From NCBI RefSeq assembly GCF_947623445.1, contig NC_135245.1:6703501-6767500 (forward strand): a stretch of DNA of 64,000 nucleotides. The letters are read 5' to 3'. The notes beneath the pieces were generated by a model, which was not told the DNA's origin, did no database searches, and worked only from the letters and a program-made list of their open reading frames with translations. Numbering within the stretch: position 1 is the first letter of the stretch; each line of letters begins with the position of its first letter. The position numbers were made by a program, and so were the translations under genes. Source of the DNA: Clavelina lepadiformis (taxonomy: Eukaryota > Chordata > Ascidiacea > Aplousobranchia > Clavelinidae). This document shows, one piece after another, positions 1-64,000 of this stretch.

Positions 1-3000
1 GACGATTTAACCCAAAGCGCTAAACCAAGACGATTAAACCGAGTACGACCAACATCTGTGGGTTGAGTAATTCTTGAATTGAATTGTCTTGGGTTAAATC
101 ACCCGTGGGTTGAATTGACCGATCACCTCAAATTATGATGATTATATAATTATGATTATATAACGCAAAAAAGAACAATATATGCAATAAACGTAGCGTG
201 ATGTAATTTTACCGTCGACTGGCTCTTGACAGAAGATTCCACCGATACAAATACAAAGCAAGGAAATACGAATCAAAAATCTGAACATGTTGACACCTTG
301 CGTTCTAACAAAAAAGTGCTAAGCTAAATCTAAATTCAAAAAATATGAAAATGTTATTCGTGGATGGTTGGGCATCTATTTAAACTAAACTAAAACAGAT
401 CACAAAACTCAAAAACATCTGCTTGTCGATATTTTGTGGCAACACGCATAAACAAGCGCTGCGCTTCAAAACGATTTAAGGAAATAGTCAACATTAACTA
501 ACATCCATCTTCCCTTTTGACAGGCTCAAAAAGGAAATTGTGTAGCTGTGCTGACTTCCCCAGAACGAGAATATGATTTGCTGTTATTCAAAATACCTTT
601 TGTCAACAACGAGAAGAATGGGTATTAGAAAGGAAAAACTAAAAGTTTTCCTATAACTTTTTTATAGCCCCCAATTAAACTTGATTTCATTTCTAAGTCC
701 ACCACATTGTCTATACGGCTCTGTACGCGAACAAAATTTTTTCAACATATTCTTTAAACATTTCATACAATGTCCTTGACAGAAAAAACTTTTTTGCCGA
801 TCTTATATGGAGAATAAAACTAAAATGGCCTTTTAATTGTTATAAGTCATCTTTGCTAGTGTATAGCTATGGTTTTAAACTGAGGTATCGGATTAAGAAA
901 AGTGATAAGAAATGCATTCAGCTTTAACTAAATTTACCTAAGTTGTTTCGCCTCAAGCGAGCTGTTTTACCTTCAGAATATTGCCAAAACAAAATACACT
1001 TAACCCGTTTAGACAAGATAAAAACAGCTAAAACTAAAGAATCTGCTCCATTAAACATGCGTATATGTATAAATCCGAAAAGTTTTATGCTTGTGTAAAT
1101 CTTTATCCTAAACATTCGGTTCAGCATTTAGTTGTTTGCAGCACCTCGCATATCATACGTCATACGGCATCAGAAGTTTGCAAAAAGTTGAAACTCTATT
1201 CTGGACATAACGTACAACACACTTTAAAATTATGCAAATATACTAAAATTGTGTTGTCTTGTTTGACTTAATATTACTTTTCATTTCCCAAAGCATCCTA
1301 TTTTAATCCAATTTTTCAAAATTACATACCACATTTAATGGTATAATAAGACAGCATACAATATTTTGTAATAAAACGTTTTACTTGCGCGAGCGTATTT
1401 ATTTTTTAAAAGATATACAATGATCTTTTTCCTCATATAACGTTTCTCAAAGTTGCTATAAGCACGTTTAGCTCCAGAATACTTACTCTATCTATTAACA
1501 CTGCAAACGTTTTGTGCGTTATGCTGTTTTCACTCAACTCGCGCACTCATTATATATACACAGGCTGCTCCCCGCGGCACGACCGTCACCAACCATGTCA
1601 TTCGACGCAAATCTATACGTCAAAGGCATTTGAAGTTTTCTTTAAAATTTTTGGGATACGGTTTCATCGCACAGTCTGTCTGGTTAAAAATGAGCACGAA
1701 TTTTCAAAAATAAGTTTAGCTGTTCGTCATCAGTTAGGAAAAATAGTTTAGTGAATATCAAGCTGGAAAAAACTTCAATTGTCCATGTAAATTATGTTGA
1801 AAATATCCTGTCATTTGGCACAGATTTATAATTTAGCTGCAAAGGATAAGAGACATATAGGAATTCGTCCCTTTTATGTGATGAAAACGTGTTAAAAATG
1901 CGTAAATACTAAAATTATTTGAAATGACTCAACAAACATGTGCCATCGTGTTGACGCAAATATTAAAATTTTATTCACAAAAAATAATGCATAAATTAAA
2001 TTAATTTCTGCAAAACGTTTTTAAAACAACGACATTACGTATTTCACCCATAAGATATGCGCTTATGACATATCACTATACTATATAACTATACACAAGA
2101 ATATTAATTTTTCTTATATTCATCACGTGTTACATAATATTCTTTCATGCCATCATGATTAAAATGAATAGAAGATTAAATAAGTATTTCAGAATACTTT
2201 AAGCATCTTATTTTATTTGCCCTTAACAGATAGACACTGTTAAATTTTAATTGCAAACAGATGAGATTTCAACATCAAACTCTAATAAATTATTTATCAT
2301 TTATTAAAATAAAGATCTCAGCATGTTTTTCTTGTTAAGTTTTTCGTATCTAGGCCGTAATCGTACTTGGAACCACCTATTGCTAATGATTGCAGTGCGC
2401 TATAACATCGTAGATAAATTGCTATTGCAGCTTGCAAATACTCTATTTACGTTAACATCATTGTTTTTCTTGGAAAAAGATACAAGATATTAACTGCGTT
2501 TACAAGAGTTCTAACAATGGAACTTAAAACTCGTTTATATAATCAGTGACTCATGTAATGAGTTGATAATCTCCGCTCGGCAACAATTACAGTGCGTGGG
2601 TTGTAAACGTTTGCATAACAAAGTTGGCTGAAAACAATTTTGTCAAAACAGAACACTGGAAATGGTAATGGTTTTTTTTGCTATATAATATTGCATATTT
2701 ATTAATTCCATTTTTGGAAAATACAAAAGTTCAGCAAAAGTACGAAAACGTAATTGCTTTGATTAGGTACTAAATGGTTTTTGGGCGGGTTGTTGGCCAC
2801 AAACTTAGTTTGGTCGTTTATATCCCGTAAAATTAGAATTTCCAAAAAAGAAATTACAAGTTTGGTGTACTGCCTTGTTTGATGACAAAGATCCATCCAT
2901 AGATGGTCAAATGTCTTAAGTTTTTTTAAATGTTTGCCAGCAATACAGCAAAAACTTTTCTTTTAAATCATGGCTGGCAAAATTGGAAGCAAGATTTATT

Positions 3001-6000
3001 AAAAGCGTGAGAAATGTATAGTTTATCTTGAATTTCTGAAAAAGGTTTGTGATGACAGAAATGAGACTACGCACCCATCTTATAGATGATGCTCCTCCAG
3101 AATTTATTCTATTTTCGATGTTGCTATTTATGGTATTTCGGCGTTCACCAATCCCAAGGTCTTACTCTGAATCATACTTGTACTTGTCACCTTAACCAAT
3201 GTATTAAGGCGAAATTAGTTGAATGACGTAATTGTGGCTATATGTGGATTTTGCAGGTTTGTTCAAGGCTGCCTCACATTAAGAGAGAAGTGTAAAGATT
3301 TAGAAACAAGCACTTTCCTTGATGGTGGCCATGAAATGTCAATGCCGAGTAAATCTTGCAAAATTCGTACGCAAATGCGTTGAAAGGCGATTTCACTTAC
3401 GCTTTACAAGTATACAGGATGTTCATAATTATGCTATATAAACTTCACCCCAGTCAAAAGTGGAAGGAGTGCTAGGGATTGCGTGAGTTGCTAATTGAGC
3501 ATTTGCTTCTCAGGATGAAGATTTAGTATTATAGCTCATCTGAGATGGCCATTAAGATTTATTTGCAGCGTAAATTTGCGTTACATCTTCACAAATAAAC
3601 GAAAACTTTACCCGATTCAATGAGAACAAAATTTTATTGCAACATTAACAAGCGTATGCACAATGATTTTACGTATGACAGATATGACATAATGACAGAT
3701 GGTGACATACAAAGCAAATTGATAATAGCAACTTTCCTGTCATGGAATAACTTTCTATAACTAGTGATGCGGTCATGCCTCAGGAAACTATAGTTTTACA
3801 ACGCAGCGCAGTGCATACAAAAAGCATGGACCAGGCTATACAAACGATTGGGTTTGGTTCATTATCGCTGAACGTGAATTCCAATGGCGTTAAATCAGAA
3901 CAAAATTTCCTCCTTCGACTCAAATATAAGTTGCCTTGTTTGGTTTCTTAGCTTTGTTACGGTTAGTTTATCAGAAATTAAAGGCCAAACAATTCTCAAA
4001 AACTAATTCCTCACATATCTTATAATGACTCGACAATTAACAATTTATATTTTCGGCAGATCTCAGGTATAAGTAAGGTATGCAGTAGTATAGTAAAACG
4101 TATAAATAAACCACACCCAAGAGAAGACACTTTTAGATCAACAACAAAGATGAAGTCATAATAATTTCAACATATTTGGTTACAAAAGAGAAAGTCAATT
4201 TATCAGGCCGAAATAACTAAAAGAGAAAATATAAACTAAAGTTTAAGTTAATTAATTATTTCAAGCTATTATTGGCAAAAATAATTTTAGCGTTGCGGAT
4301 CGAACAAGGATCATCCCTTACACTGTTCGATATCAATGTAATTGGAACGTGAAATATTTTCAACACAGAAATAGACGGAACATTGTACACATAGCGCTCG
4401 TGCCAAGATAGATAGGCTATAACTAAATAAAATGTTGGAAAAAATTGTAACGTAGGCCTTGCATATTTGCATTGGATTGCTTCTCTAGTTTAAACTCGAA
4501 ATTAGATGATATTTCTAATTCATACGAATCAACGAAAAACAGATCAGCGTATTCACTTTTCTCAAACGACACATGCACCTGGTGACCTGTATATACGTTC
4601 CCGTTCGTTTACACTTGACGCAAACTCAAATGTGATAACACATATGCCACTTTTATATATGTGGATGTGTGGCTGTGTGTACGTATGCGTGCAGTTTGTG
4701 CTAAGCAAGGGGTCAGCCATCCGGTGACAAACAACGCGTTTTTGCTTTTTATCAAACCGACCGTCGAGAGCCCCACAAGCTCTGATGACGGACGCTTTAA
4801 CCACCATAGGGCCACCTGGTGGTTGCATTTGCCGTTAGTGAAAACCTCTCTTTGTGGAAATGTTGCAGACGCCATCTTCTGGTTGTCATCAAAGTATTTG
4901 CATCTTTACAGATTGCGTAAGTAATGGATACAAGCTCGGATATCTATTAGCAATATATAATCAATTATTGCATCCCAGCCCATGTGCTGATCTCTGTGTA
5001 TTATTTCATAGAGGTGAAATCATATCCTATGTAAACGAGCGATAAAACATTCAAACTGGCTTTTGATCATAAACTAATTTAGATCCTTAGGACAACACGG
5101 ATTGACCCTTCACAGCAATGATGGTTGATGTGTGTGCTTGTGAACTAGGTTATAATATAGCCTTTAGGCAAATAAAATTTAGCTTAAAGAATATTCCAGT
5201 TTTACTATTATAAATATGAGGGATCAGTGATGAGAAATAAACTAGATACAGCGATTTTGATCCTGAGTTTCAAGCCACAGTTGAAAACGGTTTAACTCCG
5301 GTTTAGGTTGACAAAATTTTATTTCACTGCTTATACTCCGGTTTGGGTTTGCATTGAATGCCCGCATTTACGGGTTCCGGACTTCTTCCAAAAGACTTGA
5401 CTTGTGACTCGAATTTGATGACCTGGTCCCAACTCTGCAAGCCAGTAGCCACTAAAGTGGCAGGAATTCTAATATACAGCTTGTTGTAACCGATCTTGAA
5501 TCACATGACTGCTCTCAAAGAAATTATGCCTCGACTTTGACAAATATTTTGGACCTCTGTTTATGAAGAAGAGCTCAGAACCGGAACCGGTTTTATCAGG
5601 TTTAAGGTGCCTGCTGTCAACCAAGTTGCACACGCACGTGACTTAGTCCTATAATACAGAATTACTTAGCCACGTTTAAGCGACATCGCGTATATTAGGC
5701 TACTTGTCGTGCAGTTTGTTTTAATAAATCACGTTCAGCTTCGGATTAAACTAACCAACAATACTGTAGTAATTAGTATGTGGCCCGGTAAAAATTCTGA
5801 TGACTAAATGTAAACATACAGCACACTAAGTCGAATGTGGTCCAACGTTATTGCCCACTTCATAAACAGCCGCACATTATTTCGATAACACAATAAGTTA
5901 CAACCATGTTTTCTTTTATGCACCAATAAATAACGATGTTCTAAGCTGACGACTATTTAAGATATGCAGTAGAATAAGTCGCTATAGAAAACGTGTAATA

Positions 6001-7000
6001 TTTTAATCAAAATAACAAGACTAGTACTACCACGAGCAGAAAAATGTCATACAATCCATGAACAGATATTGTATGTGGTGGAATTTACAGGTAGGCTACA
6101 GCAACAATAAAATACAAAAACGTCTGCACCGAGTAAGTACGCAAAATAACATTTTAAACTCAATTACAAATGAAATAAGGTCATTGATAAAAGACATCTT
6201 TCAAATTGATTTAAACAAACCTACAATTGTCATGTATTTAATCGCTAGTCAATAAATGGTACCCAAATCTTGGGAGCAACACAAGTGTTAGATAAATTAT
6301 TTGACAAAACACTGAACAAACGTGGTGATGAATTTCCGAAAGGAATGGCGTATAGCAACTGAAGTTGCCTGACCGGTCGCACTGGTTGACTATAATACGT
6401 TGCACATAAATTGCCTGGAGGTGGGAAGCGATCTGTTCGCTCAATATGGTTAACAAAGCTAAAGGTGCAAAAGAAAAAGCATAACCGATGCAGATACGCA
6501 TAATATTATATAGCATCATGTAAATCGATTGATACTGTGCTAAAAGCAGCATGTCCTGCCATTGTTTACAGCGGATTACGGTACCTACAGCAATTCATGC
6601 AATCGGCATTCTACAGTACTGAGAACAGGAAATCAGTGTTAAATCAAACGCCTACAATAGGTAAATCAGATATCAATATGAAACAAAACGCATACTAGTA
6701 TCAAACTGCGACCAAAACCGGGCATAAAATTCTCACCAAAAAACATTTTTTTCAAGAAGTTTTTAATGCAAAACTTTTAAACCATTTAGAAGTGCAAGAT
6801 AACATTGTGCTTCATCTACTGTTTCAAAATATTGTACAACAGCAAGGGATTGCGTATATAGCGCTTAATACATTAAAATCTGCATTTAAAACTTAAAACA
6901 AACTTCTAAATAAATATAGAAACCAATAACTTCATAACATGATAATAGTCTAATGCTAGTACTACACATCAAGCTAAACATCTCATTCGCCAGAAACCTG
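1..7000. other. gene-poor interval, no coding gene recognised
   Basis: AT-rich sequence with only short, non-conserved open frames. The first 130 bases contain short related words such as GATTTAACCC and GATTAAACC and may be the cut end of a repeat. Positions 4540-4925 are less AT-rich and open in several frames on both strands, but none reads like a protein I know. Positions 5270-5640 carry recurring words built on CCGGTTT and look like degenerate repeat. The last part (about 6.9-7.07 kb) is the 3' flank of the minus-strand SLC35B2-like gene. Confidence 0.5.
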
Positions 7001-7018
7001 GACATGGAAACCTGCATT

Positions 7019-7024
7019 TTTATT
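7019..7024 (-). terminator. polyadenylation signal AATAAA of the SLC35B2-like gene
   Basis: TTTATT on the plus strand, i.e. AATAAA on the gene strand, about 50 nt past the TAA stop at 7072-7074. Position and sequence fit a canonical poly(A) signal; cleavage is not proven. Confidence 0.5.
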
Positions 7025-7071
7025 TTATCGCTTCGAAAAGGTATAATCTCAGAAGTGGTACTGGGTTTAAA

Positions 7072-9882
7072 TTAAACTTTTGTTGTTGTTGAAGCTGTCT
7101 TGTTTATCACTGATTTTCTACTTCGAGCGTATATGCGCAAAAAGAGAGCAATGAAAACTACAAGTATTCCCACTATGCCTAATAATCCCACAGGATGTCC
7201 ATATATGAAACAAGACAGCAAGATTGCAAAGGCTTGCCTTAACGTCATTATGATTGTAAAAATTACAGCACCGAATTCAGAGATTGTGTAAAAAATAAAA
7301 AGTTGCCCAACTGCTGAACAAATCTGCAAAATAAATAAATCTTTAGTCAGCTACCCTGCAAAAGTAAGCGTAAAGTTCAAGGTAGCAAAATATAAAAAAC
7401 ATGCTTACAGATAAAATAACAGAATGGACCGCAAAATCCCAGTGCTTCATCATAAATGCAAAAGCTTCAAAAAATCCTCCTTGTTCAAGAAGTGAGCAGG
7501 AGGTAAAAATGCAAGAGAACAAATTGACGCCAAACATCATTTGTATTGAAGACATCTTGTGAACTTTGAAAAGCTTTCCCTAAAAATTAAATGTTAATCG
7601 TAAATTTGAGCTGACTATTTAGTCAGCACTATATATTATACAGTAAACTGCTCAGTTTTGTACACTGCAGTCAGGACGCTTTAAAATATTAACATTTGAT
7701 GATAAACACTTTAGTAGTACTGAAAGCTAGGTGCATTCTAGACTATTATTGTAAATTAAATCCATGACATGCTAATATCCATAATGATCCATCTTAATGG
7801 AATATAAAACAACAAAACAAACTCTTCATAATAAAAATCACATGCCTGCCAATTGGATGTGAAACTGTCAAATGCCATATATCCAAGCATTAGAATCAAG
7901 CCAGAGAAACTTGCAACCATTGGTGAGTAAGCGCCAGCAGAATCAAGTCCACTGCTGTCTTGAGCACTACCACTGCCACTAGATAACAGAAACAGGCTGA
8001 TGCCAACAGACAACATCCCTGCAGTTACCCACTCATAAACTTCATAAATATTTCCCGATACCACTTTGCCCATAAGCATGACGGGGATAACTTTGCATGC
8101 TTTTCCAAGAACCTGTATTTAAATATATGAAACACAATAAATCATGACTAATTATATAAAACACCAAAAATACTGGATGACTTCTTTATGCTGATATGCT
8201 TAAACAGATTGTGCAAGTGATACCTTGCATTTCATTTAGCAAATATCTTCATAAGAGTAAGACACTTTGCATAACAACAAGCGACCAGATTTTACCTGCG
8301 TTGGGAATGAAACAAATTTCAGTGCTTCATATTGAAACCAACTGCTCATGATATTTGAAAATGAAGCAAATGAAAATCTGTACAGTGGACAACTATGTTT
8401 TGGTTGTCGAAAAACAGTAATGTATATTCCTGCCACTGTCAACGCCAACAACCTAGGCATATAACATACCCATGAAAATCATTCAATACATATCATATAT
8501 CACAAATTAACTAAAAAACATTTACATACACAAAATTACAGACTTTTAAAACTGTCATGTTACATGTAATAAAATTATGGAATAGTATAACAATTAACAA
8601 TAGTTATGCTTAGACTGAGCAAAATCTGAGCACAACTTAAACATGGCAATAATTTCTCACTGCTTGAGCTTCAGTTATCGGAACTGTGTTTGCGCATTTG
8701 CAATGGTTGCATTTTTAATGTTTTTTAAATTTATTTGTGGCCTTGCTTGAATTTGAAGCTGTTCACCAGGATCACTTAAATGAAGAAATGGTTGTTACTA
8801 TCGCATTCAACCTTAAGCAAGCTAAACAAAGCAAACTGATGTTTAGTTTTACCTGTTAACAAAAACAAGAAACTGGGAATTGGTGAATTTTTCTCCTGGT
8901 ACACCATCCTGTTTGCCATATTCTCTTGTCATTATTCTTTCCTGAATGACACCCCATGTCAGGTAGGAAACCTGAAACAAAAGTTTTCAAAATTCTTGCT
9001 ACCCATGCATGCAACAACCACGACATCAAAATCCCTTTGTTTGATTAGCAATTGAACACAAAAAGCTAGTATGAAACCATATTTATATTTGATTAAAATT
9101 TAATCAATAAAAACTAACTTCAAAGTCGCTGTAACCTTAAATAATACCCTTATTAATAGTACAGATAGGTATTTTAAAGCAAAGTGCATAGGCTTTATTC
9201 CGTAAAAGTAAAAACAGTTGAATCATACCAAAATAAAATAAGGAATACCTGCAAACCAGCAGCACAACAAAGCAGTACGAAACCCCTATAACGTGGTGTA
9301 GAAACTGTTTCAACAACAGGAGCTCCAGATGATGATGTAGGCTGAGAATCAGCAACAGCTACATCTCGACCAAACACACATGTCATGACATAAGGAAAAC
9401 AAATTCCAGAACCTGCATTGAAGAAGCAACTAAATAGTTTACATCATTATGAATTAGACAGTGTCATACTTTCACAGAATAAGATCCGAAGTTAAATTTT
9501 TACAACAGGCTGTGTATTAAAAATGTTTTATAACACATTTTTGTGATGATTTATGCTATTTCTTAAACAAATATTTTCAATAACTTTGTAATATTTTAAT
9601 TCACTTGATATTGAAAAGAAACTGAAAAAGAAAACTTTCATGATATGTAATCTACTGTATTAGTGCAATTTACAATCTACCTGTTTCATTGTATTTAATT
9701 TTCTTCAAGTGTTGAATCAAAAAGTACGCCGGAACGAGAACTGTACTATATCCAATAAGATTAATGGTCAAGCGAAACAACCAGAACGAATGCCAAGATG
9801 ATTGAGACAATGGTATTGACACAGGAGGAGCTTCAATTGGGAAAAGCAAAGCACATAAAGCAAATGCATGTAACAACTTCAT
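7072..9882 (-). CDS. SLC35B2: PAPS transporter, SLC35B2/PAPST1 type (7 exons)
   Basis: Predicted Golgi antiporter that imports the sulfate donor PAPS for sulfotransferases. Exons, in order: 9882-9681, 9412-9249, 8971-8853, 8452-8296, 8112-7846, 7579-7409, 7323-7072. All phases agree and give 443 aa (human PAPST1 is about 432). Diagnostic stretches include [45 protein letters not shown] and [15 protein letters not shown]. The hydrophobic segments fit a ten-pass nucleotide-sugar transporter. Start: the ATG at 9882-9880 begins a hydrophobic leader. The intron 7845-7580 begins with GC rather than GT (CAG|GCATGT) and ends in AG; the only nearby GT breaks the frame. Intron 3 (8852-8453) holds a SINE-like repeat. 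Family assignment is firm; exact exon ends rest on splice consensus and frame. Confidence 0.93.
8628..8795 (+). repeat. SINE-like dispersed repeat, copy 1
   Basis: Lies in intron 3 of the SLC35B2-like gene. It shares an ordered series of words with copies at about 26.9, 27.3 and 34.0 kb: CTTAAAC, CATTGCTTGAG-like, GTTTGCGCA/CTTTGTACA, GAATTTGAAGCTGTTC and GGATCACT. It is diverged and incomplete at the 3' end, lacking the GCCTTGCCCAAG word. No RT-like ORF. Confidence 0.6.
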
Positions 9883-10319
9883 AGCTAATTCTTAATTCAA
9901 GTTTCAATGACCCTACAAACAATTGCACTTATCAGACTTCATGGACATGGCAAACTGCTCAGCAAACCATTCTTAAACAATAGGTCTAGTAGGCTAATCC
10001 ATTTAAGCTATGCAGGAATAATGAGTCTATTAAAAACAAATTCTGCTAAAGAGATTAGGGCCTAGGGGTCTAGTTAGAAAAGGTCATCCTGTGATTGTGC
10101 ACTTGTATACTAGACCCGAAAATAGTAACACTAATATCACTAGCCTACCCGGAGAACGGTATAAGCCTACGGATTATAGTTGTACAGCCGTGCACCTTGC
10201 CTATCACAAACAAAATTTTGAAAATCGACCATTGTGACGTATACCAACTTCCCAAGAATGCAGCTATAGCTAACTGTCTGAGCAGATTGTATAGTCTGAA
10301 TACGCGGTATTAATCAGCT

Positions 10320-10800
10320 TTAGCTTAACCTGTCAACTAAAAAAAATATTTCTGTCACAAAGGGTTTTGAACCTACTATAACCTTTAGAGTTAGACAAAA
10401 TGTTTGTCGGAGAAGTGATTTATTTATTGTAGTTTTTACAGAATAGGGAAACTGAGGAACGTGATACCAACGATATAAAGAACTTTGTTCTTTATATCGT
10501 TGGTGATACTAATTTACGGAATGTGACAAATAACGAAATTACGGAATAACTTTTTCCATGCTTGTAGGCCTAGTAATACAATTTAGAAATATATGCAATA
10601 TTATTTAGCTTAACCTGTTAGCTATAAAAATATTTTTGTCGCAATGCGTTTGGAATTTTCTAAAATCTTCACAAAACGTTTTTGTTGATCCAGTGATTTT
10701 TATGTCGTACTTTTTACAGAATGAGGTAACTGAGCAACATGACACTAATTTACCTAAAGTGAGAAATTACGGAATTAAGGAATAACTTGGGTTTTCATTC
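10320..10800 (+). repeat. diverged tandem duplication, two copies
   Basis: Copy 1 (about 10320-10557) and copy 2 (about 10608-10792) share ordered words: CTTAACCTGT, AAATATTT.TGTC, CAAAATGTTTG/CAAAACGTTTT, GTGATTT, TTTTTACAGAAT, AACTGAG.AAC, ACTAATTTAC, AAATTACGGAAT and AGGAATAACT. The copies differ by substitutions, small indels and one palindromic insertion in copy 1. Confidence 0.75.
10468..10502. repeat. 35-bp perfect palindromic insertion flanked by a 7-bp duplication
   Basis: Arm CAACGATATAAAGAAC, loop TTT, then the exact reverse complement of the arm. GTGATAC stands directly before (10461-10467) and directly after (10503-10509). The sister copy of the tandem duplication has a single ATGACAC at the matching place and no palindrome, so the palindrome is an insertion with a target duplication. 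Counting the outer C/G and A/T pairs the stem is 18 bp. Confidence 0.85.
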
Positions 10801-13498
10801 TACCTCTGCGATCTTAGCGCACAGTTTGCGTTGGGCGCACTTTCTTGCTTTCTTAACTTGTGAGAAATCGTACGTTGTACAGTTGTGATGCAGGCAAAAG
10901 ACTAAATTGAGCAATATTTCCAACAATCTGTGTTTAGTACTATATACCGTTGATATAAAACAGTTTAGTAGGGTTACTGGAGTAGCGGTTAAGTTAGCAA
11001 AGCAAATGGAGTAGCGTAATGCGACTCGGATTGATACTCGACTGCGCTGCCATAGTAATGTCCTTGGAAAAGCATTAAGAACGCCTGTTCGATTGCTTTT
11101 TTTTAGTTGTTTTACTGGTCGGTGGACAGTCGGGTTTAAGTTCGGGCTTGTAAGGTTTAAGAAAATTCTGGCCAGATATTGATAGTCACACTCTGCAATA
11201 TTTGCGTTGTTATTTCACATGCATGACAGGTGCTAAAAATCTTAGACATAGAGCAAAGCGCAACTTACAAAAGGATGACAGGTAATGAATGACATTAAAG
11301 AATGAGTTTGATTCATTCAGTAAATTTAACTTTTGTGTCTAATTCGAGCTTCAAATAACTTTTCGAATTCGGGCTTGTGTTTTCGGGTTCGGGTTAAAAA
11401 TATAAAAAATATAGCCTAACTCTGCGGTGGACAGCAGTTTCGAACTCAGACAATGCCATGTAGCCTACAATAGTATAAAAAAATAGCTGAAAATGTGTGT
11501 ATTTATTTTTTGTATTTTTGTTGTCCTTTTTTTGCCATTAAATGTGCGTAGCGAAAGTTACGTTGCTAACTGTCGTTATATAGCGCATTTAAACAACATT
11601 AAAAACACGGATATTACGAAACGAAATAAAATATATGAGGTGACATGATTTGATTACAGTGACAGTCCATATCTTAATTGCACGACAAATGCAAAACTTA
11701 CACAAAGACCGCCTCGATAGCAGGGGCTTGTTGGCTCCAGCGGTGTGAAATCATATTTTCATGGACAGACTTTCCTTAGTCCGAAGATAAAGATTCAGTT
11801 ACGATACCAAGACAGTTATCATAAATAATGAAGTTTGTTAGAAAATTTAAAAAAAATCATTTTTTTCAGATCAACCTTGTTGCTTTCTTACCGCAGTTTT
11901 TAAAGATAAAAAAAGTTAATTTTGGAAGTGCAGTATTTAGCCTGACGTACATTACTATTTGTGCGCTAAAAAGATGACTAGATTTCACAGCTTCGCAAAG
12001 TCATATTTGATTCCCTCAAGATGGTGTTTGCTACTTTCCTTGTGTTTATCAAATAGGGACCATAAACAAAGAGCCGTGTCAATTAGTCTTCAAGAAATTG
12101 AGAGAAATAAGATTCCATGAAATGTTTATTCCCTAGCATACCTTGACTCGACAGGCCTAAAACTAGCTTGCCCATAGGCTAAAGACTTTGCAATTCTGCA
12201 TGAATGTGGGCACAACGTAGGCTACGTAACTTGAAAGCCGTACGCCCTGAAGGCCTTGAAACGTGCAGTATGTGAATTACAGTGGTGCTACAACAATGGA
12301 AGGTTAGCACAGCCACCGAACCCAGAATGAGTTTATTTTAAAATTTAACGAAACTAAAGTAATTCAGAAAACACACATGTTATGAATGTTTAAACCAACA
12401 ATAATAAATCCAGGGAAACGCCGAAGGCATGATTAGGAGTTGCAATTGTGCACGTTGGATGATAGCAAAATCCCCCAGACCAAGATCTAACCAATTAATA
12501 GGCTAAACATGCTAATCAAAGATGCGCCCCATGGAAAAATTTTCGTTTTTTTAACACGAATATTGTGCAGGTCGACACGAAGCAACTCCGAATATATTTG
12601 TGCTTCCACCAAACGATAAAATGTCATCTCTCAAAACAAGTTTTGCAACATGATCCAATCGATAAACAATTTGGTTGTCAGGAATGTTGTCTCCACTTGT
12701 GCTAAAATACCAACCAAAATTGTTCAACGTTTGTCATACATTTCTGGATAATAGTATAGGCTATACAGTTTCACCGGTTTAAGTTTTCGTGTTTGCCCAA
12801 ATCTTTTACCTAGGCAGTACAGTATTTGACGCATCTAAACAGGATTTGAGGTTTGAATTCGTATCGACTAGTTTCTACAGATGGGTTAGTTTTGTGATGT
12901 GTACTTTAAAATCATAATTGTACTGTATAGCTAAAGAATCTGATATCAAAACAATAACACCATGCACACAGAGAGTGATAAGCTACATTTAAACAATTCA
13001 TTCACTAACTATACACAATACAGTACTGTATCTTATTGAATTCTCTGCCATGGCAACAGCGAAGTGTGATCAATGTGATAACAATAAAAGCAGAAATTAA
13101 CATTGGAGTAAATTTTACCACAGTTTATTGCACTTTTACTAAATTAATAAACATGTTAAAAAGTTTTAAGAAGCATGGTGTACACGATTAACAATTAAAA
13201 GTTCGTGGAATATGAGAATACGTGCTAACGGTGCTATGCATACTTGAAGGCTTTCATGTTTATATATATAGGCGCTGATGCATGATAATCCTATTACAAT
13301 GAAGGCTTTCAAAATCATGTTTACAATAGACAACAAATAATGGAAGTAAATTCAATTGTGCAACAAATGACAACAACGAATTGGACGATTATTGTAGGAT
13401 TAAATACTATATTTATAATTTTGTACGGAAAATATTAGGTTAACACAATAAATTCGTTACAGATGATGAAGTTAAAAAAGATCTACGCGTTGGAAGAA

Positions 13499-16400
13499 TT
13501 AGGGTCTGTTTTTTTTGCGTTTGTGCGGTTTGGCATAAATCGGCTCCTCTGTTTTCCCTTCCATCATCTCACTCGAGTTTTGAAACTGATCACTTCTGTA
13601 AACCACAGCCTCCTGCGCAATCGCTGGGGACGTCTTATAATGTTGAACAGGCTTTAAGTCTGTTTAAATACACACAAAAATGGTTTAGTTAAAAGGTATA
13701 TATGCCAAAACTAGCCTACTAAAGCACGGTCTCTTAACTCTTTAAAGTTTACATTAAAACATATCGTTTTGGCATACTATTTTATGTTTTAGTTTAAACC
13801 CTAAACGTATGATTGTGTATATAAATCAGTGTCCCGATGATTCTTAAAAACCTATAGTTCTTATCCTAAATGCCTACTGCCTATTATTTTTGTTTGAAGA
13901 TGGTTGCTGTGTGAAACCCGTTGATCGATTTTGCAGTTCGTACTCTTCATGTTGCTGAAAAGATTTAGCAAACTCTTTTACTGATGTAAATAAGTTATCA
14001 ATAAATTTAAGTGAGGTTAGCCACCGCTGTGCTTAGGCGCAGTTCTTTAATTCATGCGTAATACAATACTTATTATTGGTTATGTGTTATAATTATACAG
14101 TACAAGTCATCGTAGACAAATTTAGTGTCAGCGAAAAATGAAATTATGGTGTCAGCATGGGATAGTTTGCCGTAAAGCTCTGACGTGATGCGACAGACTC
14201 ATTGTGACAGGATTACTGGGCATTATACAAGTTATTACGAATCTGCATCCCAAGTATTGAAGTAGGCCTACATAGTAAAATAAAAATGCAAAATATATAA
14301 GATGACACTCTAGGTCTTCTAGGATTATCTTATATTTTTAATATAACTTTATACAAGTTTTCGCAAGCATAAGCTTGCTTGATGAGGTGTACTATGAGAT
14401 CTATTTAGATATGTTTAAGTATTTATTCAAGCATTCAAGCGACTGAAGCAGTGTCGTTGTTCCACACTAGGAAAAAACGCTAAAATATGTCTTTTAATAA
14501 GTATCAGCTACAAAGAACGTAGTCTGCTGTGTTATGACACAAGATCGACAAAGAGACAGAAAAACGCTCTACAGTTATAGTGGACTACAGTGTAACTAAA
14601 TACTGTAAGTCATATTAGCCTAATATACAACCTACCTCTTCATCGTTTTCATATTCTTGAGAGCAAGTTCCACAATATCCTAAAGGGGATGGACAGCAAC
14701 AACATATCGAAGCGCTAACGATTAAAAGGATGCAGGAGATAAAGGAAAAGAATACGTTCAATCCGTGCAATATTATTTCCCATCTATACTCACCCTAAAA
14801 ATTGGAGGTTTTTGAATTTTCATCATGTCATAGGGAAGGCTGTAACTAGTAAAAAGTTTATGATTTAGGAATATAAAAATTGGTTGCATTGACAATTACG
14901 TGGAAACTAAAAATCATTTTTTGTTATTAGTAGGCTAATGGTGCCCTCAATTTTAACTGAGAAACATCGTTATAAATCATAACATTGTAGTATATATGAA
15001 CTTCTATTTCTATACTTTAATGTCTTATTTACCGATAACCAAGAAAGCATAGATGCACAACTGAGATAAGCAAGAAGTGCAGCTGCCACGCATCCAAACA
15101 TGCTAAAACCCGTATGAAGGTTAACCTAAGTATGATATATATCAGTTCATAAGTTCAAATTTGCAAAATTGATGGTTTGGTGACACTTAATCACGCGACA
15201 ATTAATCACGCGACGCTTAATCACCGACACATAATCACTAGGACATTTAATCACGCGACATTTAATCACGCGACACATAATCACTAGGACATTTAATCAC
15301 GCGACACATAATCACTAGGACATTTAATCACGCGACATTTAATCACACATTTACAATATTTTTTTACATTTACAATTTACAGCAATGTTATGCATGGGAA
15401 ATGTAAGCAACTGCACGAAGATAGACTAAAATCTCGCTTGACAGATAAGGGCATTCTTCCAGAGTTCCAAAACCGACGCTCTGACACAGTTTCAAGTAGC
15501 ATTGTATTTTACGGTGTAACGTTTTGATGGTACTTTGGTCAAGAGCTTCGGTGACAATACAGTAGAATAATGTTAGATATTACATAGGTTATACTTTCGG
15601 ACAATATAACAATTAGACTTTATGAAGCTGGTGTTGATTTAAAGAAACATTATAGAGAAAGCCGGCGCAACGGAGTCAAAACAATTGTCGGGGAGTTCTA
15701 AAAGAAAGACCAAGGAAGCCTTTGGCAGTCGCATCCAAGTGATTATGTGTCGCGTGATTAAATGTCGCGTGATTAAGTATCCAAATCGCGTGATTAAATG
15801 TCCTAGTGATTATGTGTCGCGTGATTAAATGTCCTAGTGATTATGTGTCGCGTGATTAAATGTCCTAGTGATTATGTGTCGGTGATTAAATGTCGCGTGA
15901 TTAAGTGTCGCGTGATTAAGTGTCGGTACACCAAATTGATAGTTGATTGATTGATTTGCATTGATTGCGTAATCTGCAATCACTTACTAAGCACCATATT
16001 GTCGCCGGTGAACCTGATGCTATGCCCAAGCTTCCAGCTGTCACAATCTGTGGAAACAAAAAACATGCTACAGTTTAAATATAAAGTGAACGAGCAGAAA
16101 ACCTTGCAATTCCGGCGTGACGTTTTTCCTCCGAAGTAATTTGAAAAATTGTTGTGACTTCACGGCAGTAGCATTCGGCAGGAATGTTGCAAACCGTGAA
16201 AACGGAATTGACTTTCATATTTCATACAGCGCACTATTTCGAAATTTGGGTCTGTATCATAACCATAATGAAATGGCTGGAAAGCAGATATTTTTTGATA
16301 GTGAATATTTCACCGAAAGTATAGGCGGGTAGGTATGCAAAAAGTTTATATCACCATTAAAGGTTTAATTAAAATAAAACTAAAATTAAAAGATATATTT

Positions 16401-16883
16401 AACTAAGGTTTAGGTTTCTATGTTATAACATTAAAGTAACAAGAAACTGTGAAAGATAGCTTCCAACGTACGATTTTTCTGGTGAATTAATGACAATCTT
16501 AATTTTGACGTTACAGTATTTAAGTTGGTGTGATGATCATCACCGTCAAATAATCTTAACGGCTAGCAATAACGAAATATAATCCGTCAACGTACCAATA
16601 TTCCACACCATATTCCAGCTCCATAATATGAAATTGAATAGTCAGCAAACAGAAAAACGAAACCGAATGTCACGCATCCAGAACCAAAAATAACTTCACA
16701 TATCTACAAATATAGTAAAGTACAAGTCTCACTTAATTTCACTTTAAATCAAATCTATTCTTATAAAGATGTTAATTTTTATTTGTATTTAAATCTTACA
16801 CCAAGTATTTTCAAGGCGCATCGCTTTTCTGGTTGTAGTACGGGAGGCGACCTGGTATTGATGTTTACCGCTTGTCGGTCCAT
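13499..16883 (-). CDS. CD20/MS4A-like four-pass membrane protein (7 exons)
   Basis: Exons: 16883-16800, 16703-16596, 16047-15988, 15125-15033, 14794-14636, 13954-13918, 13659-13499. The first five are all phase 0 and encode 168 aa. The protein starts MDRQAVNINT; CALKILG then leads into TM1 (about 27-48). TM2 follows GAGIWCGIL (about 58-78), TM3 is FGCVAAALLAYL (about 92-112), and TM4 ends in a cysteine-rich SICCCC (about 124-150). The ALKxLG lead-in, the short TM1-TM2 loop and the GIxxxxxGSLGIA motif match the MS4A/CD20 (PF04103) pattern. The C-terminal end is uncertain. Exon 6 read through ends at a TAG (13874-13876), giving 194 aa. Using the G|GTTTCA donor after 13918 and the last exon gives 233 aa, with a basic tail containing EEPIYAKP. 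Tetraspan family call is an inference from topology and motifs. Confidence 0.75.
14356..14400 (+). repeat. short palindromic repeat motif, copy 1
   Basis: TTCGCAAGCATAAGCTTGCT followed by GATGAGGTGTACT. The AAGCATAAGCTTGCTT core is nearly self-complementary. The same word recurs at about 17512-17558 (plus) and 29207-29252 (minus), each time next to the AGGTGTACT word. Located in the intron between exons 5 and 6 of the MS4A-like gene. Confidence 0.65.
15174..15932. mobile_element. 759-bp non-autonomous element with long iterated inverted repeats
   Basis: The two arms (about 15174-15352 and 15740-15932) are inverted copies of each other. Each is built from 13-16-bp units such as TTAATCACGCGACA and CATAATCACTAGGACA, repeated in the same order. 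The ends read GGTTTGGTGACAC and, inverted, GGTGTACCGACAC. An exact 8-bp AAATTGAT flanks both sides (15166-15173 and 15933-15940), a target-site duplication. The 390-bp middle has no convincing ORF. TSD length suggests a hAT-type mobiliser, but the termini do not match a family I know. It lies in intron 3 of the MS4A-like gene, 48 nt upstream of exon 4. Confidence 0.85.
16326..16495 (+). repeat. AT-rich dispersed repeat, family A, copy 1
   Basis: Shares the order AAAGTTTAT, AAGGTTTA, TTTAGGTT, CTATGTTA, AACAAGAAAC.GTGAAA and ATAGCTTC.AACG with 20505-20680 (same strand) and with inverted copies near 17180-17400, 28655-28770 and 57410-57615. It lies in intron 2 of the MS4A-like gene. Confidence 0.6.
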
Positions 16884-17011
16884 GGATGTGCTTTACCAAA
16901 AGAAAAAACAAAAACGACAAAGTCCTACCAGTTTCAAAACAATTCTAACTTTTCAAAAACTCGGAAAAACATCACTTTTCAATATTTCAGTTTTTCATAA
17001 GAAATTTTAGT

Positions 17012-17819
17012 CAATGGTTCCGAACCTGTTTCTGGTCACGGACCCCTTAGAGTTAGACACATAGGCCTATGAACGATAAAATTGATACTGTTATGGTGTT
17101 GTCGCTATTAAGCGCAACTTCTGCAGCACAAAACCCACTTCGCGTGTGATAAACTTATGGTTGCCACAATACTTCATCGGAAAAAATGTGTGTTCAAAAC
17201 TATTTTTCACATATCTCTTGTTAACCTAACTAAAATGTTATAAATAACATAGCAATCTAAGTCTACCTTCTAACCTAAATCTAACTTCAGCAAAATAAAA
17301 TAGCTAAAATCAACTGTTTGCATGCCCATTCATTCATCTTGACGACCTATTTTTTTGACATGCTGCGTGACCTACTAATTGTGAAATAGTCACTTCCTAA
17401 CTAAACGTATTGCATTTGCCAACGCAATAATACATATTGTTGATTAGTAAAATAAAAAACAGGATATAGTTTGGCCCTCTCAAGGTCAACTCTGTTCATA
17501 TTTTTGCACACGACCTTTCGCAAGCATAAGCTTGCTTCTTCAGGTGTACTGCGAAATGGCGAAATGCGTTGATATTGTTGATTGTAATATTTATGGTTTG
17601 AAAACAACCGATCAGTTCATTCAACAATTTGTTCAACAATCAATCAAAAGCTTTGTCTAGCACTCTAGCTTGATGAAGGTGAAAGTCCACTAAAACTAAA
17701 CAATGCATCAAATCAGAAAATAAAATCAATTTAATCAATTCTTTAATCATTTAATCACTTTCTAATCAAATTACTAAAGCTCATTATGACATTCGCGGGC
17801 CCCAGTTTGGGAACCATTG
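17012..17819. mobile_element. degenerate MITE-like block with CAATGGTTCC inverted ends
   Basis: Begins CAATGGTTCCGAACCTG and ends in the inverted equivalent GTTTGGGAACCATTG; both have a GGACCCC/GGGGCCC word just inside. The ends resemble hAT-type CAGTGGTTCCCAAC termini. I do not find a clear 8-bp target duplication, so it is old or composite. Inside are an inverted family A segment (about 17180-17400) and the palindromic AAGCATAAGCTTGCTTC motif. Confidence 0.55.
17512..17558 (+). repeat. short palindromic repeat motif, copy 2
   Basis: TTTCGCAAGCATAAGCTTGC followed by TTCTTCAGGTGTACT. Same unit as at 14356-14400 and, inverted, 29207-29252. Located inside the MITE-like block at 17.0-17.8 kb. 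Confidence 0.65.
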
Positions 17820-18318
17820 CTATATAATCTGAGCGCATTTATATTTTAAAAGTTTAAGCAGGCTTATTTCGGCAAAAATTCAATAAAATCTTGACTAAAT
17901 AGCGTTGCCTTAATGCCTGGTTGATGCGAAAGTGCAACGCTATGCTGTCTGGTACAACACAGCAACTGGCGCCTTGTCATAAACCTCATGACATGATATA
18001 CAGTCATATACTTTCTATTTTGCTCTTCAGAAATGAATATGCTAAATATTTATTTTGACATGAATGATAAAAAATCAGTATGGTTTCGCACGTCAATCTT
18101 TTCAGTTCAATGATTGGCACACTTACGGATTTTATGAGGTCTACAAATCATTGCTTACTTATGATAACCTGTGTATGGCGAGTACTATAGTAGCTTATTA
18201 TTGGTTCCGCCAAAAGGTATGTATATAAGCGTAAAACAAACAACGTGATGATAACAGATAATTTTCATACTCTCTTGAAATACTGTTGAAGTAAATTAGC
18301 ATCCTCTATAGTCTATAT

Positions 18319-18816
18319 CAGTGGTTCCCAACCTTTTTTGGTGTCGGGGCCAAATTTCAAACTTCATAGTACGTACGGAGCCGCATGAAAACACTCAAGT
18401 AATTATAACCAAAATTTTAAACCATGAAATCATGTACCAACGAATAGCAACACTAACAAAAAAAATAACACAAATCAATTTAATGTCCAACTTGACATTG
18501 AGCTTTAACAACTTTTTCAAAGCGAGGCGCAATTGTGGTTTAGGATTCAGGAGGCGGTTAATGATTCACAATAAGTAGACAATGGACCATTCACAACAGT
18601 ATAAAGTAGGCTACAAGGTGTAACTGTAAGATGTAAAATGAAAAATTTGTAAACAATTTTGACCTAACGCTATAAATTTTGACCAATTTTCGACTTTTTT
18701 TGACAAGTCAAAAAATAATCGCCCTAATTATTACAAATAGATTTTTTATTTTTTTGTGGGATTTTCACGGGTCATTGAGAGCCGCAAGAAAGCTACCTTG
18801 GAGCCGCATGCGGCCG
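18319..18816 (+). mobile_element. hAT-type DNA transposon fragment
   Basis: Starts with CAGTGGTTCCCAACCTTTTT, the typical left end of many hAT elements, followed by GGTGTCGGGGCC. It ends near a GGAGCCGCATGCGGCC word that in such elements lies close to the right end. The expected inverted terminus is missing, replaced by the short tandem repeat at 18816-18905. No transposase ORF. Confidence 0.65.
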
Positions 18817-18905
18817 AAAATGTGCAGGCTTTCCAACTATATTACTACCATATTGCTCTTTTCCCCGAAAATGTGCAGGCTTTCCAACTATATTACTACC
18901 ATATT
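18816..18905 (+). repeat. two-copy tandem repeat, ~52-bp unit
   Basis: The unit starts CCGAAAATGTGCAGGC and ends TTACTACCATATTG. It occurs twice and is identical by eye over about 42 bases, separated by CTCTTTTCC. It abuts the broken right side of the hAT fragment, so it probably arose at that break. Confidence 0.8.
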
Positions 18906-20278
18906 GTTAGCTGATAACCTATTTCTTATATGAAATATAGGAAGAATCAGCAAATTTTTGTAAAAATGTTGTATTTTGCTCCCATGAGGCTGGTTAGGGT
19001 CGCTTACCAATGTCAATCCGCATGGTGGGTAAGCAGCTGAGGTCGACCATTTCAACGAGTCCTATGAATGGAACAGCATGACGCTGGACTATCTTGCGGA
19101 ATGTTTGTTTGTTTGCGACGTCTGTTCATCATGATATGGTAAATAGTCAAAGGGGTATGAACTGAATGAAATCGAACATATTGGGAGAGTTACGAGTCTA
19201 CTGCTAGCGTGTTTTCTGGGTGATGGCAGTTTGCCTCCAGTACTTAATTGATTGTAGCCGTAAATCTATTGTTTGCTTTCTCTCTCGAAAGTTCTGTAAT
19301 GTGAAAACTGTTTTGCTAATTCCAATTCAAAAAATTTTGATTAGTAATTACACTTTTCAAAGTTAAAATGAACGTGCCAATAAAAGTGTCAAATTTAAAA
19401 CAAAAATTATATTCCTAGTTAAAGTGTGATGTTTGCATTGACTACATTTTTATTTTTTGGAGTTAGCTATCAAGACGATACGTAAAAATTGGTACAAAAC
19501 AATAAAGTTAACCATACACTTCATTTCTTTGTGGCATTTCGTCAATTAAATAATTGTCTAGTCATTTTCGTTAACTTTAAGTCCACTTGTTTGGCACTGT
19601 GATTAAACTTTAAGCGAAGTATGAAATTTGCATAGTTTTTAAATTGCATTTATTTATCATTTATAAGCGTTAATTGAGGCAGCCTATCTTTCCTTATAGT
19701 TAAAAATAAGAAGCATAATTTTTTCTACAAATGCAAACTGCAAAGTTGTACAACAACTTCCGGATTAAAGTGAACGTTAGATCTATACGCTTTCACACTT
19801 CCGTTTGCATAACTACATTTATTTGTACGATATTAAAGGTTTAAGTGTTAATTACAACATTGGAATAAGTTTAGAATTTTTATGGTACTACAGTATAGGC
19901 CTATAGATTTGTGAGATCTGTAGAGCATACATTTGTATGAGTTTTACGCTCAGCGGGACATCTCGACTTTAACCTTACGTTGACGACGACCGGTATACGA
20001 CAGAGTAGGGTCATTCCTCATTAGCAAACAATATAGACTCGTGGCAAATCAAAAGATATCCAAAACAAAATTTTCGCAATTTCTGAAATAAATGTGTTAG
20101 TGTGATTACTCTAATATACACTTTATACAGTAGGCCTACAGTTCATTTCTATGTTATGACTCGTATGTGACGGTTACCACGGTAACTTGGCATTTGTTTG
20201 TGACTTATGCATCAATCGTAACCGGTTTAATTTGGTAATGCCAAGCACCTGGAAAGATCACAATAATAAAACTTCGGG

Positions 20279-20365
20279 GCATAAGCGGCGGGATTCGAGC
20301 CCACGCCATCGAAATGACTGGAGACTATGGAAATTGGATGGTGTTTTAGTATAACGCACTATAAG
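20279..20365 (-). pseudogene. tRNA-Leu-like relic
   Basis: On the minus strand GTCTCCAGTCATTTCG is followed by ATGGCGTGGGCTCGAATCCC and GCCGCTTATG. This order, with a long variable arm and then GGCGTGGG and a TTCGAATCC-type B box, is that of eukaryotic tRNA-Leu. The 5' half is badly eroded and the anticodon arm does not fold cleanly, so it is a pseudogene or the tRNA-derived head of a SINE. Identity Leu is inferred from the variable-arm/B-box segment only. Confidence 0.45.
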
Positions 20366-20504
20366 CCTGCTATACTGACTAAAGATTATTGTTAGTTCAC
20401 CTATGTCGTTGAAACAAAAATATATGTCATTTATCTCAAAATTACTATTTCACCGTTAAATCATGCAGTATGTTATTAAAGAATAAAGATACGCGTTTAG
20501 GTTA

Positions 20505-20680
20505 GGAGAAAGGGTATGAAAAAAGTTTATCTTACCTATTTAAGGTTTTATTGAAGTTAAATTTAGTTTAGAAGGTAGATTTAGGTTACTATGTTACTTA
20601 TAACGTATAAGTTAGGTTAACAAGAAACCGTGAAAAATAGCTTCGAACGCCCGATTTTTTCTGCTGAGAGACTAACAACT
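20505..20680 (+). repeat. AT-rich dispersed repeat, family A, copy 2
   Basis: Closest relative of 16326-16495: same word order from AAAAAGTTTATC to AATAGCTTCGAACGCCCGAT. Compared with the inverted copies at 17.2 and 57.4 kb it shares GTTAACCTAA/TTAGGTTAAC and GAAGGTAGATTTAGGTT-type words. Confidence 0.6.
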
Positions 20681-23600
20681 TAGTTATAAATAACTTTGGC
20701 TGGAAGTATCTGTTATTTAATTCGTGTCCTTCATGGTGAAACAACGTACAGTCGTAGACGGACCCTTGTGATATATACAGTATGCGTTACAAACTGCACT
20801 TTTGCTTGTTTTAGTTATTGCTTAGCTTTATCAAACAACGAGAGTGACGCTACGGAAACCTGTGCAACAATGCCGATTCGAATATAAAGAGCCGCTTTAG
20901 TCTGCTTTTCTATTCAATTCCTTTGGTCTAGACTCTAGATTCTACAACCCTAGACTAAATGACCTGTCTTTGTTTTGCCTTAGTGTTTAGCTAGGCTACA
21001 TTTTGAATAGGCCTATATACTTAAAAATCCGTTAATTACAAAAACTTAATTGAGGCCAAATGCATGAATTAGAATCCACCGTGTGGAGAGAGCGTATTTA
21101 AAAGACGGCAAACTTTTTTCGTTTTGTACCGATTTTTCTGTTGTTTTTCTTTTAAATCTAAACGGGTGATCTTTTCCTCATGAGTGCTTCGGTTGTTTTA
21201 CTTTCTTTTCTCGAAATATTTTTTTGAAATTTCCTATAAGCCACCCACAGAAAGGCATTTCTCAGGGTAAAGTTAAAGTCTAATTCGTCACCAGATCTTG
21301 TTTCTGTAAACAAAATTTTGCCCAATGTTTGTGCTGTAGGCTTGACTTGGCAATTTGTAAAACTGTAAGCTCGATAAAGCGCCCGCACACTGCCTCTAGC
21401 GACAAAAGTCGTTTGATAGAACAAAAAATAAACTTTAACAAGTAGGAATGAGATCTGAGTCAAGCTAGCGAATGCGATCGGATCAAAATCGGTTTTAAAT
21501 TGATGTTATTTAGTCTTCAGTTAAATGTGAATGGAAACCTTTTCTTTAATGTTCCCTGTTTCTAGCTGTTAACTTGTTTTTCGAACTAGACGCTTGGCAC
21601 TAAATTATTTAAAATTGTTTTTAAACTATTTCTTAAAAAAAATTCCTGCCCGTTTTTTTGCGTTCCCTAAAACAAAATAAGTTCTATTAACTAGCGTATG
21701 CCGTAAGAGTACAACATTTTGCCCGTAGACAGAACATTTGCGAATATTAGATCGCCTCAACCGATGTTTACGTGACCACGTGAAAACTTTTGTGTTTGAG
21801 CGAGGAATCCGTTCTCCGTTGCACCAATTTTCGGAGACATAGTTACAAACATGCGCCACATAGTTATGCCCAACTGGCACGTGGCGGGTGACGTCATAAT
21901 AGCTGGCGCGTGCGCCGCTTAAGTCGTGTCTGGTCAGTCTCAGGGCTAGGCCTAGGCGCTGTATCAATCAATCATTTTACTTTTCGTCAAAAGCACGATG
22001 GGGGCGAAAAATCAAGCTAGTTGCTACGAGAACGCGCCAATGAACAGGAAGAAGTGGCATAGCGGAAAAGGCTTAAAATGTGCTCTAAAATAATTAAGGC
22101 AATAATCGCTGGTAACAACTATAGTTGTATAGGCCTACATAGGACGGCCACTAAACCCATAGCCTAGGCTAGGTAGTTAAATCCACAAAACATAAGTTCA
22201 AAATTAGCAAAATTAAGCAGACGACCAGGTGGTGTGTTCGAGCAATAAATAATTGAAAATCGTTTCAATGTTGTACATCAGTGCATGGGACAAGAAAACC
22301 CACCGTAAAAGAAACCCAACCTCGGGCAGGAGCTTGGTTTCTGGTGGCCATAACACTAATGAAGGACATTGTTGATGAGCCTAATTTTGTACACTAAAAT
22401 GCACATCAATGAGATTCTTTGTAAGATATGATGACAATACTGCTCGTCTGGACTGCAGAGTATGGCAATTTTCGCTGAGATCTTGGGTGTGCAGATGCAA
22501 AATTCCAGTGTACCAGTGTGCAAGGAAACAGCTAGTGTGCATTGCAACTCATGGTCCAAGGCTTCCCGGCATTTGTGCAAGCAAGGTGCAGCCCTATACG
22601 ATAGAAATCAGGGAAAAAATTAGTGTTTCCTGTTTTTTTTTAGAGAGATACTGGTTTTAAACACTAATTTTGCAGTATAAATCGGAGCGAAAGTTAGTGT
22701 TTCCCTTTTTTGCCCTGGTGTGCAATGCCATTTTAGAAAATAAAATTTTGGGTGTACGCTTGCCATTCTCTGCAGTCTGGTTGCTCTTCGCAAGATGGAA
22801 TTTTCTCTGGTATTTCATCGACATACCGCCCAAACTACTGATTGAAAACAGGCCAAACTTAAACATCCAAAAGCAATCACATCAGAAATGAAATTTGCTT
22901 TGAGTGAAAACATATGGGAGTTGGGGCTTAATTGCTGTAAATACCTTATTATGTTTATTTATAAAACATAGCCCAAGTACAGTATACAAGTATTTAAAGT
23001 GTGGACAGGAAGTATTTGGAAATTGTTGCATATTTTTGCCTTATGCTCAACCACCTCAAAAAAATCGGTGCAGAAATATGCAATGCAGCTTCTATAATTC
23101 TGCCAATACCATAAACAATTAATTTGCAGATTGTAGTTTATGTTTTGGGTGAGATATTTTTAATAACTTATTTAAAATATTTTCTCGGTTCATGTTTGAC
23201 GATCTTGATTGTTTCCGATGGTGTCGCAGAGTTTGTGGTCAGCACACAGGTGTTATTTACTAACATCTTTCTAACAGTAGCCTATACTATACAGCCCTTT
23301 GAAATATCTTAAAAAGCTGCCAAATTTATGTAAATAATATTGTAGCTCCTTGAGGTGATGACGAAACATACATCATACGATACTGTAGCATTGCCATAAA
23401 TAGGCCTATACCTTTATGCGAAGAAAATCAATTTTGCATGCCATACGCCATTTGCCTTGCATACGTGCAATGAGTTATGCTTAATGTAAGCCTATGCTTG
23501 TAACCTTACAGTAGCTTATATGCTAACAGTATTTGATCAATTGATTTCCAAACATCCAAGCTTACACTGAAATACTTCCATTTGGCTCATCTGATAACAT

Positions 23601-23948
23601 TCCTTATAAATGTTTTTGTTCATTTTTTTTCTGGATATTCATAGTGGCATTGAGTTTAAAACTTTTTTGAACATGACCATCAAAGTCAGTTAATTAATTT
23701 CCTGACAAACTACATTTATGAAAGAATAGCAAAGTATATGCATTAAATCAAATGCATTCTGGACGAAGTAAAAACAAGATACCATAGACTGACTACCATA
23801 GACTAAATTACTACACTTCTTAAACTTGCAAGCTATTGCAATAACTTGTACATGCCAGTGATTGGCCGTTATGCTGTGTAATCGCATGGCAGTTGGTGGT
23901 AACATATTTGTTTTCCTTACAGAAAAACAAAACAGGGATGGGCAATAA

Positions 23949-25355
23949 ATGTTAATTATGGAGCAGAAAATACAATATGCCATTGAAACCATTGACAGCG
24001 CACGTGAGCACAAATGCGAACTGGAAGGACGTAGAAAACAGCTGTCTTCTGCTATTTCACAAGTTACCAGCACAGCAAATATAACAAGGCATGAAGTAGA
24101 ACATTATTTTGAATTGATGAAGGAAAATATGTCCTGTGCAATTGGTTCACGTTTGAAAGCTTTGCTGAAAGAAATTGATCACATTGAATTGGAAGCACTG
24201 GACCCACTGAAAGATTGTCAGTTATTGATAGAAGAAGGTATTGAGGAAGCTGCAAGTGTTGTTACATCTGGTGAAAGTATCTTAAATGAAGATATAGAGA
24301 CTGATGAAGGATTTTGCCATGTCAGCAAGTTTATATCGATGACAGATAGCCTTGCTTTGGATAGTTTGCCTGAGGTACCATCTGCCACTGAAGTTCCAAG
24401 TATATCTGCTGTTTTCAGTAGTGATTTTGTTGAAACTATTTCAAAAGCTGTAAAGAATGAAGGTGTAATTAGTCGACGGTCTCCCGTCCAAATAACTGAT
24501 TTATCTCCTATCCCAGGTGGTGTTATTGCTACTTGGGCCTGTACGGAGGAAGAAGATGATTATTTAACAAATGCCAAAGTGAAATACCTTTTTCGGCTAC
24601 AAAGCTTCCGTGGAAAAATTATTTCTAACAAGGGAAAACCAACCAAAGAACGCAACATATTCAAGGAGATATACTGCGGCCCTGAGATGTCTTGCACAGT
24701 GAAAAACCTTGCTGCTAATAGTATTTACACATTCAGAGTTTCCAGATGTCAATATACGGAAAGTGGTAGCATCTCAAGGCAATGGAGCCCTTGGAGTGTT
24801 TATCAGGAAAAGGTGACTGTCATGCCTGGCTTTACATGGATGCCTCCAAAAGATGAAGAGTCTTATATTCTCTCAGAAAAAAATCAAGTAGCTTTGAAGA
24901 AGAGTGGTCTGGTTAGGGTTCTATACTCTGATGCATCTTCTTTTGTGGTTGGGTATCCCATAAGCTTCAAGATTGATCTTGAAGGAAAAGCAAGAAATAA
25001 GTGTGATTGTATAGGTTTGTGCATGAAGAGAGATCCAGATGCTACTGGGATGCACACAAAAGAAGGTACAATATGCATGATGGCTGATGGGCACATTTGG
25101 TTTAATGGTGTACGTAGTCACACCAAGTTTCCAAAATTAAGTAGAGGATTGGTGGTGTCATTTTGCTTACAAAAATCTGAAGAAAAACAAAGTGATTCGA
25201 AGCATAAAATTACAACATTTCGAGCAGCGCTGACCATTGGTGAATACCAAGCCGTGTTTGATTGGATTCCCGTTAAATCTGGAACATTTAATCCTCAGAA
25301 TCTAGCATTTTGTATGCTATTTCAATCCTCGGGTTGGAAGGTATCTATTGTTTAA
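23949..25355 (+). CDS. CRLF3: Cytokine receptor-like factor 3 (single-exon)
   Basis: 468 aa; human CRLF3 is about 442. N-terminal helical/coiled-coil part (about 1-105). A DSLPEVP motif (138-144), as in vertebrate CRLF3, is followed by a fibronectin type III domain (about 175-285) with a canonical cytokine-receptor WSPWS box at 279-283. The C-terminal beta-rich SPRY-like domain (about 300-468) ends SSGWKVSIV (human: PGWKVLVF). CRLF3 proteins are conserved cytosolic regulators linked to neuroprotective erythropoietin-like signalling and platelet biology; a transmembrane segment is not seen here either. Start: the ATG at 23949 follows an in-frame TAA; the ATG at 23958 is an alternative. No intron interrupts the ORF, unlike the multi-exon vertebrate gene. 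No poly(A) tail or direct repeats are obvious at the ends. Confidence 0.93.
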   Translation: MLIMEQKIQYAIETIDSAREHKCELEGRRKQLSSAISQVTSTANITRHEVEHYFELMKENMSCAIGSRLKALLKEIDHIELEALDPLKDCQLLIEEGIEEAASVVTSGESILNEDIETDEGFCHVSKFISMTDSLALDSLPEVPSATEVPSISAVFSSDFVETISKAVKNEGVISRRSPVQITDLSPIPGGVIATWACTEEEDDYLTNAKVKYLFRLQSFRGKIISNKGKPTKERNIFKEIYCGPEMSCTVKNLAANSIYTFRVSRCQYTESGSISRQWSPWSVYQEKVTVMPGFTWMPPKDEESYILSEKNQVALKKSGLVRVLYSDASSFVVGYPISFKIDLEGKARNKCDCIGLCMKRDPDATGMHTKEGTICMMADGHIWFNGVRSHTKFPKLSRGLVVSFCLQKSEEKQSDSKHKITTFRAALTIGEYQAVFDWIPVKSGTFNPQNLAFCMLFQSSGWKVSIV

Positions 25356-26889
25356 TTTGAGAATGTCATTATTTCAATTAGGACACGATAATGCAAAACA
25401 AGCACATTGGGAAGACTGGTTTGCAGGTTAGGTAATAATGTATGTCAAATGTAATCGTATTGTAATGTCCATCCAATATTAGTCTATACTGCTATTCTGA
25501 GTATTAATTACATGGTTTTTTGGATCGGATTTGGTGACACATAACCATGAGGGTTACTCTTTGTGTATGCGGGATTTCCTTACATTAAATATTTATGATA
25601 CACATTATGAATTTTATGACTGCTTGATGAAGTGCTTTAATTTCTTAAAAAGTTATGTTTAATCAAGATATGTTAATGTTTTACCACTGTCTATATTATC
25701 GTTGTTTCAACTATATGTGTCTTGAGTGGTGAGCCTTTGAGATACTCACCAATACTGGTACGGATGTTTGCAGTATTTGTGCCTATAATATGTGATTTTT
25801 GCGAATGGATGTTTCTGCAAACTTCATGTAAAATTTTCTTGTGTAGCTGCATAATTTAATCCAGTCACTCCATTTACACACAACCATTGTTATAAAGACA
25901 TTTTTTTGTATTTGTTATTGTATTCACATTGTTGTTGAATTGGTGTCTTTATTTAGATTGCGTCCGTTGAGAAATATAGAAGTGATAATGTTTATACTAA
26001 CCCAAAGTACTCCTTCAACAATTTATATGTCTATAAATATACTCTTGACAATTTATATACAGTATATAAATATACTGTGCTGTTATTGATTTGTCAGCAT
26101 TTTTTATTGATCAAATATGGAAATGAATAATAAGTTGACACCTCTCAGTCACTAACTAATTACTAGTATTATGCTCTATACAGTTCTTAATTCATGTTTA
26201 TTGCCTACGAAAATACTTATCAGTTTGCACTGCCATTGTTTCTTGCCCTTCAAACATACAAAGTGCATTTGTTGTATAACTATGAACTATTTTGCGCTAT
26301 GGTACTCCTGCGATGAGTAATGATGTGCAACTTTTATTCAGAGACAGTGTTAATTTTTCGTAATAGTTTGCCATGCAGTTTTATTAGAAATTATGTGTCT
26401 GGAAAATAACATTGACTTTTAGTGAAACATAGCTTTATTTTGCTTTGCTACAATTTTAATGCAATGATTTTAAATTTTAACTTATGTGTTGGAAGCAGTT
26501 TTTTTCTTTATGGTTTGTAATGTGATTTCAATACAGCTGTATAAAATTATTATATGCAATATATTAGACTTTTTACTTCAAGCTGTTTGGTGTCAATTAT
26601 TTGAAACTAGATTTTCTTTAAATTAGTGGTTTTGTTTTATCATGTAATTTTATAGATTAGTATGCAGGATAATACAAATAAAAATACGTTTCTGAAAAGT
26701 CTACATGCCATGTTTGCCAATTTAGCTATTTATGGTTTGGTATGAAAACATTTACCGTTGAGTACTACCGTTATGTTTTGCTCAAAGTTATCTTAATTTT
26801 ATAAGCTATCGTAAGCCTGTAACCGTATTTTGGTTTTGGTAGCCGCATGTGCATCTTGAAATTATAGCAGTTGTATTGGAAGCAGACTC

Positions 26890-27115
26890 TTTATCCTCGG
26901 GCTTAGAAATATCTCGACATGACTTAAACTTGGCGACGATTCCTTAACGCGCGTTTCCCGAGCTCGTCTTTGCGCAAGTTCCAGTAGAAACACACACGCA
27001 TTTCTTGTTTTTTTTTATATTGCATTCCCAAAATTTGAAGCTGTTCCGCGGGATCACTGAACAGGAGCAAACATCGTTAATCCTTGTTCTAGGCCCTAGG
27101 GCATTACAACGGTAC
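26890..27115 (+). repeat. SINE-like dispersed repeat, copy 2
   Basis: Runs from TTTATCCTCGGGC through GACTTAAACTTGGCGACGAT, CTTTGCGCAAGTTCC, AAATTTGAAGCTGTTC and GGATCACTGAACAGGAGC to CCTAGGGCATTACAACGGTA. The last part resembles the GCCTTGCCCAAGGGCACTACAACG word common in animal SINEs. It is less AT-rich than its surroundings. Confidence 0.7.
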
Positions 27116-27284
27116 CGCCGCAGAGCATTGGTATACTACACTCTAGTGCTAACAGAAAGATTAGGGTTGAGGAAAAATTAAAAAAAAATCGAGTTAGTGC
27201 AAGCTCGAACGTATCACGTCATAATGTAACAAAATAGGAACTAATTTGTGAATGCAGAAAGGCCTTTGCCGATACACGGCATGG

Positions 27285-27525
27285 TATTCTTTATCCTCCT
27301 ACTCGAAGGTGTTTGCGCGACTTAAACCCAGCGTTGATTCTTCAAGCTCTGGTTACTGAGCTGGCCTTTGTACAAGTTCCTGTAGGATAAACACACATAT
27401 TTTTTAGTTTTGTATTTTTTCAATTGTAGGCCTATTGCCCGAAATTGAGAGTTTATCAGGACTACTGAACAGGAGCCACCGTCATTAATGTCTTGACCAA
27501 GGGGATTTCATGGTAGCGCAATACG
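27285..27525 (+). repeat. SINE-like dispersed repeat, copy 3
   Basis: A second tandem-like copy about 170 bp after copy 2: TTTATCCTCCTACTCGAAG, GACTTAAACCCAGCG, CTTTGTACAAGTTCCTG, CTGAACAGGAGCCACCGTC and CTTGACCAAGGGG. It has diverged enough from copy 2 that it is probably a separate insertion and not a recent duplication. Confidence 0.7.
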
Positions 27526-28102
27526 GTAGGCCTATAACGTAACTTGGTACACGGACCGCATTATTGTAAGTCCAGCCTGCCCAGGGCTGTAATCACTCGG
27601 CTAACGACCCGAACTCAAGGGAAGAAGAGCAAACTAAACTTAAAGAAGAGCACGGGAAGAGTAAAAAGTAGCCTATACTCTCCGTATCCGTTGCAAATAT
27701 GGAATATAAACTTGTACCAAAATAAATGGCTGCATTTGATGGGATCATTCGGGTGCAATTGATCAGTTTCTCACTTTCTAGTCTCAGCTCTTTCACCTTT
27801 TCTCTTTTAATTGGCTTATTGCTTCTTCTCTGTTTCTGTTATTTACGGGGAAAAAACTGCTTGCGTAACTGCCGTGAAATGTCAAACGAGGCCATTATTC
27901 ATTGCAAATTTGTCGCAATATCTTTTTGTTTGATTTGACGAAAAAGCAAATCTTTGGGTCAAAGCAAGAGTAAAGCTCGGATTCGAAAAAATACTTAAAA
28001 ATAGTGACTTTCGTGCTCATTTTTGGTACATATTAAAGACAATTATTCCAACAAAGGACAACTTATTTTGGACGTTTTTCAGTTTTATTTGGCTCCTAGC
28101 AG

Positions 28103-28395
28103 CAGAGGCGAAGCTAGAGTTTTGACCGCCCGGGGACAGAGGCGCAGTTTTTGACCCTACTTTTCAAAATAAATAAAAAGTGCAAACACTAAAGATGCGA
28201 GCTGTAGTGGAATTTGCTGTCAGAGGCATATTTTCTGGGTTTTCTAACTCATTAACTACAATACAGTATTGTAGAGGCCCACACATCATTAAAATTTTGT
28301 AAGCATCATGCAAACCTCTGATCTTATTTGGCGCTCCATATGGCTGCGCCCGGGACAGATGTCTCCCCTTACCCCCACCCCAAGCTACGACTATG
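28103..28395 (+). mobile_element. hAT-type MITE (293 bp)
   Basis: Left end CAGAGGCGAAGCTAG and right end, inverted, CATAGTCGTAGCTTG, a common hAT terminus of the CAGRGGCGTAGCTAG type. It is flanked by CCTAGCAG (28095-28102) and TCTAGCAG (28396-28403), an 8-bp target duplication with one change. GC-rich CCGCCCGGGGACAG and CTGCGCCCGGGACAG words lie just inside the ends. No ORF. Confidence 0.8.
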
Positions 28396-28654
28396 TCTAG
28401 CAGTATTCAGAAGGGCTGCGTATCCAGTTTTGATACACTCACAACTTAAATGTTAAACCAAACCATAATTCATAGTTTCCGCATCTTCCATTACGCTTAT
28501 TATAACGTAATTTTAACAGTGACTAAAACAACTTCTAACGCATTTCAAGTTTAAAATTAACATACATTTGATTTTTCGGATCCCCTAATTGCCGTTCAGA
28601 ATTCAGATTAGTATTGAAATTTCCGCACTTCCTCAATTCCGCCTTCTTAGCTTC

Positions 28655-28770
28655 CGCCGAACTACTTTCCAATCTAAATCAGTTCCAATTAAACCCTAAA
28701 TAACTTAAGTCAACTTTTTGCATACCAATTCTTGTAACCTAACCGCCTATGTTTAACTATGGACTGCCTG
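28655..28770 (-). repeat. AT-rich dispersed repeat, family A, partial inverted copy
   Basis: Contains CCCTAAATAACTTAAGTCAA, TTTTTGCATACC and AACCTAACCGCCTATG. These match, in order, the inverted copies at 57410-57615 (AACCTAACCGCACCTATG) and about 17290-17350. Truncated relative to 20505-20680. Confidence 0.5.
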
Positions 28771-29206
28771 AGCTAGTTTATAGTCAGACTGAGGAAAGTC
28801 TCTACACGATCAACCATGCTTATTCCCAGAGATTATTACTCATTCCGCTGATTCTAATCAACTGTATTATAGGCCTAACAATCGTTATTAGGCTTAGTAG
28901 GCTAGGCCTATATACTTACCAAATCGCCAAAGTCCGCCGCGTATGACACAGCGCACAAGGCTACCATAGACATAGCCTACCGGCCCGACAGAAAAGTAAG
29001 CATAGGCAAGCCAACAGCAGTTTTCGACAAGAAAATTGTGTGTGGAAAGATGCAAATTTTGGCGTGGTGGCATACACTGAAGTTTTAATTCTTTGTTTAT
29101 TTATTATACATTGGCGTTCAAGCAAACCGCTTTTCTTTGTTTTTTTATAAATCCATTTGAAGATAAAAAGTTTGGGGTGCACGTTGATATGGTATGGTAA
29201 TTCGTT

Positions 29207-29252
29207 TCGTAGTACACCTGAAGAAGCAAGCTTATGTTTGCAAAAGCTCTTG
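29207..29252 (-). repeat. short palindromic repeat motif, copy 3
   Basis: Reverse orientation of the unit at 17512-17558: GTACACCTGAAGAAGCAAGC then TTATGTTTGCAAAAGCTCTT. The symmetry centre AAGCTTATG/CATAAGCTT is kept while the outer arm has diverged. Confidence 0.6.
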
Positions 29253-29728
29253 TAGAAAAAGGAAAATAAAGTTAAACTTCAGAGTGTCAAAATCCTGTTT
29301 TTTATTTCACTTTGATGTTTGGTTAACATGGTTCAGATAACATCAACTTTGTAAATGGCAGTTACATAAATACCTTTATTAGTTCAACCGTTTACAACTT
29401 CTCCACGTAAAATAATTTTGGGTCTTATAATAGATTGATGCGATTCTATATCTGCTCACACAGAGCGTGCACACACGACGGCTAGTACAATCGAATGACC
29501 TCGTCTAGTAATGCAAATGACACAGGTATGACACAAACTTAAAGGGAATAGTAATTAATTGTAAACAATAGCAATTAACGGAAATTAAAGTTAAGCATAC
29601 TGTTTCCACATTAGGTGTGCCAGTTAGGAAAGAAGGAAATCACATAAAATAAAATGAATGAACTTACAGTTTCATTGGTCAACAATTTCATGAACATAAA
29701 AACAATTTCATTTGAACATTATCACAGG

Positions 29729-31106
29729 TCTTGTGCGAAAATGCACAACCACAATATGCATTTGTATACTAGACCCCAGCTACTCGAATTGTGATGTCGC
29801 TTGGTTTTGCAATTCTGCACTAAACCTGTAATTTGACTATCGCGTTGTCATATAAAGAAATTGCATTGTCCCCATTCAAAAGCACGAAGCAAAGCATTTT
29901 GTTATATGTTAAAAATTATGCTAATACTCAATTTTCTGAAAATTATGTTCCTATTAGGTTTACTAATGCTTCTCCTTTCGCAATTCATTTAGTCAAATAT
30001 AGATGCAAATTTTCAAACTAACTCCGTTCCTGCGAAATGGTTATCATTATTACGCACACTTCTTTCTATTATTGTGATAATGTGGTTGATCTATTTGAAA
30101 CATAACTTAAGAGCAACAAATATCTCCTTAGTTTTGTATAATATTATATCTTAAAATTTTGGGTGAGCGCTACCTTATGGCAGTTTTGTAAGTTACAGCT
30201 ACCCCAACAGTGCTTCCTTTTTGCGTTTTGCATCCTTCAAATGTTTAGTTTTTGCAGAAAAATGGTTTTCAACTTTGTGTAAACTTGTACATGCCGGTAT
30301 ATAGGGCCCCCCTATGTATAAGCCCACTAGCGGTTTTCATGTCCAGATTATTGCTTTGAGCGTATACTCGCCGTATAAGCCCATGCCAAGTTTTTTCCTT
30401 TGAAAGCAATAGAATAATTGAACCCCATACCATGAAATCTTTGTCTAAGATGTTTGCTCGCCATCGCCACAACTCTATAACAATGCTTTGTGCTTTTGAA
30501 CAAAAGACGTCCTATAACGTAATCGTTATCAAACAGCAACACAACTTCTTACAATTTACAATTCTTCAAATTTCCTGTTTGGCTGAATATTTACTATTTA
30601 TTTTTTTATTACGTTGTTAAATGAATTTGAACTCACACATGCATTTGTTCACTTTTGTAAATACTGTAATAAAAACATTAACTTCACCTGCCTTTCCTGC
30701 AAATAATCACGGCCAGGACAACCAAGTTAACTCATGTGGAAAGCTGAAAGTGCAATACCATAACAGCAATGAAAAACTTAATTGAGTGTTGATTAGGACA
30801 GAACTCAAGTCAGTTGTATCGGCAGAAATGATTTTATGGGGTCAGAGTGAAATTTTTTAGGTGACATTTCATACTCAGTGTATAAGCCCACTGCTAATTT
30901 TTTAACTGGTTTGGACACCCTCAAAAGTGAGCTACGCGATAATAATGTGCTGTTTGCTTAAGTCCCCAGATTTGTTACTCACCTTGTGTTGGCAAATTCT
31001 TTTTCTAATTTAGGCAAATCCTGGGTCTATTGCAGAAGTGGACAATCGCAGAATGCCTTTGCATCCATGTAACGTCACCTGGCTGTTCACTTTCGCACAA
31101 GACCCC
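29729..31106. mobile_element. candidate TIR element, ~1.4 kb, no ORF
   Basis: GGTCTTGTGCGAAAATGCAC at the left and, inverted at the right, GGTCTTGTGCGAAAGTGAAC are near-identical 20-base ends. Inside, TATAAGCCCACT occurs near 30316 and near 30881 with CGTATAAGCCCATGCC at 30372. The word GCATTTGTATACTAGACCC near the left end recurs at about 10100. No target duplication or transposase is evident. The boundaries rest on the inverted ends alone. Confidence 0.5.
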
Positions 31107-33278
31107 AAATTCTTTTGTAATATAATGATATCATCATGAAATCATAAGCACTGTAAAACTTGTTATGTTTTATGCAGGAAAGCAAAAGAGACTCAGCTTT
31201 TGCAGAAACATAAGTACTAGGTCTAGACATCATGGAAAAGTGAAACTTATAAGTTGCATTTGAATATAAATTTATTCATACTGTCATACTAATCTGTGCT
31301 TGGTGACCCTGACAGTTTTTCTATTTTGTTTTGTACTTTCACCTTTTAGTTCATTTTTATTGTTGACAAATATACAAACAATTTGAGGTAAGAATTTGTT
31401 ATATGATATTGCATGCATTGCTGTTAAAATATAGTTTGAACGAGGTGTATGAGGATTGTGCCACCCAGCTGTGAATTATAGAGTGGGAAGGCAGAATATA
31501 GGTTCATCCCCTTGGTTTTGATCCTCATCTAACTCGTGCAACCTCTTATAAATTATTCTTTTCTTATTTTATGTTATCACCGTTGATGTTTTGCCCTAAT
31601 TGCAATAGATAATAGTTTTTGAAATCTCCTGCACTGTCATTGAGTGGGCTGGGCATAAATACAATTGAGGATAATTAGGGTAGTGTATAAAAGAAACTAG
31701 AAAGCATATCACAGGTCGGATTTCTGAAAACGCTTCAACTATAACATAATAATACATTTTTCCCATTTGGTGTTGTCACTGGTGATGTGTCCAGCCAGTT
31801 ACTGGTATTAAACCGCAAAACTTTTTAAGCAAGTCCAAAGAATGTATTCAACTTCCGTAAATAAACTTCATAATGTGTAGTTTAACCAATTCAATTATGT
31901 GATGAATAACAATGCATAAATCTATCAAATCGTTCACCCTTGAAGTGTCACAATAACGAGTGATGTTAAAAACATCGCAAAAATAGTTCTGGCGTTATTT
32001 GAAAATTTGTTTACAGCTTTTAGATAACATCAATAAAGTATGGTTGTAATATCGGCTTTTGATTAATAAAATGTTTTTTACTGTTTTGGCTCTTGTTACT
32101 TGTTCTATGTATCAATAGAAAAGCTTAGAATGCGTCATATTTTACCAACATAATATCACTCAACCCGTTGTTAACGATGTTCAATCATTTTAGCCGGAGA
32201 CCAAAGTAAAAAGGCTGCTCTTGAAAATTGCTCCAAAGATGTGAATTATTTGATAAAGTCAAATGTTTGTTTCTCATTCATAATTACGACTATGTATGTA
32301 AGTGTAATTAGTTTCAATGAAAAGAAAAAGAAAGAATAATTTGCTTTGAAGCTTTTTGCACAGTGAGTTGGCGATTGCCATGTTTTCAGATAAGTCCAGC
32401 AATTTGTCTTTGATAGCATCTTTAGTGAAGAGCACTTGCTTTAACTATGCTGAGAAATTCGTTTTACGTTTACAGATTAAATAAAAGTAGGCATAATATT
32501 TTTCTTTAGACAAGTTGGAAAAGCAGGTCAGGTCACTTCATAAAATGTATTGTGATAATGCATTACATAACTACACAGCAACAATAATATTGTGCCGATC
32601 TTGCAAGCTCATAATTGGCAAACCCCCAACTTTCAATTTGCCCCCCATTTTTTCATTTTCTTTTGAAAAATCAACGCCTATGCTTTCTAACATTAAAACT
32701 CTTTGATAGATGCTTGCTTTAATGCAACTTTTAAATTTTTATTCCTACCATTTTAAATCTTGTACTCGGAACCTAAAAAAATGTTTTTTTTATCTTTCAG
32801 AAACTGTTTCATCCCTTGTTACACATTTTTAAAACTATTTAAAAAGTATTAGGAAATTTAGAACCGCCGCTGCAGATTCATTTGCAGTATGCGTTTGTCT
32901 TGCCCTAACTTGTGTGTCTGCACACACGCCAACAATCGCTAAATATCAGTCCGAGATGCTTAACGAGTAGCTAAAATAAATCATTTATGATTTAAAAATT
33001 GCAAATTAAAATTTTTTACATAAAAATGGAATAATGGTCGTTTTAGGCGGGGTTTATTTAGTTGTTTCATGCCAACTTTATTGCTGTTGTGATCTGGATA
33101 CTGGAATGAACATAATGGCAAAACACAATGTAATACTTGTAATAGCAAGATCTTTTATTTCACATTGTGATAAGGGGGTTCCCATTAACTAGAGTTCTTC
33201 TATGAATGTAGGCCTGTATATTTGTTGAATGACTTTGCAATTATTTTATTTAACAGCAGTAAGCCTTTGTATATTTAC

Positions 33279-33280
33279 AG
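33279..33280 (+). other. splice acceptor 2 nt before the DESI2 start codon
   Basis: TATTTACAG ends at 33280 and the ATG begins at 33283. Either an untranslated exon lies upstream or the site accepts a trans-spliced leader. No obvious untranslated exon is visible. Confidence 0.5.
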
Positions 33281-33282
33281 AT

Positions 33283-36200
33283 ATGGCTGGAGCACCTGTC
33301 ATCTTGAATGTTTACGATATGGTAAGTAAAATTATATATTATAATATATTTAATATATATACGTATATATTGGTTGGTGCTAAAAATGATAACACTTTTC
33401 AATTTCAGGTTTTTTAAAATGTTTAAAAAATTTGGTTTTTATATTAATATACACTTATATTATTATATAAACCATATTCATCATTTTTTAACCATTTCAG
33501 CTTTATAGGTTGAATTACATTGAAATTGTAGCCTATTACAAATTTTTTGTCAAAAAGTTCAATGCCAGTTACTGCGCGTCTGATCAGTGGATCAAGGACG
33601 ACCGTTTTTAAATTAGAAGAACTAAATTTGAAAACCTTTTTTTTCCAAGTGTTTGAAGTATGGTATGAGAATATGATCTTAATCAATTTCTTTTACATTA
33701 CTTTAAAAAGATTTCTTGAATATTGCATGTGCGAGGCTAGCTGCTAGGCAATTGGTAAGAATAGAACGCAGTTGGTCGTTTGAGTTGAAAATATCTGAGT
33801 TACGAATAAAACCTATGTGCTACATTGGTAGTAAGGATGTGCCGTGGTGATTATTATTTGGGTTCGTGCGAAACCAAATAATAATTAAATAACTGACACA
33901 AACGAATCTCAAGGCTATTCGTAACAGCACCAAATGATACCAAATCTTGCTGGTATCATGACCTAATTGCTAAAAATAAATGATCAAATGGTATGGTATG
34001 ATAATGTTTATTCTCGAACTGAGTGAAATCTTTGCATGACTTAAACTCTGCAATGATTGCTCATTGCTTGAGCCTAGTTTTCGAGCTAGCCTTTGTATAA
34101 TTTCTGATTGTCATACATTTTTTGTTTTGTTTTGTTTTTTGATTTTTTTATGGTACTGCCTGAATTTAGAACTGCCCACCAGTTCTACTGGACAGGAGCA
34201 AGTGTCGTTAATGCCTTGCCCAAAGACACTGCAATGACAAAATGTTGACTTTCGTTGAGCTTAGCCAGGAAAATAAATCACCATTTGTTAGTAAAGTAGA
34301 TAAATTTGTAAGTAATAATTGTATTTGGGTTTGCCGTTGTTAGCATTTGGGTTCACCCGAATCTTCCACACAGGCGATATTTGGCGAATCTACCCGGATT
34401 TGTTGTTCGTATCAGCCCATCCTTAATTGGTAGTAACTTCTGCCTCCTTATAACTTTTAAGGTTTGTTTCATTTTTGGTGATTCCAGTATTAAAAATATT
34501 TTATTTTTTATAAACTACTGCTGCAGAGAGGTGTTGCAGTTACTAGCAAAATTAGAAAATTTCTTTTTTGTGACGTTTCAGCTGGGCAGACTGATTTTAG
34601 ATCTTCTGAGAAATTACACTCCTACATGTAATACTTCTATAATCCTTTTTTACCAATACCATTGTTGTAATATTAATGTTTGTTGACTTTTTTGGGTGCT
34701 ATGCTTATAAATTAACACTTTTTACAACATAACAGATTGCAAGTTTTTCCAAACTTGAAATTATTTGAAACATTTTGTATATCGTTTCATATGTGATTTA
34801 TTTAAAATCCTAGGTTCATGATGAAAGTTGGTTAAGCTGATTATGACATGAGTTAGTTTTGTCTTATTCCCTTTAAGCAGAAACAGTTCTGTATGACAAT
34901 GGTAATTAACACATGACAGGTTTTCAACACATTTTTGTCATCATTGTGCTTCATTAAACTACTCTTCAGTTACCTATATTTGCCACATGGCACTGTGGTT
35001 GTGCTACCTTTTTTGTTCAAATGAAACATCATTTGATAATAGTTTATATGTATTTTACAGTATTGGATAAATGAATATACTTCTAACATTGGACTCGGTG
35101 TCTATCATTCAGGCATTGAAGTGTACAACAGAGGTATATAATTAATTAAATGTTGCACGAATCATTAAATGCTATTTATCCCCAACAGTGTGCGCATTGC
35201 AACTTTGGAATTAATTTGTGGTAGATAATGACCATCAAAGTTTTTATGTTACATTTTTTCAAGGACAAACTTTGTGAAAGATGTTTTAGCATAAACTCCA
35301 GTGTAGGAATGTGTTTATTAAGTTGCTATAAGATGTGTTGCCTAAGGATTGCATATCTTTTGCTTTTTATGAAAAGCTTGTCTGCATGTCAGCAATAAAA
35401 TTCTGCATTTTATGTTGTTATCAAATAGAATTTGCGTATGGTGGTCACCAGTATCCCTTTACTGGTGTTTTTGAAATTGTGCCACGAGACACAACAGAAT
35501 TGGGAGAAGCTTTTCATTTCAGGTATAAACACTCTACTTAAAAAATGTTAGGTCTTGTAATTTTGGATGTTAATTGTAAGATGTATATATGAAACTGAAT
35601 ATGAAAGTAAAATTCAAGAAGCATTGAACTTGATAAAATGGATATATAAAACATGTATTAACATGTTAACATAAGCATAAACATATTGGGATGGCTTGGA
35701 TGGTTTTGTGAAAAACTTCTCAAAAGCCAGTTTTTTGGCGAGAATATATTGTAATTGCCTATGGTATGTCATTGCCTATTGTCAAATTATGCTTGGTGAA
35801 TGGTATTATTCCATTTGTCCTGTCTTGCTCCGTATTATTGTTGTTCTTTACAAGTGTTGAAGTACGTAGTTTTTATGCACATGCTTAAGTATAACGCCCT
35901 ATCTAATTTATTCTGCGTGTCATACTTGTTACAGCTGATATGATTAATATTATGCTGGAAGGATAAGTGAATGTTAAATGAAACATGTACTGCATTAATT
36001 GTAGTGCATCTACATTGTATTATTTTTTAATATTTCAACACTTTGTATTAATCTGATTTTTTGATTGGACAAGTTGTTTTCATTTACTATTAATGCTATA
36101 TTACACATTTGTGTTTTTGGTGTTGGTTCTAGAGAGAGCATTGTTCTTGGAATGACCGACTTCACTCAGAGTGACGTAGAGAGTATAACAGAACAACTTG

Positions 36201-36981
36201 GCAAGGAATATAAAGGAAATGCTTATCATTTGATGCACAAGAACTGCAACCATTTCACTTCTGCTTTGGGAGAAGTAGGTGTTTCTTCATGCATATGCTT
36301 TTTATTACAAACATGAAGACCATGGCCAGCAAATATAAATACGCCTGTAGTTAGGTAAATTGTTTAATGTGGTTGAACACATAAAAATGTTTTGTGCAAG
36401 AATTCCAGAAAATTGACTGCAAGGTAAGGTCCTCATTTGCTTCAATATAGCCTTGGCCAGTGGCCTTGATAAAAGTGACTTCAGCTTTCAATTCTCGATT
36501 ATTAATCCTATCCCATAACAATTTAACTTTCCATGCAACGTTTTTAATCTCGACATGAATCACGCAAAGCAATAAAATGTAAGGACCTGAGCGCTTGTGC
36601 TTGAACTTAACTTTTATTCATGACATAATCATGCGTTCAATGTTATGAGACCATTTTGGTTCAAAAGTAGTCAGTGTTTTCTTCTGTAAATACATGTATT
36701 ATTACTTATTAGCCTTTCCACACTAGTTAAGAACTACTTGACATATTATTCTATAGAAGTCATGTATGTATAACTAATTTTGCTGTTTCCTTACATAGAT
36801 ATTATGTGGAAGGACAATACCAAGGTGGATAAACAGGCTTGCCTATGTCAGCTCTTGCATACCATTTTTACAAAGATGTTTGCCTCAAGAATGGCTTACC
36901 CCTGTTGCATTGGCAAACAACATCGGGGAACAACCATTCGACCAGTTTTCTGACATTGGTTCTAGCCACAGAAGGACATGA
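33283..36981 (+). CDS. DESI2: DeSUMOylating isopeptidase 2 (PPPDE family, 5 exons)
   Basis: Cysteine isopeptidase of the PPPDE/DeSI fold; family members remove SUMO or ubiquitin from substrates. Exons: 33283-33321, 35061-35133, 35429-35522, 36133-36274, 36799-36981. Phases agree and give 176 aa (human about 194). Near-identity to vertebrate DESI2 is seen in [50 protein letters not shown] and [19 protein letters not shown]. The catalytic pair of the family is present: His29 (in GVYHSG) and Cys107 (in KNCNHF). The C-terminus is shorter than in mammals and ends after a [10 protein letters not shown] stretch. Intron 1 (33322-35060) contains a SINE-like copy. The gene converges with the acidic-protein gene at 37.95 kb. 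Confidence 0.96.
34005..34245 (+). repeat. SINE-like dispersed repeat, copy 4
   Basis: Best-preserved 3' half of the family: GACTTAAACTCTGCAATGAT, CATTGCTTGAGCC, CGAGCTAGCCTTTGTATAAT, GGACAGGAGCAAGTGTCG, TTAATGCCTTGCCCAAAGAC and ACTGCAATGAC. Inserted in DESI2 intron 1 in the sense orientation. Confidence 0.7.
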
Positions 36982-37953
36982 TTGGCCTATTTTTACACAT
37001 TTTATGGTAAATCCTACGCTTGCACATAGCCTGTTGACATTATACAATTGAAGGCAGTTGGTTTCTTACCGTTCATCACGGTCATAACAATGCATCTTTG
37101 TCACTGTCAAGTAGAGATGTCGAGTTCCTTAAACTACCAGCACCGGCGTGTTTATATGTTGACAGACAACATTTTAGATTTGTGGGTCAACATTTTGTCA
37201 TAAAGGCAGCTAACCATAAAGAGTAGATTAATACCTTTTCAAAACTAAAATAGCTTGTTGGAATGAAAATGCTTCTTTACACTGGTTTTAAAATAGTTGC
37301 ATTTAAAATCAATTTAAAAGTTAATAAGAATATTTTGTTTATAATCATCAATTAATCCCAAGTCAACTTGTAAAAATTTGTATTTCATCAAGCGCTTGTT
37401 CCTTGTAGTTTTAATCTGTGTAATTTAAGGAGCGATTGCAGCGTTGGATTTGCATAACACTGTGTATTTTGTGAATTTCTAAAGGATTTACTGTGGTAGA
37501 GAAGAAATTTCTTGGGGAAAGCACAAATATTAAACTCAGTACATGTTAAGTGGCAATAATTCATGCGAAGATATCGGACATCTTTTGCGTCACTTTTTGG
37601 TTCTTGTATTTTAGTTATAAAGTTATGATTTGCTTTATTTTTTGTGAGCATTAAATTTTATGCCCGGCAGATATTTCTTTACGATTTATTTTGGGAATTT
37701 TGTTTTGTCTTTTGTCAATGATCATTAAAATATCAGTATTATGCAGAAATTGAAAACTAGACTATATACAACATGTAATGAATTCAAAACTTCTACGTAC
37801 AAGTCAAGTTGCAATGACATTAAGTGGACTACAAATGAATTACATTAACTGCAAATTATAGTTAGCAACAATCAGCAAAACGTTCCAGTTCTAATCCAAA
37901 GTAACAAAGCAACGGTTTAATCCGTGAACAAGTTTAAAAACACTGCACGCAGT

Positions 37954-39267
37954 CTAGTCTTCATCATATACATGGGAATGCATTTCTGAAGGTAGTTCCA
38001 TGGTGTGGTCTTGATATTTCTCATGGAGTTGCACTTCTCTGCTTCCATCAGGTCTTGTAATGCTGGCCGATATCGCTTCCTTTTCTTCCCATTCTATGTA
38101 AGAGATGACAGGTAGTTAACCACAGTTATTTGCTAACAGATAGCTCTTAATCTGTTCCTTAGAAGACCGCAACGATATGATATTGCGGTTACATTTATTG
38201 AACTAGACTGCATGTTGAATGCAAAGCCAAAACTAACGTGTTTCAAGTAAAGTTTTATTGACCATCCTTGAGTAGCTCAGTAGAAACAGCGCTAGAGGCG
38301 TAGCCTAATAGTAAAAAGTTCTATAGTTTAAAAACCGTTGAGATGATCTAATGGCCCACTAAACACGCAAGTGAGTAGACACGCGTACACTGAGAATCAC
38401 CGGTCATAATGGTTGACAAATACGAGAGAATGAGCACGTTGCCGTGTTGAAATTATGCTTACCTCTACGTTCAGAAGACTTCCCTTCTGAAAATGAAGTC
38501 ATGGTTAATTAAAATAAATTAGGAGTTGTCAATTCTATTTTTCTTACTGCCGATGCTAGAATCGGAGCAAATCTTACTTGATAGCTTGTGAAACTCCTTT
38601 GTCCTAGTCTGCCGTGTTCCATCGGGTGATATTATTTCAGTCGTTTTGTTGATATGGATCTCACAAAGTAAGTTTCCTGCGTGAGAGAACAAGAGAATTT
38701 AAAATACGAAATATCCATTAAACCAAGGCTTCGATAAATCTATAGCAATAGGCCTACTGGAATCTAATTTCTAAACTTAAGTGAACAAATAGATCGTTAT
38801 AGGTTGTATTATTCGGGAGTTTTAGACACAATGATGGGGGCGACAAATCATCCATCCAGCGATAAACTTTACTTAAAAAGACAACTTTGAACTTGTGCTA
38901 TGCTGACGTTTTTCTTACTTGCAGTTTCTTGTTGTTCTCTTAAACTTTCATTCTTTGAGTTATCGTTTGGTCCATTTCGTCCGTTGATGATACTTGAAAA
39001 TAGTAAAAAATTAATATTTTATGTGCTGTGCACAATAAAAAATAATACGTTAATATCATTGTATTAACTTAAACTATATAGGCTGATACTGTATTTTATA
39101 CGGAAGCCTCTTATTACGGCCGGCAAATATGTTCATCATGACCGTTTTCGAGTATAGAAAAAGAACCAAAAACTTAGCAAATATACTTGCGTATGAAGAC
39201 AACTATCTTCAAGTTTGAAAAAGACTGTGAAATTCTGTTACCGAGTTCTTGGTTGTCCATTTGTTGG
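37954..39267 (-). CDS. unrecognised acidic protein with an internal PDGxR repeat (3' five exons)
   Basis: Five short exons with matching phases: 39267-39242, 38992-38919, 38676-38578, 38486-38463, 38093-37954. Together they encode 120 residues to a TAG. I do not recognise the family. Two diverged repeats are visible: one with TEIISPDGTRQ followed by EFHKL, and a later one with ASITRPDGSRE followed by LHEKY. They are joined by a short Lys/Arg/Ser-rich linker (KGKSSERREW). The N-terminal part is polar (ING, NGPNDNSKN) and the end is acidic (HSHVYDED). No signal peptide or membrane segment in the visible part. The start exon was not found. An ATG-containing stretch with a good GTAAGT donor at about 39870-39893 is in the wrong phase to join directly. 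Confidence 0.65.
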
Positions 39268-39825
39268 CTGTTAAAAATACTAAGTTATTAGTAACGGCTT
39301 AAGGTTTTAAATTTCATGAACAAGTAATAGCATTTTTTTTTACGAACGAACGAGCACAATGTATTTTACTTTATGCTGTCCGCTTTCATTGAATCATTAA
39401 CGATGCTTGCTTTTCTGGACATAATTTGAAATAAAGTGCAAAGCCTATGTTAACCCTACAGTTGAATTCAGCCAGTTAAAAAGTACCTACCAGTAGGTGA
39501 GAACTGGCAAACTTTATCAAAAGCAACCTGTCATTCAAGAGGCGTTTTAATTTACCGAATAAAAGCAAACTAACTAGCTAAATTCCTACGAAACGCGGTC
39601 AACAATCGAATCAGAAATTTGTCCAGAAAATGTGGCTTTCTATAATTAGGCTATATTTAAAGTAAGCCTGCCCCGTTTTAGTTAGTTTCTCCGAGACCAA
39701 GACAAACTCTTTTAAGTGTATAAACTCATTCTGGTGACGCGCACACTTGTACACCGTCTAGTTACTTAAAAAAAAAACAGTAAAATTCATTGTTCAAAAG
39801 CCAATGTAAATTTCTAAAGATTATA

Positions 39826-40838
39826 GATCCTTCACGCAAGACCTACGAAATCTGGAATGAAAATAGTCACTTACAAAGGCTATCCATTTTGGAAAAGTTT
39901 CAATTTTCGGCTCTTCAAATTTCGACTAATTGGTGATTTCACTTCTCGTTTGCGGGCGCCCGAAAAGTTTCAGTTCCTCTGTGTTGCACATTTATCTGCC
40001 ATCATCGGTGCACTCCTATTTTATCGAGCTATACCATATATAGGCGGATGAAGAAATCCGAAGTCGCAGACAGTGCAGAACGTTGTTTACCAATAATAAA
40101 ATAGCTGTTCGGCGAATCTATAGCAACTAGTAAAAATAATGAATTTAATTTGAACTGGTTACATGCAGGTAACATGTCGATTTCCACACTAAAATGAATT
40201 CATGGTAACGTAAATGAAGTCAAATTCACAGTAACGTCAAAAAACAGCTAACAGGGACTGTTCCCTTACATTTGTTTTTGACAAGCCAATATCAGGCATA
40301 CCAATGTTCGTCCCGATAGAATTTTTTAGCGGAACAATAAAGACTCCTCATTCATGCAAGACCTAGATCATTTACGCAAAACCTACGAAATCTGGAATGA
40401 AAATAGTAAGTTACAAAAGCTATCCGTTTTGAAAAGGTTTCAATTGTCGGTTCTTCAAATTTTGACTAATTGTTGATTTCACTACCCGTTTGCAGGCGCC
40501 CGAAAAGTTTCAGTTCCTCTGTGTTGCATAACACACACATAATGAGCCATACCATAGGTATAGACAGATGAAGAAATCCGAAATCGCAGACAGTGCAGAA
40601 CGTTGTTTACCAGTAATAAAATAGCTGTTCGTCGAATCTATAGGAGCAAGTAAAAACAATCAAGTTAATTTGAATTGGTTACATGCAGGTAACATGTGAA
40701 TTATGGCACCAAAATGATTGTCAAATTCACAATAACGTTCGCCTGTTCGTTTGCTTATGCATTTGTTTTTGACAAGCCAATATCATGCATACCAATGTTA
40801 GTCCCGATAGAAGTTTTAGCGGAACAATAAAGACTCCT
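39826..40838 (-). repeat. 0.5-kb tandem duplication upstream of the acidic-protein gene
   Basis: Copy 1 (about 39826-40348) and copy 2 (about 40365-40838) align along their length from CTACGAAATCTGGAATGAAA to CGGAACAATAAAGACTCC, with scattered changes and indels. On the minus strand copy 1 has ATGGATAGCCTTT followed by a GTAAGT donor; copy 2 has ACGG and GTAACT at those places. This looks like a duplicated promoter/first-exon region of a minus-strand gene of which only copy 1 kept its signals. No terminal inverted repeats. Confidence 0.8.
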
Positions 40839-41208
40839 TTTCTAACAGTAGCAGGCTAGTTTTACTTTTATGCAGCTGTAAATGAGTGGCTTTTATAACA
40901 TTTTAGTTTATTACGTTTTTGCAACGGCTTTGGTGGCATTTTGCTGAGGTTTTGCTTACTGAGCTCTAAAGTTTTCTTAAAACATATTAATAAAAATTTC
41001 ACTCCCAAGTTAGAAAAAGTTTTGTAAAGTATGGTGCAATGCTAAGTGGACAACAGCATCCAAGCTGCAGCAATTCAAAATTTATGTAAATGTATACCGG
41101 TAGTGATTTTCAGTGTGATGTCAATTAACCTTTTGTGTTTGCCAATTGTTTATTATAGAAATTTGAATTAACTTTTTTGTTGGAAACGAACTTTGTTCTT
41201 AAAAAAAG

Positions 41209-44200
41209 ATGGGAGGAGAAGAAAGTAAACCTAGTGAGTAATGCACATTAACTTTCTGAATTTTTTTTATACTTTATGAATACATTAAACAGGGAACGAG
41301 AATTTCGTTTAAATTCATATAAATATCCATTAAATCGTACTTAAGTTAAAACAAAAAATTTGAACAAGCTGACTTAATACCGTAGAAAATTTGATTACCA
41401 CCTGCCGAAGTGTAGGCTCTTCATAAAGACTTTTTGTGAACGGTTATAAAATTTTATTTATCAAAATCTGACAGCTAGTGCGGCCGCTTGTGTTGGATAA
41501 ATCATTTTTTGCTTATAGTTTTCAGTTTTTGTTTCTCTATTAAAAGGCTAAATATTTTGCGAAAAACAGTGAAAGTGCATGGCGTGAAAGCGTAAAGTGA
41601 GATTGAAGCTTTTTTTAAACGCTGTTGCATAAAAACTTCTACCAAGTTCACAAATAGCCTAAGCTCGCCTATAAAAAGTTACATGAATTAATTTCGTGTA
41701 ATCAAATAATATTGCGTTCAGAAACTTTGTCAGTGGCTTTTCAAATGACTTGGCTTGAAAGTACACTTACTTTTTCATACGAACATGTAACAGCTTTTCT
41801 AAAAAGTTTAAAAAACTTCATTATGCAAAGGATGGATATAACGAACCGAACATAGTTTAAGAGGCATGTTTCAATGTGTTACTTGAACATTTAGTTCCTT
41901 GATGTGGCTCCTTTAATCACATTCTGTTCAAGTGTTTTATATATTAGACAATGGCACTGCCCAGGTGTGGCTGAATTCCGCCCACCATTTGGTGGTTTAT
42001 ACCAAACAAAGTAACAAACAGCAACAGCTATCGCGGTCAATTTTGCGCAGTAATGAACAAATTTTCATACAACGTCTTGCAATTTCTTTTTGCTCGATAT
42101 TGATTTTTTACTCTGGTGCAAACTTGTACCCAACATTGTAGGCTACATACGTTTGTTATAGTTTATTTTAATATAATAACGGAGATCATTTTTTGCTTTA
42201 TTAATATTACGTAATAAATATCGTTGACGAGTGTTAGAAAGTATTTTAATGTCTTTGGGAGCGCTATAAAAGACGTTACTAAGGAATGACGTGTTTCCTT
42301 CTTTAAACTCACATAACTGCCGATTTTACTCGCATACTTTAACGAAAGTTGCCCACTCAACACGTTGCGAAAACATGAACTGCAAGGTTTTGAGAAGTCA
42401 TTAGGCTATCACCAAAAATGGATTAAAACATACGGACTTGCGCAAAGTGTTTTAGTTTATTACGATAGTTTTAGACTATCTTACCAAATTCCTCTGAATT
42501 ACGTTGCTATGATAACACTGGCCAACAAAAAAATTCTGGCATGGAAGGTAAGAACGATTTTAGAGTGTATCAGGGGCGCTGAGCCCAAAAATGCAATTAG
42601 TTTTTGCAGATTGGCTCTAGTTTTTAAGATATTAGCGAATTTCGATATTTTTGGTACCTTTTAAATTTGAAGCTATAGGTTGCATTTTATCTTAAGGAAC
42701 AGCCTTTATTAAATGTTGTTGTAAGTCTATCTGCACTAAAACCACAAGAATGAGCAAAAGCTAAAGACACAGTGAGATTAGCTAAAACAAGAAGTGCTGC
42801 ATAAGTATATTCTTTTCCATATATTCAACACAAAAAATGCCCCATTTATTCGTATTTTCAACAGATTCTCCTAACATATTGCAATGTGTGAGACTAAGCT
42901 TCCAATACCACATTAAAAGTTGTTTGAAGTGAACAATAAATAGCAGTAATTTGGTAATAACAAACCAAGTATGCCTAAGCCTACACAAGAAAGACGACAA
43001 TTTGTAAAAACAGACGAAATAAACAAGCAATCAATTTTTTCATTTGCCTTCTCAACTTCAGTCATATGTGATGGAAAAACTTAATCTTAAATTAATTTTT
43101 GTATTTGTGGCCCATCAAAAATTCCTGCTTTCAGCTTTTCAATACTAAGACCAGGAAATACTTTGCACAGGTGATCAAAACAAGCACCATCTTTATCTAA
43201 AGCCTTGACAAATTGTTTCATCAAACCCAATTTGATGTGCAATGTGGGTAAAATGATGCGATCACGACTGACCAAAGGTTCATTTACAATTTTTTTTTTC
43301 GTGCACAAGCTGTTCACGTATGGGCCATTCCTTTTTAATCCAACGTTGATAAGTGGCCCGATTATCCCAGTAACAAATAAACCAGGGATACTTGGTGTAG
43401 CCGCCTTGATGTCCTAAGAGAAAGTTGAACATTTTCAAATCAACGCATATCTCCCAGTTATGCTCAGTATAAAAAAGTTTCTTCAAGATCATCTTTACAC
43501 TTTGGTAGTGTTCCTTTAAAACGACTGAGTGGCCAATTGGAACACAGGCAAACTTATTTCCGTTGCGAAGTAGCACACATTTCAAACTTTTTTTGGAGCT
43601 GTCAATGAATAACCTCCATTCTTCTGGTTTATATTCAAGTAGACCCATAGATGAAAGAAGTCCTTTAATGTTTTTACAGTATACAAAATTATCTTGTTGA
43701 GAGAAAAATTGCGTTAACATTTCTTCTCTGTCCCGGTAAAACGTTATTTTTGTTGCCGAATCAAGAATGTTATGCTATGTGTTGATGTTAAGGCTTATGT
43801 TAGTGCTTGATGGGAGATGATATAAACTAATCTAAGGTCTTATTTACCTCCCAAGCGAGAACTTTGTGCCAGACAACTCAACATTTGGGCAAAACTAAAT
43901 AGCTGCTTCACATGGCTTCAGTTTTTGTTAACCTATGTTACTCACTAGCATACATATCTAACTGTTCATGGTATATGTAGTAAAAAGCAATATCTCAAAA
44001 ACTAGGGCCAATTCAGCAAAAGTAATGGCATTTTCGGACTCAGCGCCCCTGATATACCCCTAAATCAGTCTAACATATCATGCCTTTTGAAAAAAAACTT
44101 TTTTGTTGGCCTGTGTAATAAGTCGCCCCTGATTTCAAGCCACAAAACGAGACAAAATCAAATTAAATGTTTTTGAGCAAAACGATAGTTCGGCAATGAT

Positions 44201-44782
44201 ACAAGACCATTAAATGATTCGTGACGTGATGATTTCTGGGAGTTCGTTTATGATAAAAACTCTTTGTGAGCCTTTTCCTCAGTTGTTTTCCTGCCGAAGA
44301 AAACAAGATAAAGTGTCGGGAAACGTTCAACAACAATACAAACTATACTGTGGGAATTTATTATGCGGAGGCTATGGTGTAATTACTACGCTATATGAAT
44401 TACATATGTAGTGTGCGACTTTATTAATGCACCTTAAACAAACTTATAATAGAACTTAACCTATAAAATAGATAAGCTCAAAAGTAAATTATTGTAACAA
44501 CTACATTAACAACAACCTTAAAGTACTAACATTAATTATTAACACTTTTTAAATTGTTCTACAGTGACAAAGATCACTGTGAAAAATACGGGAGCAACCA
44601 TAAAAACCCCTGATGGTTTTCAAATTAAACTCGGAGACGGTACCGGAAGCACCTACGATGGTCCAGCGGACAGAGCTGACGAGTTTCTCAAGGCTGTTTC
44701 ATCGCGAGACGAAGTTTTAGAAGCTCTGCAAGCCTACAATCATCGCAAAGGAACAAAAGACACAAAATACTTGAAAGATTAA
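41209..44782 (+). CDS. small 80-aa protein with possible N-myristoylation site (2 exons)
   Basis: Exons 41209-41233 and 44565-44782 join in phase (CCT A|TG) to give 80 aa. The start is MGGEESKP; Gly2 with a Ser at position 6 fits an N-myristoylation signal. The rest has beta-like alternation (KITVKNTGATIKT), PDGFQIKLGDGTG, a Gly/Asp turn-rich middle and a helical C-terminal part (ADEFLKAVSSRDEVLEAL). Codon usage and the clean exon 2 argue for a real gene; I do not know the family. The 3.3-kb intron contains a 1.6-kb DNA transposon. An AATAAA lies 146 nt after the stop. The GTGAGT donor is strong. Confidence 0.7.
42516..44115 (-). mobile_element. 1.6-kb DNA transposon with CACTG-type ends
   Basis: Ends CACTGGCCAACAAAAAAA and, inverted, CACAGGCCAACAAAAAAG. 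The subterminal inverted match TATCAGGGGCGCTGAG continues into AAAAATG and GCTCTAGTTTTT-like words, so the inverted repeats are about 130 bp with indels. TAA stands on both sides, a possible 3-bp target duplication. The ends and TSD resemble the CACTA/CMC group, but the ORF inside (see next entry) is not one I can place in that group. It lies in the intron of the 80-aa gene, in antisense orientation. Confidence 0.7.
43087..43765 (-). pseudogene. decayed transposase-like ORF of the 43-kb DNA transposon
   Basis: Two overlapping frames, 43720-43280 and 43317-43087, belong to one protein and are separated by a one-step frame change at a run of ten T residues (43290-43299). Family-typical words: EEWRLFIDSSKKSLKCVLL, ICVDLKMFNFLLGHQGGYTK, YPWFICYWDNRA, LHIKLGLMKQFVKALDK and KLKAGIFDGPQI. 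This protein type is found in many copies in arthropod and cnidarian genomes, usually annotated as uncharacterised. The ICxDLK aspartate and the CxWD cluster suggest an RNase H-like nuclease; that is inference. The N-terminal part before about 43765 is missing or too diverged to read. Confidence 0.75.
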
Positions 44783-44927
44783 ATACTGTTTGTCATGGTG
44801 TTTGTTGGAATTTTGCTTGCTTACAATTTTTTTCGTTAATTGGTTAACAATAATTATGCGTTCACAATAACTGTTGATTATATAGAATACTTTGTTTAGC
44901 ATCTTATTGACATGTACGGTTCATAAT

Positions 44928-44933
44928 AATAAA
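44928..44933 (+). terminator. polyadenylation signal AATAAA of the 80-aa gene
   Basis: AATAAA 146 nt downstream of the TAA stop at 44780-44782, in an AT-rich 3' flank. Confidence 0.5.
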
Positions 44934-46660
44934 TTACTTAATTTGATTTACTAGTGTTTACTTATTGTATTTGCCGCTGTTGTAATTCTAGAAGTAAAAA
45001 ATCATATTCTTACATTTCCTTGCGATTATCCTGGCTAATATAACTTTATATCAATACATAAGCAAGCAGTTAGTTTAATCTAATGTCATAAAATTACGTC
45101 TCGTGGACTTTAGTTTTTTTCAGTTCGTTTTTGTGTCTTTGAAATCTTGAAATCTCGGATTAAGTGCACCGGTTTGTGTTCCTTTGTTAGCAACTGTTTA
45201 TTGCTGCCATCTGGTTACGTGATTAACATCATGACATGACCCGATTAAGTAATGTAATTTCCTTTCATTATTTTGAACCGTTGTAAATAATAACCCTATA
45301 AATGCTGTATAGTTTGTGGGGTATGTTACATCACGATACGTATTCTTCTTGCAAAGATTATGCTGCAAACTTATTGTCTTTTTCTATTCCCAAATTAAGT
45401 ATAGAGCAATCACAATCTGTTCATTTCCTATCTTAACTATAAATGAACACAACAATTTCTGCGATAAACCAGGATGCAGGATTCCAAAGAAGGATTTATT
45501 TTACATCATTACATCTTACATTGTCCACATACCTTGCAAATTTCCTTTTTGCCTTTTTAGCAAACCCAAAAATATGCTCTTTTACGCAATGACTGATATG
45601 CAACATTTCGTGACATTCACCGCTCAGTACTCTAGCAAACTGCCTTTTATGGTCTTCCGTAATGCTATAAACTTGTAAACAGGACGGAGACATCTGTTGT
45701 CCACTAACTAAGTTACATCATACAGCGTGGTTTGTCCGATATTGCAACACATTTTATATCATGTAGATACACGTAATTTATTTCTACTCCCGTTAGTCAC
45801 GATTTATCACTTTTGATGTCACCGAACTCTGGTTGACAATATAAACAACAAGCTTTGCTTTAATAATCCTCAATCAGATCTTAGATATGAGTCATACGGG
45901 CTTTGACGCCATGTTACAAAAGTTTTTAATTTGTAATGATTGTTACGACATTTGTTTTTGTATATGATGAATGTAATTCCTGTGGACAGAATTCTGAGCG
46001 ATAATTCCAACTAACTGAGATAGTTTGAAGTTTTGGAATCAAAATAGAAATTGGTATATGATGGCCGCAAATTCATGCTTTTCGTATTAAAAGGAGATAG
46101 TTTTCGTAACACGTTAAACTTTCTTCTTTTTAATGCTACATTGTTAATATGATTATAAAATTGATTTATGGAAAGTCAATAAAACTAAAACTTAAGGTAG
46201 CAATACGCTTTTTGTTTGAGAGTTTAGCCGTAGAAGTAGAATTGCATTATAAGAACATCCAGGCTTCGTAACGAGGTAGGCTATATAGCAGCTATCTTAT
46301 GGCAAGTAACGCTTGACAAAGCGACGTTTATCACGTTTGTACTACTTATACGTTGAGGTTCAATAGATATTCTTGTGGTTTATTGCAACTCGCAACGATC
46401 ACCTTTTAGAAATCACATTAATATTAGAGTTTTAATTTGTTGGTTACAATGCACATACGGTCCGTGGTCCAAATCACATTCAGCAACCAAGAGCAAAAAG
46501 TTGCCACCTTCAACAAAAACACTACGGAACATGAAAGACTGCGTATAACTTACAGCGTAAAAACATACAAACAAACAGCATATGGCAAAGATAAAGAAAT
46601 CACGGCAAGATGAATACTTTAGCATAAATAAGTACAAATATTGCAGTCGTTTTCAGATAA
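44934..46660. other. intergenic interval, no gene seen
   Basis: Lies between the 3' ends of the 80-aa gene (+) and the RGS gene (-), which converge here. A 120-codon frame at 45316-45678 has no family resemblance and lacks splice context. No repeat family of this window is evident. Confidence 0.5.
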
Positions 46661-49600
46661 CTAATGCACAAGAGAGCGGCATTTGCAATTCTTGCTTTCA
46701 GTGATTTGGAAACGTCGAAATGAATCTTTTTTCATGAGTTTGAAAATATGCAGCTGTGCATCGTCAAATATATCCTTACTCAGAGTGATAAGTTTTGATT
46801 TTATTTCGCTTCTGATTTTTGCATCAATATTAACCTACAAAAATGCAACCGCTTATAGCCTTAACCTACAACAAAAATTTTTGCACAATTTTTAATTGAA
46901 GTAATTTCTTACCTCCTTTGGAGATTCGCTTGTCAAATAACGTTCATAGATCTTGACCGCCACCTTTTGGCGTTTGTTTTGTTTGGCATTTTTGTAATTT
47001 TCGCAGTCTATCCAAAAATCGAGGTTTTCTTCGCTAAACTCATTTTGAAGAAATCGCCTGAAAGCTGAAATTTCAACTGAAAAATCAAAATAGATTGTCT
47101 TTTTATCATAAAATGTTATGATATATCTTCATATACATTTATATAAGCTTGAGTAGATATAATGAATGGAATATAACATGTCTCCTACAATATAAATATT
47201 ATGAAGCTTTACCTTTGTTTTTTATGACGTCAGTAAACGACTTGGTTGATAGGTTACAGGCCGCACAAGTACTACAAAACATAAACGCATTTTCTCAAAG
47301 TCAAATAAACTCACCGGGATAAATACAGGTTTGATGCATGCGTATTTGTCCTTCACTTTTCGTTGCAATAAAAAAATACTGAAGACTAACCCAAATCAAA
47401 GCTTAACAAGATAGCAAAAAGGCAAAATATATGGGAGTACTCAAAGGGTTATAGCTTTTAATAATTTAACGCAATTTTCGTAAGCTTGAGTTTGCTACAC
47501 CATTTGTGAGCTATTATCATATAAGATAGGAAGACAATACTCACTTTGAATCATTGTTTTTTACGCTGTTCGATCGTTTCAAGCGATTGGCTTCGTCGTC
47601 GTCGTCGTTGTTGTTGTCAGTGTTGTTATTATTATGGTTGTTGTTGTTGTTGTTGTTGTTGCTTTTATGTTTAAGTAGCCATCCCGTTGAGAATGACTTT
47701 GAAGGCTGAGTTTTCTTCAAAGAAAGCGATTCAGATGTTTCATGAGATTTCTTCTGAAACCAGCTTTTCAGTGAATATCTGAAAATATGTTTATGTTCAT
47801 AACATCGTTTTAACAATAAGTAAAGACTAGAGAAAAAATGCAAATGAAAATGCTCACAAGGAATTTGGTCTCTTTTTTTGCAATTCCTCATCATATGAAG
47901 TTGACTTTTTCTTTTGAATTGCAACAACAGGGTCAGCCTCAGAAGAGTGATAACAACAATCGCGAGACAAGCTATCAAAATGTGACGATGCGGTTTTCTT
48001 TATTAAGTTATTTGCAGTTGCTTTGAGGACTACATCAACGGTTTTAACCTTTTCTAACGCCGATTGCTCGCCGTCAGATAAACCACTCGACGACGTTTGC
48101 GACAATAAAGTCACAACACTGTGATAACCCTTGTCCTCAGCTTCAGTTCGTGGTTTTTGCGAATTTGTTGAAGTATTGTCACAGGTTTTGCAATCCTTCA
48201 ATGAGATTTTTTCAAGTGCAGTTTTCCCAACAGAAGAAAAATCTACGAACTTCTCATGAACAGATCTTTGGGCATTAAGTTTTCTTCTTCGGGCCATGTG
48301 ACTCCTCATTCGATGTTCAACCAAACACGATCGAGTAATAAATTCATCATCGTCGTTATTTTCTTCTATGGCATACGATGTTTGTTTTGCAGAAATCTGG
48401 AAGGGTTTCTGAACTGTAAGCGATTGAGAATATTGGACTCTGTAATAATTACCTCCACTTGATTTGTTCTTTGGACCGTATTTATTAGGCAAAGTCTTAC
48501 AAATCGCTGTGTTTATGTTTCGCCTTTGTTCAGCTTCATTTTCAAATTCACTTGAACTCTCAGTCTCCTCTGTGTTCCCAAAGTAACTCATCCGAAAGAG
48601 AAGGAGATCAGTGGAAGTGTAACTCTTCCTACGGATCAGCCTGCGACCAGTTGGAGTCTTTGCTCTGGCTGTCGGGGATTGGATGTTGCACAACTTTTTA
48701 CTCTTTGCGTGGAGATTGGAAAAATTTTGAAATGAAGATGATTTGTTTTCTTGGCTAATAATTTGTTTTTCTTGACTTTGCGAAGATGCACAAGCGGAGT
48801 CAAGCATAAACGCCCTTTTAGGTGACGGTGCCTCCTTTTCGTCATAGTCGATATCATCGCGTTGTCTTTTGTTGCATTTTAAACGGGGTTTCGGCCTCGG
48901 TCTTTCATGTTCGTATACTTTGGTTGGTTTCTGAAGGAAAAATTTATTATTTTTTCTGTTTTAACCCCACATGTATAGAGTAATATATGTCAATTAATTA
49001 TAAATAAGTTACTTAAACTTGAGGGATCTACATCACAATACTTAAAGACATTAAATGCGTTTAATAAAGAAACCAAAGATGCAAACATAAATATCAGCAG
49101 AAAAAGGTATAAATATATGTATATAAATGTTTCTAACGAGCTGGTATAAAAATGTCCAATTGAAAACAGTACTTTATAGCGCCTCCTGAATCTGGTGGCT
49201 GTGACCACTTTTTTATAATTATAAGAAAGAATATGTTGGGGTCACCAACTTCTAATTTTAGACCAAGTTAAAGCAGAGGAGGTTGAAATAATGGAATGTT
49301 AAATTATGGAATGTTTATCGAAATCGAAATGCTCGATTCCTGGTTGAAAAATAACATTATTTTAGCGTATAAGCGCTATTGCCAAACACTAAAAATCTGG
49401 AACGAACAAAACGTCTAAAAAAGTACTGCAATGCGCATTGCGCATACAGTGGCAGCCTGGCAGGTGGGCAATTATACGTTTACAATGAATTAGTTCCGCA
49501 TCTTGCCCGATTAATCTAACTTTTATTACAAAAAATTACATGGTAAACTACCCATTCCTTTTAATATAGATCAAAGAACCATATGTCCATTGCGCTTCAT

Positions 49601-52600
49601 TTATAATGGCAGCGTCGAATAGCGGTTTAGAAAGTTCGTCGTAAAACCGTTCGCTTCGGACCAACGACCGACTGCTGACTCTGTACGATTATAATTGCTG
49701 GCTTTGTGTTTGGATAAAGTTACCTCGCTGTTATTCTGTTGAAATCGGACGTTTAATCCTATTTGGCACAATTCATACAAAAAAATTCGCACCTAATCCC
49801 AAGTGCTTGAACATTTTTTTAAATGTAATCTATAATAATATGACCGACAATATAACACAATTCATGGCAAGTACAAACCATTTTGCATTAAACGAGGCTC
49901 ATATACTCGCTCTTTTGAATAAAATATTGTACGTCATCTACACACTCAGTGCAAAGCAAGATGCTAAACAAACCAAGCGTAAGTTAATTACCGTGCTGTT
50001 CATATTGCTAATAACACTTATGGAGGAACTGTCGCTAGTCTCCGAATAGGCAGTGAGCTGACGATATCTGGGAGAATATTTCTCTTCTTCATCCGTATTG
50101 AAAATCCGAAGAGTCCTTACCTTCAGTTGTGGAGATTCTTCAAGTCGACTTGATTTGCGATCTGTAATCAGTGAAGTCAATATTGGTATGTATGTACTTG
50201 TTGCAAGTGACAAAGACCTTTCAGTTTTTTGTGGTTGAAATAAATGAAAACTCACATGAATTCTGCACGATTCTTACAGCGAGGTGTTTTTCCCGGCCTA
50301 GAGGTTCGCTTAATAAGTAATACCATCCTTGTACGATCTAAAAATGTATGTTTAACTAATTTTCCCAATCTACAGAACGAACTTTTGTACAAGCTTAAAT
50401 TTGTTTACTACAAAATCATTCATTTTAGATAACTTGCCAAAAAAATGAAAACAGTTTTACATCAAAATATGATAAAAATATGTAAAACTGTGTGCACTCA
50501 GAACTTACCGAGTTCGACTTTAAAATCTTTTTCAGTCCAAAGCTCATGCAACCTATGAAAGTGGGTCGATGGCATTGTGCCTTGGTACACCAAGCAGATA
50601 GCAGAAGTCTTTTACTTGCAATTTGAGATGAAATATCACTAAAACAAAAGAGATGTTTAAAACAAAGACACTATTAATTCAAAAAGCGTAACCATTAACC
50701 ATTCGAATATTTAGTATTTGCTCGTTATCATTTGCTGGTTAGTTAATTTACAAGGAAAACGTGTCATGTAGTGAAACTGCATTTGAAGTCACCAATTCCG
50801 GGTTGGTTTTATAACGAACACGTCGGTCATGATCAGGCGATAACGACAACTGCAAAAACGAAAAAAAGCACTTTATGCTGGAAACGGATGCAAGAAAACA
50901 AAAATTTGTATTTTGCACCGGTAAAATTTTACGGATTACAATTTAACGTACCTTTAAATAAACGAAACTTGATGAATCATGTGATGTGTAACAGTGTGGA
51001 AGTGACCTAAGGCCCAAAACCGTAACTGTAAGTTTTCGTGCTGACGTACAAACGACAAGTTTGACTTGACCTTGACACATAAAAATTCTTACAAATTGCT
51101 CATGTTATGATTTATAACATACAAAGCTAACAAAAACTTTTACTAGTTACATTAAAGTCTATGGAGAGATTCAGTTTATACAGTAATCTTAAAAATTTCC
51201 ATAAATTTACGTTTGATGCTGTAAGCTTTCATTTGCCCACTACAGTATTGACAAATACAGTGTTTCAGCAGAACTCATTAAATAAAATGGGTGTTGCTGT
51301 CATGTTGTTTATTACGTCATAAAATTACCTCTCATTTTAAAGGAAAAATGTTGCCCACTTTTCTCTTCCACAGGTTACAAATGCAATATTACAGCCATAG
51401 CGTACACACTGAAATTAACCTAAACCTATAATCGACTAACCACCATTTGTATAACCTGCGTACACAATCGACATATCACAATAATATAAGCGTAAGATCT
51501 ATTTGCCTATCTGTCCATTGGACTGGCCGTCCACGACTTTCCTGACCTGACAGAATAATTTCAAGTGGGAAGTGAACCTTGCAAAGTGATAATTAATGAG
51601 CCGTGTTCGGTGCAGGTGTGAGAAAGCTTTCATCATGTCACCAGTCGGTGGTCTGCAACTATTGTCCAATTTTCATCCCTTTCCCAGGTAATATAAGCGA
51701 TAACAATTAATTAGCGATTATGTAACTAGTGATGTCATTATGACCTCTTCATTCTCAAACTTGGCAAAAAAAGATTTGTCTGGACCGGCGACGGTATTTG
51801 CAAAATTTTGCGCTGTTTTATACACAATAGTCTGATAATATCGTAATAAAATGTCTCAAAGCAAAAGCATTAGAGCCAAAGTATCTAGATGCAAAAACTT
51901 GAATTGCGAATGTTTCGAGTAATGACTCCATTCATTCACAAAGCGAGGTATAGATCTAATCTACAATCAAAATGTTTGCATCTACTCTGGCTCTAGTGAT
52001 TTTGTTTTGAATTTCTCAACATTTTGCTCCTAAGTCTCAATAACTGTTTTACTGCTTTTCATGAAACTAAAGTTAAGTGAATACCTAAATAGAATATCTT
52101 CTATAAATTCGCAAAAAAAATTTGTGAAAAACCATGTAAGCTGTATGCATAAAGTAACAATTTTTTAAGCGACGTATAGCCTACTCACGTTATTCGGGTG
52201 TTTGTCGTGATGTTTCACTTTAAAAATTTTAACCGTTGGACTTTAACACGTATCCCTGACTACGGGTACTTTAATAGCTCCAAAACAACTCGATAGGTTT
52301 TACAAAGCTAATACTTCTCATCGAAGTACAATGTACAGCGCCACTTCTCTAAGTACTCTCAGTACACACTGAACTGCAAATACTTTTTGTACAATATAAT
52401 TGTCCAGGGCGCTTTTTCGGCAGATCGCTAGCCTAGAGTTGAACTATTGTTACGTCATAAGCGCACGCTGTGAATCAGGTCTATACCGATTGAAACGAAA
52501 AAAGAAGGGACGAAGTGTCAAGCAGTGTTGACAAATGGAATGAAAATGAACAGTTTTGAAATGAAAACAATACAATCAAACTATACGTAAACGTGTGAAG

Positions 52601-54091
52601 TAAGGAAAACTAATTACCAGAAAACCAAATTTTTAAGCACGTAATTACTTGATAAATGATTAAACAAAATAGTTGTAAAAGTTTGAAAATAATTCCCGTA
52701 TAAAATTTTGGTAAATCAATTCAATTAACTTTGGCATACAACCTAAACCAATTTGTATCCAATTCTGACCGCTATACCTACTATAACCCAGTAGAAACAA
52801 AGCTATTAAAACTTATATTTTTTAATATAATCTATGATATTATCTTCTGCAGACGTCCTTTACAGTGTGCGTTATCAATAACCTACCACGCTATTCTTCC
52901 AAACGTGAGCTTTTAATATATATTTCAAACTTATAATGTTAATGTTAATTGTGTGTTCAAATATTTTGCTACGATTTCCAAAGTTATATAGTTAGCTTGT
53001 CAAATACTGTAATATGATACAGAATTAAGCAATGAATTAACACCAAAGTGTAGTTAATATTCTTATTTCGAGATTTGGTATTATTTCAACGTTGACATTA
53101 AGATAAGTAGTTACTCGCAGAGATTTACTTAAAAATGATTGCTCAGTCAAGTGATGTGCGTTAACAGTTGGTTAAGTTTGTTTCTTGCAAATGACCCTTT
53201 TCGCCAAAATCAGAATAAAAACAATAAAGGAAGCGTATGACACATATACTCATTGAATGTTCAGCAGTTGCGGCCAATTCTTTTCAATTTGAAAAGAGCA
53301 GCAGATGGCTAAGTAGCCACAGTAGGATACCCGCAAACGTACCCAAATATCAAGGACAGACGTTTTTAACGATTCTATACAGTTTTTCTTTGTACACTCG
53401 TTTGACGCGAGTTGTACAAACTGGTTTAATTTTGTTGCAGTACCAGTTACCAATTGAATGAGCATAATGCACGATTCCAAGTATTATACTGTAACTTTTA
53501 CTGACTTAGTGCTTGATATCTGTATTAAATTACATTTGACGCATAAATTATGGATATAATGTACCGGGGAAGTGGATATCTCACCTCCCTTTAAAGATGA
53601 GGTGGAACAATGTATTTATAAACTATTAAACACATAAGAATATACCCATTATGTTTAAAAAAGTAAAACTTACATTGTTCGCCCGTTGTGGAGGGTATGC
53701 AAGGAGCTCTTGCGCCACTTCGTGGAAACTCATGATGCTTTAAGTTCACTGGTTTGATGTCTGTAGTCTTAATACAGTTTGCCTGCTTAATTTGGCTGGT
53801 CTTCGATGGATATACCGTAACATATTCTTCCTCTGAAAATAGTTCGCAAGGATGGCGCTTGTTGTTACCATAAGTACTATCAACATCTTTTTCCCATTCC
53901 AGTTCTGACCATTGACAGATTCTCAAACTGAAATTAAACAAATGACTTGATTCAGTTGAGATGGTGCTGCAGATAGCAGTTGTGCCACGCTGACAAATCA
54001 ACCCCTTTGTTTTTATGGAAACCATTTCCCGAAGTAGTTTTGTGTCGCCAATCCAAAAATTTTTGTTTTTAATGGTCATATAACTAGTAGA
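46661..54091 (-). CDS. RGS-domain protein with long disordered N-terminal region (about 9 exons)
   Basis: Exons: 54091-53674, 50580-50509, 50262-50256, 50217-50121, 48930-47858, 47778-47545, 47355-47315, 47076-46913, 46834-46661. Phases agree: 760 codons, or 755 aa from the ATG at 54079. The last two exons carry most of an RGS box, which accelerates GTP hydrolysis on G-alpha subunits: AFRRFLQNEFSEENLDFWID, then VKIYERYL, SPKEVNIDAKIRSEI and FDDAQLHIFKLMKKDSF. The protein ends soon after (CKCRSLVH). The usual W-x2-S-F helix before the box is not clear. The 1-kb exon is Ser/Lys-rich and probably unstructured. The next exon has a poly-Asn/Asp tract. A 64-nt reading of exon 47378-47315 breaks the frame; the internal acceptor at 47356 keeps it. 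A further 5' exon (55665-55559) could precede. The RGS call is firm; 5' exons are tentative. Confidence 0.75.
47593..47662 (-). repeat. trinucleotide repeat coding a poly-Asn/Asp tract
   Basis: TCG and TTG/TTA triplets on the plus strand. In the gene frame they encode eight Asn, His, four Asn, Thr-Asp, three Asn and four Asp. The interruptions (His, Thr) show partial stabilisation. Likely length-polymorphic between individuals. Confidence 0.85.
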
Positions 54092-54306
54092 CTGAATAAA
54101 GCATTTATTTTTTAAAAGTAGAGAAGTAAATTAAAATGTTTAAAGTATTTATAGTAAAAGTAAAATAAAGTATTTATTTAAAGACGTGGCTTTCAGTATA
54201 CAATAGAATTTACCTATAGTGACACCTAAAATGACCGCGGAAAAAGTGTCACTATAAGCGAAGTGTCACTGTGGACGAAGTCAAGTAAAATGGGCGCAGA
54301 TGACTA

Positions 54307-54479
54307 CAGTAGAACTCGCATAAAACGGACCAGTCGGGACCAGCGAAATTCGTCCGTTATATGCGATATCCGTTTTATACAAGGTATTTTACATTGCTTT
54401 TCCTCAAAGTGTCTGGAGAATTAGTCCGTTGTATACGGTTATCCCATATATAAGTGTCCGTTATAAACGAGTTCTACTA
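54307..54479. mobile_element. inner pogo-like MITE (173 bp)
   Basis: CAGTAGAACTCGCATAAAAC at the left and, inverted, TAGTAGAACTCGTTTATAAC at the right, flanked by TA on both sides. The CAGTAGAACTCG start and TA target are typical of pogo/Tigger-related MITEs. Inserted within the outer element. Confidence 0.8.
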
Positions 54480-54776
54480 TAGCTACATAGCGATTGTTGA
54501 ATCGTCTACTTCAGTATGGTACAATACAAAAAATATACAATAGGCTACTTTCAGAAGGACTACTGTAAGAATATACTGTGTGCAAACCCAAACTAGTAAA
54601 CAAACACAACAAACCGTTTATTACAATCAACACATATATTCTATCATCTTCCTTGTGCATAGATAAAGTATAGCCTATATTATTGCATCACAAACTTACA
54701 AGTCTCCTTACACAGAAATTTTTGAGTCCAAGGGACAGAAATGTGGTGTCACTGTAATCAAAGTGTTCTTATACAC

Positions 54777-55105
54777 CAGTGTTTCTCAAACTTTTTGCGA
54801 TCGCGTACCACTCGTTCGTTTTTTTTGCTACACTGCGTACCACCTGGCTCCTGAATGACTTATTTTACTCAAATGTACCGGTATTTATTAGTTATTACCG
54901 TTATTACTATACCATAACACCAATGAATAGCAAGAAAACACAATTTAATTTGATAGAAGCAACTGTTTCTTCTGCACAAGCTTGTCTATCCGGGGCAACA
55001 CATTACTCACAGCACATCGAAAATCATGTTCAGCGGTACGCGGTACCACTTAAAAAGCTCTCGCGTACCACTAGTGGTACGCGTACCACAGTTTGAGAAC
55101 CACTG
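54777..55105. mobile_element. inner hAT MITE (329 bp) with exact 8-bp TSD
   Basis: Ends CAGTGTTTCTCAAACTTTTT and, inverted, CAGTGGTTCTCAAACTGTGG. TTATACAC occurs directly before (54769-54776) and after (55106-55113), an exact 8-bp target duplication as made by hAT transposases. GCGTACCACT recurs near both ends. Inserted within the outer element; no ORF. Confidence 0.92.
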
Positions 55106-57175
55106 TTATACACGAAGTCACTATACGCGAAGTCATTTCTATGCAAAACATATCGTTTGCAAACATGGACTTTGCAACAGGTGTCACTATAGGCGAAGTG
55201 TCACGAAAGTTGAAGTCATTACAGGCGAATTCTACTGTATTTAAAATCATATGTAAAGCAATGCAATAGCTTAAGCTTATTAAAGATAGGATAAGCACGT
55301 AATAATCCAAGTTCCACAACGTGCATTAATTGTTACAGGTTACAATATCAAAATTGAGTGTAAATTAAAGTCATTATAGGCTATAGTACTATTTAAATAA
55401 ATTACCTTTTTCTTGATTCATGATAATTCTGCTCATCGCATTCTTTCCTTGATAAAAAGGACTTAGCAATAATTTTCATAGACTGCTGCTTTTCTACAAT
55501 GAACGACTTTTTTAGAATAGTCCTCATGCTTGCTTATATGCTGTGTTAGGCTACTTACTCTGAAAAGTGATGCGCATAAATGCTTCAAATTTCCAAACCT
55601 CGGCTTTAATATGGGCAGAAAAAATAGGCTTTTCAGCTTGCCAGAGGACTGGCAACTCCAACAACCTGAAACCAGCAGGTATCTCCCAGCTTGTTGACAG
55701 CTAGATCTTTTGTTAATAACAGCCAAACGTATTGTTCCTCAAATCCGATGCGGGAAGAGCGACTGAAAGGTAAAATCTTTTGTTTCAAAAGCAGATTACT
55801 CACTTTATTCAATTCACCATAAAGTCTGTTAACGTACGTGCGCTCAACTATGATCTACTTCAAAACTCAGCAAATGTGACACAATCGAATATTTATGGCT
55901 GTCCTGTCTATTGTTCACACTGTGATGTTGCGCAGAAATTAAAGCAGTGGAGTCGGAATCGAGAGCAGTTTTGAGATCACTGGAGTTAGAGTCGGAAAAA
56001 TATTTCTCGGCGCCGACTTTATGTAAACCTTTACGGCTATACAATAAATTCAATTCATTGTCGCCTGATGCGCGCAGGTATGCGAGATTGTAGAAAACGG
56101 TGCAGTATTATGGTGAGAAGTCGAATCACAGTAGGAAGTTTTGTGTTTCGCTTACACAACCCCAGCTGAATGAACTGTATATATGCAGTTTGACGAAACA
56201 TTACATCGCTTGCCAAGAGATAATAACTCCCACACTGGCGATCAGCAATCTCTACATGATAACAATACAATTACAGACTTGCTGTTGTTCTGAAATTGTT
56301 TCCAAGTACCAGGAGCTTATAAAAGCTGTAAAATTCAACCTGCAATTGAATTGCTTTTAGCAAACTCCTGGTATAACAAAGTAACTTTCTCTTATGCAAT
56401 TCCTTTTCCAAACTTGCAATGATTTCGCTTAGTTGTATGACTAATCAACAATATCCGATCAGCTCCTAAAACGGTTATATCGCAAACTTAAATACGAAAA
56501 CTGTAGTGTGCCCATATACTAGTTTTTTGTAAGAAAACTTGAATTTAAGAAGTGCAGGAGTTATTTGTAAAGGGATCGAAACCTCCATATTACTTCCACA
56601 TTCCCGGACAATCTTTTTACAAACATCCGCTGGGTGTTTTCAAGAGAGATTATCTCTTTTATTTTAGATGATATTATTCTAGTAGCAAAGGGTAGTAATT
56701 GGCTGAGTACCTTGAAAGAAAAGAATATCTATTGGCTTCTAATTATTTTCGGCAGGTCGTTATGACAATTAGCATATTAATTTCGCCATAATATGCTAAT
56801 TGTCAGAACACAGGATAATTATATAGTAAGCCAATAAATGGTCATATGTGTACTTAACCAATTAGCCACCATATAGTGCATGTCGGATTATTTCGCATAT
56901 AGGCTATTGTACAATCAGTGTATGCCTTCAATAAAATTGACCAAACACCTGTACTCAGACAAATAGGCTACAGTAGGCTACTGCTGCAATGTAGCCACAT
57001 AATTGATTTACAGTATCCAATTACGCATTCATTTTTTAAATATCCCGGTTCAAATGCGATTCCAACTCGATATCGCTTGTAAACAAGAAAAGTAAGAAAT
57101 TCGCGCAGCTTGCTCCATAAGTTAAGCAAAAAACGCAGTAGTAATAAATGACAGCATTAAATGTTATCGAACAGC

Positions 57176-57248
57176 TCCTCTATAGCTCAGGGATAAAATC
57201 ACTGGTTTTGCAAACCAGGGGTCGAGAGTTCGATTCTCATTGGAGGCA
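57176..57248 (+). pseudogene. tRNA-like gene with TGC anticodon, probably a pseudogene
   Basis: An A box (TAGCTCAGGGAT), a perfect anticodon stem CTGGT/ACCAG around loop TTTGCAA (anticodon TGC, Ala) and a B box (AGTTCGATTCT) are in correct spacing. Six of seven acceptor pairs form. The D stem has only two of four pairs and the T stem has one mismatch plus one G-T, so a working tRNA is unlikely. The body resembles tRNA-Thr as much as tRNA-Ala. Confidence 0.6.
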
Positions 57249-57409
57249 TGCTGGGTATCACAAACTTAAAGACTTTTTTGCAACTGATCAGACAAGAATT
57301 CTACCAACGACGGTAACGACTAATATATTAATAACATAATCACTATTGCTACTTCACCAAAAAAACTACTATGCTTAGTTTCAAGCAGTTTCTTGTCAAC
57401 CTACAATAA

Positions 57410-57615
57410 CTTAAATTTTTCACATAGTATTCTAAACCTAACCTAAATCTTCCTTCTAATTTAAATCTAACTTCAAGTAAACCCCAAATTGTAGCTAAAA
57501 TAAACTTTTTCAATACTGTCTCTCTAACGGTCTAACCTAACCGCACCTATGTTTAAAATCGGTTTGCGTAGCCTACAAATGGTGAATTAGTCACTCTCAA
57601 GGGCCTCTGTGGTTC
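57410..57615 (-). repeat. AT-rich dispersed repeat, family A, inverted copy
   Basis: AACCTAACCTAAATCTTCC, TTCTAATTTAAATCTAACTT, AGCTAAAATAAACTTTTTC and GGTGAATTAGTCACT align in order with 17200-17395 (ending GTGAAATAGTCACT). It lies about 160 bp downstream of the tRNA-like sequence. It is uncertain whether they belong to the same element. Confidence 0.6.
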
Positions 57616-58396
57616 GATCAAAAAAGTAAAAACTTAGGGTTCAACGAAAAATCAAAAATTGATTACTTCAGAAACGAACTGTAAGGCGTAAGCTGAATCC
57701 CTAGAGTTTTATCGGATTGTATGTCGTTGTTTTTTGTTAGATATTTGGATCAACAGAGCGAAGACAATCGCCAATATACAACAAAGTTATTGCTTAAGCA
57801 GGTATGTAACCATCAGACTATATATTGTAGCCTACATCATGTTCAATGATGTAAATTGGATGTATCGTAGCCTGTGTTAACTGAAAGGTGGATTGATGAG
57901 GAATTTTGTTCGTAAGGTTTAAAGTTAAAAAGTTTTACAGTAAATTTACTTCACACAACTTCAATTTCACCCAGTTTATTGCTTTACACTTTGTTATTAT
58001 TTTGCACAATTTCAAATTATTCAAATTAATTGTAGCAAAAACAAATTAATCGAATTTTTCATTGCAACTTCATTTACATCAGTGTGCAATAAATGTAAAG
58101 CGTCCATTTCTTATCATAGACGTGCACTTCAAAGTAATCGTAAAAGGTAGAAAGAAGAAATTTTACCTTTAAAGACGGAGTTTAGATGCGTGAATGCTTC
58201 CAGCTGTTTAACAAGACACGTTTTGTGGTCTGATTCCCGCCTCAAAATGAGGCAAGTATTTTCAGAGGCCTTTATAACCTTTTATTTGTCAGACTTCAAG
58301 TTTTACAATAATCAGCTGTTCAGTGTTCAGTTTGTCGAAATTCTTGGATAGTATACAGGCCTTTTCTACGCAGCGTCTTTCTGGCTAATAGCAACA

Positions 58397-61300
58397 ATGA
58401 GCTCTACGGCCAGTTGTACAAACGACGATTTGTTTCGCAATATGAACCAGTTGTTGGGTAACACGCTGGACCTCCGTGGAATCGACAGCTCTGTTACTGC
58501 CTCGAATTCGACAGGTTTGAAATACTTACTACTGATGTATGTTTTAAAGCTTTCTTTTAATAATTTTGTATCGTAGAAATTTTGCAGTGCCCCAACTCCT
58601 ATACCACATGGTCTGTGCAAGTGGGTTCACCTGTAAAAACCACAACCCTCAACTCAACACAAGGTAGGCATTTCAGTGTTGAAGACAGTAAGAAAATTAA
58701 AAAAATTAAATCACTGCAAAAATTACTTTCTTTCTTGACTATTGACCTTAAAAACTCATTTAACTGGAACGTCGCCTGCATTGTTACACTTGAGTGATTT
58801 GTCATCCTCGAATTACGTCAAATTATAAGTATTGGTAAATATGCCTGGTTAATAGGGTTTGCGGTGATTACTGTTTTTGCAGCAAGGATAAACAACTCAT
58901 TTGTTTGGTTTTAGCGGATACTGACAAGGATATTACAGAATTCTTGAATAAATTCACTGAAGTTAACCCAAGAAAAAATACTCGCGAGAATTCTTTTTCA
59001 AAATTATTGAAACAACAGTGCGGCGAAGGTTCTAGCTCGATCAGCTGTCACAAAGCTAACACTGAAGTTCAAAAGCGTTTGAAGGATCTGCAAAATCCAG
59101 TGCCAACATTTAGGCGACCGATGTCGGAAGGAAGCGGACTAAATGTGTTGCAACCGAAAGGATACACACAAAAAGATTTACAAGCACTTAATGATTATTA
59201 CGCTGACCAATCACGGCAGTTAGAATGGGATGGAAGTATGCGGCAACTTATGGGTCGTCAGGAATCTCGTTCAGGTATCTAAAAATAGGCAACAGCAAAC
59301 TATTCCTAGCCTTGAGAAAGTTGCTTTACAGTTTAGTTGCGTGATTGGTAACTGTTGCCGGTTTTTTAAGATTTTCAGACTTTAATTGAACAACTTCAAA
59401 CACCTCGCCGCGCCATTTCTTCTGATGCTTTCCCGATTGTTTTCAAAGATCCAATGAAGGGTAAGGTGTATAATATGGAAGCCTTTTTTTGGATATCATT
59501 TATGCATCATACAAGCAGATAACTGTACTTTAACTTTATCTCAACCTTTGCGCGATAAGCCCATAAAAATATCTTACTATATCATAGGCACTGCTAACTA
59601 ATAGAGCTTTATAGTTTGTGTTTTGAAAGTTTTTCCTTGCATTTTACGGTTTTAGATTTAGGCCCATCCATCGATTCTGTGGCGGCATCTGCACGTAGTG
59701 ATGGTCGAAGCAGCCAATCGTCTCCTGACCTTGCTGACCTGTCTTCGATCAGCAATCAAAGTTTCTTGTCATCAGGATCCGACCCCGTTTCTATATCAGA
59801 TTTGGTGGTATGTTGCTGAGTTGATTATAAGCTTACATCTTTTGCAGAAATGACTATAAAATAATTAATGTCACAAGTACGTTATTCAAAATCTTGTAAC
59901 AGAATGGATTGCAAGGCTTGAGACTTAGCACAAATCCGGATGTTTTTTTGCCGTCCAACTCGTCCATGGGTACTTCACTTAGTACAGATGTTATGGAGGC
60001 TTCGACGCCGCGGTCTCAATTCAGTGCTAGCGTGCAACCACAGATTGTTAGTCCAACTATTCCATATGCTGATCATTTGCTAGATGTGGCTACTCTTTAT
60101 GGAGTTTCAGACAAAATGGAATATGATGCTCGACTCCACCGATCTGCTGCTGGTATTCTATTGTTTAGTTCACTAGATCGTTATTCCTTTCTCTGTACGA
60201 AGTCGCACTTTAGCTCTTCCTAGGCAATAGTAGCTGACTTTTTAACAATGCACAGCTACTTGCGAGGCAACATGCAAGTGGAGTGGCCAACTGCCGGTGC
60301 GTCATTACACGAACCCTACTTACTCACCGAAAGTCTTCGTTGGAGGTGTGCCTTGGGATATCACAGAAGGTTTGTTGTTACTGTTCTCAAAACAACTTGT
60401 AGTTTTTTGTTGAGCCAGAGTAGTCAGGAAATAGAAATGCAGTGATAAACACTGCGTTATGTACATGCAGCTGCCCTACACATGACCTTTAAGCCATACG
60501 GACTCGTTAGAGTAGAATGGCCCGGAAAAGACATGAAAGGGCCAAGATATCCTTTGCGAGGTGGGTAATTGTACTAGCACCGGTGAAGTTTGCAAGGTTG
60601 TTGTGGGTGTACTCGAGTGTTTTGAAGATTTACGTCTAGTTTTTGTATTAGAAATCAGAAATTTGATATCTGTAGCCTACTTGGGTAGTTAAGCTAAATA
60701 GGCTAATATGTTTTTTGGTCATAGCTGGGTATGTCTATCTGCTATTTGAAAGTGATAAGTCGATCAAGAGCCTTCTGCTTCATTGTACACATGATGTAAC
60801 AACAAATGAATGCTTCTTTCGTCTTTCCAGTAGACGCATGCGCAGTAAAGAAGTCCAAGTACATACACGTTCAACGACCTACTGCATATATATAAATACA
60901 TCACTGCGAGCTAATATGTTTTACTGGTTTTAAATTCTACCATAGATTATTCCGTGGGTGATTTCCGACAGTAATTACATGCGTGTGCCGTCAGCTCGGC
61001 TGGATGCCAACAAGACTATCTTCGTTGGTGCTCTTCATGGCATGCTGACTGCGGAGGGACTGGCCACAGTTATGAATGATCTCTTCGATGACGTCGTATA
61101 TTCCGGTATCGACACTGACAAATACAAATACCCAATCGGCAAGTTGATTGCGTCATTATTTGGACTTTTTTAATAGTTGAATACTGTAATTCATTTGTTA
61201 TTTTATAGGGTCCGGCCGAGTGACCTTCAGTACGCACTCCAGTTACATGAAAGGTGTTAAAGCCGCCTTTGTCGAGATTCGAACACCCAAGTTTTCAAAG

Positions 61301-61671
61301 AAAGTTCAAATAGATCCTTACTTAGAGGACTCAGCCATGTGCAACATGTGTCAAATTCAACAAGGACCTTATTTTTGTCGTGAATTACCGGTGTGTAAAC
61401 ATAACACTGTTAATGTGCCAAATCATTTCTTAACTTATTTAATGTTTTTAAAAAATTTTCGTTTTAACTTGGGCCCAAACACACGCTGAACTATAATAAT
61501 GTAATTTATTTTTAAAACATAGTTGGTTTTTATCATACCTGTGTTATTATTGAATGGTGTTTTCAGGATTGTTTCAAATACTACTGTCGCCAGTGCTGGG
61601 AATGGCAACATTCTATTGGGGAGTTCCGCAATCATAGACCACTTATGCGGAACCAGCGTCGCCGATTTTAG
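58397..61671 (+). CDS. CPEB1: Cytoplasmic polyadenylation element-binding protein 1 (12 exons)
   Basis: RNA-binding regulator that holds or activates translation of maternal and synaptic mRNAs through U-rich CPE motifs. Exons: 58397-58514, 58577-58663, 58915-59274, 59371-59460, 59656-59807, 59903-60152, 60256-60369, 60471-60560, 60725-60858, 60946-61138, 61209-61390, 61567-61671. Phases agree exactly: 624 aa (human CPEB1 about 566). A Ser-rich N-terminal half contains ARLHRSAA and CKWSGQLP, both typical of CPEB1, not CPEB2-4. RRM1 starts at [13 protein letters not shown] (378), RRM2 at [11 protein letters not shown] (489). The C-terminal ZZ zinc finger has all eight ligands (Cys574, 577, 586, 592, 597, 600, His605, 613). 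Intron 10 is a GC-AG intron (ATCG|GCAAGT). Start chosen as the first ATG after an acceptor-like site. Confidence 0.96.
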
Positions 61672-64000
61672 GGGACCTGATTCGGTGAAGATAATTTCCT
61701 TTTGACGGACGAGCGGTTTGAGTTTGTTTTTCATCAATTTGTTTTCTTGATAATCAGTTCACTTTGTTTGTCTTTCCACATTAATTCTTTCCGCGCTTTA
61801 TGTAATTGTAAGGTTTTGTTGTGCGATTGTCATCAAGTTATATATGCTCGCCAAAAATATGCTTTCATCCTGGATGGCCAATAATATTTGAAAGCACAAT
61901 GCTATTTAGAGAATATCATCTTACCTTTCAATTTTCTACCGGTTGCTGCAATTAATGGGATTTTTACTCTTTGTTTAGGGGTGGATTTTTAAAAAGTTTG
62001 TACTTTTAAGGGTAAACATTTGGGATCTAAAACTGCAACTAGAGATTTGAAATATATAACTAGTACAGCTTCGTCATAAGCAGTCTTGATGTTAACTGAA
62101 AATTATAATTTGTGATACTTGTCTTTGTGCCTTGGTCAGGCAGCTTGTAACTCTTTGTTTCAGTTATTTTTTTATTTTCCTGTAATTTTTTATATAATAT
62201 AGGGCGTCAAAAGGCACGATGCGCTGTGCTGCATGTAATTTATTTGAAGCTAAAGTTAAATTATATAAGAAAGTGAGGCCGACGGGCCTAGCTGTATTTC
62301 TGTTCGGAAAGCTCATCGGCTTATAGAGATAAAATACCAAGCTCTGCAACAAAGCATCGTGCAGTTTGGCGATTCGATGTCATGCGTTTTTTTAGCTGAA
62401 AAAGCTATTTCTTTCGGTAACTTTACCTTTTATTCTTCATATCACCGCTTGTTCGAAACTCTGCCTACTTTGTGGGGTATCGGCAATATGGAAAATTTAT
62501 GTCCGTTGTCATTACATTTTATTGCTTATTGTTTTAAACAAGGTGCTGTTGAATTTTATCCTTTAAACTTCGCAACATATAGTGATGATGAATAATTTTC
62601 CTTGGTTACTTTTAGTATAATTTTAACATCCAGAAAAAGGGAGCAAATTACAATGAGATATCGCAATTTAGCTACCGTAAGTTGTGTAATAGGCAAATTT
62701 CGCCTGCTTTGCTTTTAATAACCTACTATATTTCTTCCATCTGGTGCTGTTTTAGCTCATAAGTTAGAAAATGAACCTTTTCGTTTTGAGATGACCCGGC
62801 CTAAACCTGGTTGTTGGCGTTTAGGCCTAAATGATTTTGTTTTCGAGGTTCTGTAAACAATTTTATTGCGATGTGCTAACACTTTGGCATCTTTAATTCA
62901 CAATAGCTGACTGGTTGCTTAAGTCGATAAGCCTCGGAAATTCCGTAGCACAAATAGTCTGGGCTCGTTGGCCCCTTTCATTTGATATGATTGCAATAGT
63001 TTTTTGATGAAATGTAATTTTTTAGTTTAAGTGGAATATACGTTGCTGTTATTATAATTGCATCGCTGTGATTGAGTTGATTTTGTTTTGCGCTGAGCTT
63101 ACGTATATTTCTATCCCTTTGTGTTATCGATAGGAACATATTGGGTTTCGGTGATTATTATGTGTGTTCGCAGCTTTCCGTGTATATGGTTTATGAACAT
63201 TTTCTTTTTCGATTCCTATTTATAACTCATAATACAAACTCTGGCACTGCACGCAGTTAATTGTGAACGAGGAAAAATTAGACCATAGCCTACGTGCTCA
63301 AAGGGATTGCAAGAATGTTTCGCCCTTTTTGCAGGAAGCTGCCGTAAATTTAAGGTATAGATATTTGCGCATCCTGGCTCTAAAACTTTGTAAGGAGTCA
63401 CTGCTTAGGCTTTGCTTCTAATAGTAACGTTTTGGTTATATTTTTTTAACATCAAACTTCCCCCAGAGAAAAAACCCTTGCAAAACTGCACTAACGTTTT
63501 GAACACGATGATATACATTATACAGTTGCAGTCTATATACTAGTATGTCATAACAATTAGGGAATCACCTATACTTTGAACTAAAAATAAATTTATACAC
63601 GATGGTATTGGTATGTATATGGTAATCATTTGTAGTACTATGATTGAACAGAAGTTTACAAAAAACTCGTTAAATCAAAACATTAGCAAAACGATGTTTA
63701 AATCATATTGAACACAGTAACAATGCAATGTAATACAGATAGAATGAAACACAACAATTATACAATCAATTTATACTACAGAGCAGGGTTACTACAAAAG
63801 TTGAGCCTATAGAACCATTTTCCATACTCTTTGAGCTTACTCTGTTGCAATTGACATCTTATTGCGTATATCAAGATTCCAGAAGTAATGGACTAAACAT
63901 GTATTAGGCTATTGTAGCTTGTATTATAAATTAAAAACGATTGTCATAAGCAGAGAGTCTAGGTAAGAGATTCAGTAAACTTAATCTGAAAGAGTAAATC
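61672..64000 (+). other. CPEB1 3' flank / probable long 3' UTR
   Basis: No coding exon is visible. Several TTTTAT words (for example near 62168, 62426, 62517 and 62552), which are cytoplasmic polyadenylation elements if transcribed, lie in the first kilobase. An AATAAA occurs at 63586-63591. Where the transcript ends cannot be told from sequence alone. Confidence 0.4.

Follow-up and report, generated by a model that had tools for sequence, protein, structure and literature searches.

A 35-base palindrome in Clavelina lepadiformis is very probably an excision footprint of a P-superfamily DNA transposon

The 35-base palindrome described here lies in a 64,000-nucleotide stretch of the Clavelina lepadiformis genome (the window) and is very probably the excision footprint of a P-superfamily DNA transposon, one of dozens of such footprints in this genome. 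The feature is laid out as a target repeat, 16 nt, TTT, another 16 nt and a second target repeat. This is the same anatomy as that of the Drosophila P excision repair junctions, which argues for the palindrome being an excision footprint. Among the origins that the first-pass annotation had considered, a transposase by-product consisting of two joined ends comes close to this best reading.

In Drosophila, the two strands are cut by the P transposase at different places, one at the end of the element and one 17 nt further in, which is an unusually long stagger (PMC7776569, accessible text). Following excision of the Drosophila P-element construct P{w-a} in Rad51-deficient flies, the 17-nt tails are end-joined into a target repeat, up to 17 nt of the end, an overlap or filler, the other end and a target repeat (PMC2895639, Table 1, from the part of the article available to us). 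For the palindrome, a P-superfamily copy would have inserted at GTGATAC and duplicated 7 bp, a step shown by the repeats and the related copy described below. A P-type transposase would then have excised the element, placing the inner cut some 16 nt in from each end, so that each flank would keep its 7-bp repeat and a 16-nt tail, and error-prone end joining would have connected the two tails with a short filler, in this case TTT. The tails are identical in sequence and therefore not complementary to each other, and a near-perfect palindrome arises automatically when such inverted copies of one 16-nt sequence are joined. By analogy with Drosophila P biochemistry, the 16-nt boundary would be the cut site and the tail a 3' single strand; the enzyme sealing the break is perhaps polymerase theta, again judging from Drosophila.

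The palindrome and its flanks

The two exact 16-bp inverted arms are located at 10468-10483 (plus strand) and 10487-10502 (minus strand), being the outer 16 nt of the two transposon terminal inverted repeats, and are separated by the 3-nt TTT repair filler (10484-10486). The perfect 7-bp direct repeat GTGATAC, which fits the family consensus GTnnnAC, flanks them at 10461-10467 and 10503-10509 on the plus strand, so the geometry given in the first-pass annotation is exact in arms, loop and repeats. The full perfect inverted repeat has 18 bp per arm (10466-10483 and 10487-10504, loop of 3) rather than 16, because the target repeat ends in AC and begins with GT, adding two paired bases.

The scar is carried by copy 1 (10319-10552, plus strand) of a diverged tandem duplication, with copy 2 at 10604-10788 on the same strand. 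The alignment of the copies contains a single 42-base gap at the insert, corresponding to the 35-bp insert and one 7-bp repeat, together with two further, smaller gaps away from it. At the position of the insert copy 2 has ATGACAC (10739-10745), and the extent of the gap indicates that copy 2 represents a related, uninserted site, as the first-pass annotation had proposed. Its suggestion of staggered cutting likewise agrees with a 7-bp duplication made by a transposase.

Random 64-kb sequences of the same composition are expected to hold 0.0012 perfect palindromes with arms of at least 16 and loops of up to 20, and the window holds two, this site and 56763-56805. With arms of at least 12, there are 15 start positions in the window, compared to 0-3 in each of 20 first-order Markov sequences. 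The second palindrome is near-perfect over 56759-56809, with perfect arms of 17 and a loop of 9 at 56763-56805; it is unrelated in sequence and has no obvious 7-bp repeat in its immediate flanks. Other features of the window include a 468-amino-acid frame similar to cytokine receptor-like factor 3 (23949-25355, plus strand; CRLF3-like, best structure 6rpx, E=7.6e-24) and a tRNA gene (57176-57248, plus strand; Rfam ID RF00005, 36.7 bits).

The parent transposon family

We searched the 209-Mb genome containing the window. The outer 13-mer of the arm, CAACGATATAAAG, has 214 matches, compared to 10 for the reversed pattern, and the arm itself corresponds to the outermost 16 nt of a terminal inverted repeat of 29 bp, which reads in full in other copies as CAACGATATAAAGAACATGATRGGAAACT. 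This repeat is found at 71 ends with up to three mismatches (control, 0), 42 of them exact, and the element ends stop resembling each other beyond about 29 bp. We read 11 element loci of 1.2-5.1 kb, bounded by the outer 13-mer, and excluded one (L049) as a duplicate of L048. The remaining ten have a perfect 7-bp target repeat in nine cases and a 6/7 repeat in the tenth.

The 5,065-bp element L090 has the family ends and the 7-bp repeat GTCACAC. Its 348-amino-acid frame matches RNase H and GTP-binding domains (PF21788, E=2.2e-10; PF21787, E=4.4e-9; PF21789, E=2.6e-5), and its closest solved structure in the PDB is the Drosophila P transposase (PDB ID 6p5a, E=3.9e-14). A separate 86-amino-acid frame gives a weak THAP match (Pfam ID PF05485, E=2.6e-4) that, with 22.2 bits, lies below the 23.9-bit cut-off. 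A second element, L052, contains the RNase H domain as well (PF21787, E=1.1e-22). The transposase domains and the 6p5a match between these ends identify the parent of the scar as a P-superfamily transposon, and features of this superfamily are present: an RNase H transposase with a GTP-binding insertion domain, terminal inverted repeats and a target duplication of 7 or 8 bp with a palindromic preference, here 7 bp with GTnnnAC. No description of this particular family was found in a literature search that fell short of most subscription journals.

P-type transposases are diverse in the genome; PF21788 has 68 matches there, among them open frames 860 and 739 amino acids long. A sister family with a 425-amino-acid frame, about 60% identical to L090, has at least 11 copies with near-equal scores. 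Some P-type transposase copies may have been active recently. A further copy of 4,951 bp with P-type ends and 7-bp repeats (L089, genome G000, C5:3468937-3473987) contains, at its positions 1906-3102 on the minus strand, a 399-amino-acid open frame resembling herpesvirus glycoprotein B (Pfam ID PF00606, E=1.2e-9), the 38.4 bits being below the 43-bit cut-off. On C7 of the same genome (3473982-3665324), ten related ends (CAGGGATATAAAG... and variants) are found within about 190 kb, all on the plus strand, perhaps representing a tandem array that captured one transposon end.

Face-to-face ends and their junctions

Inverted pairs of CAACGATATAAAG lying 0-30 nt apart occur at 51 places in the genome and at none in the control. 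Fifty of the 51 places were listed and all 50 were read; the 48 with distinct flanks were tabulated, and L064 and L075 were left out, being identical to L035 and L046 over the 30 bases on the left. Since the flanks of L038 are those of L046 in reverse orientation, the 48 rows represent at most 47 events. Several other sites resemble each other in their flanks through dispersed repeats, which do not come together at the junction. The scars are 27-55 bp long, within a search pattern allowing 26-56 bp.

Perfect 7-bp repeats with the consensus GTnnnAC flank 36 of the 48 sites, and six more have 6/7 repeats, whereas left and right 7-mers taken from different sites are identical in 15 of 2,256 comparisons. 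Perfect adjoining repeats of exactly 4-6 or 8-10 bp were not seen at any of the 48 sites. Six sites are without a recognisable 7-bp repeat (a match at 1-4 of 7 positions), which counts against the footprint reading. Related uninserted copies, though diverged, also exist for L044 (in L041 and L085). No locus was found to carry the element in one copy but the scar in a second, which likewise counts against the footprint reading. The set has the features of footprints, with both target repeats and the outer ends kept (16 nt at the window site) and with a short filler or microhomology at the junction.

The junctions are diverse, 39 of the 48 being distinct. Fillers are missing in 14 junctions, 1-3 nt long in six and at least 4 nt long in 28. 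In the 24 fillers of at least 6 nt, copies of the end are enriched, with the longest matching words summing to 159, compared to 107.8 in shuffles that preserve base composition only (standard deviation 4.8; largest value 127 of 300). The clearest filler is that of L082, where 23 of 25 nt are copied from the right end, target repeat and flank of the same site. None of the other sites' flanks match this filler as well, so it was made at that site. Own-flank copying is clear only in L082, and most of the other 23 long fillers match their own flank no better than the flanks of other sites, another point against the footprint reading. In the 50-bp scar L039, the two arms enclose a further copy of the transposon end, the third at this site and 12 nt long.

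Two microhomology products were predicted beforehand, and a search demanding a target-like right flank recovered the 16-bp TATA join, at C7:13492298 with matching 7-bp repeats, but not the 14-bp ATAT join, whose absence counts against the footprint reading. The search for predicted joins gave five forward and four reverse matches at five places (control, 0 and 2). At three of these places the repeats on the two sides match, and one place is inside L082.

The first-pass annotation had raised the possibility of a minimal foldback element or mobile unit, and a genome search for inverted pairs does reveal numerous copies that have short loops and are flanked by repeats, but these look like separate scars from separate excision events rather than copies of one element. 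A tiny MITE-like or foldback element, whose abutted ends move as a 27-55-bp unit by means of a P-type transposase, would account for about 50 dispersed copies, most of them with 7-bp target repeats, and for the recurrence of two junction types, a 31-bp type found six times and a 28-bp type found five times. This recurrence is expected of a mobile unit and also counts against the footprint reading, although by our own derivation the 28-bp type would result from pairing the terminal GNNC of two 16-nt tails. The near-identical interior that such a unit should carry at many unrelated sites is absent, the arms end at about 16 of the 29 nt of the transposon end, the filler of L082 derives from its own flank, and the only long junction in common (L038, L046 and L075) sits inside a larger duplicated stretch. 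In Drosophila P elements, the 31-bp repeats and internal transposase-binding sites are required. The accessible text on Drosophila P elements describes both (PMC7776569), speaking against mobility of so short a unit. Taken with the diversity of the junctions, this makes a tiny mobile element very improbable.

Retained end length and known P-type systems

A one-sided census of 28 distinct ends, drawn from the first 30 of the 214 CAACGATATAAAG matches, shows two groups: 17 ends agree with the true end over 13-17 nt (exactly 16 in 12 of them) and 11 over 22-29 nt. On visual inspection, one of the 17 short ends (L029) is a full end that carries substitutions. In the scars, the next base of the element continues in only 9 of the 48 sides that reach 16 nt. 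A cut at 17 nt was considered and 16 was preferred: on the informative sides (those where the arm extends to 16 in a scar of more than 32 bp), the element base A is found at position 17 in 9 of 34, no more than base composition gives (A is 0.32 in the window), so a boundary at 16 fits better. A 17-nt tail may instead have lost one base. At least 18 nt of the end are kept on at least one side in L040 and L074, and by plain count also in L080, which counts against the footprint reading.

Three hybrid loci (L027, L054 and L055) combine one full end with a 15-16-nt stub followed by different sequence. Target repeats match at 7/7 positions in L054 and L055, which belong to the ten element loci and in which one end leaves the full repeat after 15 nt, and at 5/7 in L027. 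This layout is as expected if the product of gap repair from one side is joined to a cut stub, which speaks for scars, and the hybrids suggest that such events occur in this family. The palindrome itself might then be an internal-deletion derivative left by interrupted gap repair, with no direct joining of cut tails, but variable element lengths would be expected from this process, yet both arms end at 16, where the sampled ends most often stop, and we regard this origin as extremely improbable. A one-off fold-back replication event or template switch, the latter being a process that typically yields perfect palindromes with short loops and another proposal of the first-pass annotation, is almost certainly not the source, being contradicted by the genome-wide recurrence of the same 16-nt arm as a transposon end and by 7-bp repeats with a common consensus.

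The excision footprint reading is further supported by the likeness of the scars to the P{w-a} junctions, both being built of target repeat, end stub, overlap or filler, second stub and target repeat (PMC2895639, accessible part). The P{w-a} set, as far as that text goes, is experimental and comes from one locus in Rad51-deficient flies, with 8-bp repeats and 17-nt tails, whereas the scars described here are natural and genome-wide, have 7-bp repeats and a boundary at 16 nt, and contain long fillers more often. Fillers of at least 4 nt are found in 28 of 48 junctions here, compared to fillers of more than 3 nt in 13% of the Drosophila Rad51-deficient set (PMC2895639, accessible part). This difference counts against the footprint reading, but the two sets are not directly comparable, since our search pattern needs 13 nt on both sides, hiding strongly resected joins and under-sampling the longer resections that are common in the Drosophila table.

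Other systems share parts of this picture. The Galileo element of Drosophila, also of the P superfamily, has 7-bp target duplications with the consensus GTATTAC or GTANTAC (PMC4168063, accessible text), matching the GTnnnAC found here, but its terminal repeats are very long, in contrast to 29 bp; the word "footprint" is absent from the main text of that article. Zebrafish Pdre2/THAP9 likewise represents a P-type transposase outside the insects with a terminal repeat starting with CA, but differs in its 8-bp target duplication and 13-bp terminal repeats (PMC10983969, accessible text). The excision footprints of rice transposons are also scars seen genome-wide with filler segments, although these are plant transposons and a conserved element stub is not described in the part of the article available (PMC4423477). 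A literature search, with most subscription journals out of reach, found no paper on natural genome-wide P-type footprints.

Known excision chemistry thus accounts for a feature with the look of a novel mobile unit smaller than any MITE, and repeat annotators could take such scars for tiny MITEs. The mechanism is already known; what is apparently new is the family, the apparent 16-nt stagger and the large natural record of junctions. About 50 natural junctions indicate, without an experiment, the position of the transposase cut (about 16 nt) and the end-joining habits of the germline. We lean slightly towards the broader view that this P family cuts with a 16-nt rather than a 17-nt stagger, so that the spacing varies within the superfamily, and that the genome would hold a germline record of dozens of independent end-joinings at a defined break. 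Such a record would serve, in a wild animal, as a natural assay of error-prone repair, which polymerase theta perhaps carries out.
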